Assembly (NCBI GenBank): GCA_029863005.1
Contig: JAOTWF010000007.1
Span: 1-63,909 of the forward strand
DNA from: Gammaproteobacteria bacterium
Lineage (GTDB): Bacteria > Pseudomonadota > Gammaproteobacteria > Acidiferrobacterales > Sulfurifustaceae
DNA length: 63,909 nucleotides
Direction: 5' to 3'
Below are positions 1 to 63,909 of the stretch, in pieces. How positions within the stretch are numbered: position 1 is the first letter of the stretch; the number at the start of each line of letters is the position of its first letter. Below the pieces are notes generated by a model. The model made no database searches, had not been told where the DNA came from, and saw only the letters and a program-made list of their open reading frames with translations. The translations under genes and the position numbers were made by a program.

Positions 1-471
1 ACCGGGCCGGCTGTAGATATTCAGCCCGATGGCTTTTTCATTGCCCGCCGCGGGATAGAAATGACGCAGCACCCCCTTGGCGTCTCCGAAGCCGTATCCC
101 TTGGCGGCGGGTGTAAAGCTCATCAGGGTCGCCGCAAATTTATCGAACTCAGAGAAATTCGGTGTCTTGCGCGTCGCCAGCATGAAGGCTTGCAGTGACT
201 CCACGCTCTGGACCCGCTGCTGAAGGCTGATCTCCAGGAAACGGGCGGCGTCTGCTTGCTCGCGGATCAGCCTCTGATTATTTTTTTCCTGCTCCAGATA
301 TCCGGCATAGACGTGCAATAGCGCCATGGACGCAAGACCGATGATCCCGATAAGGATATACACAGTAAGGCTGCGTCTCTTGTCAGCGCCTAATTCAGGC
401 TTGGCCTGCCTGAAAAGCAACACATCAATAGCCTTGTTCAGGATAGTCTCCAAACTGTTTCGGGGGCACAC
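1..471 (-). CDS. CHASE-type membrane sensor, N-terminal part (runs off left edge)
   Basis: An open minus-strand frame enters the window from the left; only about the first 155 residues are visible. After a short polar N-terminus there is one clear membrane segment (about residues 30-48, YILIGIIGLASMALLHVYAG) and then a helical extracytoplasmic stretch with the pattern RVQSVESLQAFMLATR followed by FSEFDKFA, which looks like the opening of a CHASE ligand-binding domain. Such domains sit at the front of membrane histidine kinases and diguanylate cyclases or phosphodiesterases; the output domain lies outside the window. The start is not certain: GTG at 471 and TTG at 453 are both in frame and no ATG is available before a stop further upstream. 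I infer a signalling receptor whose ligand cannot be told from this part. Confidence 0.55.
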   Translation of the reverse strand, partial: MCPRNSLETILNKAIDVLLFRQAKPELGADKRRSLTVYILIGIIGLASMALLHVYAGYLEQEKNNQRLIREQADAARFLEISLQQRVQSVESLQAFMLATRKTPNFSEFDKFAATLMSFTPAAKGYGFGDAKGVLRHFYPAAGNEKAIGLNIYSRPG

Positions 472-568
472 CCGGTCATTTCTTGCTGGATAAACCTGTA
501 TTTTAAAGATAGACCACCCTCCCGGCCCTCTCTATGTCCAGATTGTCTCCGGGCACGGTCTTGTTTCA

Positions 569-580
569 TGACCTGCATCA
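569..580. promoter_or_regulatory. Putative FNR/Dnr site upstream of nnrS
   Basis: TGACCTGCATCA matches the TGA-N6-TCA core of CRP/FNR-family operators, and its right half reads ATCAA like a full FNR half-site. Its centre (574.5) would place a class II start near 616, and TAAAAA at 605-610 is in the right place for a -10 box. The nnrS ATG follows at 653. NnrS genes are classically under FNR/Dnr/NnrR control, so the placement makes sense. The left half-site is imperfect. Confidence 0.5.
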
Positions 581-652
581 AATACACCCCGCACCGTCCA
601 TTGGTAAAAAGAACAGCATTCTTGGGGATTTTCACCAGTCTCGGCCTTAACA

Positions 653-1891
653 ATGGATCACTTTGCATCGCCCGGCCCGGCCCGGCCCGGCTGGAAGACC
701 TTCACCGCCGCACCGCATCGCATGCTGTTTTTGGGCGGTGCGGGGCAGACGCTGTTGGCGATGTTTTTCTGGCTGGCGGAACTGCTGGATCGCGCGGAAG
801 CCTGGGACACGCCCTCACCGGTCATCCCCGGGACGTGGGCGCACATGTATCTCATGCTGTACGGGCTGTTTCCTTTTTTTATTTACGGATTCCTGTTCAC
901 GGTCTATCCGCGCTGGATGGGCGGCGAGGCATTGCCCGCCCGGCGATATATCACCGCCTTTTTGCTGCTGGCTTCAGGGATGATCTTTTTTTATATAAGC
1001 CTGTATCTGTCGCGCTTTGTGCTTTTGCTCGGGTTGTCGTTGTACCTGGCCGGGTGGGGCGTGGCGCTGCATGCCTTGTTCGCGGTTTACCGCCGGGCAC
1101 CGCGGCATGGGGCGCACGAGCCTCTGCTTAATCTGGCGTTGACGGCAGGGATGGCCGGTGTCGCGTTATTTCTCGCCGCCGTGCTGTTCCAAACGCCGGT
1201 GTTGTTTCAGCTGTCGCGAGAGTTCGGTCTGTGGTTGTTTCTGATGCCGGTGGTTTTTTTGGTGGCGCATCGGATGATTCCGTTCTTCAGCCAGAGCGCG
1301 CTCATCAACTATATTATGGTGCGACCCGCCTGGGCCCCGCCGTTGATGATCATTTGCGTCGTGGCGCATGTCGTGTTCGAGCTGGCGGGGCTGCCCGCCT
1401 GGCGCTTTCTCGCGGACGCGCCGCTGGCCGTGGCCGCACTGCACCATTCCTGGGTCTGGCAATTCCGCCGCAGCTTTCATGCGCGCCTGCTGGCCATGCT
1501 GCACATTGCCTTTCTCTGGCTGGGCATCGGCATGACGTTGTATACCGCGCAAAGCCTCGCGTTGCTTGTCACCGGCACAGATTTTCTCGGGCACGTGCCG
1601 TTGCACGCGCTCGGCATCGGTTTCTTCACGGGCATGGTGGTGGCCATGGCCTCGCGCGTGACGCTTGGTCATTCCGGCCGCGCCCTTCAGGCCGATGACC
1701 TGACATGGCGCGTGTTATTCGGTGTTAATATCGCCGCAGTACTACGCATGGCGGCAGAATTCGCAGTCGGCACGGCGAGCGGCATTTTGAACGGGTTGGC
1801 GGCGGCAATCTGGCTGGTATCCTTCCTGTTGTGGGCATGGCTCTACGTGCCGATGTATGTGCGCCGGCGCGTAGACGGGAAATCCGGATAA
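653..1891 (+). CDS. nnrS: NnrS family haem/copper membrane protein
   Basis: The 412-residue product is almost entirely hydrophobic, with about 12 predicted membrane helices, and has the NnrS signatures of this family: an early TWAHMYLMLYGLFPFFIYGF block, the YPRWMG motif, and late HALGIGFFTGMVVAMASRVTLGHSGR. NnrS proteins are haem- and copper-containing membrane proteins linked to protection from nitric oxide during denitrification or nitrosative stress. The length is typical. The gene is followed after 18 bases by a SirB-family gene. A TGA-N6-TCA operator lies upstream. Codons 7-13 are built from four tandem copies of the pentanucleotide CCCGG (671-690), so slippage there would shift the frame; an alternative start at ATG 722 lies beyond the repeat and close to where the conserved region begins. 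Confidence 0.9.
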   Translation: MDHFASPGPARPGWKTFTAAPHRMLFLGGAGQTLLAMFFWLAELLDRAEAWDTPSPVIPGTWAHMYLMLYGLFPFFIYGFLFTVYPRWMGGEALPARRYITAFLLLASGMIFFYISLYLSRFVLLLGLSLYLAGWGVALHALFAVYRRAPRHGAHEPLLNLALTAGMAGVALFLAAVLFQTPVLFQLSREFGLWLFLMPVVFLVAHRMIPFFSQSALINYIMVRPAWAPPLMIICVVAHVVFELAGLPAWRFLADAPLAVAALHHSWVWQFRRSFHARLLAMLHIAFLWLGIGMTLYTAQSLALLVTGTDFLGHVPLHALGIGFFTGMVVAMASRVTLGHSGRALQADDLTWRVLFGVNIAAVLRMAAEFAVGTASGILNGLAAAIWLVSFLLWAWLYVPMYVRRRVDGKSG

Positions 1892-1909
1892 CAACGTTTA
1901 ATCAAACCA

Positions 1910-2287
1910 ATGTGGTGGCTTAAATACTTGCACGTCACCTGCGTGATCCTCTCCGGAGCCGGATTTTTTCTCCGCGGCACATGGATGATCCGCGATTCCC
2001 CCCGGCTGCGTAAAAGATGGGTGCGGGTGTGGCCGCATATTATTGATACGGCATTGCTGGTTTCGGCCATTCTGCTGACGATTCAAATCCGGCAATACCC
2101 GTTTGTTCACCACTGGCTGACGGCCAAGGTGCTGGCCCTGGTGGCCTATATCGTGATCGGCGCCGTCGGTTTGAAATACGGAATGACCAAGAAAATCCGC
2201 ATCATCGCCTGGCTCGTCGCGATGGTCCTATTCTTTTATATTGTTCTGGTCGCGCTGACACGGCAGGTCCTGCCTTATATTGGCTAG
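1910..2287 (+). CDS. SirB family integral membrane protein
   Basis: A 125-residue protein with four membrane segments and the SirB2 pattern: WWLKYLHVTCVILSGAGFFLRG at the N-terminus, then WPHIIDTALLVSAI and WLTAKVLALVAYIVIG. The family is widespread in proteobacteria and its biochemical role is not established; the old name refers to invasion-gene expression in Salmonella and does not transfer here. It starts 18 bases after nnrS and is probably co-transcribed with it, so it may share anaerobic or NO-responsive control. The length is normal for the family. Confidence 0.8.
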   Translation: MWWLKYLHVTCVILSGAGFFLRGTWMIRDSPRLRKRWVRVWPHIIDTALLVSAILLTIQIRQYPFVHHWLTAKVLALVAYIVIGAVGLKYGMTKKIRIIAWLVAMVLFFYIVLVALTRQVLPYIG

Positions 2288-2314
2288 CGATTCCATTCCC
2301 GCCCGGTCGCCAGC

Positions 2315-2328
2315 TTGACCTTGGTCAA
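2315..2328. promoter_or_regulatory. Palindromic FNR/Dnr operator, copy 1
   Basis: TTGACCTTGGTCAA is a perfect 14-base palindrome of the TTGAN-N4-NTCAA type recognised by FNR/Anr/Dnr regulators. Its centre at 2321.5 predicts a class II transcription start near 2363, just before the ATG at 2375, with TAGCTT (2351-2356) where the -10 would lie. The same 14 bases recur at 7046-7059 beside the dnr-like gene. Confidence 0.7.
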
Positions 2329-2374
2329 TACTTTTTCACGTGAAATCAGCTAGCTTGTTTTATTGGGCCCAACC

Positions 2375-3538
2375 ATGATCCCGACTTCTTTTCCCTTGCT
2401 CAAAATCCGTGGGCATCAGCTGCTTCCCATTATTCAGGGCGGCATGGGCGTGGGCATTTCCGGGCACCGCCTGGCGGGGGCTGTCGCCAAGGAAGGCGCC
2501 GTCGGCACTATCGCCAGCGTGGACCTGCGACGCCTGTATCCGGACATCATGCAGCGCCTGCGCAAGTGCCGCGATCCGAAGGTCCACAGCGCCGCCAATG
2601 TCGAGGCGCTCGACCGCGAGATTCGCGCCGCGCACGAAATCGCGCCGGACGGCTTCGTCGCGGTGAACGTGATGCGTGCGCTGTCAAATTACGCCGAGCT
2701 CGTGGTGCAGTCCTGCAAAAGCGGGGCGAACGCCATCATCTCGGGCGCGGGACTCCCTTTCGACCTGCCCGAACTGACGGAAAAATTCAAAAACGTGGCG
2801 CTCATCCCGATTCTTTCGGAAGAACGCGGCGTGCGCGCAGTGCTGAAGAAATGGATGCGCAAGGGACGGCTACCGGACGCCATCGTCATCGAACACCCGC
2901 GCTACGCCGGCGGGCATCTGGGCGCCACGCGCATGGAAGAGGTGAACGATCCGAAATTCGATTTCACGCGCGTGTTGGAGGAAATCCGACGTGTGATTCA
3001 GGAGCTGGGTATCGCGCTCGGCAACATCCCGCTGATACCCGCGGGGGGGATCAACTCATTCCAGAAGCTCAAGGAGCTTTTCGACATGGGAGCCGCCGGT
3101 GCGCAGATCGGCACCCCCTTCGCCGTCACCGAGGAATGCGATGCCCATCCCAATTTCAAGAAGGTGCTGGCCGAGGCCAAACCCCAGGACATCGTGACCT
3201 TCATGAGCGCCGCCGGGCTGCCCGCGCGCGCGGTCTTGACGCCGTGGCTGAAAAATTATCTGGCCAAGGAAGACAAATTGCGGGCCAAAGCGGCACCCGA
3301 TTGCGTCCAATGTCCGAGCCAGCTCGAGTGCCTGTCACATTGCGGCTTCAAGGACGGGAACCCCCACGCCGGCCAGTTCTGCATCGAGACGCAACTTGCA
3401 GCGGCCCAGCGCGGCAATATTCAGCAGGGGCTGTTCTTCCGCGGTTCGGAATCGCTGCCCTTCGGCGCGGAGATACGCAAAGTTCGTGAGCTGCTGGAAG
3501 TCCTGTTGACCGGGCGTTCGCTCGTCACCACCAATTGA
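2375..3538 (+). CDS. Nitronate monooxygenase (NPD-type) with a C-terminal cysteine motif
   Basis: A 387-residue FMN-dependent TIM-barrel enzyme of the nitronate monooxygenase/2-nitropropane dioxygenase family, which oxidises alkyl nitronates to carbonyl compounds and nitrite. Visible signatures are the N-terminal IIQGGMGVGISGHRLAGAVA, the phosphate-binding IPAGGINS, and MGAAGAQIGTPF. The ATG at 2375 is preferred to an in-frame TTG at 2363, which coincides with the predicted transcription start. An odd feature is a C-terminal cysteine cluster, C310-x2-C313-x5-C319-x3-C323 with a further C336 in GQFCIETQL; classical members do not need this, and it could hold a metal or Fe-S centre. The Dnr-type palindrome upstream suggests that it is expressed with the NO/nitrite genes. 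Confidence 0.85.
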   Translation: MIPTSFPLLKIRGHQLLPIIQGGMGVGISGHRLAGAVAKEGAVGTIASVDLRRLYPDIMQRLRKCRDPKVHSAANVEALDREIRAAHEIAPDGFVAVNVMRALSNYAELVVQSCKSGANAIISGAGLPFDLPELTEKFKNVALIPILSEERGVRAVLKKWMRKGRLPDAIVIEHPRYAGGHLGATRMEEVNDPKFDFTRVLEEIRRVIQELGIALGNIPLIPAGGINSFQKLKELFDMGAAGAQIGTPFAVTEECDAHPNFKKVLAEAKPQDIVTFMSAAGLPARAVLTPWLKNYLAKEDKLRAKAAPDCVQCPSQLECLSHCGFKDGNPHAGQFCIETQLAAAQRGNIQQGLFFRGSESLPFGAEIRKVRELLEVLLTGRSLVTTN

Positions 3539-3604
3539 GGCGTGGCCGACCGTCGCGCCTACGTCAGGCAATAAAGGTAAGGAAGGCGATACAGCCGGGA
3601 CCGG

Positions 3605-4009
3605 TTACAGGCTGGGCGTGGCGTCGCGCCCCCCGCGTCGATTCTCGTGCCGGCTCTGGCAAGTGATGCAGCGCTTGGCCGTGGGATAGGCGTCCAGGCG
3701 CTCAAGCGCGATGGCATCATTGCAATCCACGCAAGTCGCGTAAGTTCCGGTCTTGATACGCTCCAGCGCTGCCTCCACGTCTCGGATTTCCTCCAGTTCG
3801 CGGGCGCGGGTGGTGATATTGATGCCGCGCAGCAGATCGGCAAAGGATTCATCGCCGGTATCGTGCACCATCCCTGCCAGTTCGCTGTAGTCTTCCTGGA
3901 TCGAATTGGCCAGTTCACGATGAATAATCTCGCGCAATTCCTCGCGGCGATTTCTCAGCCGTTGCTCGAGCTGCTGCAGTTGTTTGTCAGAAAGTTCCGG
4001 CATGCTCAA
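3605..4009 (-). CDS. TraR/DksA family zinc-finger protein
   Basis: A 134-residue protein with an N-terminal coiled-coil hairpin (about residues 1-85, rich in E, R, L and Q) and a C-terminal zinc finger C-V-D-C x17 C-I-T-C. This is the architecture of DksA-like factors that enter the RNA polymerase secondary channel and, with ppGpp, adjust transcription initiation. The coiled coil carries DTGDESFADL, which resembles but does not exactly match the DXXDXA tip of canonical DksA, so this is probably a DksA-like paralogue. It is monocistronic and convergent with the nitronate monooxygenase gene. Confidence 0.85.
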   Translation of the reverse strand: MSMPELSDKQLQQLEQRLRNRREELREIIHRELANSIQEDYSELAGMVHDTGDESFADLLRGINITTRARELEEIRDVEAALERIKTGTYATCVDCNDAIALERLDAYPTAKRCITCQSRHENRRGGRDATPSL

Positions 4010-4339
4010 TACCCTCTACTGGGTTATTCAGTGCGGCCACATCGATACTCGTTCAAGCCTAACACACTCCTCGGTCTTTTAAGGGTTTACCGTGAGTCCT
4101 TCGCGCGAACTCCGCACAAGATACGCGCGCTTGCGCAATATTGTCTACTGTCCGACGACCAAGGGAAGCTCTGCCCGGGAACTGCACGTCGGCAGGGCCA
4201 GGCGATACCTGAGACGCAATCCCCAGGGGGACGATGCTTGCAGGGAGGGAACCGGTTGGGTGTATTTTACCAAAGAGACGAAAAATAAACGGAGCGGAGG
4301 CAGAGGCCGAATCATACTCAATCCTGATGAGAGTATGTT
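4010..4339. other. Intergenic region between the dksA-like gene and fnr
   Basis: About 330 bases with no convincing coding sequence. Near its right edge lies an inverted repeat, CATACTC (4314-4320) and GAGTATG (4330-4336), close to the end of fnr and possibly its terminator, although there is no T-tract. The rest shows no family I recognise; an unannotated small RNA cannot be excluded. Confidence 0.35.
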
Positions 4340-5077
4340 CTAGCGCTTGGCAGAAACAGCGCGGGGCGGAGAACCGGTCGTATTCACATCGATACCGTTG
4401 ATTTCCTCGAGCCGTTTGCGGTCGAGGATGCGGATAAATCCTCTTCCGCTCTCGATAAGCTTTCTGCGGACAAAATCGGCCATCACGCGGCTCACGGTCT
4501 CCTCCGTCAGACCGAGCATTTCGGCAATTTCGCGGCGCGAGAGACGCAGCGGGAGGTCGCCGTTCGGATCCCCGCCCAGCGGTACCAGCGACAACAGGAA
4601 GCTTGAGACTTTTTCCGGCGCCGTCTTCAGCCCCAGATCACGAATCAGCGATTCGGCCTGGTCCAGTTCATGACTGAGCGTTTCGATCACGCGCAACGAG
4701 ATCGCCGGGTTGGCCTCGATGATATTCCGCAGGTCATCGTGACTGATCTTGCAGGCCACCACGTCCGTCAGTGCTTCAGCCGTAAACGGGTATGTGCGAC
4801 CCTTGAACGTCTCGATGCCCAGCAGCTGTCCGGCGACCGCGATCCGCAAGATCTGTTGCCGTCCGTCCGGCATGGAACTCGTGAGCTTGAGCTGTCCGTG
4901 TCGCAAGGCGAACAGATATGTGGCCGGATCGCCCTCGCGGAACAGCGCTTCGCGCGGTTCATACAGTTCGCGGATCAGGTGCTCGCGAAGCTGGCAAATC
5001 TGATCCTTCGAAAGCCCGGCATACAAACGGTCTTCACACAGAACACAGGCTTTGACTTCGCAGGAGCACGTAGCCAT
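4340..5077 (-). CDS. fnr: FNR-type oxygen-sensing transcription regulator
   Basis: A 245-residue CRP/FNR-family protein. The N-terminus has four cysteines (C4, C6, C11, C14) and a central C109 in DVVACKISHDD, matching the ligand arrangement of the [4Fe-4S] oxygen-sensing cluster of FNR/Anr. The cyclic-nucleotide-like barrel covers about residues 30-150. The winged helix contains LSRREIAEMLGLTEETVSRV, whose E-x2-SR recognition helix is the one that reads TTGAT half-sites. In the absence of oxygen it would dimerise and bind DNA. A perfect FNR box 89 bases upstream (5166-5179) points to autoregulation. Its only close neighbours are a mobA remnant and moeA upstream. Confidence 0.92.
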   Translation of the reverse strand: MATCSCEVKACVLCEDRLYAGLSKDQICQLREHLIRELYEPREALFREGDPATYLFALRHGQLKLTSSMPDGRQQILRIAVAGQLLGIETFKGRTYPFTAEALTDVVACKISHDDLRNIIEANPAISLRVIETLSHELDQAESLIRDLGLKTAPEKVSSFLLSLVPLGGDPNGDLPLRLSRREIAEMLGLTEETVSRVMADFVRRKLIESGRGFIRILDRKRLEEINGIDVNTTGSPPRAVSAKR

Positions 5078-5165
5078 ATCTTGAATTATTAGCCCCTATG
5101 ATTAACCCAGCAACTAAAGTGAAAGTTGTAAAGTAGCAAGGTAGTAAAGTTCTTTGGTCGGACTA

Positions 5166-5179
5166 TTGATCAATATCAA
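5166..5179. promoter_or_regulatory. Perfect FNR box upstream of fnr
   Basis: TTGATCAATATCAA is an exact match to TTGAT-N4-ATCAA. On the minus strand its centre (5172.5) predicts a start near 5131 with TACCTT (5143-5138) as a -10 box, fitting a class II FNR promoter for fnr itself, which begins at 5077. No gene on the plus strand follows closely, so fnr is the likely target. Confidence 0.8.
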
Positions 5180-5223
5180 TATTCTGCTTTGGTTGCTGGA
5201 AACGGCAGGAATAAAACGCGCAG

Positions 5224-5338
5224 TCAGGCTTGGCGTAAAGCTCGAATGAGCGGTTTGTCGAGCAGGTGCACAAACCCCTTGTCCACACCGCCCAGCCGTT
5301 TGCCGCGGCCACCGGCAAAAAATCACTCCGGTAATATC
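5224..5338 (-). pseudogene. mobA remnant (molybdenum cofactor guanylyltransferase, frameshifted N-terminus)
   Basis: Read on the minus strand, this stretch encodes DITGVI and then, after a one-base frameshift in a run of six T (5321-5326 region), AGGRGKRLGGVDKGFVHLLD followed by KPLIRALRQA and a stop. That is the unmistakable nucleotide-binding N-terminus of MobA (LAGGRGxRMGGxDKG). Only about 37 of some 200 codons remain, and the frame is broken within them. It follows moeA in the same orientation, an arrangement in which an intact mobA is often found. I infer decay of an original moeA-mobA pair, with the fnr promoter region now occupying the rest. Confidence 0.7.
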
Positions 5339-5372
5339 GCGCGCGTTAACAAGAGGGGCTTACAGGTCATCC

Positions 5373-6572
5373 TTAGAAATCCGTACTTAAAGGGATCGCG
5401 AGTACGGTGTCGCCTTGCCTGAAACCGGGACTCTCGGCCTCGATACGGATGAAACCGTTGGTTTCGCGCAACGGCCCCAGCATGTGCGAGCCTTGTCCGC
5501 GCAGCGCTGTCGCCTGGAGTTGGCCGTCTTCGGCGGCGAGCCGTGCGCGCACGAATTCGGTGCGGCCGGGGTGACGACGGAAATCATGGGTGGCTCTCGC
5601 CGCCAGTTGCGGCAGACGCGGGTTGCCATGATGCCAGGTAATGAGCGCGGGCTCGACGAACAGCTTGAAAGTGACGAGGCTCGATACCGGATTGCCCGGC
5701 AGGGCGAAAAAATGCGCGCGGTGACCCACGCGCCCGAAGGCGATCGGCTTGCCGGGTTTGATTTTCGCCTTCCAGAGTTTTATTTCGCCGATCTCGGCGA
5801 ACAACTGCTTCACGAGATCGTGTTCGCCGACCGAAGCCCCGCCGCTGGTGATGACGAAGTCGTACTCCGCGGAGGACTGAAGCCACGCGCGTAATTCGGC
5901 GGGATCGTCCCGCACCGTCCCGCCGTCCACGGCCTCCATGCCAAGTTCACGCAGCAACCATAACGTGGCCAGGCGATTGGATTCGTAAATCTGTCCAGGG
6001 CGCAAGGGAGTGCCGGGCTTGACAAGCTCATCGCCGGTGGCGGCCACCAACACCCGTGCACGCGGGTAGACGGGAATCTCTTCCACGCCGGCGGCGGACA
6101 GCAAGGCCAGATCGTAGGAAGACAGCCGGCGTCCGGCCGGATACAACCTGTCGCCACGGCGGAAATCCTCGCCCTGCCTTCGCCGATGACTGCCCGGTTG
6201 AACCGATTTGGGGAATATCACCTTCGCCCCATCGCGCTTCACGTCTTCCTGGATCACGATGGTGTCGGCACCTTGGGGCATCGGCGCGCCAGTGAAAATC
6301 CGCATGGTTGTGCCGCTTGCGAGCTTTCGCGGCGCATCGCCGCAGCGGCTTTCGCCTTCAAGCGGCAAAACAAACCCGGCGGCCACCAGTTCAGCGGCGC
6401 GCACAGCATAACCGTCCATGGCGGAATTATCGAAGGCGGGATTATCCACCTGCGCCTGCAGTTCCTGGGCGGTGAAACGCCCATGCGCCTGCGCCAGCGA
6501 CACCGTCTCGGTCGCGGTGGCCGGCATGATCTCTGCCAAGATAGCGTCGCGGGCTTGCTCGAGGCTCAGCAT
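5373..6572 (-). CDS. moeA: Molybdopterin molybdenumtransferase MoeA
   Basis: A 399-residue protein that inserts molybdate into adenylylated molybdopterin. Signatures: FDNSAMDGYAVRA (domain I), GAPMPQGADTIVIQEDV, the molybdenum-domain SGGASVGEHD, and KIKPGKPIAFGR followed by FFALPGNPVSSLVTF. The start is set at ATG 6572 (MLSLEQARDAI); a longer open frame reaching 6728 has no MoeA-like sequence. It lies upstream of a mobA fragment and downstream of a thioredoxin-like gene on the same strand. With moaB, moaC and moaD also in the window, this is part of a scattered molybdenum-cofactor set, which would serve Mo-dependent respiratory enzymes. Confidence 0.95.
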   Translation of the reverse strand: MLSLEQARDAILAEIMPATATETVSLAQAHGRFTAQELQAQVDNPAFDNSAMDGYAVRAAELVAAGFVLPLEGESRCGDAPRKLASGTTMRIFTGAPMPQGADTIVIQEDVKRDGAKVIFPKSVQPGSHRRRQGEDFRRGDRLYPAGRRLSSYDLALLSAAGVEEIPVYPRARVLVAATGDELVKPGTPLRPGQIYESNRLATLWLLRELGMEAVDGGTVRDDPAELRAWLQSSAEYDFVITSGGASVGEHDLVKQLFAEIGEIKLWKAKIKPGKPIAFGRVGHRAHFFALPGNPVSSLVTFKLFVEPALITWHHGNPRLPQLAARATHDFRRHPGRTEFVRARLAAEDGQLQATALRGQGSHMLGPLRETNGFIRIEAESPGFRQGDTVLAIPLSTDF

Positions 6573-6678
6573 AAATGAAGCCCTACTCCGCTGCGCTCCG
6601 TTCGTCCAGTCATAAGGCGAGAACGGTAGCTCATTTCCCGGCCGGGGTGTAGGGTGTATACCGAAACCGCTGGAATGA

Positions 6679-6942
6679 TTAGGACTGGTTTCCCACGGGA
6701 CCTCGTGAGATGAGGGAGCGCGCTTCATCGAGGCTCTGCACGCCGATGGCCATCAGCACGCCATCGATGATCACGGCTGGAATGGTCTTGAGATCCAGTT
6801 GATCGGCAAGTTGTTGCCCCTCTACGTCGGTCAGATTCACCATGGATAAGTCGAGCGCTGATTCCTCGGCCACTTGGCGCCAGATGTTTTCCGCCTGCTT
6901 GCACGGGACACATGATTCCGAAACCAGTAACTGGACTTTCAT
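6679..6942 (-). CDS. Small thioredoxin-fold protein (CVPC)
   Basis: An 87-residue protein with a glutaredoxin/thioredoxin fold: beta strand MKVQLLVSES, active-site C11-V-P-C14, and later the cis-proline segment KTIPAVIIDG. It would act as a small cytoplasmic thiol reductase or sulfur/thiol relay; the exact partner is unknown. ATG 6942 is chosen because GGAGGA lies just upstream and the family fold starts there; a longer frame upstream is not conserved-looking. It is divergent from the dnr-like gene, with the palindrome TTGACCTTGGTCAA between them, so it may belong to the same NO/anaerobic response. Confidence 0.75.
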   Translation of the reverse strand: MKVQLLVSESCVPCKQAENIWRQVAEESALDLSMVNLTDVEGQQLADQLDLKTIPAVIIDGVLMAIGVQSLDEARSLISRGPVGNQS

Positions 6943-7045
6943 CCCCTTCTTGTTCCTCCGGTTTGGCAACCGTCTAACATTCAATAAAACGATTCGACGG
7001 CTCAAGCGACGGCTACCACTCTGAAACGGCGCGTTACCCATGGCC

Positions 7046-7059
7046 TTGACCTTGGTCAA
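7046..7059. promoter_or_regulatory. Palindromic FNR/Dnr operator, copy 2
   Basis: The same 14-base palindrome TTGACCTTGGTCAA found at 2315-2328. It lies only 29 bases before the dnr-like ATG, too close for class II activation of that gene, but well placed (about 100 bases) for the divergent thioredoxin-like gene. I infer activation of the thioredoxin-like gene and possibly autorepression of the regulator. Confidence 0.7.
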
Positions 7060-7088
7060 GCGGCCCCCCGGGAGGTTATGATTACGCC

Positions 7089-7793
7089 ATGAATCATTCC
7101 CCGGATGTGGCTCAAGCCTTGCGTCACGCCTACCTGTTCGCGGAAATGTCCGAACCGCATCTGCAGGCGCTCGTCCAAGGCATGGCGGATATTCACCTCG
7201 AACCCGGCAAGGCGCTGTTCCGTCAGGGACAGCCGGCGGAGCGGTTTTATTTTCTGCGCGAAGGGCTCGTCAAGCTTTTCCGCCTGTCGCCGGACGGCGA
7301 TGAAAAAATCATCGAGATCATGCGCCCGGGTGAAACCTTCGCCGAGGCAGTCATGTTCATGGGCCCCCAGGGACGCTACCCGGTCAATGCCGAAGCCATC
7401 AACGAGAGCCGGGTTTATGCCTTCGAGCAAAAGGTTTTCCTAAACCTCCTGCGTGAATCGAACGAAGCCACATTCGGCCTGCTCGCTTCCATGAGCCGGC
7501 GGCTGCACATGCTGGTCAATCAGATCGAGAGCCTCACGTTGCAAAACGCGACTTACCGCCTGGTGGCGTATTTGCTGGAGCAGATTCCGCGCGATGTTAA
7601 AACATCGCCGGAGGTGCAGCTCACCACGCCCAAGGGCGTGATCGCCTCGCGCCTCGCGATCCAGCCCGAGACGCTTTCACGCATCCTCGGCAAACTGCGC
7701 CAGGGCGGACTGATCGAGGTGCACGGCCATCACATCACCATCCGCAACGTGCAGGCGTTGCGCGACACCGTGCACCTGCCACCGCAGGAATAG
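7089..7793 (+). CDS. dnr: Dnr-like CRP/FNR-family regulator
   Basis: A 234-residue CRP/FNR protein with no cysteine, so it cannot carry an FNR-type cluster. The sensor barrel spans about residues 20-120. The helix-turn-helix contains ASRLAIQPETLSRILGKLRQ, very close to Dnr proteins, which sense NO through haem and activate denitrification genes from TTGAT-like boxes. The E-x2-SR recognition residues agree with the TTGA/TCAA half-sites seen here. It starts the dnr-moaB-moaC run and faces a thioredoxin-like gene across a Dnr-type palindrome. The NO-sensor assignment rests on similarity and on nnrS in the neighbourhood. Confidence 0.8.
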   Translation: MNHSPDVAQALRHAYLFAEMSEPHLQALVQGMADIHLEPGKALFRQGQPAERFYFLREGLVKLFRLSPDGDEKIIEIMRPGETFAEAVMFMGPQGRYPVNAEAINESRVYAFEQKVFLNLLRESNEATFGLLASMSRRLHMLVNQIESLTLQNATYRLVAYLLEQIPRDVKTSPEVQLTTPKGVIASRLAIQPETLSRILGKLRQGGLIEVHGHHITIRNVQALRDTVHLPPQE

Positions 7794-7810
7794 TTATCGG
7801 AAAAGATGTC

Positions 7811-8353
7811 ATGAGCAAAAGTACCAAAGCTCCATTCGTTCCCCTCTGCATCGCGGTGCTCACGGTATCGGACTCACGCACACGCGAGAATGACACCTCC
7901 GGCGATCTCATCGCAGAGCGGCTGACCAACGCCGGGCACAAGCTGGCGGCGCGCGCGATTCTGACGGACGACGTCAAGAAACTGCGCAAACAGTTACGCG
8001 CCTGGATGAAGGACAAGAACGTGGATGCGGTGATCTCGACCGGCGGTACGGGACTGACGAAACGCGATGTCACCCCCGAAGCGTTCGAACCGCTGTTCAC
8101 CAAACACATCCCCGGTTTCGGCGAGCTGTTCCGCTGGCTGTCCTTCGAGGAAATCGGCACTTCCACCATCGAGTCGCGCGCGCTGGCCGGTGTGGCCGAT
8201 GACACGCTGGTTTTCTGCTTGCCGGGTTCGACCGGTGCCTGTCGCACCGGCATGGACAGGATCATTCTGCCGCAGCTGAATGCCGCCACCGGTCCCTGCA
8301 ATCTCACTGGGATGCTGCCGCGCATCCGGCACGATCCCGCGCCTAAAATATAA
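7811..8353 (+). CDS. moaB: Molybdenum cofactor biosynthesis protein MoaB (adenylyltransferase-type)
   Basis: A 180-residue MoaB/Mog-fold protein with the full set of MoaB motifs: IAVLTVSDSRTRENDTSG, ISTGGTGLTKRDVTPEA, SFEEIGTSTIESRA and LPGSTGACRTG. It is closer to MoaB than to Mog in these segments. The family activates molybdopterin by adenylylation before MoeA inserts molybdenum. The gene begins 17 bases after the dnr-like gene and is followed by moaC, so these three are probably one transcript, tying cofactor supply to the anaerobic/NO regulator. Confidence 0.9.
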   Translation: MSKSTKAPFVPLCIAVLTVSDSRTRENDTSGDLIAERLTNAGHKLAARAILTDDVKKLRKQLRAWMKDKNVDAVISTGGTGLTKRDVTPEAFEPLFTKHIPGFGELFRWLSFEEIGTSTIESRALAGVADDTLVFCLPGSTGACRTGMDRIILPQLNAATGPCNLTGMLPRIRHDPAPKI

Positions 8354-8419
8354 TGACATTCTGAACGGGGCATATCGAAATAAGGCTTCCTTTTACAGGT
8401 TGAACAAAGGACTACATTC

Positions 8420-8893
8420 ATGATCAAGCTGACCCATCTCAAAGAGTCCGGCGAGGCCCACATGGTGGACGTGGGCGCGAAGGACGTTACGTCCCGCGAA
8501 GCGGTGGCCGAAGGCCTGATCCGCATGCAAGCGGAAACGCTCAGGCTCATCGTCGAAGGTGGACATAAAAAAGGCGATGTCCTGGCGGTCGCGCGCGTGG
8601 CCGGAATCATGGCGGCCAAAAAAACCGCGGAGCTCATCCCGCTGTGCCATGCCATTGCCCTCACAGCCGTTGACATCGAGTTGACCGCCGATGAAACAAA
8701 ATCGGCGGTGTATTGTCGCGCTACCGTGCGCACGCAAGCCCGGACCGGCGTGGAAATGGAAGCACTCGCCGCCGTGGAAATCGCTCTCCTGACCATATAT
8801 GACATGTGCAAAGGGATAGACCGTGGAATGACATTGACCGATATCGGTCTGGTTTCGAAAACCGGCGGCCGGTCCGGCCAGTGGCATCGCTGA
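8420..8893 (+). CDS. moaC: Cyclic pyranopterin monophosphate synthase MoaC
   Basis: A 157-residue Moa[20 protein letters not shown] at the start, the [13 protein letters not shown]-type segment, the catalytic [10 protein letters not shown] and the later [20 protein letters not shown] with CKGIDRG. With MoaA it converts GTP-derived 3',8-cH2GTP to cyclic pyranopterin monophosphate, the first stage of molybdopterin synthesis; moaA itself is not in the window. The length is normal and all of the usual conserved blocks are present. Confidence 0.96.
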
Positions 8894-8976
8894 CAGGCGG
8901 ATTTCGAATACGGTTGTGACGCTAATTTGTCGGCGTTATGCTGTTGCTGGGAAATTCCCGTGCCAAGGAGTTAATT

Positions 8977-9177
8977 ATGGAAAAGAACATTGGCCAAGTG
9001 GACAAGACGCTGCGCGTCGTCATCGGGATTGCACTGCTGAGTCTGATTTTTATCCTCGAAGGAAACGCGCGCTGGTGGGGGCTGATCGGCATTGGCCCGA
9101 TACTCACGGTGGTCATGGGTTGGTGTCCGGCCTACACCCTGCTGGGCGTGAGCACCTGCAAGAGAAAGCCGTCCTGA
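8977..9177 (+). CDS. DUF2892 (YgaP-type) inner-membrane protein
   Basis: A 66-residue protein with the DUF2892 pattern: MEKNIGQVDKTLRVVIGIAL, a first membrane helix, GLIGIGPILTVVMGWCPAYT, and a conserved cysteine pair around the second helix. The domain occurs alone or fused to rhodanese (YgaP). Its function is unknown, though a link with sulfur or thiol handling has been proposed from the fusions. ATG 8977 has AAGGAG seven bases upstream and fits the family start; an in-frame upstream ATG at 8938 is less likely. Confidence 0.85.
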   Translation: MEKNIGQVDKTLRVVIGIALLSLIFILEGNARWWGLIGIGPILTVVMGWCPAYTLLGVSTCKRKPS

Positions 9178-9319
9178 CAATCGCGGCGTCGCGATCAGCG
9201 AAGAAAATTCGCCGGTAACGAGCGTGGCTATTCCAGCTTCGCTCATGCAATCCTGCGCGCGAGGACATACAATACACCCTCATCGAACGACCCCCTGAAA
9301 AAGGTTTGACCGAGCCTTC

Positions 9320-12300
9320 ATGCCCCGAACCGAATCGCCGCCAGCCCTGGTGCTCAATCACGGCCTGACCTTCGCTGATCTTTTCACTCCTGAAGGACTC
9401 GAGAGAATCGACAGGCTGTTCCTGACCGAGCTGCGTGCGAGCAACATCAAGGGGCACGACACCCTGTTGGCTTGGCGCGCCGGAACGCAAACCCTGTCGC
9501 CGCTCCAGGTGAGTGAGCTCCTGCTCGCGGCCGGGCCGGTGCTGGAAGATTTCATCATCAAGCTTTTCAACATCCATGAGGCGCTGGAGGAAATGCGGCA
9601 GCGCACGCTGACGCACGATCCGGTATTCCATTTCAAAAAATTCTTTGTGCAGCGGCGCGCGCGCCGGCGCCTGCTGAAAAAAGAGGAGTTTGAGAATTTC
9701 GCCGAGCTGGACAGCTGGCTCAGTCGTTCACTCCAACAGGCCGGGATCGACGATGCCGACCGCGAGCTGGCGACAGCGAAATACGGCGAGCAACTGCTGA
9801 AAGATGATAAAGCCCATGCCGAGGGCATTGAGAAACTCACGCGCTGGTGCCTGCGTGCCCTCACCGTCCCCGAGGGCAAGGCCGCCGTTAAAGGCTGGGT
9901 GAGTTTCCGGCTCCCGGAAGGCATCGATCACCAGAAACTGGTGCCCATCATTCCCGTGAACGATGACCTGGGACGTCTGGCCGGACCGCCGGAACGGCTG
10001 TGGGCACGCGATGGCTTCAAGCTCACCGATCCGCGCATGAACGCGCGCGAAATCCAGAATGAGATCCATTATTGCATTTACTGCCACGACCACGACGGAG
10101 ATTTCTGTTCCAAAGGTTTCCCCGAGAAAAAGGGAGCACCCGACAAGGGCCTCAAGGTCAATCCACTCGGTGTGACGCTCACCGGCTGCCCGCTGGATGA
10201 AAAGATCTCCGAGATGCACCTGTTGAAGAAATCGGGGCATGCCATCGCCGCGCTCGCCATGATCACGGTGGACAACCCCATGTGCGCCGCCACAGGTCAT
10301 CGCATCTGCAACGACTGCATGAAGGCCTGCATCTACCAGAAGCAGGATCCGGTAAATATCCCGCAGACCGAAACGCGCATCCTGACCGACGTGCTCGACC
10401 TGCCCTGGGGCGTGGAGATCTACGACCTGCTTATTCGCTGGAATCCGCTGCGTCCCAAACAATGGCTCCCGAAACCGTATAACGGACTGAAAATTCTGGT
10501 CCTGGGGATGGGACCGGCGGGCTTCACACTGGCGCATCACATGCTCATGGAAGGATTCGCCGTGGTCGGGGCGGAGGGCCTCAAAATCGAAGCCCTCCCG
10601 GAAAAACTGGTAAGCGAGCCGATTCGCGATTTTACGGTATTAGAGGAATCACTCGACACCCGCATCATGGCGGGCTTCGGCGGCGTGGCCGAATACGGCA
10701 TCACCAATCGCTGGGACAAGAATTTCCTAAAACTTATTTATCTCTCGCTCTCGCGCCGACAACACTTCCAGGTGTTTGGTGGTGTGCGCTTCGGCGGCAC
10801 ACTGACCGTCGAAGATGCCTGGGAACTCGGATTCGATCACATCGCCATCTGCATCGGCGCGGGCCTGCCGCAGGCACTGCCCGTGCCCGGCAGCCTCGCC
10901 CCCGGCATGCGCCAGGCGAACGATTTCCTCATGGCGTTGCAGCTGACCGGTGCCGCCAAGCATTCAAGCCTGGCCAATCTGCAAGTCCGTCTGCCAGCCG
11001 TGGTAATCGGCGGCGGTCTTACAGGCGTGGACACGGCCACGGAAATCCAGGCGTACTACATCGTGCAAGTTGAAAAGATGCTTGAGCGGTATGAGATGCT
11101 TTCCAAGGCCAAAGGTGAACCGACGGTCCGCGCCGGTCTCGATGCAGCCTCGCTCAATATCCTGGATGAATTCCTGACACACGGCCGCGCCGTGCGCGCG
11201 GAACGCCACCGCGCCAAGCAGGCCGGTGAACAACCCGATTTCGTGAAACTCATTCGCCAGTGGGGTGGCGTCACCATCACCTACCGCAAGGGCATGAACC
11301 AATCACCCGCCTACACCCGCAATCACGAAGAAATCATCAAGGCCTTTGAAGAAGGCATCTATTACGCCGAAGGGCTCGATCCGAAAGAGGCGCGCGTAGA
11401 CCCGGACGGCCAGGTCCAGGCCTTGGTGGCGAAACGCCTGCGGCCTGACGATAACGGGAAATGGAACGACACCGGCGAGGAAGTGACGATACCGGCGCGC
11501 GCGATTCTCGTGGCCACCGGCGCGCGCCCGAACGTGGCTTATGAATTCGAGCACAAGGGCCACTTCCACAAGGAACGCGGCCATTACCAGACGCATCATG
11601 ACTTGAACGGCAAGTTTGAGCCGGTGCCGGTGGCTCCCCACTGCAAGGTCAGCGACTTCGGACCGTTTACCTCTTATCGTAGCAAGCACGGACACCGTGT
11701 CAGTTTTCTCGGCGACACGCACCCAGTATTCCACGGTAGCGTGGTCAAGGCCATCGCCTCGGGCCTGCGCACCTATCCTAAAATTTTGGCGAGCCTCGGA
11801 TCCCGAATTAATCAGAAAGGTGACATCCGGGAATACCATCAATTCCGGCTGCGCATGGAGGAACTGCTGGCCGCGCGTGTGGAATCGGTCAAGCGCCTCA
11901 CACCCTCGGTGGTGGAACTTAAAGTGCGCGCGCCGATGGCAGCGAAGCGCTTCAAGGCCGGCCAATTTTTCCGCTTGCAGAATTTCGAGACGCGCTCGGC
12001 CGTGGTGGACGGAACCCGCCTGCAGACCGAGGCACTCGCCATGACCGGAGCGCGTGTGGACCCGGCCACGGGCATCGTTTCACTCGTGGTAATCGAGCGC
12101 GGCGCCAGCTCACGCCTGGTGGCGGCTTTGCAGCCCGGCGATCCGGTGGCACTCATGGGGCCGACCGGCGTGCGCGCGACGATTCCGCACGGCGGCGAAA
12201 CCATTCTCTTCATCGGCGGTCGCCATGGCGCGGCGCATGTGCAATCGACCGGCTTGGCGCTGCGCGAAAAAGGCAATCGCGTGCTATTCGTCGGTTGTTT

Positions 12301-12847
12301 CGATACGGCGCAGGATGTCTTTTGCCAAGATGAAATTGAGCAGGCCGCGGACACGGTGTTGTGGATAACGGCCGAGGGTCTGCCAATCACACCACGCCGT
12401 CCCCAGGACCACTCCGTCACGGCGCCCGTGCTGGAGGGAATCAGCCAATACGCCGCAGGCAAACTGGGCCATATTCCTATCCGGCTACAGGACGTCACGC
12501 GCGTTCAGGTGGTTGGGAGCAACCGGCTGGTGCGGCTGATCCGCGATGGCCGGGCCGGGGAACTTGCGCTTTATCTGACAAAAAACCAGATGACCACGGC
12601 TTCGATTTCAACGCCGATGCAATGTTGCCTGAAAGGTGTTTGCTCCCAGTGTCTGCAATGGCAGCGGGACCCCGCCACCGGCAAGCGCACCAAGGCGGTA
12701 TTTGGCTGCTCGTGGCAGGACCAGCCGCTCGATATCGTGGACCTGGACAACCTCGACGAGCGGCTATCCCAGAACCGGGTACAGGAACATCTCACCAACC
12801 AGTGGCTGGATTTCCTCCTTCTGCGTCATAATGGCGCCCGGGCTTAG
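9320..12847 (+). CDS. Large multidomain flavo-iron-sulfur oxidoreductase (GltD-like plus PyrK-like)
   Basis: A 1175-residue protein of several domains. Residues 1-250 resemble no domain I can name. A cysteine-rich region follows (C252, C255, C263, C290, then C322-x7-C330-x2-C333-x3-C337, read as a probable 4Fe-4S site as in GltD). Next is a two-dinucleotide-binding flavoprotein module with GMGPAG at 396-401, GGGLTG at 564-569 and ILVATGARPN. It ends with a ferredoxin-reductase-like module (about 860-1090) and a PyrK-type 2Fe-2S motif, C1103-x4-C1108-x2-C1111-x18-C1130. I infer a cytoplasmic NAD(P)H-linked electron-transfer enzyme, perhaps bifurcating or confurcating; the substrate is unknown. 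It stands alone, with no obvious operon partner. Confidence 0.8.
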   Translation: MPRTESPPALVLNHGLTFADLFTPEGLERIDRLFLTELRASNIKGHDTLLAWRAGTQTLSPLQVSELLLAAGPVLEDFIIKLFNIHEALEEMRQRTLTHDPVFHFKKFFVQRRARRRLLKKEEFENFAELDSWLSRSLQQAGIDDADRELATAKYGEQLLKDDKAHAEGIEKLTRWCLRALTVPEGKAAVKGWVSFRLPEGIDHQKLVPIIPVNDDLGRLAGPPERLWARDGFKLTDPRMNAREIQNEIHYCIYCHDHDGDFCSKGFPEKKGAPDKGLKVNPLGVTLTGCPLDEKISEMHLLKKSGHAIAALAMITVDNPMCAATGHRICNDCMKACIYQKQDPVNIPQTETRILTDVLDLPWGVEIYDLLIRWNPLRPKQWLPKPYNGLKILVLGMGPAGFTLAHHMLMEGFAVVGAEGLKIEALPEKLVSEPIRDFTVLEESLDTRIMAGFGGVAEYGITNRWDKNFLKLIYLSLSRRQHFQVFGGVRFGGTLTVEDAWELGFDHIAICIGAGLPQALPVPGSLAPGMRQANDFLMALQLTGAAKHSSLANLQVRLPAVVIGGGLTGVDTATEIQAYYIVQVEKMLERYEMLSKAKGEPTVRAGLDAASLNILDEFLTHGRAVRAERHRAKQAGEQPDFVKLIRQWGGVTITYRKGMNQSPAYTRNHEEIIKAFEEGIYYAEGLDPKEARVDPDGQVQALVAKRLRPDDNGKWNDTGEEVTIPARAILVATGARPNVAYEFEHKGHFHKERGHYQTHHDLNGKFEPVPVAPHCKVSDFGPFTSYRSKHGHRVSFLGDTHPVFHGSVVKAIASGLRTYPKILASLGSRINQKGDIREYHQFRLRMEELLAARVESVKRLTPSVVELKVRAPMAAKRFKAGQFFRLQNFETRSAVVDGTRLQTEALAMTGARVDPATGIVSLVVIERGASSRLVAALQPGDPVALMGPTGVRATIPHGGETILFIGGRHGAAHVQSTGLALREKGNRVLFVGCFDTAQDVFCQDEIEQAADTVLWITAEGLPITPRRPQDHSVTAPVLEGISQYAAGKLGHIPIRLQDVTRVQVVGSNRLVRLIRDGRAGELALYLTKNQMTTASISTPMQCCLKGVCSQCLQWQRDPATGKRTKAVFGCSWQDQPLDIVDLDNLDERLSQNRVQEHLTNQWLDFLLLRHNGARA

Positions 12848-12920
12848 TGGGGAACTCGTCAACCCGGCCATGTCTCTAACGTTGAACATACATTCGCCTT
12901 AATTTTATCTGGAGGTCTTC

Positions 12921-13370
12921 ATGCGCAATCTGGTTCCTGTAAGTGCTATCACCGTCCTGCTACTGGCGGGCTGCGCCGGCGGTCTTGGCAGCGGCGATTA
13001 CGAACGTGGACAAACGCGCGGGGTCCAGGAAGTCCAGATGGGCACGGTGGAATCCGTGCGCGAGGTTAAGATCGAAGGCACCAAAACCGGCATCGGTAGC
13101 ACCGCGGGCGCCGTCGTCGGCGGCGTCGCCGGCAGCGATGTGGGCGGCGGCAAGGGCCGGATTGTAGGTGGCGTCCTGGGCGCGGTCGTCGGCGGTGTCG
13201 CCGGCGCGGCGGTGGAAGAAGGCACCACTCGCCAGAAAGGCATTGAAGTCACCGTCAAGCTCGACGGCGGACGGATGATTGCCGTGACGCAAGCAGCGGA
13301 TGAGGAATTCAAGGTCGGTGACCGCGTGCGCATCCTCTCGGGGAGTGGCGTTACGCGCGTAACGCATTAA
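12921..13370 (+). CDS. Glycine-zipper outer-membrane lipoprotein (SlyB-like)
   Basis: A 149-residue lipoprotein: signal peptide with lipobox LLAGC (lipidated C18), a 2TM glycine-zipper block of alternating G-A-V-V-G-G-V-A-G repeats at about residues 55-95, and a C-terminal beta-rich part ending VGDRVRILSG. This is the SlyB/PcpY type of outer-membrane lipoprotein thought to support envelope integrity. GGAGG lies eight bases before the ATG, and a strong hairpin terminator follows, so it is probably monocistronic. Confidence 0.85.
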   Translation: MRNLVPVSAITVLLLAGCAGGLGSGDYERGQTRGVQEVQMGTVESVREVKIEGTKTGIGSTAGAVVGGVAGSDVGGGKGRIVGGVLGAVVGGVAGAAVEEGTTRQKGIEVTVKLDGGRMIAVTQAADEEFKVGDRVRILSGSGVTRVTH

Positions 13371-13391
13371 AAATATTTCATTTGCCTATTA

Positions 13392-13417
13392 AAGCCGCCT
13401 ATTCGGGCGGCTTTTTT
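13392..13417 (+). terminator. Rho-independent terminator of the SlyB-like gene
   Basis: AAGCCGCC and GGCGGCTT form an eight-base-pair stem with a short loop, followed by a run of T. It sits 21 bases after the lipoprotein stop codon. On the other strand only a weak T-run follows, so it serves mainly the plus strand. Confidence 0.85.
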
Positions 13418-13444
13418 ATTGGGCGACCGCAAGACGCTTAAGGG

Positions 13445-13645
13445 TTATTTCCGGAACAGCCAGACAATCAGCGACAACACCAAGCTGATCAGAATCATCG
13501 TCGTGATCGGAAAATAGAAACGGAAATTCTCGCGCTCAACCACGAAATCCCCCGGCAGGCGTCCGAGGCCAAGTTTGACGAGCCACGGCCAGGCCAATCC
13601 CGCCACGATCAGGATAACGCCGAGGGTAACCAGAATTCGTGTCAT
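13445..13645 (-). CDS. DUF2905 small membrane protein
   Basis: A 66-residue protein with two membrane helices separated by GRLPGDFVVERENFRFYFPI, the signature of DUF2905. The function is unknown. ATG 13645 overlaps the stop of the upstream patatin gene by four bases (ATGA), so the two are translationally coupled. A longer frame upstream inside the patatin gene is not DUF2905-like. Confidence 0.85.
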   Translation of the reverse strand: MTRILVTLGVILIVAGLAWPWLVKLGLGRLPGDFVVERENFRFYFPITTMILISLVLSLIVWLFRK

Positions 13646-14796
13646 GCGGTTTCCATTTCCAGAAATCGCAGAATTTCTTCCCGGCGATGCATCGCGTCCC
13701 GGTGCCCCAAACTGATCAGCTCGCGGCAAAAAGGTTTTTCAAACAGCAGATAACTGACCAAATTCGATCCATTGCGGTTGAAAGCACCGAGACCGCGCAG
13801 CAAAAACCGAATGGCGCGTGGCAGATGATGCGCATGGCGTGCAGCGATTTTCTCAATATCTTCGCTCGGGGAAATCACCAGCACATCGACATTGCGCAAA
13901 GCCACACCGCCCTCACGCAATTGCTCGGTAGAGATGAGGCTGATGGTTTTGTTGATGCGCTGCAGACGCTCGAGATCCGCCTCGAGGCTATCCAGGAAAA
14001 TACTGTTCAGCACGTGTCCGGCGATTTGCGCGAGCGAGGGATATTCAGCGGGTACTCCGCGCTCTGGTGTCGGACTTTCATACCGCACGCCTACCACCAG
14101 CACCCGATTTGCGCCCAGATGCAGCGCAGGGCTGATGGGGGCGATCTGGCGCATGGAACCATCACCGAAATATTCACGGTTGATTTTCTCTGCGGAGAAA
14201 ACGAAGGGAATCGCGGAGGACGCCATGAGATGGTCGATGGTGATGTTGGCCACACTGCCGACACGCCGCGCGCGGCGCCAAGTGCCCAACGAAGACACGC
14301 CCTGAAAAAAAGTCACGGATTGCCCCGAGTCGTAGCCCGAGGCCGTGACGCTCAGCGCATGCAGGGCACCGGCGTCAATCGACTTCTGTATTCGGGCGCA
14401 AGGCATGGTCTGCTTCAGCAGACGCCGCAGCGGCGCGCGGTCGAGCAGTGCATGCGGATTGCGCCGGCCCAGCCCCCCCAGCATCAAGGCTGCCGCCCAG
14501 CGCAGCCCGTTCGCAATCACGCCCGGTGTATCGGCACGGAAAACCTGATGCACGCTAAAATTGCGCCACACGTAATTGAGGCGCCGCACGCCTTCCTGGA
14601 ATCGGGTGGCGTAGATCGCGAGCGTGGTGGCATTGATGGCACCGGCCGAACTGCCGCAGAGGATAGGAAACGGATTCGGGGATTCCCGTGGAAGCATTTC
14701 CGCGATGGCCTTGAGCACGCCCACCTGGTAGGCCGCGCGCGCGCCACCGCCGGCCAGAATCAGACCTACCTTGGATTTATCCACCTCGTCCTTCAT
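13642..14796 (-). CDS. Patatin-like phospholipase
   Basis: A 384-residue patatin-domain protein: oxyanion-hole motif LILAGGGARAAYQVGVLKA, nucleophile in GSSAG (about residue 48) and the catalytic aspartate in YFGDGSMR (about residue 216). These form the Ser-Asp dyad of patatin phospholipases/acyl hydrolases. The C-terminal 150 residues are typical of the bacterial cytoplasmic or membrane-associated subgroup. No signal peptide is visible. It forms a two-gene operon with the DUF2905 gene. The substrate is unknown. Confidence 0.88.
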   Translation of the reverse strand: MKDEVDKSKVGLILAGGGARAAYQVGVLKAIAEMLPRESPNPFPILCGSSAGAINATTLAIYATRFQEGVRRLNYVWRNFSVHQVFRADTPGVIANGLRWAAALMLGGLGRRNPHALLDRAPLRRLLKQTMPCARIQKSIDAGALHALSVTASGYDSGQSVTFFQGVSSLGTWRRARRVGSVANITIDHLMASSAIPFVFSAEKINREYFGDGSMRQIAPISPALHLGANRVLVVGVRYESPTPERGVPAEYPSLAQIAGHVLNSIFLDSLEADLERLQRINKTISLISTEQLREGGVALRNVDVLVISPSEDIEKIAARHAHHLPRAIRFLLRGLGAFNRNGSNLVSYLLFEKPFCRELISLGHRDAMHRREEILRFLEMETA

Positions 14797-14901
14797 GTCA
14801 CCATAGCGTCGCAGGATTCCTTGTTCTTTCAGACGCCGCTTCCATGCTTCGTTTATGATTGTCCCATCGCATCATTATTATAGTTAACGGAGGCTAAAGC
14901 C

Positions 14902-15342
14902 ATGGCGAACCTCGGACATGTCGTTTTTTACGTGCGCGACCTGGATAAATCCACGGCGTTCTACCGCGACGTGGTGGGGCTGAAGTTGGTTGGCCGGATA
15001 TTCAACGGCCGGGCGTCGATGTTGACAGGTGGATCCACGCACCATGAACTGTTGCTCATCGAAGTCGGCGCCGCCCCCGGTCCCTTGCAGGGCAAACATA
15101 TCGGCCTGTATCACGTCGGCTGGAAGATCGGCGAGAACCTCGATGACCTGCGCCGGGCCCATGAACGTATCCTCGCCAGTGGCTACGACATCGATGGAAT
15201 GTCCGACCACACCGTGAGCCAGAGCCTGTATCTGCACGATCCGGACGGGAACGAAATCGAACTTTTCACCGACGACCCAAGTGTGGACTGGCGCCGGTCG
15301 CGGGAATGGATGGAAGTACCGGTTAAACCACTAACTCTTTGA
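14902..15342 (+). CDS. VOC superfamily protein (glyoxalase/dioxygenase fold)
   Basis: A 146-residue protein with paired beta-alpha-beta-beta-beta modules: HVVFYVRDLDKSTAFYRDVV at the N-terminus and LYLHDPDGNEIELFTDDP in the second half, the pattern of metal-dependent VOC enzymes (CatE-like extradiol dioxygenases, glyoxalase I, fosfomycin-type thiol transferases). Putative metal ligands are H6, the middle H of YHVGW and the final E of EIELF. The reaction cannot be assigned. GGAGG precedes the ATG by ten bases; the gene stands alone. Confidence 0.8.
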   Translation: MANLGHVVFYVRDLDKSTAFYRDVVGLKLVGRIFNGRASMLTGGSTHHELLLIEVGAAPGPLQGKHIGLYHVGWKIGENLDDLRRAHERILASGYDIDGMSDHTVSQSLYLHDPDGNEIELFTDDPSVDWRRSREWMEVPVKPLTL

Positions 15343-15455
15343 CTCAAGCTTTATCAGTCTTAAAGATTTAAGTTGAGAACAGTCATCGGATATTCGGTAC
15401 AGGTTCGGCATGATCTGATAGACTGCAAACATTGTATTGAGCGAGGTCATTCTCG

Positions 15456-15716
15456 ATGGTCACGCGAGTCACGGAAGCGATGGTTTACGATGCGCTTAAG
15501 AAGGTCATCGACCCGGAGCTTAAGCACAATATCGTCGAACTGGGTTTCATCCAGGACATGGACATTGTCGATGATTACGTGCATCTTGAAATCCAGCTCA
15601 CCACGCCCTACTGTCCCTACGCGGAGAACATCGTGTCGGATATCCGGCGTGCCGTGGAAGGCATCGAAGGCGTGACGCGCGTCGAGGTCGAGCGCGCCTG
15701 CATGAAAGAATCCTGA
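15456..15716 (+). CDS. DUF59/MIP18 family Fe-S assembly protein (PaaD/SufT-like)
   Basis: An 86-residue protein with the MIP18/DUF59 core: VYDALKKVIDPELKHNIVEL at the start, then TTPYCPYAENIVSDIRRAVE with the single conserved cysteine, and a final IEGVTRVEVE. Stand-alone members such as SufT assist iron-sulfur cluster maturation. The usual second residue pattern of PaaD is missing, so a SufT-like role is more likely than phenylacetate degradation. No suf gene is adjacent; a second Fe-S carrier appears at 51072. Confidence 0.8.
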   Translation: MVTRVTEAMVYDALKKVIDPELKHNIVELGFIQDMDIVDDYVHLEIQLTTPYCPYAENIVSDIRRAVEGIEGVTRVEVERACMKES

Positions 15717-15827
15717 AAACGGCATGCCTTGCTCCTGCCCCGGCAGATTTTGACGATTCATTGGTGGCTGTTCCTCCCGCTCTTGCCTAAACTTGTCTCG
15801 CCGCATTCGTTTCCTAACGTTTAATTC

Positions 15828-16487
15828 ATGAGCATGCCGTACACTGACCGTACTCTGGCACTGGCGGGTCTGTTCCAGGCCGCGCGCCTGGCACAGCAAC
15901 TGGCGCGCGAAGGGCGCGCCGAACCAGGCGCGTTCGCGGCGAGCATTCTAAGCCTGATGCTAATCGATGCGCCCAGTACCGACGCGGTGTACGGGGGGGC
16001 CCGGGGGGTGACGACGGGATTGGAACAGCTCCGAAGCAAATTAACCGGCAATACCCAGCCCAACGATGCCGAATTGGCCCGCTATGTCATCGCCATGATC
16101 CATCTCGAGGGACAGTTGCGACGTCAGACCGACATGCAGGAGGTCATTCGTCGGGGGATCGAGGCGGCGCGCGAACAAATGAAATTCTTTGAGGCAACCG
16201 AAAACGACGAAACGGTACATCCGCGACTCGTCGAAAAACTCGCCGATCTCTATACCCAGACCATCAGCACGCTCTCCCCGCGCATCATGGTCAATGGCGA
16301 GCACGGCCATCTGAGCAATCCATCGATCGCCGCCAAGGTCCGCGCGGTTTTGTTCGCTGGCATTCGCGCAGCATTTCTCTGGCACCAGCTCGGCGGCAAC
16401 CGCTGGCAATTGCTGTTCAGCCGCCGGAAGATTGCCGTGGAAGCTGGAAACATCCTTGAAAATCTGGAAGCAACCCGCACGAACTAG
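15828..16487 (+). CDS. hflD: HflD homologue (high-frequency lysogenisation protein)
   Basis: A 219-residue helical protein matching HflD: DRTLALAGLFQAARLAQQLA at the N-terminus, the middle YVIAMIHLEGQLRRQ and the C-terminal VRAVLFAGIRAAFLWHQLGG followed by RRKIAVEA. It is a peripheral inner-membrane protein that in E. coli binds phage lambda CII; its normal cellular role is unclear. In most gammaproteobacteria hflD follows mnmA, but here no mnmA is next to it and the upstream neighbour is the DUF59 gene. Confidence 0.92.
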   Translation: MSMPYTDRTLALAGLFQAARLAQQLAREGRAEPGAFAASILSLMLIDAPSTDAVYGGARGVTTGLEQLRSKLTGNTQPNDAELARYVIAMIHLEGQLRRQTDMQEVIRRGIEAAREQMKFFEATENDETVHPRLVEKLADLYTQTISTLSPRIMVNGEHGHLSNPSIAAKVRAVLFAGIRAAFLWHQLGGNRWQLLFSRRKIAVEAGNILENLEATRTN

Positions 16488-16577
16488 CGACCAAGTTTAC
16501 TTCTGCCGCTTCGCGAATTTTACTGTGGGGCATGACACGCCGGGCCGGGGTAATCGACGGCCGGCTGTTGGGTTGAC

Positions 16578-18011
16578 TCAGGGCTTAAGCTTATTTTTTA
16601 GAAGCTCGTTGACCTGCCCGGGGTTGGCTTTGCCCTGCGAGGCTTTCATCACCTGACCGACAAAATAACCGAACAACGCCTCCTTGCCGGCACGATACTG
16701 CTCAAGCTGCTTCGGGTTTTTCGCAATCACTGCGTCAATCACCTTCTCGATCGCGGCCCCATCGGTGATCTGCTTTAACCCTTTCTTTTGAATGACAGCA
16801 TCGGCGTCACCTTCGCCGTTCCACATCGCCTCGAAGACTTCCTTGGCGATCTTGCCCGAGATGGTGTTATCGGCCAGGCGCTTCAACAGGCTGGACATCA
16901 TCCTGGCCGTGACGGGGGAAGTGGCGATATCCCGGTTGTCGCGGTTCAAAAACGCTGACATTTCAACCGTGATCCAGTTGGCGGCGATCTTGGGATCGGC
17001 ACCGGACTCGCACAGCACCTGCTCGTAGTAATCTGCCATTTCGCGCGAAGATGTAAGCACGCTGGCATCGTAGGCATTGAGGCTGTACTGCTTTATGAAA
17101 CGCGCGCGTTTAACGTCCGGCAATTCCGGCAGGGTTTTTTTCACGTCCGCGATGAAGGCGTCATCCAGCACCAGCGGGGGCAAATCGGGATCAGGAAAGT
17201 AGCGGTAGTCCATGGCCTCTTCCTTGCTGCGCATGGAGCGCGTGGCGTTCTTGTCCGAATCGTACAGGCGAGTTTCCTGCACGACTTTACCACCGCCCTC
17301 AAGTAATTCGATCTGGCGCTCGACCTCGAACTCGATCGCCTTCTCGACGAAGCGGAAGGAATTGATATTTTTGAGTTCGGCGCGCGTGCCGAATTTTTTT
17401 TCCCCAAACGGTCGCACCGAAACGTTGGCATCACAACGGAACGAACCTTCCTGCATGTTGCCATCGCAGATTTCCAGGTAACGCACCAGTTCGTGCAGCT
17501 TCTTGAGATACGCCACAGCCTCTTTCGACGAGCGCATGTCCGGTTCAGAGACGATTTCGAGCAGCGGCGTACCCGCGCGGTTCAAGTCGATCCCGGTCAT
17601 GCCGTGGAAATCCTCATGCAGGCTTTTGCCGGCGTCCTCTTCCAGGTGGGCACGGGTAATACCGATGACTTTTTCCGAACCATCGACATCAATCGTGATA
17701 TGGCCCTTGGCCACGATGGGCAGTTCGTACTGGCTGATCTGGTAACCCTTGGGCAGATCGGGATAAAAATAATTCTTGCGCGCGAACACCGAGCGGTGGT
17801 TGATCTGCGCGCCGATGGCCAGCCCGAACTTGACCGCCATATGCGCGGCTTCCCGGTTGAACACCGGCAGAACGCCGGGCAGCGCAATATCCACCGCGCA
17901 CGCCTGCGTGTTCGGTTCGGCCCCGTATTTCGTGGCGGCCGCAGAGAACGCCTTGCTTCGCGTCAGAAGCTGGGTGTGCACCTCAAGACCGATGACGGTT
18001 TCCCATTCCAT
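16578..18011 (-). CDS. gatB: Asp/Glu-tRNA(Asn/Gln) amidotransferase subunit B
   Basis: A 477-residue GatB. The N-terminus reads [18 protein letters not shown] and the catalytic cradle includes [12 protein letters not shown] and [13 protein letters not shown]-type sequence (here [20 protein letters not shown]). The C-terminal YqeY-like tail domain that contacts tRNA ends [13 protein letters not shown]. The GatCAB complex amidates mischarged Glu-tRNA(Gln) and/or Asp-tRNA(Asn). The gatA stop and gatB start overlap by one base (TGATG), indicating coupling. Confidence 0.97.
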
Positions 18012-19465
18012 CAGCTGAATCCCTTCGGCGTCCGTTGATGCCAGTCGGTCACTTGTTGGTAGCGATGCGCGACATTCAGCAGACGCGCTTCATCAAAATA
18101 TTTTCCGATCAATTGCAAACCGATGGGCAACCCCCGGGCATCGAAACCCGCGGGCACGGACATCCCCGGGAGGCCGGCGAGATTAATCGGCACCGTATAG
18201 ATATCGTTCAAATACATCGCCACCGGGTCATCGGTCTTCTCGCCGATTTTGAACGCCGTCGAGGGGCTGGTGGGTCCCATAATCACGTCGCAGACCTCGA
18301 AGGCCCGGCGGAAATCCTCGGCGATCAGGCGGCGCAGCTGCTGTGCCTTGAGGTAGTAGGCGTCATAATAGCCGGCCGAAAGGGCATAAGTGCCGATCAT
18401 GATGCGCCGCTTGACCTCGGGGCCGAAACCCTCGGCGCGCGTTTTGCAGTACATGTCCAGCAAATCCTTGTAATCGCTCGCGCGGAAACCGTAGCGCGCA
18501 CCGTCGTAACGCGACAAATTCGATGACGCCTCGGCCGGGGCCAGCACGTAGTAGCAAGGGATGGCAAGCTGGCTGTTCGGCAGACTCACTTCCAGCACCT
18601 GCGCGCCAAGCTGCTTGAATTCACCGATCGCCGCCTGAATCACCTGCGCGATCTCCGGGTTCAAACCTTCGCCGAAATATTCCTTAGGCAGACCGATGCG
18701 CAGACCTTCGATCTTCTGATCCAGCGTTTTGGTGTAATCCGGCACCGGCGCGTCCACCGAGGTCGAGTCGCGCGCATCGAACCCAGCCATGGCATTCAGA
18801 AGCCAAGCGCAGTCCTCCGCCGTGCGGCACAGGGGGCCGCCCTGATCGAGCGAAGAGGCAAACGCGATCATCCCGTAACGCGAGACGCGCCCGTAACTGG
18901 GCTTCAAGCCCGAAAGACCGGTGAGCGCCGCCGGTTGGCGGATGGATCCACCGGTGTCGGTGCCGGTCGCGGCCGGGGCCAGCCGCGCGGCCACGGCGGC
19001 GGCCGAGCCGCCCGAGCTCCCGCCCGGGACCGTTTCGGGATTCCAGGGGTTTTTCACCACACCATAATAAGACGTCTCATTGGACGACCCCATGGCAAAC
19101 TCGTCCATGTTGGTCTTGCCAAGGCACACCGCGCCGGCCCGGTTGAGTTTGTCGATGACGGTGGCATCGTAGGGAGCTGTGAAATTTGAGAGGATTTTCG
19201 AGCCACAGGTGGTAAGCCAGCCGTCGGCGCAGAAAATGTCTTTCTGGGCGACCGGGATACCGGTCAGTGCACCACCTTCGCCCCGGGCGATGCGGACATC
19301 AGCCGCTTTCGCCTGCGCCAGCGAACGTTCGGGGTCCACGGTGATGAAGGCGTTCAGGTTTTGGTACCGGCTAATCCGCTCCAAAAACACTGTTGTCAGC
19401 TCGGCGCTGGAGAATTCCTTTCGACCCAGGGCGCGCGACAGTTCAGCAACGGTTTTTTCGAACAT
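18011..19465 (-). CDS. gatA: Asp/Glu-tRNA(Asn/Gln) amidotransferase subunit A
   Basis: A 484-residue amidase-signature enzyme, the glutaminase subunit of GatCAB. It has the catalytic Lys in [10 protein letters not shown], the Ser-cis-Ser region [20 protein letters not shown] and [20 protein letters not shown]. It releases ammonia from glutamine, which is channelled to GatB. The order gatC-gatA-gatB on the minus strand is the common one. There is no sign of a break and the length is standard. Confidence 0.97.
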
Positions 19466-19494
19466 GAAGGTTCTTGACGATAGGGCGGCAAAAA

Positions 19495-19782
19495 CTACTC
19501 TATTACCTTAGGAACCAGGTACAGGCCGGCCTCGACCGAAGGTGCGATTTTCTGAAACTTCTCGCGCAGGTTAGGCTCCGTGACCGTGTCCTCCCGCAGG
19601 CGCAGTCCTGACTCGTTCGGATGGGCCATGGGAGCAACGCCCGTCGTGTCCACGGCGTTCATCTGCTCGATCAGGACGAGAATGCGCGACAGCGTCTCGG
19701 CGTAGCTGGCAGCCTCTTGCTCGGTAATGGTCAAACGCGCAAGATGCGCCATCTTGCGTACTTGTTCACGGTCCAGTGACAT
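19495..19782 (-). CDS. gatC: Asp/Glu-tRNA(Asn/Gln) amidotransferase subunit C
   Basis: A 95-residue GatC, the small belt subunit that holds GatA and GatB together: [19 protein letters not shown], a helical middle part, [15 protein letters not shown] and REDTVTEP. It is the first gene of the operon and lies 29 bases upstream of gatA. It faces mreB across a 125-base divergent promoter region. Confidence 0.95.
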
Positions 19783-19839
19783 TCGATTTCGTTCAAGGGA
19801 TAGGAATGGAATCGCAAATTACCATATTCATCCCGCCGG

Positions 19840-19868
19840 TTGAACCGCCCGATAGCGGTTGATACAGT
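19840..19868 (+). promoter_or_regulatory. Probable sigma-70 promoter of the mre operon
   Basis: TTGAAC (19840-19845) and TACAGT (19863-19868) are separated by 17 bases, giving a plausible -35/-10 pair about 40 bases before the mreB ATG at 19908. It is the best-spaced pair in the gatC-mreB gap; no experimental support is available. Confidence 0.45.
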
Positions 19869-19907
19869 TAGCGCGTTCTATACGCCTTCAAGGACAGAAT
19901 TCTCCTC

Positions 19908-20951
19908 ATGTTCAAAAGCTTTCGTAGCTTCTTCTCCAGCGATATCGCCATCGATCTCGGTACCGCCAACACCCTGATATTCGTTCGCGACAAGGGCATC
20001 GTCCTGAACGAACCTTCGGTCGTCGCCATACGCCAGGATTACACCAGCCGCAACAATCGCTCGATCCTCGCCGTCGGCGTGGAAGCCAAAAAGATGCTCG
20101 GTCGCACACCGGGTTCGATCCAGGCGATCCGCCCGATGAAAGAAGGCGTGATCGCGGACTTCACCGTTACCGGTGAAATGCTCAAATACTTCATCCGCAA
20201 GGTGCATGAGAGCCGCATGTTCCAACCAAGTCCGCGCATTGTGATCTGCGTGCCTTGCGGTTCGACGCAAGTCGAGCGCCGTGCGATCCGCGAAGCCGCC
20301 ATGAGCACTGGTGCGCGCGAGGTGTTTCTGATCGAGGAGCCGATGGCGGCGGCGATTGGGGCCGATCTCCCCATCATGGAACCGACCGGATCGATGGTGC
20401 TTGACATCGGAGGCGGCACCAGCGAGGTGGGCGTAATCTCCCTTGGCGGAATCGTGTATTCCCATACACTGCGCATCGCCGGCGATAAAATGGACGAGGC
20501 GATCGTCAACTATGTACGCCGCAAATACGGACTGCTCATTGGCGAAGCCAGCGCCGAGCACGTAAAAATGGAGATCGGCACCGCCTGGGAAGGAAGCGAA
20601 ATCAAACGGGTGGACGTCAAAGGCCGGCACATCGCCGACGGCGTGCCCCGGGCTCAGGTCCTCAACAGTCAGGAAGTGCACGCGGCCCTGTCGGAGTGTC
20701 TGGCAGGCATTATCGGCGCAATCAAAATCGCACTCGAACAGACACCGCCTGAACTCGGGGCTGATATCGCCGAAAAGGGGCTGGTCGTTTCAGGGGGCGG
20801 GGCGCTGTTGCGCGACATTGACCGCATGCTGGCGGAGCAGACCGGGTTGCCGATCATCATCGCAGAAGATCCACTTACCACCGTGGTGCGCGGATGCGGC
20901 CGGGCGCTCATGGAGGCAGAAACACTGGGCGATGTCTTCGTGTACGAATAG
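19908..20951 (+). CDS. mreB: Rod-shape determining actin homologue MreB
   Basis: A 347-residue Mre[21 protein letters not shown] (phosphate 1), [36 protein letters not shown] (phosphate 2) and [16 protein letters not shown] (adenosine motif). It forms membrane-bound filaments under the inner membrane that direct lateral wall synthesis, so the cell is probably rod-shaped. It is the first gene of the mre-mrd-lip series, all on the plus strand. Confidence 0.98.
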
Positions 20952-21046
20952 GTCGCTCTCCCTTTCCGTTTTCCAAACCGCACCGGAACGTGCGCGTGCT
21001 GACCGTTCCCGACGTTATTCCAGCGTAATCGCACAGCTCGTCACTT

Positions 21047-21904
21047 ATGATTAATGTCTTTGGCCGGTCCCTCGGCGCGCCGTCTCATCTGACCCGGCTC
21101 GTTCTGTTATCTGCGCTCTCCGTGGCGCTGATGATGCTCGATCATCGCGGACAACACCTGGAAAAAATCCGTACCGGGCTAAACACCCTCGCCTATCCCA
21201 TCCAGCTCGTGGCCGCCGCCCCGGCCTACGTGGTCCGTCATCTCGCCGACTTTTTCACCACCCGCGGAACGCTTCGGGCCGACAACGAAAAACTCCTGGC
21301 CGAGCGTCAGTTGTTGCTTGCGCGCTTGCAGCAGTTCGAGGCGCTTGAACAGGAAAATCAGCGGCTGCGCCAGATGCTGGTGAGTGCCGCCCAAGTGGCC
21401 GACAAGGTCATTGCCGCCGAACTGGTCGAAGTCAGCGCAGAACCTTTCACGCGCAAGGTCGTGGTTGCCAAAGGCAGCCACGATGGCGTCTACGTTGGAC
21501 AGTCGGTGATCGATGCGCACGGCATCATGGGACAGGTCACGCAAGTGGCCGGACGCGTCAGTCGCGTCACGCTCATCACCGACGCCGGACATGCCATTCC
21601 CGTGGTCAACAATCGCAGCAGCCTGCGCGCGGTAGTCTTCGGCACCGGTAATCCCGATACGGTCAAGGTACCGTACCTCACGGCCAACGCCGATATAAAG
21701 GAAGGTGACCTGTTGGTCAGTTCCGGCATGGGCGGTACTTTCCCTCCGGGATATCCGGTGGCGCAGGTGGTGAAAATCATCAATGATCCCAATGAGTCAT
21801 TTCTTTCGATCACGGCCAAACCCACTGCCCGGCTCAATCATGGCAAGCAGGTCATGCTTGTCTGGCGCGGTGATGCGCCGAAGAGCGGGGGCAAAACCAA
21901 ATGA
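21047..21904 (+). CDS. mreC: Rod-shape determining protein MreC
   Basis: A 285-residue protein with a short cytoplasmic tail, one membrane helix (about residues 17-34), a coiled coil (about 68-110, NEKLLAERQLLLARLQQFEA) and two beta-barrel domains containing GQSVIDAHGIMGQV and the later DLLVSSGMGGTFPPGYPV. MreC links MreB in the cytoplasm to the PBP2-RodA synthase in the periplasm. It follows mreB after 95 bases, and its stop overlaps mreD by four bases. Confidence 0.96.
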   Translation: MINVFGRSLGAPSHLTRLVLLSALSVALMMLDHRGQHLEKIRTGLNTLAYPIQLVAAAPAYVVRHLADFFTTRGTLRADNEKLLAERQLLLARLQQFEALEQENQRLRQMLVSAAQVADKVIAAELVEVSAEPFTRKVVVAKGSHDGVYVGQSVIDAHGIMGQVTQVAGRVSRVTLITDAGHAIPVVNNRSSLRAVVFGTGNPDTVKVPYLTANADIKEGDLLVSSGMGGTFPPGYPVAQVVKIINDPNESFLSITAKPTARLNHGKQVMLVWRGDAPKSGGKTK

Positions 21905-22392
21905 GGTTGGGTGCGGACGGACGACGCCGTGCGACATTGATCGGTACGTTTGCCGCCGCCGTGATTCTCGCGATCATGCCATTCCCGAATTGGGCCGAAC
22001 CGTTCCGTCCCGACTGGGTGGGGCTCGTGCTGATCTACTGGTGCCTCGCGATACCCGATCGCGTTTCCGTCGGCACCGGCTGGCTGGTAGGATTCATTCA
22101 GGACATCCTGTACGGATCGCTCCTCGGCAGTAATGCGCTCGCCAAAGCACTGGTGGCGTTTCTCGTCGTGCGTCTCCACCTGCAGGTGCGCATGTTTCCC
22201 CGCTGGCAGCAGGCCGCTTCGGTGCTCGGTTTGCTATTAGCCAATCAGTTGCTCGTCTTGTGGATACGCGGCGCCATCGGTCAGGCTCCGGAAACCATCA
22301 GTTACTGGACACCCAGCATCGTGGGTGCTGTTCTGTGGCCGTGGGTATTCATTATCCTGCGTGACCTGCGGCGGCGCGGCGGCATCAGTTGA
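21901..22392 (+). CDS. mreD: Rod-shape determining protein MreD
   Basis: A 163-residue integral membrane protein with five or six helices, matching MreD in size and position. Recognisable segments are PDWVGLVLIYWCLAIPDRVS, GFIQDILYGSLLGSNALAKA and the following VAFLVVRLHLQVRMFP. It completes the MreBCD complex. It overlaps mreC by ATGA and is followed after three bases by the gene for PBP2, so translation of the set is coupled. Confidence 0.95.
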   Translation: MRLGADGRRRATLIGTFAAAVILAIMPFPNWAEPFRPDWVGLVLIYWCLAIPDRVSVGTGWLVGFIQDILYGSLLGSNALAKALVAFLVVRLHLQVRMFPRWQQAASVLGLLLANQLLVLWIRGAIGQAPETISYWTPSIVGAVLWPWVFIILRDLRRRGGIS

Positions 22393-22395
22393 TCC

Positions 22396-24282
22396 ATGCT
22401 CAATATTCCGATCAAGGATCATTTCCGGGAAACCCGGCTTTACAATGCGCGATTGACGGTGGTCGCGGCCGTGGTGCTCGTGTTGATACTGGCGCTGTTC
22501 CTGCGGCTGGCCTACCTGCAGGTTGTTTCCCATCGCCACTTCGAGACACTGTCGCAGGCCAATCGCGTGAAGCCGCTGCCGATCCCGCCACCGCGCGGTC
22601 TGATCCTTGACCGCCACGGATTTATTCTCGCGCAAAACTATCCGGTCTACACGCTGGAAATCATCCCGGAGCAGGTAGACGACATGGCTACCCTGCTCGA
22701 GGAATTGAAGCAGGTTGTTAGCCTTAATGAGGCTGATCTCAGGAACTTCCGAAAACAGATGCGTGAGCGCCCGCGATTCGAAAATTTGCTGCTGCGCTCG
22801 CACCTCACCCAGGAAGAAGCGGCGCGGGTGGCCGTTCGGCGGACCTACTTCAGCGGCGTCGAGCTCGAAGCGCGACTGCAGCGGCATTACCCCCTCGCCG
22901 GCCTGGGCGTGCATTTTCTGGGGTACGTCGCCCGCATCAATGAACAGGAGCTGGAACGCATTGACAAGGCGACCTATCGCGGCATGCAGCACATCGGCAA
23001 GCTGGGCGTCGAGCTCAGCTACGAAAAAGTCCTGCTCGGCCAAGTTGGTTTTGAAAAAGTGGAAACTAATGCGCATGGGCGCTCATTGCGTATTCTGGAA
23101 CGTATCGCCCCGGTGGCCGGAAAAAACCTGCAACTCAACATCGATGCCAAACTCCAGTCATTGGCGGAACAAGCGCTGGGGAAACGACGCGGTGCCGTGA
23201 TCGCCATGGATCCCTCGACCGGTGGTGTCTTGGCCTTTGTCAGCACGCCCACCTACGATCCCAATCCCTTCGTCAACGGCATCGCGCCGGACTCCTATCA
23301 GGCGTTGCTGAATGACCCGGACAAGCCGCTCATCAATCGCGCCCTGAACGGTCAATACGCCCCGGGATCCACCATCAAGGCGTTCCTCGGGCTCGCGGCG
23401 CTGGAGGCCGGGGATTTCGACGCGAGCCATCCCGTCACCTGTCCCGGGTGGTTCACGCTTCCGGGAAGCTCGCACCAGTTTCGCGACTGGAAAAAGGGAG
23501 GACACGGAATCGTTGATTTGCACGATGCGGTGGTGCAATCCTGCGATGTCTATTTCTACAAACTGGCCGTGGCCATGGGGGTTGATGCGATGAAGCAATT
23601 CCTTGCGGCCTTCGGGTTCAGCCAGAAAACGGGCGTGGACCTGTTAAACGAGTCGGAAGGTCTTTTGCCGTCGGTGGAATGGAAAGAAGCACGCGGCCAG
23701 AAATGGTATCCCGGGGAAACCGTGGTCACCGGCATCGGCCAGGGTCCGATCCTGGTGACACCGTTGCAGCTGGCGGCGGCCACGGCCTCGCTGGCCAATC
23801 AGGGTGTGCGCCCGAAGCCACGGCTTGTCCACGCCATCGTAGACGCCAAAACCGGTGTCGCCCGCGAGCCACCCACCGAATCTTTTCCGCCGATCGCTCT
23901 CAAAAACAACCAACATCTGGATATCATGATTCAGAACCTGACGGACGTGGTGCATACGAACAAGGGAACCGCCTACGGCATCGGGTATAACGCGCCCTAC
24001 AAGATTGCCGGCAAGACCGGCACGGCGCAGGTAAAAAGTATTGCCCAAGGTCAGGCCTACAGTGAGAAACTCACCCCCGAGCGGTTTCGCGACCACGCCC
24101 TGTTCGTCTCCTTCGCGCCGGTCGGCAGCCCGAAAGTGGCGGTGGCGGTGATCGTGGAGAACGGTGGTCACGGCAGTTCCGCCGCGGCGCCCATTGCCCG
24201 CAAGGTCATGGACCATGTGATCTTGGGCAAGGCTTCCACTATCCCTGGCGTGGCAAGGCCGGTGATAGAAAACGAGGAATGA
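22396..24282 (+). CDS. mrdA: Penicillin-binding protein 2 (peptidoglycan transpeptidase)
   Basis: A 628-residue class B PBP: one N-terminal membrane helix (about residues 20-42), a pedestal domain with PPPRGLILDRHGFILAQN, and the transpeptidase domain with SxxK in PGSTIKAF (about residue 331), SCD in VVQSCDVYFYK and KTG in IAGKTGTAQV. It crosslinks lateral-wall peptidoglycan together with RodA. The position directly after mreD and before rodA is the standard one. Confidence 0.97.
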   Translation: MLNIPIKDHFRETRLYNARLTVVAAVVLVLILALFLRLAYLQVVSHRHFETLSQANRVKPLPIPPPRGLILDRHGFILAQNYPVYTLEIIPEQVDDMATLLEELKQVVSLNEADLRNFRKQMRERPRFENLLLRSHLTQEEAARVAVRRTYFSGVELEARLQRHYPLAGLGVHFLGYVARINEQELERIDKATYRGMQHIGKLGVELSYEKVLLGQVGFEKVETNAHGRSLRILERIAPVAGKNLQLNIDAKLQSLAEQALGKRRGAVIAMDPSTGGVLAFVSTPTYDPNPFVNGIAPDSYQALLNDPDKPLINRALNGQYAPGSTIKAFLGLAALEAGDFDASHPVTCPGWFTLPGSSHQFRDWKKGGHGIVDLHDAVVQSCDVYFYKLAVAMGVDAMKQFLAAFGFSQKTGVDLLNESEGLLPSVEWKEARGQKWYPGETVVTGIGQGPILVTPLQLAAATASLANQGVRPKPRLVHAIVDAKTGVAREPPTESFPPIALKNNQHLDIMIQNLTDVVHTNKGTAYGIGYNAPYKIAGKTGTAQVKSIAQGQAYSEKLTPERFRDHALFVSFAPVGSPKVAVAVIVENGGHGSSAAAPIARKVMDHVILGKASTIPGVARPVIENEE

Positions 24283-24324
24283 AACGGGACGCATGAGTAA
24301 ATATGGAAATCAATAACACCTGAT

Positions 24325-25401
24325 ATGGATTGGCAACGCCTGCATCTCGACAAGACCCTCCTGTTCGCCCTCCTGGGGCTGGCGGTCATCAGCCTGTTTG
24401 TGGTCTACAGTGGCAGCGCCAAGGATGTCAACGCCACGTTGGGCCATTTCATGCGCTTGCTGCTGGGCTTTACGGTACTGGTGGTGGTAGCGCAGCTGCG
24501 TCCGGAAATTATCGAGCGCTGGGCACCTTATGTTTTCATCGGCGGCATGTTGCTGCTGATTGCGGTACTGGCCATCGGTGTCATTGGCAAAGGCGCGCAG
24601 CGTTGGCTCAATCTTGGGCTGTTCCGGTTCCAGCCATCCGAACTCATGAAGCTGGCGGTGCCGATGATGCTCGCCTGGTTTCTCGCGCGCGCCAATCTTC
24701 CTCCCACCCTGCCGCGGCTGGCCGCCGCCTTCTTCATGATGGCGGTCCCGGCGTTCATGATCATGAAACAGCCCGATCTGGGCACGGCGTTGCTGGTCTT
24801 TAGCGCAGGGGTTTTTGTGCTGTTTCTCGCGGGAATGCACTGGCGGATCATACTGCTTTTGCTCGCGGCTATCGTCATCGCTGCGCCTTTCGCCTGGAAC
24901 TACCTGCACGACTACCAACGCCAGCGTATCCTCACGATGTTCAACCCGGAGGCCGATCCGCTCGGTACCGGGTATCACACCATCCAGGCGATGATTGCGG
25001 TCGGTTCCGGCGGGATCTATGGAAAAGGCTGGCTAAACTCCAGCCAGGCCCATCTTGATTATCTGCCCGAATCCTCCACCGACTTCATCTTTGCCGTGTT
25101 TGCCGAGGAATTCGGGCTCATCGGCAGCCTGCTGTTGGTGGCGATCTATACCCTCATCGTCGCACGCAGCTTGTTGATTGCCTACCTCGCCAAGGACACG
25201 TTCACGCGCTTGCTGGCGGGCAGTTTGAGCCTGACTTTTTTTCTCTATTTCTTCGTAAACATCGGGATGGTGACCGGCATCCTGCCCATCGTTGGCATCC
25301 CACTGCCGGTCATGAGTTATGGCGGAACTTCCATCGTCACAATCATGGCCACTTTCGGCATCCTCATGAGCATCCAGACACATCGCAAAATCGCTGAATA
25401 G
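24325..25401 (+). CDS. rodA: Peptidoglycan glycosyltransferase RodA
   Basis: A 358-residue SEDS-family protein with ten membrane helices: GKGAQRWLNLGLFRFQPSEL near the middle, the loop with LPESSTDFIFAVFAEEFG carrying the catalytic aspartate, and a C-terminal GIPLPVMSYGGTSIVTIMA. It polymerises glycan strands for elongation with PBP2. It begins 42 bases after mrdA. Confidence 0.97.
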   Translation: MDWQRLHLDKTLLFALLGLAVISLFVVYSGSAKDVNATLGHFMRLLLGFTVLVVVAQLRPEIIERWAPYVFIGGMLLLIAVLAIGVIGKGAQRWLNLGLFRFQPSELMKLAVPMMLAWFLARANLPPTLPRLAAAFFMMAVPAFMIMKQPDLGTALLVFSAGVFVLFLAGMHWRIILLLLAAIVIAAPFAWNYLHDYQRQRILTMFNPEADPLGTGYHTIQAMIAVGSGGIYGKGWLNSSQAHLDYLPESSTDFIFAVFAEEFGLIGSLLLVAIYTLIVARSLLIAYLAKDTFTRLLAGSLSLTFFLYFFVNIGMVTGILPIVGIPLPVMSYGGTSIVTIMATFGILMSIQTHRKIAE

Positions 25402-25449
25402 AACCAAGAATGATAAGACGAGCGAGCATTAGCGAACAGGGTTACAGTT

Positions 25450-26460
25450 ATGCGTTTTGACTTCCCGTTAAAAATATCGATTCTCTGTCTTGCCTGGTTG
25501 CTTCCGGCGATCGTCTCGGAGTCTCAAGCCGTTGATTTCAAGAACTATCCGGCCTTGCGCACGTTCGCCACCGAATTGGCCGAGAACCACGGATTCTCCG
25601 TCAACCAACTCCAACAGATATTTCGATGCGCCACCCTGCGCCCCGATATCATCGAGGCCATTGAGCGGCCCAAGGAGCGATTACCGTGGCACCAATACCG
25701 GAAAATATTCGTGACCGAGGACAGCGCGCGGCGCGGTGTGGCGTTCTGGAAACAACACGCCACGGACATTGCCCGCGCCCAGAAGCGCTACGGGGTAGCG
25801 CCGGAGATCATCGTCGCCATCATCGGCGTGGAGACCCGCTATGGGCGCAGCCAAGGCACCTATCCGGTGCTCGATGCCTTGACCACGCTGATGCTGAAGT
25901 ACCCGCCACGTGCGGAATTTTTTCGCGGAGAACTGGGAGAATATCTACTGCTAACACGCGAAACCGGCGTTGACCCTTGTCAGATCAAGGGCTCCTATGC
26001 CGGGGCCATGGGCCTGCCACAGTTCATCCCCAGCAGTTATCGCCGCCTGGCGGTGGATTTCGACGGTGACGGACGACGCGATCTGCTGGAAAGCACCGCG
26101 GATGCCATCGGCAGCGTGGCCCACTATCTTCACGTCAACGGATGGGAAGCGGGTGCACCCATGATGGGGGAGGCGCGACTGGAAGGGACGCTGTATTTCT
26201 GGATCGAGAAGCTTGGGCTGAAACCGTCCTTGTCCATTCGCCAGTTGGCGGGATACGGTGTTTTTCCGCGCCAGCACGACAACCCCGAGCGCCGCGCCGC
26301 GCTTATTTCGTTGGAAGGGGAATACGGGCCCTTTCATCGACTGGGTTACAACAATTTCTATGTCATCACCCGCTATAATCACAACAAACGTTATGCCATG
26401 GCTGTTGTCGAACTGGGTGAATTGATACGTCAACGCCTGGAGGAAGATACATCATCATGA
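25450..26460 (+). CDS. mltB: Lytic murein transglycosylase B
   Basis: A 336-residue member of lytic transglycosylase family 3 (MltB): N-terminal signal sequence (SILCLAWLLPAIVSESQA), catalytic glutamate in EIIVAIIGVETRYGRSQGTY, and GSYAGAMGLPQFIPSSYRRL with DFDGDGRRDL. It cleaves the MurNAc-GlcNAc bond with formation of 1,6-anhydro ends. Unlike E. coli MltB I see no clear lipobox, so it may be a soluble periplasmic form. Its stop overlaps rlpA by four bases. Confidence 0.93.
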   Translation: MRFDFPLKISILCLAWLLPAIVSESQAVDFKNYPALRTFATELAENHGFSVNQLQQIFRCATLRPDIIEAIERPKERLPWHQYRKIFVTEDSARRGVAFWKQHATDIARAQKRYGVAPEIIVAIIGVETRYGRSQGTYPVLDALTTLMLKYPPRAEFFRGELGEYLLLTRETGVDPCQIKGSYAGAMGLPQFIPSSYRRLAVDFDGDGRRDLLESTADAIGSVAHYLHVNGWEAGAPMMGEARLEGTLYFWIEKLGLKPSLSIRQLAGYGVFPRQHDNPERRAALISLEGEYGPFHRLGYNNFYVITRYNHNKRYAMAVVELGELIRQRLEEDTSS

Positions 26461-27392
26461 AGTCACGCTGGATTATTTTGATAACGCTTCAGTCTCTGCT
26501 GGCGGGTTGCGGGACACTCGCTCCTTCCGGTGGTTATTACGAAGACGATGGCCCCGGATCCCATCCGCCGGCGGACATCGAAAAAATTCCGGACGCGGTG
26601 CCGAAAATCGAGCCGCGTTCTGCCACCGGCAACAAACCCTACCTGGTAAACGGTATAACCTACACGCCCGTCTCCGTAACGCGTGGGTACCGCGAACGCG
26701 GGATCGCTTCCTGGTATGGAAAAAAATTTCACGGGAAGCGTACATCGAGCGGCGAACCCTACGACATGTACGCCATGACGGCGGCCCACAGAACGCTACC
26801 GCTGCCATCGTACGTGCGTGTGCGCAATCTGCAGAACGACCGCACGGTGGTGGTCAGAGTCAATGACCGCGGGCCATTCCTGCACAACCGTCTGATCGAT
26901 CTTTCCTACGCCGCGGCGGCCAAGCTCAACATTCTCGGAAACGGGACCGGTCTCGTGGAAATCGAAGCCGTGCACCCGGATGACCCCGCCACACAGATGG
27001 CCAAGGTAAAAATCTTCCCGCTCCAGATTATCTCACCCGCCGTCGCCGCCGAGCCCATTCCCGAGACTCCAGCAACCGCGCCAGCAACCGCGCCAGCAAC
27101 CGCGCCAGCAACCGCGCCAGCAACCGCGCCAGCAACCGCGCCAAAACTATTTCTGCAAGTGGGAGCGTTCACACAGTGGGACAACGCCGTCAACCTACGC
27201 AACCGTCTCGCGCGCGAATCGCTGGGCGTTATCTCCATCCAGCCCCCGCAGGAAATTATAGATACCATGTCAGAAAACACCTCCCTTTACCGGGTGCGCG
27301 TGGGGCCACTGGCCAGCGTGGAGGAGGGCGACCGGTTGACTGAACGCATTGTGCAGCTCGGCGTGACCGGTGCCCGGATTGTGGTCGAGTGA
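26457..27392 (+). CDS. rlpA: Septal ring lytic transglycosylase RlpA
   Basis: A 311-residue lipoprotein: lipobox LLAGC, a double-psi beta-barrel domain (about residues 80-170, GIASWYGKKFHGKRTSSGEP and VVVRVNDRGPFLHNRLIDLS with the catalytic Asp and His), a linker and a C-terminal SPOR domain (about 230-310) that binds denuded glycan at the septum. The linker contains six tandem PATA units encoded by a perfect 12-base repeat. It overlaps both mltB and dacC, so the three are coupled. Confidence 0.94.
   Translation: MKSRWIILITLQSLLAGCGTLAPSGGYYEDDGPGSHPPADIEKIPDAVPKIEPRSATGNKPYLVNGITYTPVSVTRGYRERGIASWYGKKFHGKRTSSGEPYDMYAMTAAHRTLPLPSYVRVRNLQNDRTVVVRVNDRGPFLHNRLIDLSYAAAAKLNILGNGTGLVEIEAVHPDDPATQMAKVKIFPLQIISPAVAAEPIPETPATAPATAPATAPATAPATAPATAPKLFLQVGAFTQWDNAVNLRNRLARESLGVISIQPPQEIIDTMSENTSLYRVRVGPLASVEEGDRLTERIVQLGVTGARIVVE
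27069..27140 (+). repeat. Six tandem copies of a 12-base repeat inside rlpA
   Basis: The unit CCAGCAACCGCG is repeated exactly six times, encoding PATA each time. Because it is a multiple of three, copy-number change alters only the length of the linker between the barrel and SPOR domains. Perfect identity of all copies, including third positions, indicates recent slippage. Confidence 0.95.
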
Positions 27393-28552
27393 TCCTAACC
27401 CGGCGCTTCTTCCCCCCACGGGGCTGGGCCGGAGGGATGTTGGTGGCGGCACTGTTTGTCAGCCGCGTGACCTTGGCGGCCCCGCCTGAGATACCGCCAC
27501 CGGACATTGCCGCTCCGGCCTGGATTCTCCTTGATCACGACAGTGGGCAGATACTGGCGGAAAAAAACAGTAATAATCCGTTTCCCCCGGCAAGCCTTAC
27601 CAAGCTCATGACGGCGTATGTACTTTTCGAAAAATTAAAAAGCGGAAGTCTTTCACTAAACGAAAAGATCAGCATCAGCCGGCGGGCCACGCAAGCCAGG
27701 GGGGCGCGGCTGTTCCTACGCGCCGGGTCGATGGTACGCGTGGAAGACCTATTGAAGGGAATGCTGGCGGTTTCCGCCAATGATGCAGCGTTGGCGCTCG
27801 TGGAACATACGGAGAAACATGAGGCCATTTTCGTCATGCTGATGAACGTGGCGGCGCGCGCGCTGGAACTGCGCCAAACCGTGTTCGTGAATGTCACGGG
27901 CCACGACGAGACGGGCCATGTTTCCACTGCGCGCGATCTCGCGCGCCTGACTTCGGCCCTGATCCGGGATTTCCCGGAGTATTATCCGTGGTTCGCCCGA
28001 AAGGAATTTACTTATAACGAAATCACCCAACACAATCATAACGCGCTGCTATGGCGCGATTCGAGCGTCGATGGCGTGAAAACCGGCCACACCCGCGCGG
28101 CCGGATACTGCCTTAGCGCCTCTTCCCGCCGCGACGGGATGCGCCTTATCGCCACGGTACTGGGTGCCCGCGATGAAAGCGCCCGAGTCCGCTCCGGACA
28201 GAAGCTCCTCGAGCACGGGTTTCGGCATTTTGAGACGCGCCTGCTCTATGCCGCCGATGTTCCGGCGCTGCGTGTGCGCCTGTGGATGGGGGACCAATCC
28301 ATGCTCCCGCTCGGAGTGCGCCAAAATCTATACCTGACCCTGCCCCGCGGCTGGCACGATAAGCTGCAAGCACGGCTGGTCGTTCGGGAGGCGCTGGCCG
28401 CCCCCGTGCAGCAGGGTCAGGTCATGGGCACGCTCGCGCTCGAGCTCGACCGGCAGCCCTATGCAGAATACCCTCTGGTGGCACTCAAGGAGATCGAAAC
28501 CGGCAATATCTTCCAGCGCACTATCGACAAAATCCAGCTCTGGTTACAGTAA
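27389..28552 (+). CDS. dacC: D-alanyl-D-alanine carboxypeptidase (PBP5/6 family)
   Basis: A 387-residue low-molecular-weight PBP. It has an N-terminal signal sequence, the SxxK motif in PPASLTKLMTAY, SxN in MLAVSANDAALAL and KTG in DGVKTGHTRAAGYCLSAS, then the C-terminal beta domain and an amphipathic tail ending FQRTIDKIQLWLQ for membrane attachment. It trims the terminal D-Ala from pentapeptides. It begins with GTG overlapping the rlpA stop. dacA would be an equally fitting name. Confidence 0.94.
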   Translation: MILTRRFFPPRGWAGGMLVAALFVSRVTLAAPPEIPPPDIAAPAWILLDHDSGQILAEKNSNNPFPPASLTKLMTAYVLFEKLKSGSLSLNEKISISRRATQARGARLFLRAGSMVRVEDLLKGMLAVSANDAALALVEHTEKHEAIFVMLMNVAARALELRQTVFVNVTGHDETGHVSTARDLARLTSALIRDFPEYYPWFARKEFTYNEITQHNHNALLWRDSSVDGVKTGHTRAAGYCLSASSRRDGMRLIATVLGARDESARVRSGQKLLEHGFRHFETRLLYAADVPALRVRLWMGDQSMLPLGVRQNLYLTLPRGWHDKLQARLVVREALAAPVQQGQVMGTLALELDRQPYAEYPLVALKEIETGNIFQRTIDKIQLWLQ

Positions 28553-28575
28553 TGCTTTCGCACAAGAGTAATTCC

Positions 28576-29436
28576 ATGTCACAGGTATATCTCAACGGAC
28601 AGTTTGTTCCGCCCGGTCAGGCCAAGGTCTCGGTGTTTGACCGCGGCTTCATCTTCGGTGACGGCGTGTATGAGGTCATCCCGGTCTTTGGCGGCCGGAT
28701 GTTTCGCCTCCCGCATCATCTCTCGCGTCTGGAGGCAAGCCTGGCCGCCATCCGTCTGCGTAACCCCCACTCGACAAAAGAATGGAAATCAATTCTCTCC
28801 CAGTTGCTGGATGGCCATGCCAACGCCGATCAGTCAATTTACCTGCAGATCACCCGCGGCGTGGCGCCGCGCGATCATGCGTTTCCGACCAATGTCACGC
28901 CCACGGTATTCGCCTACGCCCAGCCGCTCAACTATTCCCCGGCGGCGCAGCTCGCGGAGGGCGTGGCCGCCGTGACGGCCGAAGACATTCGCTGGCAGCG
29001 CTGCGACATCAAGGCCATTGCGCTTCTGGCCAACGCGCTGTTGCGCCAACAGGCGATCGAGCAGCAGGCCGCGGAGGCGATTCTGATACGCGAAGGTGTC
29101 GTCACCGAGGGGGCGGCCAGCAATATCTTTTTCGTCAAGGACGATCGCCTCGTCACGCCCCCGAAAGGACCTTTCATCCTTCCCGGCATCACGCGTGATC
29201 TGGTCGTGGAAATCGCGCGCGCGAATGGCATTATCTGCGACGAGCAACCGATCAAAACCGAAATGCTGCGCTCCGCTGACGAGCTATGGCTTACCAGCTC
29301 GACCAAAGAAATCCTGCCCATCACACGCCTGGATGGCAAACCGGTGGGCCGGGGAAAACCGGGGGCGATGCATGCCAAGCTGTTTGCGTTATACAAGGAA
29401 TATAAACAGGCCTTCATCCGAGGGGAGGTGGACTGA
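28576..29436 (+). CDS. dat: D-amino acid aminotransferase (D-alanine transaminase)
   Basis: A 286-residue class IV PLP-dependent aminotransferase: FDRGFIFGDGVYEVIPVFGG, PLP lysine in RCDIKAIALLANALLRQQA (about residue 146), EGAASNIFFVKDD and ELWLTSSTKEILPITRLDG. It interconverts D-alanine and D-glutamate with 2-oxo acids and so fits a wall-synthesis cluster. ATG 28576 fits the family start better than the ATG at 28552 that overlaps dacC. In many relatives the small ybeD-type gene lies between this point and lipB; it is absent here. Confidence 0.9.
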   Translation: MSQVYLNGQFVPPGQAKVSVFDRGFIFGDGVYEVIPVFGGRMFRLPHHLSRLEASLAAIRLRNPHSTKEWKSILSQLLDGHANADQSIYLQITRGVAPRDHAFPTNVTPTVFAYAQPLNYSPAAQLAEGVAAVTAEDIRWQRCDIKAIALLANALLRQQAIEQQAAEAILIREGVVTEGAASNIFFVKDDRLVTPPKGPFILPGITRDLVVEIARANGIICDEQPIKTEMLRSADELWLTSSTKEILPITRLDGKPVGRGKPGAMHAKLFALYKEYKQAFIRGEVD

Positions 29437-30119
29437 TGCAATCTGCTCGTCATCTCGCGTCGTTCAGAACGGTCACATTGCGAACGCTCGGGCGCGTGGA
29501 TTATGTCTCAACATTCCGCGCCATGCAGGCGTTCTCGATAGATCGTACGTCGGTAACACCGGATGAAATATGGCTGCTCGAACATCCGCCGGTGTTCACC
29601 ATGGGCCTTAAGGGGCGTGACGGAACACGGACGGATATTGACGGCATCCCGCTGGTCTACACCGACCGGGGGGGCGACATCACCTATCACGGACCGGGGC
29701 AGTTGGTGGCTTATCTCCTTATGGATCTGGCCCGGCGCGGCTTCGGGCCCAAGCCGCTCGTCAGGGCCATGGAACAGGCGATCATCAACCTGCTGGCCGA
29801 CCATGGGATAGTGGGCGAGCGGCATCTCGGTGCACCCGGAGTTTATACCGCGCAAGGCAAAATCGCTGCGCTCGGTCTGCGCGTGAAACAGGGACGCAGC
29901 TATCATGGCCTCGCGCTTAATATCAACATGGATCTCGCGCCTTATTCCCGGATCCATCCCTGCGGTTATCCTGGTCAACCGGTCACACAACTGGCTGATT
30001 TGGGCATTCACGTCAAGCCGGCGACTATCGGTCGGGAGCTGATCGGGAAACTGACGACGGAGCTGGGGTATACTGATTATCAGCCGGAATCAGACGACTT
30101 CTGGCCTATTCATCCGTAA
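29436..30119 (+). CDS. lipB: Octanoyl-ACP:protein octanoyltransferase LipB
   Basis: A 227-residue LipB: RGGDITYHGPGQLVAYLLMD, the catalytic Lys in GKIAALGLRVKQGRSYHGLA and the catalytic Cys in IHPCGYPGQPVTQLADLG. It transfers octanoate from acyl carrier protein to lipoyl domains of pyruvate and 2-oxoglutarate dehydrogenases or GcvH. The ATG overlaps the dat stop (TGATG). lipA follows six bases later. Confidence 0.96.
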   Translation: MQSARHLASFRTVTLRTLGRVDYVSTFRAMQAFSIDRTSVTPDEIWLLEHPPVFTMGLKGRDGTRTDIDGIPLVYTDRGGDITYHGPGQLVAYLLMDLARRGFGPKPLVRAMEQAIINLLADHGIVGERHLGAPGVYTAQGKIAALGLRVKQGRSYHGLALNINMDLAPYSRIHPCGYPGQPVTQLADLGIHVKPATIGRELIGKLTTELGYTDYQPESDDFWPIHP

Positions 30120-30125
30120 ATTACC

Positions 30126-31082
30126 GTGGCCCACGACAAAATTCATACACACACCGCCATCGATCAAAAAGGGGCGGCCAAGACCGCGCGCATCCCGATC
30201 AAGATCGCACCGCAAGTGGAACTGCCGCGCAAACCGGCGTGGATTCGCGCCAAGAGCCCGACCCACCCGGAGGTCGGCCGTCTTAAAAATCTGCTACGCG
30301 CCCATGCGCTGCACACGGTATGCGAAGAGGCCTCCTGCCCGAATCTCGGTGAATGCTTCAGCCACGGCACCGCCACCTTCATGATCATGGGACGATTGTG
30401 CACGCGTCGCTGCCCGTTCTGTGACGTGGCGCATGGACGTCCGCATTCGCTCGACACCGACGAGCCGGAAAATCTAGCTCGCGCCATAGCCGAAATGAAA
30501 CTCAAATTTGTGGTCATCACCTCGGTCGATCGTGATGACCTGCGCGACGGCGGGGCGGCCCATTTCGCCGATTGCATCCGCGCCGTACGGAGGCACACGC
30601 CCGAAACTTCTGTTGAAATCCTCGTACCGGATTTTCGCGGGCGCATGGACGTGGCGCTCGAAACCCTGAGCGGGGCGCTGCCAAACGTCTTCAACCACAA
30701 TCTTGAAACCGTCCCACGCCTGTACCAGGCCGCACGACCGGGTGCGGACTATCGCCACTCGTTGACGCTGTTGCGCCAGTTCAAGGAACGGCATCCCGGC
30801 CTTCCGACCAAATCCGGCCTGATGGTAGGCCTCGGGGAAACCAACGAGGAAATCCTGGAGGTCATGCGCGACCTGCGCGAACATGGCTGCGAATTACTGA
30901 CCGTCGGGCAGTACCTGCAGCCGAGCCGGCATCATTTGCCGGTAACGCGGTTCGTAAAACCCGATGAATTCGACGAATTTGGACGGGCCGCGCGCAATAT
31001 GGGATTTCGGAATGTAGCCAGTGGACCGATGGTGCGTTCTTCCTATCACGCCGAACGGCAGGCCGCCGGACTTTCTTTCTGA
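30126..31082 (+). CDS. lipA: Lipoyl synthase LipA
   Basis: A 318-residue radical SAM enzyme with the two clusters of lipoyl synthases: the auxiliary set C-x4-C-x5-C in [14 protein letters not shown] and the SAM-binding [12 protein letters not shown]-terminal [14 protein letters not shown] supplies the serine ligand of the auxiliary cluster. It inserts two sulfurs into protein-bound octanoate. The start is GTG at 30126. It ends the cell-wall/lipoate run together with the DUF218 gene. Confidence 0.97.
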
Positions 31083-31122
31083 TGCCAAAAAAGGAAGTCC
31101 CGTTTCATGGATCCCCTCCCGC

Positions 31123-31941
31123 TTGGTAGACATCGCTTCCAAGATTCAGGCGCTGTTCCTCCTCCCTCCGGGCATTATCATCGTCACCGCCCTGCTGGGA
31201 TTTCTCATCCAGATCCGCTGGCTGCTGGCCGGTAGCTTCATTGTCGCGCTCAGCTTTGCCGCTCTTTTGATTCTGAGTCTTCCATTTACCGGCCAGCGCT
31301 TGATGGCCGATATCGAATCACGCATTTCGCCGCTGCGATTGACCGACGCCGCAGACGGTGGCCCGGCGCCCGGCGCCATCATTATTTTAGGTGGCGGCCG
31401 ATACACCGAGGCACCGGAGTACGGTAATCGCGACAGTGTCAGCCAGGTGACATTGGAGCGAATTCGCTACGGGGCGCACCTGCATCGCCTGACGGGCCTG
31501 CCCATCCTGGTGAGTAGTGGCAGCCCCTACGGTGAGCAAGTACCGGAGGCAGAATTGATGAAAACTGCGCTGGAAAGTGATTTCCAGGTGGCGGTCAAAT
31601 GGATCGAAAGCCAATCCGCCAACACCCTTGAAAACGCCCGATATACCAAGATCATGCTGGCGCAGGCAAAAGTGCGACGCGCCTATCTCGTGACGCACGC
31701 CTTCCACATGCCGCGCGCCGTGTGGTCGTTCGAAAACGAGGGCATCCATACGATCCCGGCACCTATGGGATTCACCACACTCAACAAGGAAGACCGCGAA
31801 ACGCTGGGTTATTTTCCATCTGCCTCCGGATTGCACTTAAGCAGCATAGCGTTACGCGAGCACCTGGGAATGCTTTGGTACAAACTCAAACACGGCAAGG
31901 TAAAATTATCGCCGACAACGAAACCGGCCACGGCGAACTGA
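31123..31941 (+). CDS. ElyC/SanA/YdcF family (DUF218) membrane protein
   Basis: A 272-residue protein with two N-terminal membrane helices and a DUF218 domain: AIIILGGGRYTEAPEYGNRD, GLPILVSSGSPYGEQVPEAE, ANTLENARYTKIMLAQ and AYLVTHAFHMPRAVWSFENE. It resembles E. coli ElyC, which affects lipid-carrier use in peptidoglycan synthesis. The start is uncertain. I chose TTG 31123 because the family begins just before the first helix; the open frame continues upstream into lipA to 31021. Its place after a wall-synthesis operon agrees with an envelope role. Confidence 0.8.
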   Translation: MVDIASKIQALFLLPPGIIIVTALLGFLIQIRWLLAGSFIVALSFAALLILSLPFTGQRLMADIESRISPLRLTDAADGGPAPGAIIILGGGRYTEAPEYGNRDSVSQVTLERIRYGAHLHRLTGLPILVSSGSPYGEQVPEAELMKTALESDFQVAVKWIESQSANTLENARYTKIMLAQAKVRRAYLVTHAFHMPRAVWSFENEGIHTIPAPMGFTTLNKEDRETLGYFPSASGLHLSSIALREHLGMLWYKLKHGKVKLSPTTKPATAN

Positions 31942-32229
31942 TCCAGGAAGCTCGATTCGAAAATCAGGACACGCCGCGTTTCAGAGAGAGGATCTCGGAG
32001 ATTACGGGCTCCACCACGTCTGCGAACTTATTCTGAGTATCAAGAATGGTGTCGATGTGCCGCAGCATTAGGTATTGTTTCCGGAAGAAAGCTACAAGTA
32101 CCGTGCCAGACAAGTCTCTGGCGAATATGCCGCGCGTAGACACTAGCGTCTTCCAGATATACGTTTTTCACGTTCAGCACTCACAGGATATCCCTTGATT
32201 TTACTTGGAAATCCAGCTTGAAGGTCTAC
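31942..32229. other. Intergenic region before the sigma-54 promoter
   Basis: No complete gene is visible. On the minus strand, 31964-32167 is open for 67 codons and ends FADVVEPVISEILSLKRGVS, which looks protein-like, but it has no start near a ribosome-binding site and I cannot name it. It may be a decayed gene tail or chance. Confidence 0.3.
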
Positions 32230-32245
32230 TGGCATGGCCTTTGCA
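32230..32245 (+). promoter_or_regulatory. Sigma-54 (-24/-12) promoter of the tandem TusA-like gene
   Basis: TGGCATGGCCTTTGCA matches the RpoN consensus TGGCACG-N4-TTGCA with the invariant GG and GC exactly ten bases apart. The predicted start is near 32256, about 35 bases before the ATG at 32291. An enhancer-binding activator would be required; none is in the window. Confidence 0.75.
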
Positions 32246-32290
32246 CATTTAAGTTAGGTATCTAATAACTTTTAAGGACAGAGGCGTCAC

Positions 32291-32788
32291 ATGACCGCAA
32301 AGACCAAGACTCATGAACTACCCGCGATGAATCCGCAGGTCACGCTCGATCTGAATGGATTTTCTTCGCCTGGCCCGCTTCCGGCACTGCGCCGCGCCAT
32401 GCGGAAGCTGGAGGAAGGCCAAGTAGCGCTAGTGATCAGCGACTATCCCGGGGTGGAAAACGATCTTTATGTCTGGGCCACGCATACGAACAATCAACTT
32501 CTCTTTATCGACCGGACCCGTCCCAAGGGTTTTGGCTTTTATCTCCTGAAGGGGGATCTCTGGCCGGTGGAACGGACCGTGGACGTTACCGGGCATCGCT
32601 GCCCCACGCCCGTGCTGGAGGGCAGCAAATTGATAGCTCAGCTTAAAACTGGACAGAACATCAAGCTAATAAGTGACTGCCCGGCCTCCCCGACTGAGAT
32701 CAACAGCTGGATTAAGACCACCGGCCATAAGCTGCTCGGGATGACGGAAGATGCTCGTGGCGTGTACCGCTACTACATCAAGAAGTAA
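32291..32788 (+). CDS. Tandem TusA-like sulfur-carrier protein
   Basis: A 165-residue protein made of two TusA/SirA-like modules. The second (about residues 95-165) has the sulfur-carrier signature TVDVTGHRCPTPVLEGSKLI with C104 in CPTP and C130 near the second core strand. The first (about 17-90) aligns with the same fold, LDLNGFSSPGPLPALRRAMR, but the cysteine position is occupied by Ser-Ser, so only one site can carry persulfide. TusA proteins pass sulfane sulfur in tRNA thiolation, molybdenum cofactor synthesis and, in sulfur oxidisers, Dsr/Hdr pathways. A sigma-54 promoter lies upstream and AAGGAC precedes the ATG. Confidence 0.8.
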   Translation: MTAKTKTHELPAMNPQVTLDLNGFSSPGPLPALRRAMRKLEEGQVALVISDYPGVENDLYVWATHTNNQLLFIDRTRPKGFGFYLLKGDLWPVERTVDVTGHRCPTPVLEGSKLIAQLKTGQNIKLISDCPASPTEINSWIKTTGHKLLGMTEDARGVYRYYIKK

Positions 32789-32809
32789 CTGATCCCATCC
32801 TGGACAGAA

Positions 32810-32842
32810 CGAGAAAGGCCGGCTTCATGCCGGCCTTTCTCG
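32810..32842. terminator. Strong bidirectional hairpin between convergent genes
   Basis: CGAGAAAGGCCGGC and GCCGGCCTTTCTCG form a perfect 14-base-pair stem with a five-base loop. It sits 22 bases after the TusA-like gene and 20 bases after the radical SAM gene on the other strand. The U-tracts are short and lie within the stem, so it probably works in both directions. Confidence 0.8.
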
Positions 32843-32861
32843 TTTCAAGCACCAAGAACAT

Positions 32862-33941
32862 TCAGAAAAGGGGAAGCTGGGACCGGTCCGCGGGTGAGCG
32901 AAATCGATCATGAGCCTGCGTGCGTTCCTCCAAGTTGAAACCCAGCCGGCGGCAGGCCACCGCAAAGCGGTCCTCGATCAAATCGGCGATCGAGCCGCTC
33001 CCGCGCAGGCGTGACCCAAAGCGCGGATCATTGTCGCGCCCGCCACGCGTATTCCGCACCAGGCTCATGACATGCTCAGCCTTAAGCGGCGCATGCCGCG
33101 TCAACCATTCGCGAAACAGATTTTTCACTTCGTGCGGCAGACGCAACAGCACGTAACCGGCCGAGCATGCCCCGGCGGCATGCGATGCTTCCAAAATGTT
33201 CTCCATGTGATGGCACGTCAGTCCCGGGATGACTGGCGCCACCATCACCCCTACGGGCACCCCGACCGCCGTCAATCGTTGCACGGCTTCCAGCCGCCGG
33301 GCAGGTGCGGCCGCGCGTGGCTCGAGGCGCCGTGCAAGCTCCCGGTCGAGTGTTGTGATGGACAGAAACACGTGCACCAGACGCTCGCGCGCCATGGGCG
33401 CGAGCAGATCAAGGTCACGCTCGATCAGCGCCGACTTGGTCACGATGGACAGTGGATGCCGGCACTCGGCCAACACCTCGAGTATTTCACGCATGACACG
33501 GTAGCGCCGCTCGATCGGCTGGTAGGGGTCGGTGTTGGTCCCGAGGGCGATGGACCGGCAGCGATAACCGGGTTGCGCCAGTTCTGCGCGCAGACGTTTC
33601 GCAGCGTTTGTTTTGGCGAACAGACGGCTCTCGAAATCGAGGCCTGAAGACAACCCGACGTAGGCGTGGCTCGGCCGCGCGTAGCAGTAAACGCAGCCGT
33701 GCTCGCAGCCGCGATACGGATTGATGGATTGCTCGAAGGGGATGTCGGGCGAATCGTTGCGTGTGATGATGCTCCGGCATTGCTCGATGCGCACCGTGGT
33801 TTTGAGCGGGGGGATGTCCTCCTCCACGGTCCAACCGTCGTCATACGGGTCGCGCGTCAGACGCTCAAATCTTCCTTCGGGATTCGATACCGTGCCACGC
33901 CCTTTGACGGCCTTATTTCGGGATATGCTGCCGGTGTCCAT
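32862..33941 (-). CDS. PA0069-type radical SAM protein
   Basis: A 359-residue radical SAM enzyme with the cluster motif CEHGCVYCYARP preceded by FEQSINPYRG, the signature of the PA0069/Rv2578c (SplB-like) group. Its reaction is not known; the distant relation to spore photoproduct lyase has led to the idea of a DNA-related role. The chosen ATG at 33941 overlaps the end of dinB by 29 bases, so it is the third gene of a lexA-dinB-radical SAM operon. That linkage to a SOS-type regulator and a lesion-bypass polymerase supports, but does not prove, a role in DNA repair. Confidence 0.85.
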   Translation of the reverse strand: MDTGSISRNKAVKGRGTVSNPEGRFERLTRDPYDDGWTVEEDIPPLKTTVRIEQCRSIITRNDSPDIPFEQSINPYRGCEHGCVYCYARPSHAYVGLSSGLDFESRLFAKTNAAKRLRAELAQPGYRCRSIALGTNTDPYQPIERRYRVMREILEVLAECRHPLSIVTKSALIERDLDLLAPMARERLVHVFLSITTLDRELARRLEPRAAAPARRLEAVQRLTAVGVPVGVMVAPVIPGLTCHHMENILEASHAAGACSAGYVLLRLPHEVKNLFREWLTRHAPLKAEHVMSLVRNTRGGRDNDPRFGSRLRGSGSIADLIEDRFAVACRRLGFNLEERTQAHDRFRSPADRSQLPLF

Positions 33942-35160
33942 CCGGGCGCCAGGCGGGGGCGATAACGTTGGGCATGGTGGAGCGCGCGAGCAGGGTCGCC
34001 GGGGCGAGGGTGAATTCGCCGTAACGCAGATTGATGCGGTCGATGGCACCGAAGCGGCGCGCGCGGCGCGTGTCGGCGGCGGGGAACAGCTCAAGCTGCC
34101 CGGAGGCCGACCGCAGGTGCAGGGCCGTGACCTGCACGTGGGTCACGGCCGTACCGTGCCAGCGGCGGCGCAGAAACTTCCGCGCCAGCTCGAACAGCGG
34201 CTTGCCGTCGGGGGTTCCGTGCGCCAGCGTGAACAACTGGTCGATCGTTTCACCCGAAGCCTCGAGCCGCAGGCCGACGTACAGCCGGCCGGCCTGCATG
34301 TCGTGATGGCGCAGGCGCGCCGCCACCTTCTCGCACATGTGCCGCAGGTAAACCTCGATCACCGCGGCCTGCGCGGTGTGCGGCGGCAGCACCTTGCCGT
34401 GGCCGACAGATTTCGGCGGGGCGATTTCAGTCAGCAGCGGTTCGGTATCGCGGCCCTGGCACGCGAGCCAGAGGTACTTCCCGGTCACGCCGTAGCGCCG
34501 CGCCAGCACCGTCAGCGGCAGGCGCGCGACATCGCCGCAGGTGCGCGCGCCGTACAACGATAAAAACTCGGCGATGTGCGGACCCAGGCCGCACAGCTTT
34601 TCCATCGGGATATCGTTCAGTCGGCTGCGCGCTGCCCACGGCGGGATCAGGGTCAGGCCGTTGGGCTTTTTCAGGTCCGAGGCGATCTTGGCGGTGGACT
34701 TGTTGCCAGCGACACCAATGGAACAAGGCAGCCCGCCGCTGATCTCAAAGATGCGCTGGCGCGCCAGATGCGCGATCCGCTCGGGGCTCCCGTGCAGGCG
34801 CTGGCAGTGGGTGACGTCAATGAATGCTTCATCCACGCTGAATACTTCCACGTCCGGGCTGATATCGACCAAAGCACGCATGATGCGCGTCGAGACGGCG
34901 GCATAAACCTTGGGCCGCGCTGGGCGCTGGATGAGGCCGGGGCAAAGTCTACGCGCCTCGTACACGCGCATGCCAGTTTTCACGCCGAAGGCACGCGCCT
35001 CGTACGAGCAGGTGATGAGCGTGGTGCCGACCGCGCCGTTGGTGACACCGACGGGCCGCCCGCGCAGCTCGGGAAAATCACGCTGCTCGACCGACGCGAA
35101 GAAGGCGTTCATGTCGATGTGAAGAATGGCCCGTGGCCAGAGGCGCGTTGATGCCGCCAT
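33913..35160 (-). CDS. dinB: Y-family DNA polymerase IV
   Basis: A 415-residue translesion polymerase: catalytic aspartate D16 in ILHIDMNAFFASVEQ, D110-E111 in VFSVDEAFIDVT, the YEARAFGVKTGM finger motif, the thumb helix-hairpin-helix LCGLGPHIAEFLSLYG and the little-finger domain. The C-terminal tail is longer than in E. coli Pol IV, and no exact clamp-binding motif is obvious to me, although QLELFP is a reasonable candidate. It starts six bases after the lexA-like gene and is therefore likely to be induced by DNA damage. Confidence 0.92.
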   Translation of the reverse strand: MAASTRLWPRAILHIDMNAFFASVEQRDFPELRGRPVGVTNGAVGTTLITCSYEARAFGVKTGMRVYEARRLCPGLIQRPARPKVYAAVSTRIMRALVDISPDVEVFSVDEAFIDVTHCQRLHGSPERIAHLARQRIFEISGGLPCSIGVAGNKSTAKIASDLKKPNGLTLIPPWAARSRLNDIPMEKLCGLGPHIAEFLSLYGARTCGDVARLPLTVLARRYGVTGKYLWLACQGRDTEPLLTEIAPPKSVGHGKVLPPHTAQAAVIEVYLRHMCEKVAARLRHHDMQAGRLYVGLRLEASGETIDQLFTLAHGTPDGKPLFELARKFLRRRWHGTAVTHVQVTALHLRSASGQLELFPAADTRRARRFGAIDRINLRYGEFTLAPATLLARSTMPNVIAPAWRPDGHRQHIPK

Positions 35161-35166
35161 GGCGTA

Positions 35167-35769
35167 TCATCGATAGGAACGAAACTGACCCACGACCACG
35201 CCCTGTATGCGCACGCGCGCGGCGGCGTAGCGCAGCGGCGGCATGTTGCTGTTGGCCGGGCGCAGGGTCAGGCTGCCATCGCGGTTCCGCTGCAGGCGTT
35301 TGAGCGTGGCCTCAATGCCGTCGATGAGCGCCACCACGATCTCGCCGTTCTCGGCCATCTCGCGCTTTTCGATCACCACCATGTCGCCGTCGAGGATGCC
35401 GTCCTCGATCATGGAATTACCTGCCACGCGCAGCACGAAGCGGTTATGGTTGACGAAGAATTCGGACAGGTCGATCTCGTCCTCACCAGGAATGGCCTCG
35501 ATTGGCCGTCCCGCGGCGATGCGCCCGAGCAGGGGCAGCTGCCCCGGCCGTCCCGCGGCCGCGTGGCCGCGCAGGCGCACGCCGCGTGCGCGCTCCGGCT
35601 CGATGCGCAGCCACCCTTCGTCTTCCAGCGCGCGCAGGTGGCGGTGCACCACGCCGCGCGAGCGGATACCGAGATGGACAGCGATCTCCCGCAGCTTGGG
35701 CGCATAGCCGTGGCGCAGGGTGTAGGCCCGGACGAAGTCGTATACCTCACGGGAACGGTCAGTCGGCAA
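35167..35769 (-). CDS. lexA: LexA-family autocleaving repressor
   Basis: A 200-residue LexA-type protein: N-terminal winged helix (about 1-65) with LREIAVHLGIRSRGVVHRHL, the cleavage site A86-G87 in GRIAAGRP, and the catalytic dyad S119 (AGNSMIEDG) and K157. The start is TTG 35769, set by AGGAG six bases upstream; no in-frame ATG precedes the protease domain. The recognition helix departs from the E. coli type, so the operator probably differs too. Candidate sites are two direct GAGAACA repeats overlapping the ribosome-binding site. The lexA-dinB pairing resembles LexA-controlled mutagenesis cassettes. Confidence 0.9.
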   Translation of the reverse strand: MPTDRSREVYDFVRAYTLRHGYAPKLREIAVHLGIRSRGVVHRHLRALEDEGWLRIEPERARGVRLRGHAAAGRPGQLPLLGRIAAGRPIEAIPGEDEIDLSEFFVNHNRFVLRVAGNSMIEDGILDGDMVVIEKREMAENGEIVVALIDGIEATLKRLQRNRDGSLTLRPANSNMPPLRYAAARVRIQGVVVGQFRSYR

Positions 35770-35771
35770 AA

Positions 35772-35789
35772 TGTTCTCCTTTTGTTCTC
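35772..35789 (-). promoter_or_regulatory. Direct repeats upstream of lexA, candidate operator
   Basis: On the minus strand GAGAACA occurs twice (35789-35783 and 35778-35772) with an 11-base period, overlapping the AGGAG ribosome-binding site. No E. coli-type SOS box (CTGT-N8-ACAG) is present here. The spacing is about one helical turn, as expected for a dimer contacting one face. Confidence 0.4.
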
Positions 35790-35880
35790 ATCGAGCTTAA
35801 GCCTTCCCTGGGCTCGATGCAACCGCCCTAGAAACCCTGATCCTGATAGGGGAGGGAGAAACCCTGTTAGACTGCAGGTC

Positions 35881-36069
35881 GTGACCAGCCAGCAAAGTGT
35901 TGAGTGCCCGTATTGCGGAGAAATGTTTGAGACTGAAATCGACACCTCGGCCGGGAGCCAGGAATACGTGGAAGACTGCTATGTCTGCTGCCGGCCGATC
36001 CTGTTCCGGGTTGAGGTTAATGTGGACGGTGAGCTGAGCGGTATCGAGGTGCAACGCGAAAATGACTGA
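35881..36069 (+). CDS. CPXCG-motif small cysteine-rich protein
   Basis: A 62-residue protein with VECPYCGEMFETEID and YVEDCYVCCRPI, the paired CPYCG and C-x2-C-C clusters of the CPXCG family, probably a zinc ribbon. The function is unknown. The start is GTG 35881; the frame remains open upstream inside the lexA antisense region, but the family starts here. The next gene, a Rof homologue, overlaps it by eight bases. Confidence 0.8.
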   Translation: MTSQQSVECPYCGEMFETEIDTSAGSQEYVEDCYVCCRPILFRVEVNVDGELSGIEVQREND

Positions 36070-36313
36070 AGTTCGAAATCAGGGCCCGTATTCCCCTATC
36101 GCCTGCGCGCGTTATTCGGAATACGAAGTGGCCATTCTGCACCGGCAGAAGCTGCATCTGCGCTGGCACGTGGACAATGTCCACTACGACCAAGTGGTGC
36201 TGCCGCTCGACCTCAAAACCGCCAACCATGAGGAGTTCCTGGTCTTCCGCGGCACGACCGGCGAAACTCTGACCATCCGCCTCGATCACATCCAGCGCAT
36301 GGAGCCGGCGTGA
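36062..36313 (+). CDS. rof: Rof-like Rho-binding antiterminator
   Basis: An 83-residue protein resembling Rof/YaeO: YSPIACARYSEYEVAILHRQ at the front, a small beta barrel and the typical close GETLTIRLDHIQRMEP. Rof binds Rho next to its primary RNA site and reduces termination. The ATG overlaps the end of the CPXCG gene by eight bases, so the two small genes are coupled. Similarity to Rof is by fold-like pattern rather than strict motif. Confidence 0.7.
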   Translation: MTEVRNQGPYSPIACARYSEYEVAILHRQKLHLRWHVDNVHYDQVVLPLDLKTANHEEFLVFRGTTGETLTIRLDHIQRMEPA

Positions 36314-36351
36314 TTATTCGCCTCATCTCTGCGTATTCAAGGCCTAGTTAA

Positions 36352-36600
36352 ATGGCGAAAATCCTTTATTTCTCCACACTTGTGGACAAGGTCGGGGCCT
36401 CCTCGGAAGAGACCAGCTTGCCCGATACAGTCACCGACGTACGCACCCTGTTAGCGTGGTTGCGACAGCGTGGAGGGAACTGGGAAATCGCGCTCAAGGA
36501 AGATGCCGTGCGTGTCACGGTTAATCGTCAGATCGCAGACCTGGAGACATCTGTCAACGATAGGCAGGAAATCGCCATCATCCCGGCGCGCGCCGGATAA
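36352..36600 (+). CDS. moaD: MoaD-like molybdopterin synthase small subunit with Ala-Gly end
   Basis: An 82-residue ubiquitin-like protein: ILYFSTLVDKVGASSEETSL, then VTVNRQIADLETSVNDRQEI and AIIPARAG. MoaD proteins must end in Gly-Gly so that the terminus can be adenylylated and thiocarboxylated; here the last two residues are Ala-Gly. The fold and length are otherwise normal. No moaE is adjacent. It could be a functional variant or a paralogue (a ThiS/MoaD-type sulfur carrier) with another partner. Confidence 0.8.
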   Translation: MAKILYFSTLVDKVGASSEETSLPDTVTDVRTLLAWLRQRGGNWEIALKEDAVRVTVNRQIADLETSVNDRQEIAIIPARAG

Positions 36601-36767
36601 GTGCATCAATAATCTTTAGTTTCACCCCAATAATCACTTTCAACTCCATGAATGGCCGGGTGTTTCTCTAGAGCCTCCGACGCCGTCCACGCGCGCATCT
36701 GTCTGCTATCCTTAACCCTAGCATCACGGATACCGCCGTCACCGGACGGCAGAACTTGGAATTGCAC

Positions 36768-37598
36768 ATGCACGAACGGCTTGCCGATATCGCCAAAATC
36801 TCCGATCAGGAGCTGAATCTGGCGGAAGCGGCCCTACTTATCGCAGTTGAGGAATACCCCGGTCTCGACGTCGAGGCTTATCTGCGGCAAATCGATGAAC
36901 TTGCCACCGCCGTTCAAGAGCGCCTGCCGGCGCAGGCCGGCCTGGAAGACACCCTGGTCACTCTCAACCAATTTCTGTTCGTCGAAAAGGGCTTCTCCGG
37001 CGATATCGAGAATTACGATGACCCGCGCAACAGCTACTTAAACGAAGTCCTGGACCGCAAGCGCGGCATCCCTATCACCCTCTCCATCATTTACATGGAG
37101 GTTGGCCGGCGTCTGGGCCTTCCGCTCAAGGGTGTATCGTTCCCCGGCCACTTCCTGGTCAAGTTTTCGACCCGCGAGGGCGAGGTCGTGCTGGATCCGT
37201 TTTCCGGCGGCAGCCTACTGAGTAAGGAAGACCTCGAAGAAATTCTCGAGGAAACCTACGGTCCCGCAGAATCCGTCAACGCGCCGCTTGAGCGCCTGCT
37301 GACCGCGGCCGGCAAAAAGGAAATCCTGGTGCGCATGTTGCGCAACCTCAAAGGCGCTTATCTCCGCCGTGAACAGTTCGACAAGGCTCTCAGCGTGGTC
37401 GACCGGATTCTGGTGATCCAGCCCGATCAACCCGACGAAGTGCGCGATCGTGGCCGCATCTATGAGCGGCTGGAGTGCTTTCGGGCAGCACTCGAATGTT
37501 ATCAGTCCTATCTGACGCAGCGACCAGGCTCGGGCGACGCCCCGGATGTGCACAAGCGCATCGCCGAGCTGAAACAAGTCGTCGCCCATTTCAATTAA
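36768..37598 (+). CDS. sirB1: SirB1 family protein (transglutaminase-like plus TPR)
   Basis: A 276-residue cytoplasmic protein with a transglutaminase-like domain (about residues 25-160: LDRKRGIPITLSIIYMEVGR and VSFPGHFLVKFSTREGEVVL, then DPFSGG) and C-terminal tetratricopeptide repeats (about 190-265). The family lies in many proteobacterial genomes near hemK/prfA; the usual catalytic cysteine of transglutaminases is replaced, so a peptidase or scaffold role is uncertain. ATG 36768 is preferred to TTG 36756. Confidence 0.85.
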   Translation: MHERLADIAKISDQELNLAEAALLIAVEEYPGLDVEAYLRQIDELATAVQERLPAQAGLEDTLVTLNQFLFVEKGFSGDIENYDDPRNSYLNEVLDRKRGIPITLSIIYMEVGRRLGLPLKGVSFPGHFLVKFSTREGEVVLDPFSGGSLLSKEDLEEILEETYGPAESVNAPLERLLTAAGKKEILVRMLRNLKGAYLRREQFDKALSVVDRILVIQPDQPDEVRDRGRIYERLECFRAALECYQSYLTQRPGSGDAPDVHKRIAELKQVVAHFN

Positions 37599-37604
37599 CC
37601 ACTC

Positions 37605-37928
37605 ATGTCACAGGATAACCGACCCGAAGCCAGACGGGATGGTGCGGCTGCTTCCGCGGAATCGCCGTGGTACGTGTACATCCTGGAATGCAGCGACGGT
37701 TCGTTCTACACCGGCATCACCAACGATCTCGAACGCCGCTTGCAGCAACACAACGACGGCACCGCCTCGCGCTATACGCGCAGTCGCCGCCCGGTGATGT
37801 TCCGCTACCAGGAGGCCTGCGAGAGCCGCTCGCAGGCATTGATCCGCGAGTGCTCCTTGCGGCTGCTGACCCGAAAGGAAAAAGAAACACTCGTCAACCG
37901 AGGCCGGGGAAGCAACGCCGGCGCCTGA
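37605..37928 (+). CDS. GIY-YIG nuclease-fold protein (UPF0213/YhbQ type)
   Basis: A 107-residue single-domain GIY-YIG protein: WYVYILECSDGSFYTGITND with RRLQQHNDG and ASRYTRSRRP, which hold the two tyrosines, the arginine and the later Glu of the fold. Stand-alone members such as YhbQ have weak nuclease activity; the role is unclear. It starts six bases after sirB1 and its stop abuts the convergent trmB stop. Confidence 0.87.
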   Translation: MSQDNRPEARRDGAAASAESPWYVYILECSDGSFYTGITNDLERRLQQHNDGTASRYTRSRRPVMFRYQEACESRSQALIRECSLRLLTRKEKETLVNRGRGSNAGA

Positions 37929-38621
37929 TCAGACTACGCGCCGAAACACCAGATCCCGCACCGCATGGCCAAGCTCGCGACCGCGTTTTTCAAAACGGGT
38001 TGATCGTCGAGCGGCCACCAATTCCCGGTACCCATCGGACCCGCCCATCTCCACCAATCCCGTTGTCCGGGACAACACCTGCGCCATGTGCTCGGCGTAG
38101 GCCGGCCAATCCGTTGCCAGATGCCAATCCCCCCCGGGTTTGAGCCGGGATGTCACCAGCGCGGCAAAATCCGGCTGCACCAAACGGCGCTTGTGGTGGC
38201 GTTTCTTCGGCCAGGGATCGGGGAAAAAAAGCTGAACCGCGGACAACGATGCCACCGGAATGCGGTCCGCCAGAATATCCTTGGCATCACCGAGCATTAC
38301 CCGCACATTGTCTAATTCTTCTGTAGCAAGTCGGCGTAGCAGGCTGCCTGCGCCGGGGCGATGCACTTCGATACCCAGGTAATTCGTTTCCGGGTGCGCC
38401 GCTGCGCTGCTTGCCAGTGATTCGCCATTGCCGAAACCGATTTCGAGGATGACCGGCGCCTCGCGTCCGAAAAGTCGCGTGAATTCCAGCGGGGCATCCC
38501 CTGCCTCGACACCGTAACGCGGCCAAAGGTCTTTGAGTGCGCGCCTCTGCGCCGACGTGATGCGGCTTTCGCGCCGCACGAAACTACGGATAGATCGAAT
38601 TGGCTTGGAAGCCAGCGTCAT
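37929..38621 (-). CDS. trmB: tRNA (guanine-46-N7)-methyltransferase
   Basis: A 230-residue SAM-dependent methyltransferase: ILEIGFGNGESLASSAAAHP (SAM motif), LDNVRVMLGDAKDIL, LFFPDPWPKKRHHKRRLVQP and the substrate segment TRFEKRGRELGHAV. It forms 7-methylguanosine at position 46 of tRNAs. It lies downstream of thiG on the same strand, and its end is directly against the GIY-YIG gene. Confidence 0.95.
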   Translation of the reverse strand: MTLASKPIRSIRSFVRRESRITSAQRRALKDLWPRYGVEAGDAPLEFTRLFGREAPVILEIGFGNGESLASSAAAHPETNYLGIEVHRPGAGSLLRRLATEELDNVRVMLGDAKDILADRIPVASLSAVQLFFPDPWPKKRHHKRRLVQPDFAALVTSRLKPGGDWHLATDWPAYAEHMAQVLSRTTGLVEMGGSDGYRELVAARRSTRFEKRGRELGHAVRDLVFRRVV

Positions 38622-38738
38622 AATTGAATTCTTGCCATCATGACGTCATGACGCTATGCAAAGAGAAAGGTCCCCGTATCGCGAAGCTTACAATCCCATT
38701 AATTTCGCTGGCGACAGGGCGTCTTACAAAAAATACTA

Positions 38739-39551
38739 TTAATAGAACGTTCCGCCGAGTGGCGAGGACGGTGATCCGTATTGTTTGCGCGGCATGCGCC
38801 CGGCGAGAAACGCCTCTCGCCCGGCCTCAACCGCCTTCTTCATGGCCTGTGCCATGAGCAGCGGGTTCTGCGCTCCGGCGATGGCGGTGTTCATCAGCAC
38901 GCCGTCACATCCGAGTTCCATGGCGATAGCCGCGTCGCTGGCCGTGCCCACACCCGCATCGACCAGGATCGGCACCGTGGCCTCCTCGACGATGAAACGG
39001 ATATTATGGGGATTGCGGATGCCGAGCCCAGACCCGATCGGTGCCGCCAGCGGCATGACGGCGACACAACCCATCTCGGCAAATTGTCGGGCCGCGACGG
39101 GATCGTCGCTGGTGTACACCATCACCTTGAAGCCATCCTGGATCAGTATCTCGGCCGCCTTCAGGGTCTGGGGGACGTCCGGGTACAGTGTTTTTTCGCT
39201 GCCCAGCACCTCGAGCTTCACCAGGTCGTGGCCATCCAGCAGTTCACGCGCCAACCGGCAGGTGCGCACGGCATCCTCAGCATTGAAACAGCCCGCAGTG
39301 TTGGGAAGGTAGGTATATTTCTCGGGTGACAGGACATCGGTCAGGCTCGGTTCGTCCGGGTTCTGGCCGATGTTGGTGCGGCGCACCGCGATGGTGATGA
39401 TCTGCGCTCCACTCGCCTCCACCGCGCGCCGGGTTTCCTCGAGATCTTTGTACTTGCCGGTCCCGACCAACAGGCGCGACGAATAGATCCGGCCGGCGAT
39501 CTCCAGTGGATCGTTCGTGGTTTTACGGATAGTTTCAGCGGTGACTGCCAT
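38739..39551 (-). CDS. thiG: Thiazole synthase ThiG
   Basis: A 270-residue TIM-barrel enzyme: [69 protein letters not shown] (catalytic lysine region) and [17 protein letters not shown] with [14 protein letters not shown]. It forms the thiazole of thiamine from DXP, dehydroglycine and ThiS-thiocarboxylate. The ATG lies inside the end of thiS (17-base overlap). No thiO, thiH or thiE is close by. Confidence 0.96.
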
Positions 39552-39777
39552 GTTTAAACTCTCCGTACGTTGCGCGCGTTCCGCCTCCGATGGCGAATAC
39601 CACTTCGACGCGGTCATTCTCCTTCAGTTCCACCTCGCCGTGCCGGCTCCGCGGGACGATTTCTCGATTAACCTCCACCGCCACCCGCCGATCGGTAAGC
39701 CCCATTTCCTGCAACAGCACCGAGATCGTTGCCGGGGACTCGAGGCTTTTTTCCTGACCGTTGAGCATGATCTTCAT
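39535..39777 (-). CDS. thiS: Sulfur-carrier protein ThiS with a C-terminal extension
   Basis: An 80-residue ubiquitin-like Thi[41 protein letters not shown] and [17 protein letters not shown]. ThiS normally stops at this Gly-Gly, whose carboxylate is thiolated. Here translation continues for 14 residues ([14 protein letters not shown], 67-80), running over the thiG start. Either a stop has been lost and the carrier needs proteolytic trimming, as for JAMM-processed carriers in some bacteria, or this copy is inactive. The start ATG 39777 fits the family. Confidence 0.88.
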
Positions 39778-39874
39778 GACTGTGAATAAACATTCGAAAA
39801 ACAGGCATATCCGCGCTGTCGGCCCGGCTATTGTAATCCCGGTACTGGAATAACGCACGCCGGATGGCGCGCGA

Positions 39875-40975
39875 TTAAAAAAGCTCGATATCGCCCGTGG
39901 CTACCCTTACCGGCGCCAATTTTCCTTGCGCGACCAGTGTCTCGTAGCGCGAGACCTGATTGCGGCCGTTCTGCTTAACGTAGTACAGCGCTTTATCGGC
40001 CCGGTTAATAATCGTATCCACACTTTCACCGGGGGAGATGTCCGTCACACCGATACTCACGGTCTTGCAGCCGATCTGAGGAAAATTGTAAGCCTCCAAT
40101 ACCTTTCGAAATGAATCCAATTTCGACACGGCGGACTCGGAGGACGTCCCGACCAACACCAGGGCAAACTCTTCACCGCCATAGCGGAACATCATGTCCT
40201 GATGACGAAAAACGTTGCTCATGAGCCGCGCGAATTGCACCAGCACTTCATCGCCGTAAAGATGCCCAAACTTGTCGTTCACCATTTTGAAATGATCGAT
40301 ATCAAACAGTGCCAAGCTGTTACATTGCGCGGCAACAGACGAGTGTGCTCGCCGGTCCCCGTGTCCGGCATTGAGTACCAAATGTTTAATGCGCTCGTCG
40401 AATGACTGACGGTTATACAGTCCGGTCAGCCCATCCAATTCGTTGCGGGAAAGCAGATGCAATTGGTTACTGAAAATCTGCAGGAGTCTTGCGAGCACCT
40501 CTTCTTCGCTGTCAACATCGCGCATCTCCTCAATCACCAGAAATGCGGTGACCTGACTCAGGTCAAAGATGGGTAATATCAATCGGCGACCGCCCTTACC
40601 AGGCAAGGCGCGGCTTACCCGTTCTTTCGTGCGCACGCAAGCAAGCAGATCTTCATCATGCTTTATCGGGATCGAAGCGGATAGAGGGTCAAGCCAGTCG
40701 CGCAAAACCACGTCCTGCACGTTGATTTTGTCGATGCCGGCATTTCTGTTGAAACTCGAAATGGCCAATAACCGGAAACGCTTTGCCTGCACGTGCTGGC
40801 ACAAGGAATCGAGCAGCGAGGCCGTCAGTCCATGCGCATCACGCTGACAAGTTAACGCCACAATCGCATCGAGATAGCTGATCAACAGTGGATTGGTGTC
40901 GATTTGGCTTTGAGGCTTAATGTGTTGGACTGTCAAGGCGGTTTCCACTCCCGGCCGATTGACCTCAGCTGGCAT
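39875..40975 (-). CDS. GGDEF-domain diguanylate cyclase
   Basis: A 366-residue protein with an N-terminal sensory part resembling a GAF-like fold (about residues 30-180, no membrane helix) and a C-terminal GGDEF domain (about 190-350): DGLTGLYNRQSFDERIKHLV, LFDIDHFKMVNDKFGHLYGD and an intact RYGGEEFALVL signature. It would make cyclic di-GMP in the cytoplasm in response to an unknown signal. ATG 40975 is chosen; an in-frame GTG at 41044 would overlap the promoter of the divergent tRNA-Gly. Confidence 0.87.
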   Translation of the reverse strand: MPAEVNRPGVETALTVQHIKPQSQIDTNPLLISYLDAIVALTCQRDAHGLTASLLDSLCQHVQAKRFRLLAISSFNRNAGIDKINVQDVVLRDWLDPLSASIPIKHDEDLLACVRTKERVSRALPGKGGRRLILPIFDLSQVTAFLVIEEMRDVDSEEEVLARLLQIFSNQLHLLSRNELDGLTGLYNRQSFDERIKHLVLNAGHGDRRAHSSVAAQCNSLALFDIDHFKMVNDKFGHLYGDEVLVQFARLMSNVFRHQDMMFRYGGEEFALVLVGTSSESAVSKLDSFRKVLEAYNFPQIGCKTVSIGVTDISPGESVDTIINRADKALYYVKQNGRNQVSRYETLVAQGKLAPVRVATGDIELF

Positions 40976-41008
40976 CGTCTCTCTATAACCTTGCAAAACC
41001 CGGGCCAA

Positions 41009-41037
41009 TTGCGGGTGTTGCCTTCCCCCCGTAGAAT
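41009..41037 (+). promoter_or_regulatory. Promoter of tRNA-Gly
   Basis: TTGCGG (41009-41014) and TAGAAT (41032-41037) are separated by 17 bases, with the tRNA beginning 12 bases later, a normal distance for a tRNA promoter. Confidence 0.6.
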
Positions 41038-41048
41038 TAGCCACTTAT

Positions 41049-41122
41049 GCGGGTGTAGTTCAGTGGCAGAACGAAAGCTTCCCAAGCTTTAGATGTGGGT
41101 TCGATTCCCATCACCCGCTCCA
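41049..41122 (+). tRNA. tRNA-Gly (anticodon CCC)
   Basis: A full cloverleaf is visible: acceptor GCGGGTG paired with CACCCGC, D-arm GTAGTTCAGTGGCAGAAC, anticodon stem AAAGC/GCTTT with loop TTCCCAA (anticodon CCC, reading GGG), T-arm GTGGGTTCGATTCCCAT. CCA is encoded at the 3' end (41120-41122). It is followed 18 bases later by the asmA start and may be co-transcribed. Confidence 0.96.
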
Positions 41123-41139
41123 ATTCCCCGGAGGTAAAT

Positions 41140-42837
41140 TTGATTAAATCCCTGAAAATTCTGGCCATCGTTATCGGCGGGCTGCTGGCCCTGTTTATCG
41201 TCCTGGCAATCACCCTCACCCTGCTGTTCGACCCCAACGATTATAAGAAAAACATCATCGAGACGGTCAAGGACAAAACCGGCCGGGAACTGCGCATCGA
41301 GGGCAAGCTCGGTTGGTCGTTTTTCCCGTGGATCGGGATCGAGACCGGGCGGCTTGAACTCAGCAACGCCCCGGGGTTCGGCAAGGAACCGTTTGCCAGC
41401 ATCGACAGCGCGGGCGCCAAGGTGGCGCTCATACCTCTGCTGAGCAAGAACGTGGTGGTGGATACCTTCCTGTTGGATGGCCTGAAGCTTAATCTCGCAC
41501 GCAACAGCGCCGGGAGAACCAACTGGGAAGACCTTACCGCGCCTTCGAAGACGGAGAAGGTCACGGAGAAAAGCGCGCCGGATTCGGCGCCGGCCATCGG
41601 TGGGATCGGCATCAACAAGATCGACATACGCTCGGCGGACATTACGTGGAAAGATCAGCAAGCCGGCACGCGATACGCCGTGCGCAATTTCGATTTAACG
41701 ACCGGGAAAATCCTGAGCGGCCAGCCGGCCGAGGTAAAGCTTTCCTTCGATCTGGAGAGCGGAGCGCCGCCCGTGCGCAAACACCTGAGTTTGAAATCCA
41801 GCATGAACCTTGACCTTCAGGCCCAGATGCTCGACGTCACGAACCTGGTACTCGATGTCGACGACAGCCGACTGACCGGAAGCTTAGGCATCCAGAATTT
41901 CACCGGCCCGTCCTACCGATTCGACTTGGCGCTAAATCAAATTGACCTGGACCGTTATCTGACACCGGCATCCGCCGCCGGAGCGAAAAAAGCCGATGCC
42001 GCTCCGCCCCCGCCAGTTGAAATTCCCTTAAGCCTGCTGCGCTCGCTCAACGTGAAAGGCAAGCTGCAAATCGGGAAACTCAAAGCCCTGAATTTGCATT
42101 CCAGCGATGTGACGATACAAGCCGCGGCCAACAACGGCCTGATCACGCTCGGCCCCAATCAAGCGAAACTCTACAGTGGAAACTATGCTGGCCGGATTTC
42201 GCTCGACGTACGCGGCAAGACTCCATCACTTTCCGTCGACGAATCGGTCAACGGCGTGCAGTTGGCGCCGATGCTCAAGGATGCCCTGCAATTCGACAGG
42301 TTTACGGGAACCGCCGATCTGAGCGCCAAGGTGACGGCGCAGGGGCTGGATGCTGTCCGGATCAAGGAAACGCTCAATGGCACGGCGGCCTTCTCCGTGC
42401 AACAAGGCGCGATCAAAGGCATGGATCTGAAGAAGATGGTCGACACCATCAAAACCGCGCAACGCGACAATTTGTTGCAGAAACTGACCGAACTCAAGCC
42501 AGAGAGCGGGGATGAAACGCCGTTCTCGCAACTGAGCGGAACGGCGCAGATAAAAAACGGCACTGTTCAGAACAACGATCTTAAGATCATGAGCCCGGAT
42601 CTCGTCAACGTGAGCGGCGCGGGCTCCGCCGATCTCCCAAAAGAAACCCTGGACTACCGCGTCACGGTCGGCCAGTACCCGGTCGTCATCTCCGGTCCTT
42701 TTTCCAGCCCAAAATTCCGGGTGGACACCAGCGCGTTGCTCAAGGGCAAAGTGGAGGAGAAGAAAGCCGAAGTGAAGGAAAAAGTCGAACAGAAGCTGGA
42801 AAAGAAACTGAAAGATAAATTCAAACAGTTTAAATAG
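41140..42837 (+). CDS. asmA: AsmA family protein
   Basis: A 565-residue protein with an N-terminal membrane anchor (about residues 5-27) and long repeating beta-groove (RBG-type) sequence, including NDYKKNIIETVKDKTGRELR and KLGWSFFPWIGIETGRLELS at the front and the conserved GSADLPKETLDYRVTVG near the end. AsmA-like proteins span the periplasm and are thought to move phospholipid to the outer membrane. TTG 41140 is chosen because GGAGG lies five bases upstream. The last 60 residues are a highly charged K/E coiled tail. Confidence 0.9.
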   Translation: MIKSLKILAIVIGGLLALFIVLAITLTLLFDPNDYKKNIIETVKDKTGRELRIEGKLGWSFFPWIGIETGRLELSNAPGFGKEPFASIDSAGAKVALIPLLSKNVVVDTFLLDGLKLNLARNSAGRTNWEDLTAPSKTEKVTEKSAPDSAPAIGGIGINKIDIRSADITWKDQQAGTRYAVRNFDLTTGKILSGQPAEVKLSFDLESGAPPVRKHLSLKSSMNLDLQAQMLDVTNLVLDVDDSRLTGSLGIQNFTGPSYRFDLALNQIDLDRYLTPASAAGAKKADAAPPPPVEIPLSLLRSLNVKGKLQIGKLKALNLHSSDVTIQAAANNGLITLGPNQAKLYSGNYAGRISLDVRGKTPSLSVDESVNGVQLAPMLKDALQFDRFTGTADLSAKVTAQGLDAVRIKETLNGTAAFSVQQGAIKGMDLKKMVDTIKTAQRDNLLQKLTELKPESGDETPFSQLSGTAQIKNGTVQNNDLKIMSPDLVNVSGAGSADLPKETLDYRVTVGQYPVVISGPFSSPKFRVDTSALLKGKVEEKKAEVKEKVEQKLEKKLKDKFKQFK

Positions 42838-42850
42838 CAGGCAGAGAAAC

Positions 42851-43408
42851 GTGTGGCATCGGGCAACAGTATGGCTGGCCTTGGGACTGGGAACACCGTA
42901 CGCCGCGGCCGCCACGATTGAGGCACTGGAGACTGCACACGATGCGGGGCGTTACACCGTGACTTTCGAAGTGGTCCTTGCGGCCGACCGCGACAAGGTC
43001 TGGCGAATCATGACGGACTATGAGCAGTTGCCTCGGGTTTCGAAAACCATTCTCGAGAGCCGAGTCCTGAAACAGGAGAATGCCCACCACCAGCAGGTGG
43101 GCCTTACGCTTCAAGGCTGCATCCTGTTTTTCTGCAAAACCCTCAAACGGGTAATGAACATCGAAGCACGGCCGCCACTGGAAATACGCATGACGGAGGA
43201 TCCGGCGCACAGCGACTTCCGCTACGCCGTCGAGCGCTGGGAGATTACCCGCGAGGGTTCCGCGACGAGACTCAACTATTCAGCTGAACTGGAACCCGAT
43301 TTTTTCATCCCGCCGCTGATCGGCCCCGTAGCGGTTAAATATTTCCTGCGCCGGGAAATCCGAACCACCGCGGTCGAGGTCGAGGCCCTGGCCAACCATG
43401 AGAAATAA
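42851..43408 (+). CDS. SRPBCC (START-like) domain periplasmic protein
   Basis: A 185-residue protein with an N-terminal signal sequence ([15 protein letters not shown]) and a START/polyketide-cyclase fold: [20 protein letters not shown], then [14 protein letters not shown] and [20 protein letters not shown]. Members bind hydrophobic ligands. GTG 42851 is the start, 13 bases after asmA, and its end overlaps mutY by 11 bases. Its place beside asmA suggests lipid-related envelope work, an inference only. Confidence 0.75.
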
Positions 43409-44456
43409 TTCATTCAGCCGGCGGCTGCTCGCTTGGTATGACGCGCACGGGCGCAAATCCCTGCCCTGGAAATCCCGGCGTGACCCGTATCGCATTTGGG
43501 TATCAGAAATCATGCTGCAACAGACCCAAGTCGCAACGGTCATCCCGTATTTCAAACGCTTCATAACACGATTCCCCGATGTGCGCACACTCGCGCGCGC
43601 GCGACTCGATTCCGTATTGCATCGCTGGACCGGGCTGGGTTACTACGCCCGGGCGCGCAACCTGCATAAGGCAGCGCAGCAGATCGTGAAAGAACACGCC
43701 GGCAAATTTCCACGCCGCTTCGAGGCCGTGGCCGCCCTGCCGGGTGTGGGCCGTTCCACCGCCGGCGCCATCCTGGCACTGGCTTTTGGCAGCCGTCATC
43801 CCATACTCGATGGCAACGTCCGGCGTGTGTTGGCGCGTTATCACGCCGTCGAAACACCGATCGAACAGCGGGGAACCGAGGTGCGCCTTTGGCAACTTGC
43901 GGAGCGGCACACGCCGCGCGCGCGCTTGGCCGATTACACCCAGGCCATCATGGACCTGGGCGCCACCGTATGCACGCGCGCGAAACCCCAGTGTGCGGTG
44001 TGTCCATTGCGTTTGCACTGCCGTGCCCGCCGTCTCGGGACTCCGCAGGATTTTCCGGTGCGCATCGGCAGGCTCCCGACACCGGTCAAGACCACGCGCA
44101 TGCTCATGATCCACGATGCACGCGGACGTGTGCTGCTGCAACGCCGTCCGCCGACGGGCCTGTGGGGAGGTCTGTGGGGATTTCCCGAATGCGTCGATGG
44201 CAACGCACGGCAATGGTGTCGCCAGTCACTCGGAATCAATATACAGACGGGATCACCGTGGCCGGCGCGGCGCCACAGTTTCAGTCACTTTCATCTCGAC
44301 ATCACGCCCATACCCGCGCGGCTGGTGGGGAGAACGACTCTCGCGATGGAGAATGCCGAAACAGTCTGGTATAACGTTCGGCGTCCGGATCAACGCGGAT
44401 TCAGCGCTCCGGTGAAACATTTGCTTGAACAATTGAGAGGAAAGGAATCGAACTGA
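43398..44456 (+). CDS. mutY: Adenine DNA glycosylase MutY
   Basis: A 352-residue glycosylase that removes adenine mispaired with 8-oxoguanine. The catalytic E37 ([14 protein letters not shown]), D138 ([14 protein letters not shown]), the helix-hairpin-helix [12 protein letters not shown] and the 4Fe-4S motif C-x6-C-x2-C-x5-C ([17 protein letters not shown]) are all present, and a C-terminal NUDT1-like domain with [10 protein letters not shown] follows. yggX starts in its stop codon (TGATG), the usual mutY-yggX pairing. Confidence 0.97.
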
Positions 44457-44731
44457 TGGCCCGTATGGTGAAGTGTGTAAAACTCGGCAAAGAGGCCGAA
44501 GGACTGGATTACCCGACCTATCCCGGTGAGCTCGGCAAACGTATCTGGGAAAACGTCTCAAAGGAGGCCTGGAAGCTGTGGCTCGCTCACCAGACCATGC
44601 TGATGAACGAGTACCGCATCAACCCCATGGACCCCAAGGCTCGCAAGATGATTGAAGGCGAGATGGAAAAATATTTCTTCGGTGAAGGCTCACAGTTGCC
44701 GGAAGGTTACGTCCCGCCAGCCAGCAAATAA
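44456..44731 (+). CDS. yggX: Fe(II)-trafficking protein YggX (copy 1)
   Basis: A 91-residue Ygg[41 protein letters not shown] and [10 protein letters not shown]. The family protects iron-sulfur enzymes against oxidative damage and helps iron delivery. This is the canonical copy, coupled to mutY. A second copy (50625-50909) lies elsewhere in the window beside a radical SAM gene. Confidence 0.96.
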
Positions 44732-44768
44732 CCCGTTTGCCCGCCCGATGCCGCTATTTGAGACTTTT

Positions 44769-44797
44769 TTACAAACTCACGCCGCTTCTTCTATAAT
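44769..44797 (+). promoter_or_regulatory. Promoter of tRNA-Phe
   Basis: TTACAA (44769-44774), 17-base spacer, and a perfect TATAAT (44792-44797), followed by the tRNA 13 bases later. Confidence 0.7.
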
Positions 44798-44809
44798 GCG
44801 CCGCTCCCC

Positions 44810-44885
<76 letters not shown>

Positions 44886-44983
44886 TTTTTTCAATGACTT
44901 GCGAAATCCCGCCGTCTTCACTTGACCCACACCGCCGTGGATGATCTCCTGAGAATATTCACACGCACCTTAAGGAGGCGAAC

Positions 44984-45361
44984 ATGAAAAGCTCCGTGAT
45001 TGTTCTGTTTGTGTCGCTGTTTTCTCCAACCACTGCCATTGCGGCGGATAGCGATGAGAGGTATTCGAATTATGGATCGGGAACCCAGTCATGTGAAACT
45101 TACGTTAAGGCGCGAGAGGATTCACGGAATGGAGAAGAACGGATTGAATTGGTATTTTTAACCTGGCTGAACGGTTTTTTGTCCGCCCATAACTACTACG
45201 TGACAAATACTTATGACATAAAAGGAACAACCGATAACGAAGCATTGCTTGTGTGGCTTGAAAATTACTGTAAGCAGAATCCTCGCAAGAGCTTTTCAAG
45301 CGCCGTGGCGGCACTCGCCGACGAGCTTTATCCAAAACGGATTCAACAAGCGCCAAAATAG
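44984..45361 (+). CDS. Small secreted protein, Rap1a/HdeA-like pattern
   Basis: A 125-residue protein with a clear signal peptide (MKSSVIVLFVSLFSPTTAIA) and a mature part with two cysteines (in SCETYVKAR and NYCKQNPRK) and the pattern WLNGFLSAHNYY, VWLENYC, FSSAVAALADELY. Similar spacing is seen in small periplasmic Rap1a/Tai- and HdeA-like proteins, but I cannot assign it firmly. GGAGG lies before the ATG. It sits alone between tRNA-Phe and a decayed copy of that tRNA, in lower-GC sequence, so it may have been acquired. Confidence 0.6.
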   Translation: MKSSVIVLFVSLFSPTTAIAADSDERYSNYGSGTQSCETYVKAREDSRNGEERIELVFLTWLNGFLSAHNYYVTNTYDIKGTTDNEALLVWLENYCKQNPRKSFSSAVAALADELYPKRIQQAPK

Positions 45362-45574
45362 GGATGATCCCCGTGAAAACCGCCAAGCAATACATCATCC
45401 ACAAATAAATATTCTAACTGAGGATCGGCCATCGCTACGGTTTTTATACTCAGGTTGACGCCAGATTCCTGGATTGCCACAGTAGAGATGACCCTGAGTG
45501 ACAACTGTAATGTACCTCATGAAGGGCCCAAGTATCCGGCCCTGGGGCATCTGATTCGGTATCGGTAGTTTTAT

Positions 45575-45657
45575 CTGGGTTAGCTCTTCGCCGTTCTGAA
45601 AATCCGCGTTTCAATAGTTCGATTCCGACTCCGGCCAACATTTTTTCAAGTACTTGT
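45575..45657 (+). pseudogene. Decayed duplicate of tRNA-Phe
   Basis: From 45596 to 45656, 53 of 61 bases match tRNA-Phe 44841-44901 without gaps, including the anticodon GAA, the T-arm GTTCGATTCCGAC and the T-run after the gene. Upstream, CTGGGTTAGCTC (45575-45586) resembles the 5' part of the tRNA, but the rest of the D-arm is missing. CCA is mutated to ACA. The copy cannot fold. It looks like a whole-gene duplication with later deletion, or the far att-like border of a small inserted segment. Confidence 0.75.
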
Positions 45658-45759
45658 TGCGACTCTCCGTTTACCTGCTCACCTTTATTACCATTTCGCC
45701 GCTACTCAGGGCCAACCCACGCCTGCCCTGACATCTTTTGTGCCTTTCCCATTCGATGT

Positions 45760-47169
45760 TCACCGGGGCAGCGTCAGTACCGCCTCGAGCCCGCCGCCCG
45801 GGCGGTTGCGCAGTGTCAACGCTCCGCGATGAGCGCGGGCGATGTCGCGCGCCACCGACAACCCGAGGCCGACACCGCCGGTCTCGCGGCTGCGCGAACC
45901 CTCGATGCGATAGAACGGCTCGAAGACGCGGTTGAGCTCGGCCTCGGGAATGCCGGGGCCGTCATCGGCGACGGTAATACGCAGTTCACGCCCGTCGTCC
46001 TCGACACCGATTCTGGCACGTGTCCCGTACTTGACCGCGTTCTCAGCGAGATTCGTGAGGCAACGCTTGAGGGCCAGCGGCCGGGCCGGATACGGCACCA
46101 CCGCCTGACCGTGCACCTGTACATCATGCCCAGCTTCCTCCATGTCCGCCTGCAGGCTTTCCAGCAATGCCAGCACATCCACCGGCTGTACCGGCTCGTC
46201 GGCACGCGCGCCGCGCAGGAAATCGAGCGCCGCCACGGTCATGGCCTCCATTTCCGCAAGGTCCCTGGCAAATTTTGCCCGCAGCGATTCGTCCTCAATC
46301 ATCTCGGCGCGCAGCCGCAGCCGCGTGATTGGCGTGCGCAGGTCGTGCGACACGGCCGCGAGCATCTGCTCGCGCTCGCGCAGGTACGTCTGGATCCGCG
46401 CCTGCATCGTGTTGAAGGCAGTCGCGGCGCGGCGCACCTCGGCCGGACCTTTTTCCGCCAGTGGCGCGCTGCGGATGTCGCGCCCAAGCTCGTCGGCCGC
46501 GACGGCGAGTACGCCGAGCGGGCGCGTTAGCCAGCGCACCGCAAGCAGCGACAACGCGATCACCGACACCAGCAGCACCGCGAGCGTCAGTAACAGCTTG
46601 TACGGCCAAGCGAACGGCTCTTCCGGCAGACGATGGGCGAAACTGACCCATTGACCGTCCTGCAGTTGCGCCTGCACCAGAAAGGAGGCGCCACGAAGCG
46701 GCAGTCCCGCCATGAGGCCCATGTGTGGTCCCCCCATGTGCGGCCCCCCCATGTGGCCGCCGCTGGGCGGTCTCATGGGCCCGAATTCAACTCCTGCCGC
46801 TCCCGGCTCAAGCATCGCGACATGCAGTGCGCGCTCGTCACCCAGCGAGCGGCGCAAGACCGTGCGCAGGTGCGTGGCGAACATGCTGTCCTCAAACTCC
46901 ACGTTCGCCGCGCGTGATTCGCCCAGGGCGACCTGCAAGCCGGCGGTGTTCACCGCCGACAACATCAATCGACGTTGTTCTGGCGTGAGCGTGTCGAACA
47001 CGCGTACGATGCTCGCGATCCGCTGCGCGGCAGAGAGACCGCTCGCTTCGTATAGCGCCGTCGTCCGGTCGCGCAACAGAATGGCCGCTCCCAGGAGCTG
47101 CGCCAGCAGCAGCCCCCCGAGCAGCACCAGCACCAGACGGCCGGTCAGTGTTGACGGAAGCCAGCGCAT
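45760..47169 (-). CDS. Two-component sensor histidine kinase with a His/Met repeat in the sensor loop
   Basis: A 469-residue membrane kinase: helix 1 (about 11-32), a periplasmic domain of about 155 residues, helix 2 (about 191-213), HAMP, dimerisation domain with the phospho-acceptor H275 (AAVSHDLRTPITRLRLRAEM) and an ATPase domain with NLAENAVKYG, DDGPGIPEAE and GVGLGLSVARDIARAHRG. It is of the EnvZ/CpxA/RstB type. The periplasmic loop carries GGHMGGPHMGGPHM (137-150), a tandem His/Met motif suited to binding copper or another soft metal. The start overlaps the regulator stop by one base. Confidence 0.9.
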   Translation of the reverse strand: MRWLPSTLTGRLVLVLLGGLLLAQLLGAAILLRDRTTALYEASGLSAAQRIASIVRVFDTLTPEQRRLMLSAVNTAGLQVALGESRAANVEFEDSMFATHLRTVLRRSLGDERALHVAMLEPGAAGVEFGPMRPPSGGHMGGPHMGGPHMGLMAGLPLRGASFLVQAQLQDGQWVSFAHRLPEEPFAWPYKLLLTLAVLLVSVIALSLLAVRWLTRPLGVLAVAADELGRDIRSAPLAEKGPAEVRRAATAFNTMQARIQTYLREREQMLAAVSHDLRTPITRLRLRAEMIEDESLRAKFARDLAEMEAMTVAALDFLRGARADEPVQPVDVLALLESLQADMEEAGHDVQVHGQAVVPYPARPLALKRCLTNLAENAVKYGTRARIGVEDDGRELRITVADDGPGIPEAELNRVFEPFYRIEGSRSRETGGVGLGLSVARDIARAHRGALTLRNRPGGGLEAVLTLPR

Positions 47170-47888
47170 TATTTCTGCGCCTCGACCGTGGCAGCGAGCA
47201 CATAGCCTTCGCCGCGCACGGTTTTGATCAGCACCGGTTCCAGGCCGGTATCGCCCAGGCGTCGGCGCAGCCGGCCCACCTGCACGTCGATGCTGCGATC
47301 AAACGGAGTGGACTCGCGCCCACGCGTGAGATCGAGCAACTGGTCGCGCGTGAGTACGCGATTGGGGTGTTCGAGAAACACCTTGAGCAGGCGGTACTCG
47401 CCGCCGGACAGCGCCACGACCACGCCGGCCGACGAAGTGAGCTGGCGGTGCGCGAGGTCGAACGTCCAGCCGGCGAAGCACAGGCGGCTCGCCTCGGCCA
47501 CGGCTTGCGGCGGCAGCGCCTGCGACCGGCGCAGCACCGCCTTGATGCGCGCCAGCAGCTCGCGCGGGTTGAATGGCTTGGGAACGTAATCATCCGCGCC
47601 CATTTCAAGCCCGACAATGCGGTCGGTCTCCGCACCGCGCGCGGTCAGCATGATCACCGGTAATTTCGAGCGCGCGCGCAAATCTCGGCACAGTGTGAGG
47701 CCATCCTCGCCCGGCAGCATCAGATCGAGAATCACGAGATCGAATCGACCGTTATCAAGCGCGGCACGCATGCCACGGCCGTCTGCCACCGCTTGCGCCC
47801 GCATGCCTTCACGCTTCAGATATTCGCTCAGCAGATGGCGGATTTCGGCGTCATCGTCCACGATCAAGATGTGTTCCTGTCGGTCCAT
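47169..47888 (-). CDS. OmpR-family response regulator
   Basis: A 239-residue regulator: receiver domain with ILIVDDDAEIRHLLSEYL, phospho-acceptor D55 in DLVILDLMLPGEDGLTLCRD and KPFNPRELLARIKAVLRR, then a winged helix ending VGRLRRRLGDTGLEPVLIKT with VRGEGY. It pairs with the adjacent kinase. ATG 47888 is the family start. Its promoter region is shared with the divergent spy-like gene and holds TGTAAC repeats, probable binding sites. The likely target is that gene and its own operon. Confidence 0.93.
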   Translation of the reverse strand: MDRQEHILIVDDDAEIRHLLSEYLKREGMRAQAVADGRGMRAALDNGRFDLVILDLMLPGEDGLTLCRDLRARSKLPVIMLTARGAETDRIVGLEMGADDYVPKPFNPRELLARIKAVLRRSQALPPQAVAEASRLCFAGWTFDLAHRQLTSSAGVVVALSGGEYRLLKVFLEHPNRVLTRDQLLDLTRGRESTPFDRSIDVQVGRLRRRLGDTGLEPVLIKTVRGEGYVLAATVEAQK

Positions 47889-47932
47889 GAGGCCTTTATA
47901 CCCCGGCGGCAGTATTCCAGTGCGAAAAAAAT

Positions 47933-48009
47933 TGTAACGCAATGTAACAGCTACCCTGGAAGACGCAATCCGTTACAAAAGTCACCATTCAAGACACACA
48001 GCGGTTACA
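47933..48009. promoter_or_regulatory. TGTAAC repeats between response regulator and spy-like gene
   Basis: TGTAAC occurs at 47933 and 47943 with a ten-base period, the arrangement of OmpR-family tandem sites, and its complement GTTACA at 47972 and 48004. A TAATAC box at 48021-48026 could be the -10 of the spy-like gene. I infer control of both divergent units by the adjacent regulator. Confidence 0.6.
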
Positions 48010-48067
48010 CGGGGTTGGTCTAATACGTCTGCAGTAGTTTCCCGTTAACTAACCAAGGAGATACATC

Positions 48068-48580
48068 ATGAAAACATTATCCAAGATTGTCATCGGCACC
48101 GCCGCCGGCGTGGGCATTGCCCTGGCCACGGTGGCCTACGCCCACGGCCCCGGATATGGTCCGGACAGCTACGGACACGGCATGGGCATGCACGGCTCAT
48201 ACGGTCACGGCATAGGTATGCACGGCCCGGGAGGATATGGAACCGGCATGGGGATGTATGGAGCCCCGGGGACCGGCGCACCGTGCGCGGCTGATGCCCG
48301 GCTCGAAGGCATCAAGAGCGAACTGAAGCTCACGGGCAACCAGACCAAGGCCTGGGACAGCTTTGAGAAAGCGGTCCGCAGCCAGACGGAGGCGATGTTC
48401 GAAACCCGCGCACAGATGCGCGCCGGTGCGCAGAATCCGGATGCACACATCACGTTCATGGAGCAGCGGCTTGAGGGCATGAAGGCGGTGCAGAAAGCGC
48501 GCACCGATCTGTACAAGGTACTGACACCGGAACAGAAGGCGATTGCCGATCGGTACGGGTTCCAGGGCTCGCGCAGTTGA
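48068..48580 (+). CDS. Spy/CpxP-family periplasmic protein with a His/Met/Gly-rich N-terminus
   Basis: A 170-residue secreted protein: signal peptide (cleavage probably near residue 25), a low-complexity stretch at 26-66 with repeated YGHGMGMHG/GIGMHG units, then a helical Spy-like domain with LKLTGNQTKAWDSF and VLTPEQKAIADRYG, both LTxxQ-type motifs. Spy and CpxP are periplasmic chaperones induced by envelope stress and metals. The His/Met-rich head may bind copper or a similar metal. It is divergent from a two-component operon whose sensor has a matching His/Met repeat. Confidence 0.87.
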   Translation: MKTLSKIVIGTAAGVGIALATVAYAHGPGYGPDSYGHGMGMHGSYGHGIGMHGPGGYGTGMGMYGAPGTGAPCAADARLEGIKSELKLTGNQTKAWDSFEKAVRSQTEAMFETRAQMRAGAQNPDAHITFMEQRLEGMKAVQKARTDLYKVLTPEQKAIADRYGFQGSRS

Positions 48581-48587
48581 GCGGCCC

Positions 48588-48613
48588 GTTGCGGCAGGGA
48601 GTCTTGCCGCAAC
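48588..48613 (+). terminator. Hairpin after the spy-like gene
   Basis: GTTGCGGCA and TGCCGCAAC form a nine-base-pair stem with an eight-base loop, starting eight bases after the stop codon. No T-tract follows, so its termination strength is uncertain. Confidence 0.55.
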
Positions 48614-49226
48614 CCATTATTAGTCTGGGTGCACCCCGCCGTTTGGGTGCACCCCGCCGGTCTATCGGTTAAACACCTTTCATGACCGGTCGGGATGAGC
48701 TGTACGAATCCAAAGTACTATGTGACTTGTGCTGAGGGGTAGAAAGCAAAGTCAAAGTTCTCCACACAAACGCTGCTACCTCTTCTGCCGACCTGAGCCA
48801 GCCCACCATAATTCAGCGTGCCCATGAGCCTAAGTTGGTTTATTTAAACTCTTGATTCCTCATGTTGGATCATTCCGGATCTTCGGCAGGACATTCTTAT
48901 AATCCGCCTGTCGTAGGTTCAATTGCTCTTCGCGTCCTGCTCCCCGTCCTTCGGGGCACACTACGTGCGTTCAAAACCGTTTTCAATAAATTTCCCAACT
49001 CCGGGCCAGATTAACTACTACCGCACCCCTGCGCTACACGATTGCGACATCTCTCAGGGTTATTACTGCAGCCCGCCGATCAATGCAGAAACATTTACTG
49101 ATCTCTTGCGGGACTGGAACCAAATAAGAGGGGGAAAATGCAGACTCAAGCATTGATCCGCCCGGCATGCCGCTGAACAACTCCCGGTAGTCCCGCCTGA
49201 TATTTATCGATCATACGGCGGAATAA
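48614..49226. other. Accessory intergenic region with a tRNA-like relic
   Basis: About 600 bases without a convincing gene. It holds a 16-base direct repeat, TGGGTGCACCCCGCCG at 48626 and 48644. At 48899-48929 about 23 of 31 bases match the anticodon stem, variable loop and T-arm of tRNA-Phe (TCCGCxTGTCGTxGGTTC), so a second degraded tRNA 3' fragment may be present. One plus-strand open frame (48923-49156) shows no protein-like features. Confidence 0.4.
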
Positions 49227-50615
49227 TTAAAAACTTTGCAGTTGCTGATGGGTCGGCTCGGCGCAGCAATACCAAGGCTCGGACAGGCGCGGGATCGGTA
49301 AACTCATCACATGTTCCGCCAGTTCCGGAATCTCTCCGCCCAGCGCCGCGTGCGCCAGTTTCCAGATAGACGCGAAGATATCGCGTCGGGTTAATTTTTC
49401 CGCCTCGGCTTTCATTACCAACTCCTGCACCGCGAGTTGCAAACGATCGACACGCGTGTCGGGATTTTTCCACGGATAGCCCAGGAGCTTGGGGTCAAAT
49501 TCGCCGATGTACGATTGCATATCCGGCAACCCCAGCAACAGCGAACCTTGCGGGATCAGCAGGCGAATCGCCAACTGGATCGGCGGCACGCTCTCGACCA
49601 GATCAAGCTCGAGCAGGCGCTTAAGCAGCGCGATGTTGCCTTCCAGCGTGGTCCAGGGCGTAAAGGCCACAAAGGTTGGGGCAAGTGCAATATCAGCGGC
49701 GCGGCAGAGCCGCAAGGCGCGCGCGAAATCGTCTTTCGTATGGTTCTTGGCCAGCCGTTCCAACACACGATCGTCCACCGATTCCACGGCGCTGGTGATG
49801 AACAAGCAACCGGTGGCTTTCAGTTCCGGCAGCATATCGGCGTGTTTGATAATGTGCTGAATCTTGATGGTGACGTCGTATGTAATACCCGGAAATTCGG
49901 CGTGCAGGGCTTGCGCGAGCTTCCGCGCATGGGTTGGACCGTTCAGGAAATCCGGGTCGCCGAAGGAGATATGTTGCGCTCCGGCAGAGACCTGCTGACG
50001 CACGTCGGCCATGACGGTATCCACCGGAATAACGCGAAATGCACCTTGATACACCGGCACCACCGGGCAATGGCGGCACAAGTGCTTGCAGCCGCGCGTG
50101 CCCTCGGCGAAGCCGACGGTCTTGCGCCCACCGTCGGGCAGTTGCAGATGCGCGTAGCGTTCCAGCGGCGGCAGCGCACGGCGATCGGGCGTCATGAATT
50201 CTATCCTGGACAGATTCACCACCGGCTCGGTTTGGACCTTGCCATCGCCGGCGCGCAGACGTTCCACCAGTGATACCAGCGCGGGTTCGACTTCACCGCC
50301 GAGGACGATTTGGACTCCCAACTTGCGCAGCAGCTTTTCATTCATGGGCGCATACAGGCCGTAAACGCACAGGTGCGCCTCAGGCGCCAGTTTCCGCACC
50401 CGCGGGATCGCCTCGATGGCGATGCGCGTGGCGGTGTGCATGGCAACATAGATGGCGACCACGCGGGCGTCGCGCAACACTTCGGGTTCCAGGCATTGCA
50501 GAGTGAGATCGAGGCAATGCACCTCGCAACCGGCACGCGCGAGCCACGCCGCCGGCTCGGCCAGGCCGAAAGGCTGGCGGCCAATCTCGTAGGGATTGAT
50601 CAGGACGACTTTCAC
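49227..50615 (-). CDS. B12-binding CCAEP-tail radical SAM protein
   Basis: A 462-residue class B-like radical SAM protein: an N-terminal cobalamin-binding Rossmann domain (about 1-130, MKVVLINPYEIGRQPFGLAE), then the SAM cluster C176-x3-C180-x2-C183 in EGTRGCKHLCRHC, and a C-terminal extension ending WYCCAEPT, with C450-C451. This CCAEP tail, or CUAEP with selenocysteine in relatives, marks a distinct family of unknown function. It is preceded at nine bases by a second yggX. The tail cysteine pair is probably catalytic. It could methylate or rearrange an unknown substrate. Confidence 0.85.
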   Translation of the reverse strand: MKVVLINPYEIGRQPFGLAEPAAWLARAGCEVHCLDLTLQCLEPEVLRDARVVAIYVAMHTATRIAIEAIPRVRKLAPEAHLCVYGLYAPMNEKLLRKLGVQIVLGGEVEPALVSLVERLRAGDGKVQTEPVVNLSRIEFMTPDRRALPPLERYAHLQLPDGGRKTVGFAEGTRGCKHLCRHCPVVPVYQGAFRVIPVDTVMADVRQQVSAGAQHISFGDPDFLNGPTHARKLAQALHAEFPGITYDVTIKIQHIIKHADMLPELKATGCLFITSAVESVDDRVLERLAKNHTKDDFARALRLCRAADIALAPTFVAFTPWTTLEGNIALLKRLLELDLVESVPPIQLAIRLLIPQGSLLLGLPDMQSYIGEFDPKLLGYPWKNPDTRVDRLQLAVQELVMKAEAEKLTRRDIFASIWKLAHAALGGEIPELAEHVMSLPIPRLSEPWYCCAEPTHQQLQSF

Positions 50616-50624
50616 GAACCGCTG

Positions 50625-50909
50625 CTATTTTTTGCTGCCGGCAGGCTGGAATCCGGCCGGGAGCTTACCCATGTCGCCTTCGCCGAACAGGAAGCCGACC
50701 ATGTGCTGTTCGATGACCTTGATGCTGCCCGGGTCGGCGCTGCTGAGCTTGTTCTCGTTGATGATCGTGGCCAGGCGCGCCAGCCATTGTTTCCAGCCTT
50801 CCTTGGAGACGTTTTCAAATATGCGCTGGCCCAAGGCCCCCGGATGCGGCGGGCGCTCCAGACCTTCGGCTTCGCGTTTCAGTACGACGCAGCGAACGGT
50901 GCGTGCCAT
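50625..50909 (-). CDS. Fe(II)-trafficking protein YggX (copy 2)
   Basis: A 94-residue YggX paralogue: MARTVRCVVLKREAEGLERP, GALGQRIFENVSKEGWKQWL and MVGFLFGEGDMGKLPAGFQP. The N-terminal cysteine is kept. It differs from copy 1 at many positions, so it is not a recent duplicate. It is the first gene of an operon with the CCAEP-tail radical SAM gene, suggesting dedicated iron supply or protection for that oxygen-sensitive cluster. The divergent neighbour is an A-type Fe-S carrier. Confidence 0.92.
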   Translation of the reverse strand: MARTVRCVVLKREAEGLERPPHPGALGQRIFENVSKEGWKQWLARLATIINENKLSSADPGSIKVIEQHMVGFLFGEGDMGKLPAGFQPAGSKK

Positions 50910-51071
50910 GCGTGCCTCTTGTTCGTAAATGATGGAGACATTGTATTACGAATAACCGGGCCACCGCTCATTGCCACATGAAATGCGGTGATTTGGCGCA
51001 GTCAATTTCATGATTCCGGCCGAATCGGGTACCATGCTTTACATCTGGATTCACGAATGAGGAGCGATGTC

Positions 51072-51437
51072 ATGGGCGCCATCGAATATTCCACCCGTAT
51101 CGGCGACGCCGAGATGCGGCTCACCCCGGCGGCGCAGGCCAAGTTCGCCGAACTGCTGAAGGAAGCCGACAGTGACATCGCCGGCATCCGCGTGTTCGTC
51201 TCGGGCGGTGGCTGCAGCGGTATGACCTACGACATGACCTACGCCAGCAGCGTGGACAGTGAGTACGACAGCGTGCTCGAAGGTCCGGGCTTCAAGGTCT
51301 TCGTCGACCCGGTCGCGCTCAATTACCTGCAAGGCTGCGAGATCGATTTCACCAATTCGAGCTTTGTGTTCAACAAGGTGTTCCAGGCGGTAGGCGGCAA
51401 AGGCACCTGTGGCGGATGCGGCGGCGGAGGTTTCTAG
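51072..51437 (+). CDS. A-type iron-sulfur carrier (HesB/IscA/ErpA-like) with CGGC end
   Basis: A 121-residue HesB-domain protein: MRLTPAAQAKFAELL, the first ligand C48 in GIRVFVSGGGCSGMTYDM, IDFTNSSFVFNKVF and a C-terminal GTCGGCGGGGF. A-type carriers end C-G-C; here the pair is C113-G-G-C116, one glycine wider, and a fourth cysteine C89 lies in between. ATG 51072 has GGAG at good distance; an ATG at 51057 is also possible. It overlaps the ATP-grasp gene by 29 bases. Confidence 0.85.
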   Translation: MGAIEYSTRIGDAEMRLTPAAQAKFAELLKEADSDIAGIRVFVSGGGCSGMTYDMTYASSVDSEYDSVLEGPGFKVFVDPVALNYLQGCEIDFTNSSFVFNKVFQAVGGKGTCGGCGGGGF

Positions 51438-52713
51438 TCCTGCCAAGGCACCCGTCCAAAATGCGGCTGCGCGCCGCATTCTGTTGATCGCTCCGCACGA
51501 CAGCTACCGCACTGCGCCGTTCCTGGCGGCGGCCAAGGCCCACGGGATTGAAGTATTAATCGCCTCCGAGGCCAAACACTCCCTGGTCAGCGCCTACGTC
51601 GACGGTCTGCATCTCGATCTCGGCGATATCCAGGCCTCATTGCAAACCATTCTACGCGAAGCGCATCGGCGGCCATTCGCGGCCGTGCTCGGCAGCGACG
51701 ACGCCAGCACGGAAATTGCGGCACTCGCAGCCACCGAACTTGGCCTCCCCCACAATCCCACCGCGGCGGTGCACCTCGCGCGGCGCAAGGACCTGGCGCG
51801 CGATCGGCTGACACAAGCCGGCGTGCCGGTACCACGCCACTGGCGACTCGATCTCAGGCGTCCGTTGGCCGCACAAACTGAAGACATCCGTTTTCCCTGC
51901 GTGCTCAAACCGGTGGCGCTCGCCGCCAGCCGCGGCGTGATCCGCGCCGATAATCTTGACCAACTCACACAGGCCGCCGCGCGCATCCAGGTATTGCTGA
52001 CGCGCGCCAGGCTGCGCGAAGCGGAAGAGCGCGAAACCATCCTGGTTGAGGAATTCATCCCCGGTTTCGAGGTGGCGGTGGAAGGCCTGTTGACGCAGGG
52101 GAATCTCGAAATCCTGACCATCTTCGACAAGCCCGATCCGCTGGACGGTCCGTATTTCGAAGAGACGTATTACATCACCCCGTCACGGCTGGATGCACCG
52201 ACGCAAAAGACCTTGCGCGAAACCATCTCCGCCGCTTGCGCCGCCTACGGCCTGCGCGAAGGACCGATCCACGCCGAGTGTCGCATCAACGACAAGGGCG
52301 TATGGATACTCGAAGTCGCCGCGCGCACGATAGGCGGATTATGTGGACGCCTGCTGCGCTTCGGCACCGGCTCCAGTCTGGAAGAATTGGTATTACTGCA
52401 TGCCCTGGGCGAACACCCCGAATTAAACAATGAAACTGGTGGCGCCGGGGTGCTCATGATCCCGACCCCACAGGCCGGTATCCTGCGGCGTGTCGAGGGC
52501 GTGCTAACCGCCGGGAAAGTGCCGTATATAGAAGAAGTCGTCATCAATGTGCGTGAGGGCTACGAACTGGTGCCCCTGCCGGAGGGCTCGAGTTATCTCG
52601 GATTTATTTTCGCGCGCGCGCCAAGTGCGGAGGAGGCCGAGGCAGCATTGCGCGCGGCACACGCCTGCCTGCGCGTGGTGGTGATGCCATTATGGAAGGG
52701 GGTGAACGTTTAG
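51409..52713 (+). CDS. ATP-grasp domain enzyme
   Basis: A 434-residue ATP-grasp protein: an N-terminal Rossmann-like part (about 22-110, ILLIAPHDSYRTAPFLAAAK), ATP lid FPCVLKPVALAASRGVIRAD, ILVEEFIPGFEVAVEGLLTQ, metal-site IHAECRINDKGVWILEVAAR, and a C-terminal domain with GVLMIPTPQAGILRRVEGV. Such enzymes join a carboxylate to an amine or thiol through an acyl phosphate. The closest style is of amino-acid ligases (carbamoyl-phosphate/D-Ala-D-Ala type). GTG 51409 starts inside the HesB-like gene. The substrate is unknown. Confidence 0.85.
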   Translation: MADAAAEVSSPAKAPVQNAAARRILLIAPHDSYRTAPFLAAAKAHGIEVLIASEAKHSLVSAYVDGLHLDLGDIQASLQTILREAHRRPFAAVLGSDDASTEIAALAATELGLPHNPTAAVHLARRKDLARDRLTQAGVPVPRHWRLDLRRPLAAQTEDIRFPCVLKPVALAASRGVIRADNLDQLTQAAARIQVLLTRARLREAEERETILVEEFIPGFEVAVEGLLTQGNLEILTIFDKPDPLDGPYFEETYYITPSRLDAPTQKTLRETISAACAAYGLREGPIHAECRINDKGVWILEVAARTIGGLCGRLLRFGTGSSLEELVLLHALGEHPELNNETGGAGVLMIPTPQAGILRRVEGVLTAGKVPYIEEVVINVREGYELVPLPEGSSYLGFIFARAPSAEEAEAALRAAHACLRVVVMPLWKGVNV

Positions 52714-52754
52714 CGTTTCAGCGACTCTGACCCCTTGATCCAAGAATAAACACC

Positions 52755-54899
52755 ATGACCAAGTCACGAATCATAATTATTATTTTTCTTGTTGTCGCCA
52801 TCGGCGCGTTCTTCATCTTTGATCTGGGTCAGTACCTGACCCTGGACTACTTCAAATCTCAGCAGCAGGCCATCGAGGGTTACCGGCAAAATCACCCGCT
52901 GGCCACCGCGCTGGGATTTTTCATCGTCTACGTCGCCGTCACCGGTCTGTCGCTGCCGGGCGCGGCGTTAATGACCTTGGTGGCGGGCGCGATATTCGGA
53001 TTGGGCTGGGGCACCCTGATCGTCTCTTTCGCTTCCACCATCGGCGCCACACTCGCGTTTCTGGTCTCGCGCCTGCTGCTGAAGGATCTGGTACAGCGGC
53101 GCTTCGGCGATAAACTGAAAACCGCCAACCGTGGCATTGAGAAGGACGGCGCCTTCTATCTGTTTACCCTGCGCTTGGTGCCGGCGTTTCCATTTTTCGT
53201 GATCAACCTGGTCATGGGCCTGACCCCGATTCGGACCTGGACTTTTTACTGGGTAAGTCAGGTGGGTATGCTGGCCGGTACCCTGGTCTACGTCAACGCC
53301 GGTACCCAGCTGGCGCAACTGCAGTCACTGTCCGGGATACTGTCACTCGAGCTCATTATTTCATTCACCCTGCTCGGGGTGTTCCCGTTGCTGGCCAAGA
53401 AGGCCGTTGAAATATTCAAAGCCCGGCGCGTGCTGAAGCATTACCCCAAGCCAAAACATTTCGATCGCGACCTGGTCGTCATCGGCGCCGGCTCCGGGGG
53501 CCTGGTAAGCGCGTACATTGGCGCCGCCGTCAAGGCCAGGGTGAGCCTGATCGAAAAGCACCGCATGGGCGGCGACTGCCTGAACACCGGCTGTGTGCCG
53601 TCCAAGGCGCTGATCCGTTCCGCCAAGTTTCTTTCCCATGCGCGCCGCGCGCGCGAGTTCGGCTTCGACTCGGTAGCCGTCGATTTCGATTTTGCGCGCA
53701 TCATGGAACGGGTGCAGCGCGTCATTCGCGAGATCGAACCGCATGATTCAGTGGAGCGTTACACGAAACTCGGCGTCGATTGCATTCAGGGAGAAGCCCA
53801 AATTACTTCGCCCTACACAGTGAACGTCAATGGCCACACGTTGACCACACGCAGCATTGTCGTCGCCACCGGCGGGCGCCCAGCGGTGCCGTCAATCCCC
53901 GGCATCGAAGACATCGGCTACCTGACCTCCAACACCCTCTGGGAGCTGCGCACACTACCAGGCCGGCTGCTGGTGTTGGGTGGCGGACCCATCGGCTGCG
54001 AACTCGCCCAGTGTTTCGCACGCTTCGGCAGCCGCGTGATCCAGCTCAACCGTGGACAGCGCTTGTTGAACAAGGAAGACCCGGAGTTTTCCAGCATGGT
54101 GATGCAGCGTTTCGAGCGCGAAGGTATCGAGTTGCGCATGAATCATTCGCCAAAAGCGTTTCACGTGGACGGCGGTCGTAAAACCCTGGTGGCCGAACAT
54201 GACGGCCGGGAGGTCGAGATCGAGTTCGATGCCTTACTGTTGGCCGTGGGTCGGCAGGCCAATAGTCGCGGCTTTGGTCTGGAGGCGCTCGGTGTGCCCC
54301 TGCGCAAGGATGGCACCATCGAAATCAACGACTACCTGCAGACGATTTACCCGAACATCTATGCCGTCGGCGATGTCGCCGGCCCCTACCAGTTCACCCA
54401 TACCGCGGCGCATCAGGCCTGGTACGCGGCGGTCAATGGTCTGTTTGGCAGCTTCAAGAAATTCCGCGCGGATTATTCGGTGATTCCGTGGGCCACCTTC
54501 ACCGATCCCGAGATCGCGCGCGTCGGTCTCAATGAACAAGAGGCGAAGGCCAAGAGTATTCCCTATGAAGTAACCACTTATCCGATCGATGATCTCGACC
54601 GCGCCATCGCGGATGAAGAAGCCCATGGCCTGGTGAAGGTGCTGACCGTGCCCGGCAAGGACCGCATTCTCGGTGTGACCATCGCCGGGGAGCACGCCGG
54701 TGATTTGATTTCTGAATTTGTGGCCGCCATGCGCCACGGATTCGGTCTCAACAAGATTTTAAGCACCATCCACATCTACCCGACCTTGGCCGAGGCCAAT
54801 AAATACGTTGCGGGGAATTGGAAGCGTGCCCACGCACCCAAGCGGGTGCTGGCCTGGCTGGGGCGTTACCACTGTTGGCGCCGGGGTGGTAAACCTTAG
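52755..54899 (+). CDS. TVP38/TMEM64-pyridine nucleotide-disulfide oxidoreductase fusion
   Basis: A 714-residue two-part protein. Residues 1-225 form a TVP38/TMEM64 (DedA-like) membrane domain with the GAALMTLVAGAIFGLGWGTL loop and LRLVPAFPFFVINLVMGL. Residues 240-714 form a dihydrolipoamide/mercuric reductase-like flavoprotein with VVIGAGSGGLVSAYIGAAVK, the redox disulfide GGDCLNTGCVPSKAL, and a C-terminal HIYPTLAEANKY that supplies the active-site base. The arrangement would place an NAD(P)H-dependent disulfide reductase at the inner membrane. The substrate is unknown; no mer genes are present. It lies 41 bases after the ATP-grasp gene. Confidence 0.9.
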   Translation: MTKSRIIIIIFLVVAIGAFFIFDLGQYLTLDYFKSQQQAIEGYRQNHPLATALGFFIVYVAVTGLSLPGAALMTLVAGAIFGLGWGTLIVSFASTIGATLAFLVSRLLLKDLVQRRFGDKLKTANRGIEKDGAFYLFTLRLVPAFPFFVINLVMGLTPIRTWTFYWVSQVGMLAGTLVYVNAGTQLAQLQSLSGILSLELIISFTLLGVFPLLAKKAVEIFKARRVLKHYPKPKHFDRDLVVIGAGSGGLVSAYIGAAVKARVSLIEKHRMGGDCLNTGCVPSKALIRSAKFLSHARRAREFGFDSVAVDFDFARIMERVQRVIREIEPHDSVERYTKLGVDCIQGEAQITSPYTVNVNGHTLTTRSIVVATGGRPAVPSIPGIEDIGYLTSNTLWELRTLPGRLLVLGGGPIGCELAQCFARFGSRVIQLNRGQRLLNKEDPEFSSMVMQRFEREGIELRMNHSPKAFHVDGGRKTLVAEHDGREVEIEFDALLLAVGRQANSRGFGLEALGVPLRKDGTIEINDYLQTIYPNIYAVGDVAGPYQFTHTAAHQAWYAAVNGLFGSFKKFRADYSVIPWATFTDPEIARVGLNEQEAKAKSIPYEVTTYPIDDLDRAIADEEAHGLVKVLTVPGKDRILGVTIAGEHAGDLISEFVAAMRHGFGLNKILSTIHIYPTLAEANKYVAGNWKRAHAPKRVLAWLGRYHCWRRGGKP

Positions 54900-54957
54900 G
54901 GTCAGATCAAAATACTATTATTGAAATGTTACTTTTTCGATTAGTTCTGTGATGGCG

Positions 54958-55827
54958 CTACTGCACCGCGCGATGCACGGCCTCGCCGATTTTTGACGGG
55001 TTGCGCACGACGTGCGCGCCAAGTGCTTCAATTTGCTCCATTTTAGCCGAAGCGGTGTCGGCCGGGCCGGCGATCACGGCGCCGGCGTGGCCCATGCGTC
55101 GCCGTGCCGGAGCGGTGATCCCCGCGATGAAGCAAACCAGCGGCTTGCCCAGGTGTTCCTTGGCCCACGCGGCAGCCTCGATCTCCTGGCTGCCGCCGAT
55201 TTCGCCGATCATCACCACCGCCTCGGTGTCCGGGTCGTCCTTGAAGGCGCGCAGCACGGTCAGGAAATCCGTACCGGTGACGGTATCACCGCCGATGCCG
55301 ACACAGGTGGACTGCCCGAGTTTGTAATCGGCCATCTGCTCAACGGCTTCGTAATTGAGCGTGCCGGAGCGCGACACCACGCCGATTTTTCCGGGTTTAT
55401 AGATATGGGCCGGCATGATACCGACCTTGCATTCATTGGGCGTGATCAGGCCCGGCGTGTTGGGGCCGACAATCACCACGTCGCGCCCGGCGGAATAACG
55501 CTTGACGCGCACCATGTCCTGCACCGGGATGCCATCGGCAACGACCACGATGATGCGGATGCCGATGTCGATGGCCTCCATGATGGCGTCGGCGGCGAAC
55601 GGCGGTGGCACGAAAATGCCAGCGACGTCGGCCCCGGTCTTCGCCACCGCCTCGTACAGGGTGTCGAACAGGGGGACACCAAGGTGCTGGGCGCCGCCCT
55701 TGCCGGGGGTCACGCCGGCGACGACCTGAGTGCCGATCTTCATGGATTCCTCGGCATGGAAACTGCCGTGCTGGCCGGTCAGACCCTGAATCACGACACG
55801 TGAGGATTTATTTATGAAGATGCTCAT
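54958..55827 (-). CDS. mtkB: Malate-CoA ligase (malate thiokinase) alpha subunit
   Basis: A 289-residue SucD-like subunit: SSRVVIQGLTGQHGSFHAEE, PGKGGAQHLGVPLFDTLYEA and VGPNTPGLITPNECKVGIMP, with the phosphorylated histidine in RRMGHAGAVIAG. In sequence it would fit succinyl-CoA synthetase, but the partner genes (mtkA and mcl) identify it as malate thiokinase, which forms malyl-CoA from malate, ATP and CoA. It overlaps mtkA by 20 bases. Confidence 0.88.
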   Translation of the reverse strand: MSIFINKSSRVVIQGLTGQHGSFHAEESMKIGTQVVAGVTPGKGGAQHLGVPLFDTLYEAVAKTGADVAGIFVPPPFAADAIMEAIDIGIRIIVVVADGIPVQDMVRVKRYSAGRDVVIVGPNTPGLITPNECKVGIMPAHIYKPGKIGVVSRSGTLNYEAVEQMADYKLGQSTCVGIGGDTVTGTDFLTVLRAFKDDPDTEAVVMIGEIGGSQEIEAAAWAKEHLGKPLVCFIAGITAPARRRMGHAGAVIAGPADTASAKMEQIEALGAHVVRNPSKIGEAVHRAVQ

Positions 55828-56995
55828 GGGCGGCTCCGCTGGTGGCGCGCACGGCCATGGCCGCGGCATCGTCGAGATTGTTGGCGGTAAGGAATTTCAG
55901 GCCAGACTGGGCCAGGACCGCGCGGCCCTGTTCCACGTTGGTGCCGGCGAGGCGCACCACAACCGGCACGGTGACTTTGAGTTCACGCATCGCGCGCACG
56001 ATGCCTTCTGCTATCCAGTCACAGCGGTTGATACCGGCAAAGATGTTGACGAGCACCGCCTTGACGTTCTTATCCAGTAACACGATCCGAAAAGCGTTGG
56101 TGACTTTCTCCGGCGAGGCGCCGCCGCCCACGTCGAGAAAATTCGCCGGCTGCCCGTCGTGCAGGGCGATGGCGTCCATGGTGGCCATGGCCAGCCCGGC
56201 ACCGTTGACGATGCAGCCGACATTACCCTCGAGCGCAATGTAATTGAGTCCGTGCGCGCCGGCCTCGACTTCCTTGGGGTCTTCCTCGTCGAAATCGCGC
56301 AGGTTGCTGATATGCGGCCGGCGGTAGATGGCGTTGTCGTCGAACTGCATCTTCGCATCCAGCGCCAGGAGGCGGCCATCCAGGGTGACGGCCAGCGGGT
56401 TGACTTCGATCAGCACGGCATCGTTGTCGCGAAAGCAGCGGTACAACGCCTTCATCATTTTCACCGCGGGCGAAAGCTGTTTGCCGCTGATTTTCAGGTG
56501 CGTGGCAACCTTGCGACACTGGAAGTCGAGCAATCCCACCGCCGGGTCCACCGGCTCACGCAGGATGCGTTCCGGTTCGTGGCGCGCCGTTTCTTCGATT
56601 TCGACCCCGCCGCCGTCGCAGGCGATTATGGTGATGCGCTGTGTGGTGCGGTCGATAACTAGGCCGAAATAGGCCTCGCGCGCGATGTCGACGGCCTGCT
56701 CGATCAGCACGCGCCGCACGAATTGCCCCTGTGGGCCGGTCTGGGCGGTGATGAGCGGCCGGCCAATGATTTCATCGGTTACGGTGCGCACTTCCTCGAC
56801 AGTGTGGGCCAGCTTGACGCCACCACCCTTGCCGCGGCCGCCAGCGTGAATCTGCGCCTTCACCACGAAGCGATTGACGCCAAGTTCCTCGGCCACGGCC
56901 TCCGCTTGCTCCACGCTGTGCGCCACGCTGCCCGCGGGCACCGGCACACCGTATTGCCGCATCAGGTCCTTCGCCTGGAATTCGTGGATATTCAT
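55808..56995 (-). CDS. mtkA: Malate-CoA ligase (malate thiokinase) beta subunit
   Basis: A 395-residue SucC-like ATP-grasp subunit: MNIHEFQAKDLMRQYGVPVP, VVKAQIHAGGRGKGGGVKLA, EVNPLAVTLDGRLLALDAKM, NGAGLAMATMDAIALHDGQP and VVRLAGTNVEQGRAVLAQSG. It carries the nucleotide site of the ligase. The start overlaps the mcl stop (ATGA). As with mtkB, the malate specificity is inferred from the neighbouring lyase rather than from a visible specificity residue. Confidence 0.88.
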   Translation of the reverse strand: MNIHEFQAKDLMRQYGVPVPAGSVAHSVEQAEAVAEELGVNRFVVKAQIHAGGRGKGGGVKLAHTVEEVRTVTDEIIGRPLITAQTGPQGQFVRRVLIEQAVDIAREAYFGLVIDRTTQRITIIACDGGGVEIEETARHEPERILREPVDPAVGLLDFQCRKVATHLKISGKQLSPAVKMMKALYRCFRDNDAVLIEVNPLAVTLDGRLLALDAKMQFDDNAIYRRPHISNLRDFDEEDPKEVEAGAHGLNYIALEGNVGCIVNGAGLAMATMDAIALHDGQPANFLDVGGGASPEKVTNAFRIVLLDKNVKAVLVNIFAGINRCDWIAEGIVRAMRELKVTVPVVVRLAGTNVEQGRAVLAQSGLKFLTANNLDDAAAMAVRATSGAAHEHLHK

Positions 56996-57963
56996 GCCGC
57001 CTGCTCTTGGCTCATTTTTATGCGTTTCATTTTTTCCACCACGACCTCGGCCTGGCGGATTGAGGCGGCATCGAGCATGCGGCCATCGAGCGTCACGGCG
57101 CCTTGGCCTTTCTTGGCGGCCTCCGCCATGGCCGCGAGAATGCGCTGCGCGCGTGTGACTTCAGCTTCAGTGGGAGAGAACACCTCGTTCGCCAGTGCAA
57201 TCTGCGAAGGATGGATGGCCCATTTACCTTCGATGCCAAGTGCGGCCGCCGAGCGCGCCGCGGAGCGATAACCCTCGGCGTCCTGAATGTCGCTGAACGG
57301 CCCGTCGATCGGGCGCAGACCGTAGGCGCGGCAGGCCACCACGAGGCGCGCCTGCGCGTAGTGCCATTGATCGTTCCAGTGACGTTCGCGCTTGCCACCC
57401 TCTGCGTGCGTGAGCACGGCATAATCTGCATTGGCCCCGCCCATGTGCGTGACACGCGCCTGGGTCGAGGCCGCAAAATCGGCCACGCCGAAGACCAGCG
57501 CTTCCATGCGTTCGGGACAAATCGCGGCAATGTCCTCGATGTTGGCCATGCCGCGCGCAGTCTCGATCAGGGCGTGGAGGCCGATGGGCTTGAGGCCCTT
57601 GGATGCCTCGACCTGCGACAGCAAGGTGGCCACGAAGTAGATGTCCTCGGGGGTGTTGACCTTAGGGATAAGGAGCGTGTCGAGATGCTTGCCGGCCTGC
57701 TCCACGATATCCACGATGTCACGGTAACAGTAGTGCGTGTCGAGGGCGTTGATGCGCACGGAAACGGCGCAACGCGACCAGTCGTGATGCTGCAGGGCAT
57801 GAATGACGTTCTTGCGCGCCTGCTCCTTGTCGGTGGGCGCTACCGCATCCTCGAGATCCATGAACACGATATCGGCGCCGAGCGTGGGAGCCTTCTCGAG
57901 CATGCGTGAATTGCTCCCGGGGACGGCAAGCTCACTTCGATGGAGACGATCCTTGCTGGGCAT
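56992..57963 (-). CDS. mcl: Malyl-CoA lyase (CitE-like)
   Basis: A 323-residue HpcH/HpaI aldolase-family enzyme, matching methylotroph malyl-CoA lyases through its length: RLHRSELAVPGSNSRMLEKA, FMDLEDAVAPTDKEQARKNV, RINALDTHYCYRDIVDIVE, ACRAYGLRPIDGPFSDIQDA and GIEGKWAIHPSQIALANEVF. It cleaves malyl-CoA to acetyl-CoA and glyoxylate. Together with MtkAB it converts malate to these two compounds, as in the serine cycle; in autotrophs it may feed glyoxylate or acetyl-CoA. It is the first gene of the minus-strand operon. Confidence 0.93.
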   Translation of the reverse strand: MPSKDRLHRSELAVPGSNSRMLEKAPTLGADIVFMDLEDAVAPTDKEQARKNVIHALQHHDWSRCAVSVRINALDTHYCYRDIVDIVEQAGKHLDTLLIPKVNTPEDIYFVATLLSQVEASKGLKPIGLHALIETARGMANIEDIAAICPERMEALVFGVADFAASTQARVTHMGGANADYAVLTHAEGGKRERHWNDQWHYAQARLVVACRAYGLRPIDGPFSDIQDAEGYRSAARSAAALGIEGKWAIHPSQIALANEVFSPTEAEVTRAQRILAAMAEAAKKGQGAVTLDGRMLDAASIRQAEVVVEKMKRIKMSQEQAA

Positions 57964-58266
57964 TATGGTTCTTTCCTGTGACAGCCTTAATGGTGGTTTA
58001 TTATTATACCGTCATGGTGTCAATTTCTTAACGGACCGTCAATTTCAATGAAGAGACTTCCCAAAGAGTTGCCTAAAGATACCCCTGTGCGTGGAGCTTA
58101 TCCAAATCCTCTCTCGGTTCAGTGGCGTTTCAATAAGATTATTCCCGGAATTCGCATGTAAAATACATGGAGGCGGTTCTGAGTCAATGTTGATGCCCAT
58201 CAAGGCATGTGTTGAACTGTGTCGGTAGAAGATAGGTCGTATGGAAAACAATCGGAGGGCAGAACG
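57964..58266. other. Intergenic region between mcl and the dsrC-like gene
   Basis: This stretch separates two divergent units. It contains one small plus-strand open frame (58048-58161, 37 codons, starting MKRLPKELPKDTPVRG) with no clear ribosome-binding site; it might be a small peptide or chance. GGAGG at 58252 serves the dsrC-like gene. Confidence 0.35.
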
Positions 58267-58632
58267 ATGAGTCTGTTAGATGCGATTATGGAAGGCAAAG
58301 GAGGTGCTCCCCAGGACCCTAAATTCCCTCATGCCCCGCGTGGCTGGAACAGCCAGGAGGCACAGCAAAAGGCGGGGCAGGAAGGACTGAAAGTTGGCGA
58401 GGAACACTGGGAAGCGGTGCGGGCGTTGCAGGAATATTTCACCAAGCATGCTGACAAGCCCGTGAACCTGCGTGAATTGCACGATGCGCTCGATGAAAAA
58501 TTCCACGCCAAGGGAGGCATCAAGCACCTGTATCGGCTCTTCCCGGATGGACCAGTGGCACAGGGCTGTCGCCTGGCTGGGCTCAAAGTGCCCCCTGGCG
58601 CCACCAGTGGAGGATTTGGTAGCGTGGTTTAA
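58267..58632 (+). CDS. DsrC/TusE-like protein with a single cysteine
   Basis: A 121-residue protein of the TusE/DsrC fold: EGLKVGEEHWEAVRALQEYF, LREL, GGIKHLYRLFPDGPVAQGCR and LAGLKVPPGATSGGFGSVV. In canonical DsrC two cysteines matter, one in the last segment (penultimate residue) and one about ten residues earlier. Here only the earlier one, C101 in QGCRLAG, remains; the penultimate site has become Ser-Val-Val after an altered GATSGGFG tail. It is the only cysteine. It cannot form the usual trisulfide-type intramolecular bridge, so it may serve as a sulfur carrier or regulator instead. Confidence 0.8.
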   Translation: MSLLDAIMEGKGGAPQDPKFPHAPRGWNSQEAQQKAGQEGLKVGEEHWEAVRALQEYFTKHADKPVNLRELHDALDEKFHAKGGIKHLYRLFPDGPVAQGCRLAGLKVPPGATSGGFGSVV

Positions 58633-58874
58633 AGATAGAAATTTGTAATTGGTGTAAGCGTCGGGGGCGGAAACACGTATTGAGTGTGGCGTTGAAATAT
58701 TTTTTGGCGCCTATTAGCTTGGCGTGGATTTCAATGATCGTGCCGCGACTGACCGCTTTCGAAGTAATGCCAGATCACGAGGCCCACGACTTCGAACTGG
58801 GTCAACTCGCGAAATACCGTCGCGAGATAGTAAATGGCGTCTGACCTTGGTGACAACCTCTCATCAACGTTCGC
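58633..58874. other. Intergenic region after the dsrC-like gene
   Basis: A lower-GC stretch with no complete gene. On the minus strand about 35 codons (TQFEVVGLVIWHYFESGQSR and flanks, around 58735-58840) read like protein but have no start or recognised family. Confidence 0.3.
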
Positions 58875-60398
58875 TTAATGACGCGGCAACACACGCCGGG
58901 CAGTGATCACTGCGTGCTTTACCGTCATCTTTAACAATTCTTTGAACCGCGTTCTTGGGTTAGTCAGGTGTGGATTGAACGGCTCACTAAGCAACTCCGG
59001 CCAGATCCGACCGATAAGACGCCGGAACAGTTGGTAGTCAGGCGGTTCCCGGTATCTCTCATTGACCGCAAGCATCGTGGTAAGCACATCCCTGCAGTTG
59101 AATGGCGTGATGTTGTCTCGCCAGGCGATATCGAACTCCAGCGCGGTCATGGCGAGCCACGCAGTACGATTCTCCCAATAGAACAGGTCCAGCACGTCTA
59201 GACCGTATGTCTCCCCAAGCTGCTCGAGCCACCCACGATAGTGCTGAAGCGCAAATTCACTTCCCCGGACATCCAATATTGCGAGGTATTCGGGTGTGAT
59301 TCGCCGATATCCAGGGATACGCGAGCCGTAATAGCAACGTGCCGTTTCACCGCCGCTTCCGGTGATGACAACCTTTGCGCGCGAAAACTGCTTCAGGATT
59401 GCCTCGGCGTCTGCCGCGTAGTGGTCGTGAGCCAGGAAGACGTTCTCCTTGAAAGCGCCGGAAAACTCAGTACTCGCCGTCCCACTGGCTTTGATCACCG
59501 TGTGATCCAGCCCCAGATTACTGGCCAATCGAGCCGGAATATCAAAGTCGGCGTAGTTGTCCGGATCTCTAGCCTTACGAAGGGTAATGAAGCTGACGTT
59601 TTGCCTGATCTCCTTGCACGCCGCCCAGACCAAGCGACTGTCAATCCCTGCCGTAACCGCAATCGCCAAGTCAAACCGATGTGCAGCGGCTTTGAGTAAG
59701 CCACGCATGAGAACCGATATCTCCTCGATCGCGTCTTCAAGCCGACGCCTCCCAAGCGGCCGGTCGGGCCAGTACCGGTGGCATGCGCCAGTATTGAGAT
59801 CCAGGTAATGATTTGGCAGCAGACGTCGGACCTCCCGGTAAGGCGTGGACGCAACGGGCCATCGATATTCCGGGTCCGATCGCCATACATAAGAATCCAT
59901 GTACCGTTGGGCCGTATCATCCATGGTCAATCCCAACGTGCGTTCGGCTAATTTCGGGTGCGAGAACGCCCACACGGATTGAGTGTGCGCCGGGTCCGTG
60001 TAGAACACCTGGCGCATTCCGAGGGCATCGATGAACAGGAATTTCTGGTCGTTGTTTCTGAGGATGAGTATCCAGCGGCCTCCGAGCCGCTTGGTTGCCT
60101 CAAGGACATCCGCGGGATCGGAAATTTTCGCCAGCAGTCGACGCAGGATCGTGCTGTCGTCCGCTTGTGGCTCAAGCGGATCCAGCATGCATCCCAGAAG
60201 GGTCAGTGATTTCTCACCGTCAACAACCTGTGTAGTATTCAGTGTCGGATGTGCTACTGCCTCGGTGGCCGCATCGACCTTGATCGGCTGCCATGTCTTA
60301 AAGGTCTCCGAGACGCTGGGCCCAAGGGAAAATTGACTGGCGTGCGTCGCCTCGCCGGATGGGCTGCCTAAATCTCCCTTGAATTCTTGAGTATGCAA
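58875..60398 (-). CDS. Asparagine-synthase-like protein (orphan)
   Basis: A 507-residue protein with an N-terminal half related to glutamine amidotransferase-like domains (GGRWILILRNNDQKFLFID and TDPAHTQSVWAFSHPKL) that lacks the N-terminal catalytic cysteine, and a C-terminal asparagine synthetase-type ATP pyrophosphatase domain. The PP-loop reads AIAVTAGIDSRLVWAACKEI in place of SGGxDS. The start is TTG 60398 with AAGGAA upstream. Such orphans occur in polysaccharide and peptide-tailoring clusters; none is around it. Its isolation, with gaps on both sides, suggests acquisition by transfer. Confidence 0.75.
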   Translation of the reverse strand: MHTQEFKGDLGSPSGEATHASQFSLGPSVSETFKTWQPIKVDAATEAVAHPTLNTTQVVDGEKSLTLLGCMLDPLEPQADDSTILRRLLAKISDPADVLEATKRLGGRWILILRNNDQKFLFIDALGMRQVFYTDPAHTQSVWAFSHPKLAERTLGLTMDDTAQRYMDSYVWRSDPEYRWPVASTPYREVRRLLPNHYLDLNTGACHRYWPDRPLGRRRLEDAIEEISVLMRGLLKAAAHRFDLAIAVTAGIDSRLVWAACKEIRQNVSFITLRKARDPDNYADFDIPARLASNLGLDHTVIKASGTASTEFSGAFKENVFLAHDHYAADAEAILKQFSRAKVVITGSGGETARCYYGSRIPGYRRITPEYLAILDVRGSEFALQHYRGWLEQLGETYGLDVLDLFYWENRTAWLAMTALEFDIAWRDNITPFNCRDVLTTMLAVNERYREPPDYQLFRRLIGRIWPELLSEPFNPHLTNPRTRFKELLKMTVKHAVITARRVLPRH

Positions 60399-60963
60399 TT
60401 ATTCGTTTCCTTGTTGCCGTTAAACATTACCAAATCACCCGTGCACTTTCACTGATATTATTCACAGCGCCGCATTCAAGCCCGCTGTTTATGCGTGCCA
60501 AACGCTTACACAACTCGGGCAGGGATTTGTTAGGCAAAGTCATCCACAAAGCCCCAGACTCTGGACAACGGCCAACAGCAGGACGATGGGCTGCGATCGC
60601 AACTCATCTGCTGTTAATCAAGCTGTGTGAAGCGATGAAAGGTTTGTGCCATGCCCTGGAGCAGACCGCGAAAATCAACATGGCCAGATGGCGCGTAAAC
60701 GACAAGCAAAAGACTTCGTTTGCCTGACAACTTAACCCATGCGGCGCTACAAGCTCGTCAGCCACGGCTGCATGAAGCGAGGACGGCACGTATCGAAGCA
60801 ACAAAAGGGGGAAGGAGCGATCAAGGAGATCAAGCCAAACGCATTCAGGAATCCAACAATTAATTTTTCGCTTGCCGACGGCATTGAAAAATGTGGTTAC
60901 GAAACATTCCACGGCGTCACGATCTGTATGCTTGTCAGCTCACCGGTCAGTCGTGGGCTTGGC
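60399..60963. other. Accessory gap without a convincing gene
   Basis: About 565 bases. Several short open frames on both strands (for example 60491-60727 and 60739-61020 on plus, 60604-60912 on minus) lack ribosome-binding sites and recognised motifs. The sequence is less GC-rich than its surroundings. It may hold decayed insertion-element sequence, but I cannot identify one. Confidence 0.35.
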
Positions 60964-61239
60964 TCAGGCAGTCTTCACAGAAAGCCGTGGCGACAGGAAA
61001 TTGTAGAGCCACCCAAATAGAAACCCTGCGATCGCCCCATCCACCCCACCATAGAGCGTGCCGACGATGGCTTGCCCGAGAGTGTTGCCAGCGCCATAGC
61101 CAGGATAAAGGGAAGCCACAAGCTCGAGAAAAGCCCGGCCATAAGACGGCCACACCAGATTGGCGAGCGCGACAAGAAGAATGGCGCCGCCCCATATCAA
61201 TCCCGCAGTCACGGATAATGCGGTGAGATTAAATCGCAT
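60964..61239 (-). CDS. Small membrane protein of the bacteriophage-holin-like family
   Basis: A 91-residue protein with two membrane helices: MRFNLTALSVTAGLIWGGAI, LANLVWPSYGRAFLELVASL and a glycine-rich TLYGGVDGAIAGFLFGWLYN. It resembles small chromosomal membrane proteins labelled bacteriophage holin in databases, without evidence of lysis function. The ribosome-binding site AAGGAGG five bases before the ATG is strong. No phage genes are near it, so I do not infer a prophage. Confidence 0.65.
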   Translation of the reverse strand: MRFNLTALSVTAGLIWGGAILLVALANLVWPSYGRAFLELVASLYPGYGAGNTLGQAIVGTLYGGVDGAIAGFLFGWLYNFLSPRLSVKTA

Positions 61240-61304
61240 AAAACCTCCTTCGACTCAACAAGCAGAATGAATAAAGCCGGCAAGGCGATAATTATTGTTG
61301 TTGC

Positions 61305-61550
61305 TTATTGTTTCTGCGCGACGACCCGGCCCTCGGCGTTCAGATATACCCGATAGCGGTTACCGTCCTGACAAGTCACAAGATGGTCGTTATCACCTTT
61401 CTTGACGGCATTGACGACCTGACCACAGGGCAACCCCAGGAGCGCGATCACGGATGTCATGTCTTTCAGGAGCGCCGGATCCTCTGCCGCCCACGTCGGT
61501 CCGATGCCTAACGCCATTATCAAGAAACAAAACTTCACACGTTTGTACAT
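61305..61550 (-). CDS. Small secreted hypothetical protein
   Basis: An 81-residue protein with a signal peptide (VKFCFLIMALGIGPTWAA) and a 60-residue mature part carrying two cysteines, in LGLPCGQVVNAVKKGDND and LVTCQDGNRYRVYLNAEG. The end resembles small periplasmic proteins of unknown role. It is followed on the same strand by the holin-like gene after 65 bases. Confidence 0.65.
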   Translation of the reverse strand: MYKRVKFCFLIMALGIGPTWAAEDPALLKDMTSVIALLGLPCGQVVNAVKKGDNDHLVTCQDGNRYRVYLNAEGRVVAQKQ

Positions 61551-61571
61551 TGCGTTTCTCCTGCTTTCAAA

Positions 61572-62141
61572 TTAGAGCGCGGCAAACTTGACTGGATCGG
61601 CCAGGATACTCCAGATCGCTTCGCGCGACGCCACGATCGTGCGGGCCAGCTCCGGATCGCCTTCCTGCAGCAGTGTAAGCACCTTGAGGAGCAACCGGTC
61701 ATACGGTTGACGTAGCTCGGCGAGCGTAGTCTTCACTTTCCCTTGGTAATACGCCCGGAATTGATCCAGCAGGTCATCAACCTGGTTCTTGAGCGTGAGC
61801 TTGGTAAACACGCCGATGGCCTTGGTCTCCTTGAGCCGATCTTCCAGCATCGTCAAATCCAACGCCGGGGCCGGTGGCGACGCCGCCGGTTTCCCGGGGG
61901 CTGGCGCGGCATCCGGCTTCTTGCGGGGAGGCTTGGCGGAAGCTGTTGACGGGGAAGGGAGTGTCGGGGTCATGGCTTCCGGCGCTTCGACTTTGGCAAT
62001 CTTCTTCTCTTCGGTGGTAATTTTCGCTGGCGGTTCGGTCACCTCCGGCTGATTCGATAGCACATTGGTAGGTGGGGGAGCGCGTTCCACTCCGACGCAT
62101 CCCGTCACCAGGAAAAGAAGTATTAATCCGATTACACGCAT
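61572..62141 (-). CDS. Proline/alanine-rich lipoprotein
   Basis: A 189-residue lipoprotein: signal peptide with lipobox LVTGC (C15), a Pro/Ala/Lys-rich linker over about residues 20-93, and a helical C-terminal domain (about 95-189, LTMLEDRLKETKAIGVFTKL and YDRLLLKVLTLLQEGDPELA). It is probably anchored in the outer membrane or the outer leaflet of the inner membrane. The family is not recognised. It lies 21 bases upstream of the small secreted gene, likely co-transcribed. Confidence 0.7.
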   Translation of the reverse strand: MRVIGLILLFLVTGCVGVERAPPPTNVLSNQPEVTEPPAKITTEEKKIAKVEAPEAMTPTLPSPSTASAKPPRKKPDAAPAPGKPAASPPAPALDLTMLEDRLKETKAIGVFTKLTLKNQVDDLLDQFRAYYQGKVKTTLAELRQPYDRLLLKVLTLLQEGDPELARTIVASREAIWSILADPVKFAAL

Positions 62142-62185
62142 GGGGTAACAGGCTTTGGCTCAGAACACATAGTATCTGATGAAAA

Positions 62186-62262
<77 letters not shown>

Positions 62263-62270
62263 AAAAGACA

Positions 62271-62295
62271 ACGGGCCGGTATTGTACCGGCCCGT
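62271..62295 (-). terminator. Terminator of rpoD
   Basis: ACGGGCCGGTA and TACCGGCCCGT form a perfect 11-base-pair stem with a three-base loop, 28 bases past the rpoD stop. On the minus strand it is followed by TGTCTTTT. Confidence 0.85.
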
Positions 62296-62322
62296 GGCGG
62301 GAGTGGATAGAACAGCGTTCGC

Positions 62323-63909
<1,587 letters not shown>

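Follow-up and report, generated by a model that had tools for sequence, protein, structure and literature searches.

The window, by which we mean the whole 63,909-nucleotide stretch of DNA that was analysed, contains the following genes of interest.

49227-50615, minus strand: radical SAM protein of the CCAEP-tail family (NF040546), 462 aa, GTG start, predicted B12-type fold
50625-50909, minus strand: yggX2, a YggX paralogue that goes with the HesB-ligase module (NF003817)
51051 (or 51072)-51437, plus strand: A-type (HesB/IscA-like) variant (TIGR00049)
51409-52713, plus strand: ATP-grasp protein resembling L-amino acid ligases (LAL type), clade A, GTG start, ATP-grasp_4 and LAL_C2 domains
52755-54899, plus strand: fusion protein with a TVP38/VTT part and a disulfide oxidoreductase part (VTT and pyridine nucleotide-disulphide oxidoreductase domains)
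44456-44731, plus strand: canonical YggX1 (YggX family), after mutY

An initial annotation had put the first five genes together as one candidate system, and open reading frames and family profiles confirmed that all five are real and as described. Nine bases separate yggX2 from the start of the radical SAM gene. The yggX2 gene and the HesB variant are divergent, as had been noted, but the gap given as 160 bases is 141 to 162 bases, depending on the HesB start. The overlap of the ligase gene (GTG at 51409) with the end of the A-type gene was borne out, and amounts to 29 bases. The grouping of the five genes, however, needs to be redrawn.

The radical SAM protein matched NF040546 over its full length (623.1 bits; cut-off 500). 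It has a CX3CX2C motif at C176/C180/C183, and its C-terminus holds the vicinal pair C450-C451 (...SEPWYCCAEPTHQQLQSF) in a tail that reads CCAEPT. Among 115 relatives in an unselected set, 107 had the tail CCAEP and three had CCSEP, the rest being incomplete or, once, CUAEP. The invariance of the tail in our alignment A1 proves little, because its rows were picked by tail motif. The protein had been described as a cobalamin-binding radical SAM protein with a CCAEP end; the tail cysteines were confirmed, but the case for cobalamin binding is weaker than claimed, the B12-binding profile PF02310 reaching 20.1 bits against a cut-off of 32.1, although the predicted fold is of the B12 type. The predicted fold is like those of OxsB, AprD4 and TsrM (Z 25-27, rmsd 3.2-3.7 over 394-420 residues), and AprD4, which is not known to use cobalamin, matched as well as the other two. 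A plasmid search returned one CUAEP protein, from Thermomicrobium, together with 15 proteins annotated with an RCCLKC tail, one ArsL, and two other radical SAM or cobalamin proteins.

The ligase contained PF13535 (ATP-grasp_4, 118 bits) and PF18603 (LAL_C2, 57.7 bits; cut-off 29.4), and its best solved relative, matching at 139.5 bits across residues 73-423, was the L-amino acid ligase BL00235; it was over none of the NCBIfam cut-offs listed. Judged by these domains, the ATP-grasp protein is of the LAL type, the dipeptide-making kind of ligase. The neighboring membrane disulfide reductase had also been counted as a member of the set. Its gene is real and its domains were confirmed, but a search of open reading frames with the full-length protein found it beside the ligase in 1/48 ligase loci, that of the window only. 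We rejected the TVP38-flavoprotein as a component on this count, and it is probably not part of the system.

The HesB variant scored 71.9 bits on TIGR00049 (cut-off 58.8) and 70.2 bits on the ErpA model NF010147, under the cut-off of 117. The usual ligand set of A-type proteins includes a C-X-C pair at the C terminus. Numbering from the start at 51072, C48 was present in 40/40 copies of the variant, the C113-X2-C116 (CXXC) pair in 38/40, and CXC in 0/40; this set comprised 42 sequences minus two canonical A-type proteins (L042, L050). The unusual C-G-G-C end that had been pointed out in the A-type carrier is therefore real and not an accident. The two canonical A-type copies in the window’s genome keep CGCGSSF and CGCGESF. 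YggX2 was over the cut-off of NF003817 (101.2 bits versus 74) and kept C7. In a YggX tree the YggX2 group was separate (37 versus 32 rows, 99% local support), a test that is partly circular because each row had been assigned to a group by its similarity to one or other of the window’s two copies.

Comparison of loci showed that yggX2, the hesB variant and the LAL gene form a conserved module, as judged from gene content. Both partners were present at 33 of the 41 LAL loci with enough flank, and 26 of these 33 full-module loci had no radical SAM gene within 2.5 kb. Eight loci that duplicated others had been excluded ahead of the counting. Moreover, 13 genomes with the trio had no radical SAM protein over the cut-off at all, nine from the order sample (G018, G023, G024, G026, G028, G030, G049, G051, G056) and four from the class sample (G133, G170, G178, G280). 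It follows that the ligase does not need the radical SAM protein, and that yggX2 belongs to the HesB-LAL module. The initial annotation had taken yggX2 for the radical SAM gene’s own paralogue, which these loci contradict, and had named conservation of the plus-strand genes without the radical SAM gene as evidence against its grouping; such conservation was found for the HesB variant and the ligase. In L140, L142 and partly L144 the module lay beside NifU_N, DUF59-type, Rieske and SufS-like genes. Both the module and the radical SAM gene often occupied yggX-mutY, recO-pdxJ-acpS or DUF971-ubiE sites.

We compared the distribution of the radical SAM protein and the ligase across genomes. In a class sample of 370 genomes, which are not independent and in which the search scored up to four candidates per genome, LAL was present in 18/22 genomes with the radical SAM protein versus 46/348 others (odds ratio 29.5, Fisher p = 9e-12), and 13 of 14 families with the radical SAM protein had LAL in a sampled genome. 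The link to the ATP-grasp gene thus held up, and the proposed check for co-occurrence beyond chance was positive class-wide, but not within the order alone, where LAL was found in 22/28 versus 17/29 genomes (p = 0.15).

Neighbor counts were taken from open reading frames because the gene caller had overlooked the radical SAM gene in some loci. Among 80 named radical SAM loci, a profile search placed LAL within 3 kb in 58, yggX in 24 and DUF971 in 46, the profiles used here and in the module counts having been built from sequences that include the loci counted; a single-sequence search of the same loci found LAL within 3 kb in 57. At order loci (20 fetched of 28, eight of them duplicates of named loci), yggX lay within 3 kb of the radical SAM gene in 16. 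The yggX association that had been proposed therefore stands in the sense that a yggX gene is often nearby, but yggX2 is not the radical SAM gene’s own. In the evenly drawn class sample, the radical SAM gene and LAL were side by side in only 5/22 genomes with the former, iron or Fe-S genes lay within 3 kb of it in only 4 of the 16 class loci fetched, and several radical SAM loci had no obvious partner gene in their neighborhoods.

The arrangements were diverse. The radical SAM gene stood behind yggX2 in the window, G045, G046 and G031, and directly behind LAL in L046, L055 and L062 (with an overlap of 14 or 4 bases, or a gap of 11). Betaproteobacteria had the order DUF971-radical SAM-LAL; radical SAM-yggX2 faced LAL-HesB in G143 and G252; G354 had yggX1-radical SAM-LAL and G077 radical SAM-LAL. 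Locus L079, from Sulfuriferula multivorans, likewise holds radical SAM and LAL genes. Many related genomes had the radical SAM gene near a yggX1-mutY pair, and a Nfu gene was upstream of it in L050 and L114. On a thinned ligase tree, adjacency to the radical SAM gene changed seven times, and four of these changes are forced by starred branches, which sets the minimum at four. A full ligase row for G077 was added for this tree; eight ligase rows and the outgroup were taken out, clade B was thinned by roughly two thirds, and three of its rows lacking a called radical SAM gene were dropped as well. Taken together, gene order and the ligase tree showed that several separate lineages have the CCAEP radical SAM gene next to a LAL-type ligase gene, and that they do so in more than one arrangement. 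Because of this recurrence across bacterial lineages, we concluded that the two enzymes probably act in one pathway, which would be a small-molecule pathway.

Could the genes be unrelated, and their adjacency a matter of shared housekeeping sites (yggX-mutY, recO-pdxJ-acpS, DUF971-ubiE)? The frequent use of such sites by module and radical SAM gene would fit, as would the non-significant co-occurrence within the order (p = 0.15), and part of the linkage of the radical SAM gene to DUF971 and YggX1 can be inherited position, because both look like housekeeping genes. We nevertheless consider this unlikely, given the varied arrangements, the repeated adjacency with ligases, and a class-level co-occurrence that also held where the genes were unlinked. 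Less probable still, and the least favored of the alternatives, is that the sole role of HesB, YggX2 and DUF971 is to supply the radical SAM protein with its Fe-S cluster, while the ligase acts on the product of that protein. Recurrent linkage of the radical SAM gene to yggX and DUF971 would be expected under such a role, but HesB, YggX2 and LAL occurred together with no neighboring radical SAM gene at 26/33 loci, and the 13 trio genomes with no such protein over the cut-off likewise argue against it.

ArsL, the radical SAM enzyme of arsinothricin biosynthesis (PMC8552651), raises a different alternative: the radical SAM protein might be an ArsL-like arsenic enzyme that converts As(III) into an arsinothricin-like amino acid, which LAL would turn into a peptide pro-antibiotic. 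ArsL (NF040542) was by far the nearest characterised family (260.1 bits; the next family reached 47), it shares the vicinal Cys tail, and an ArsL-type cluster on an Alicyclobacillus plasmid has an ATP-grasp gene together with ArsM and ArsN1. Yet the Alicyclobacillus ligase is related only distantly, scoring no more than 82 bits, and 260 bits is under the ArsL cut-off of 450. We searched neighborhoods with single representative queries (E 1e-5) among the genes called, some being missed by the caller, in the window and L031-L153. There, ArsR, ArsB, ArsC, ArsH, ArsQ and ArsN1b had no match outside the two source clusters; ArsM gave one clear match (L064) and six weak ones, some UbiE-like, and ArsN1a one borderline match beside the radical SAM gene of L061. 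The self-resistance gene ArsN1b (E 1e-25) was found in 0/22 genomes with the radical SAM protein versus 30/348 others, which is weak evidence because about two would be expected at that rate. ArsN1a, counted in genomes with the radical SAM protein only, was over the cut-off in 1/20, with a partial match in another. Neighborhood and self-resistance genes thus gave nothing in favor of an arsenic product, the ArsN1 counts being weak evidence, and we rejected it as a candidate. The gene context does not support arsenic, and we regard this alternative as improbable.

Our preferred reading, to which we assign a probability of roughly 0.45, is that the radical SAM protein and LAL produce a metabolite that derives from amino acids and is linked to the handling of iron or Fe-S. 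The radical SAM protein, whose build resembles that of ArsL, would use its CX3CX2C cluster to cleave SAM; the Cys-Cys (or Cys-Sec) tail would hold a thiophilic substrate, to which a group derived from SAM would be transferred, yielding an unusual amino acid or thiol. By analogy with ArsL the transferred group might be 3-amino-3-carboxypropyl, which we hold to be rather doubtful. LAL would join this product to a second amino acid; in genomes that lack the radical SAM protein, a standard amino acid would take the place of the product. The dipeptide-like compound may have a part in handling iron or Fe-S, as YggX and A-type proteins do, and the CXXC HesB variant could be a carrier or sensor that uses it; that the product is tied to iron or Fe-S we put a little below even odds. 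A much bolder version, which we think has a slim chance of being correct, is a new small cofactor: a SAM-derived group on tail-bound sulfur, selenium or metal, capped by LAL as a dipeptide, and used as an iron or Fe-S ligand by the CXXC A-type carrier and YggX2, with a simpler dipeptide where the radical SAM protein is absent.

The radical SAM-LAL pathway is probably undescribed in the literature searched. CUAEP, CCAEP and RCCLKC were not found there, Haft’s papers on new selenoproteins lying outside that search, and no text had both YggX and ATP-grasp. A combined search on A-type carrier, YggX, LAL, HesB and genomic context returned none on the module, as judged by titles and the starts of abstracts, and the available main text of the selenoprotein paper PMC13188914 had neither NF040546 nor CUAEP. 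A radical SAM family that has a name but no explained function, and whose nearest relative is an arsenic-antibiotic enzyme, hereby gains testable partners in a dipeptide-type ligase and iron/Fe-S genes. Separately, the conserved module of three genes includes an A-type protein that has no CXC, and suggests that Gammaproteobacteria have a branch of iron-sulfur biology still to be explored.

Each component can be set beside a known system. The window protein shares a full-length score and the C-C-A-E-P tail with NF040546, the NCBI-named CUAEP/CCAEP-tail family, whose model name and description give no reaction; the partners LAL, yggX and the HesB variant are described in the present analysis. 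With ArsL it has about 30% identity and numerous positions in common, and the vicinal Cys pairs in the tails of the two proteins align; in contrast, the RCCLKC tail of ArsL is absent (CCAEPT instead, so that only the Cys pair aligns), and no ars operon was found nearby. YggX2 resembles YggX, the bacterial Fe(II) trafficking protein, in exceeding the NF003817 cut-off and retaining C7. The HesB variant is like ErpA, IscA and SufA in passing TIGR00049 and keeping C48, but has CXXC and a Gly/Ala-rich tail rather than CXC. Lastly, the window ligase has the ATP-grasp_4 and LAL_C2 domains of the L-amino acid ligases BL00235, BacD and DdaF, and differs from them in sitting with the HesB variant and yggX2.

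Family searches matched the families proposed in the initial annotation for the five genes of interest, and its coordinates were confirmed for all of them. These genes and the canonical yggX1, whose presence makes yggX2 a second copy, are:

49227–50615, minus strand, radical SAM protein with CCAEP tail
50625–50909, minus strand, yggX2
51051 (or 51072)–51437, plus strand, HesB variant
51409–52713, plus strand, ATP-grasp ligase of the L-amino-acid-ligase type (LAL)
52755–54899, plus strand, TVP38-flavoprotein
44456–44731, 3' of mutY, canonical yggX1

The host assembly is 2.45 Mb and 95% complete, and its closest named relatives by radical SAM protein are Sulfuricaulis-like Acidiferrobacterales. 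At 54958–57963 the window also carries alpha and beta genes for a succinate/malate-CoA ligase, together with one resembling CitE/malyl-CoA lyase, as in a malate-CoA ligase pathway.

The search for the ligase covered the order Acidiferrobacterales with 57 genomes (39 matched) and the class Gammaproteobacteria with an evenly drawn set of 370 (64 matched). Other phyla were reached in the analysis through a plasmid search only. The 48 ligase loci with available DNA came from 24 of those 39 order genomes (the window among them) and 21 of those 64 class genomes, plus 3 named loci, that is, loci of close radical SAM relatives. A HesB-variant gene lay within 600 bases of the ligase on the same strand in 42/48 loci and yggX within 2.5 kb in 40/48, and the radical SAM gene was within 2.5 kb in 11/48. 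When only the 41 loci flanked by 1.5 kb or more on each side were counted, 36 had HesB, 35 had yggX, 33 had both, and 9 had the radical SAM gene; 26 of the 33 with both lacked the radical SAM gene within 2.5 kb. In 13 genomes bearing the trio, no radical SAM protein over the cut-off was found anywhere in the genome, although many sampled genomes are metagenome bins, in which a missing gene may mean incompleteness. Some copies of this yggX2-HesB-LAL module adjoin recO-pdxJ-acpS, some adjoin Fe-S assembly genes, and others lie elsewhere. YggX2 formed one group apart from YggX1 (99% local support), in a tree with few columns and labels assigned by likeness. At L230:10054–11130, 11 bases past the module's ligase, is what looks by eye like a gene for another radical SAM enzyme, with CNLCLWQC close to the start. 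The ligase of genome G090, which is placed in another family (f33; locus L176), shares 84% identity with that of the window, reflecting either recent transfer or a mis-binned contig.

The unusual HesB end singled out in the initial annotation proved real. C48 was kept in 40/40 copies and C113-X2-C116 in 38/40, with C-X-C in none; this recurrence marks a subfamily. Fifteen of those 38 had additional Cys in the Gly-rich tail. The window's genome also encodes two canonical A-type proteins, whose ends read CGCGSSF and CGCGESF.

Within 3 kb of the radical SAM gene at the 80 named loci (the best 80 of 505 relatives, skewed to Betaproteobacteria), LAL was present in 58, DUF971 in 46, yggX in 24, and a strong HesB in 5; the ligase was within 300 bases in 49/80. 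The usual betaproteobacterial order was (yggX1) DUF971, radical SAM, LAL. The ligases of these named loci formed clade B of the ligase tree, and the module ligases included formed clade A, where a radical SAM gene adjoined the ligase in the window's group, the L046/L055/L062 group, G143/G252, G354, and G077. Adjacency required 7 changes on the thinned tree, 4 of them forced by starred branches, with gain and loss indistinguishable. In the class sample, where at most 4 candidates per genome were scored for each gene, LAL occurred in 18/22 radical-SAM genomes versus 46/348 others (p 9e-12), with the two side by side in only 5/22. In the order the values were 22/28 versus 17/29 (p 0.15; three partial radical SAM genes counted). 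Among nine genomes of the window's genus, five had both genes (one radical SAM partial) and four had neither; yggX was single-copy in those four and also in G048, which has both. In six named loci (L079, L086, L095, L099, L103, L105; relatives named Thiobacillus, Sulfuriferula, Sideroxydans, and one other), a same-cluster gene lay directly 3' of the ligase, with a 4-base overlap in 4/6; the L103 copy is a fructosamine kinase by Pfam. Ligases labelled Rhizobium (L109) and Acidobacteria (L040) grouped with Thiobacillus and with Betaproteobacteria, indicating either mislabelled bins or transfer.

An yggX gene lay within 3 kb of the radical SAM gene in 16 of 20 order loci fetched (8 repeat named loci) and 4 of 16 class loci. 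Most order genomes have one or two yggX copies, so we infer that chance proximity would be well under 1 in 100. Part of the link may stem from inherited gene position. Because the neighbor was yggX1 beside mutY in most order loci, and yggX2 for G143/G252 and the group that includes the window, the association concerns yggX genes of either kind.

Of the proteins with a solved structure, the L-amino acid ligase BL00235 is the ligase's best-scoring relative, and a dipeptide is thus the likely product. YggX, the A-type variant, Nfu and suf-like genes (in a few loci), and DUF971, which we take to be part of an Fe-S assembly factor, suggest iron or Fe-S handling; only 4/16 evenly drawn class loci had such context. 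An arsenic function was also considered. ArsL, the radical SAM enzyme of arsinothricin biosynthesis, is the nearest other family to our protein, and NF040546 is reciprocally nearest to an ArsL. E. coli expressing ArsL made AST-OH from As(III) (PMC8552651), and a review cites a radical SAM enzyme of the arsinothricin pathway moving a 3-amino-3-carboxypropyl radical onto arsenic (PMC12159101). Gene context, on evidence weak in part, gave no support to an arsenic function. The dipeptide-type ligase, the Fe-S context, and this lack of contextual backing for arsenic lead us to propose that the radical SAM protein would make an unusual amino acid or thiol and that LAL would cap it, as their co-occurrence suggests; from gene context, the capped product might serve iron or Fe-S handling. 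Separately, a plasmid of Alicyclobacillus carries a cluster of the ArsL type (L113:1436–6272) in which an ATP-grasp gene adjoins genes for MFS and ArsM and ArsN1 lies further on; this cluster could possibly make a peptide form of an arsinothricin-like compound.

The window's radical SAM protein is a good member of NF040546. Tails of 115 collected relatives (repeats included) read CCAEP in 107 and CCSEP in 3, the rest being cut short except one. This exception, from Thermomicrobium roseum (L111:11340–11440), has an annotated frame that stops at TGA, followed by in-frame A-E-P codons; C-TGA-GCG-GAG-CCG would read C-U-A-E-P if TGA encodes selenocysteine, the selenoprotein-like tail expected of a CUAEP-type gene. 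The B12 domain score of the window's protein was below cut-off, and its predicted structure, which is confident (pLDDT 92.4), resembles OxsB, AprD4, and TsrM.
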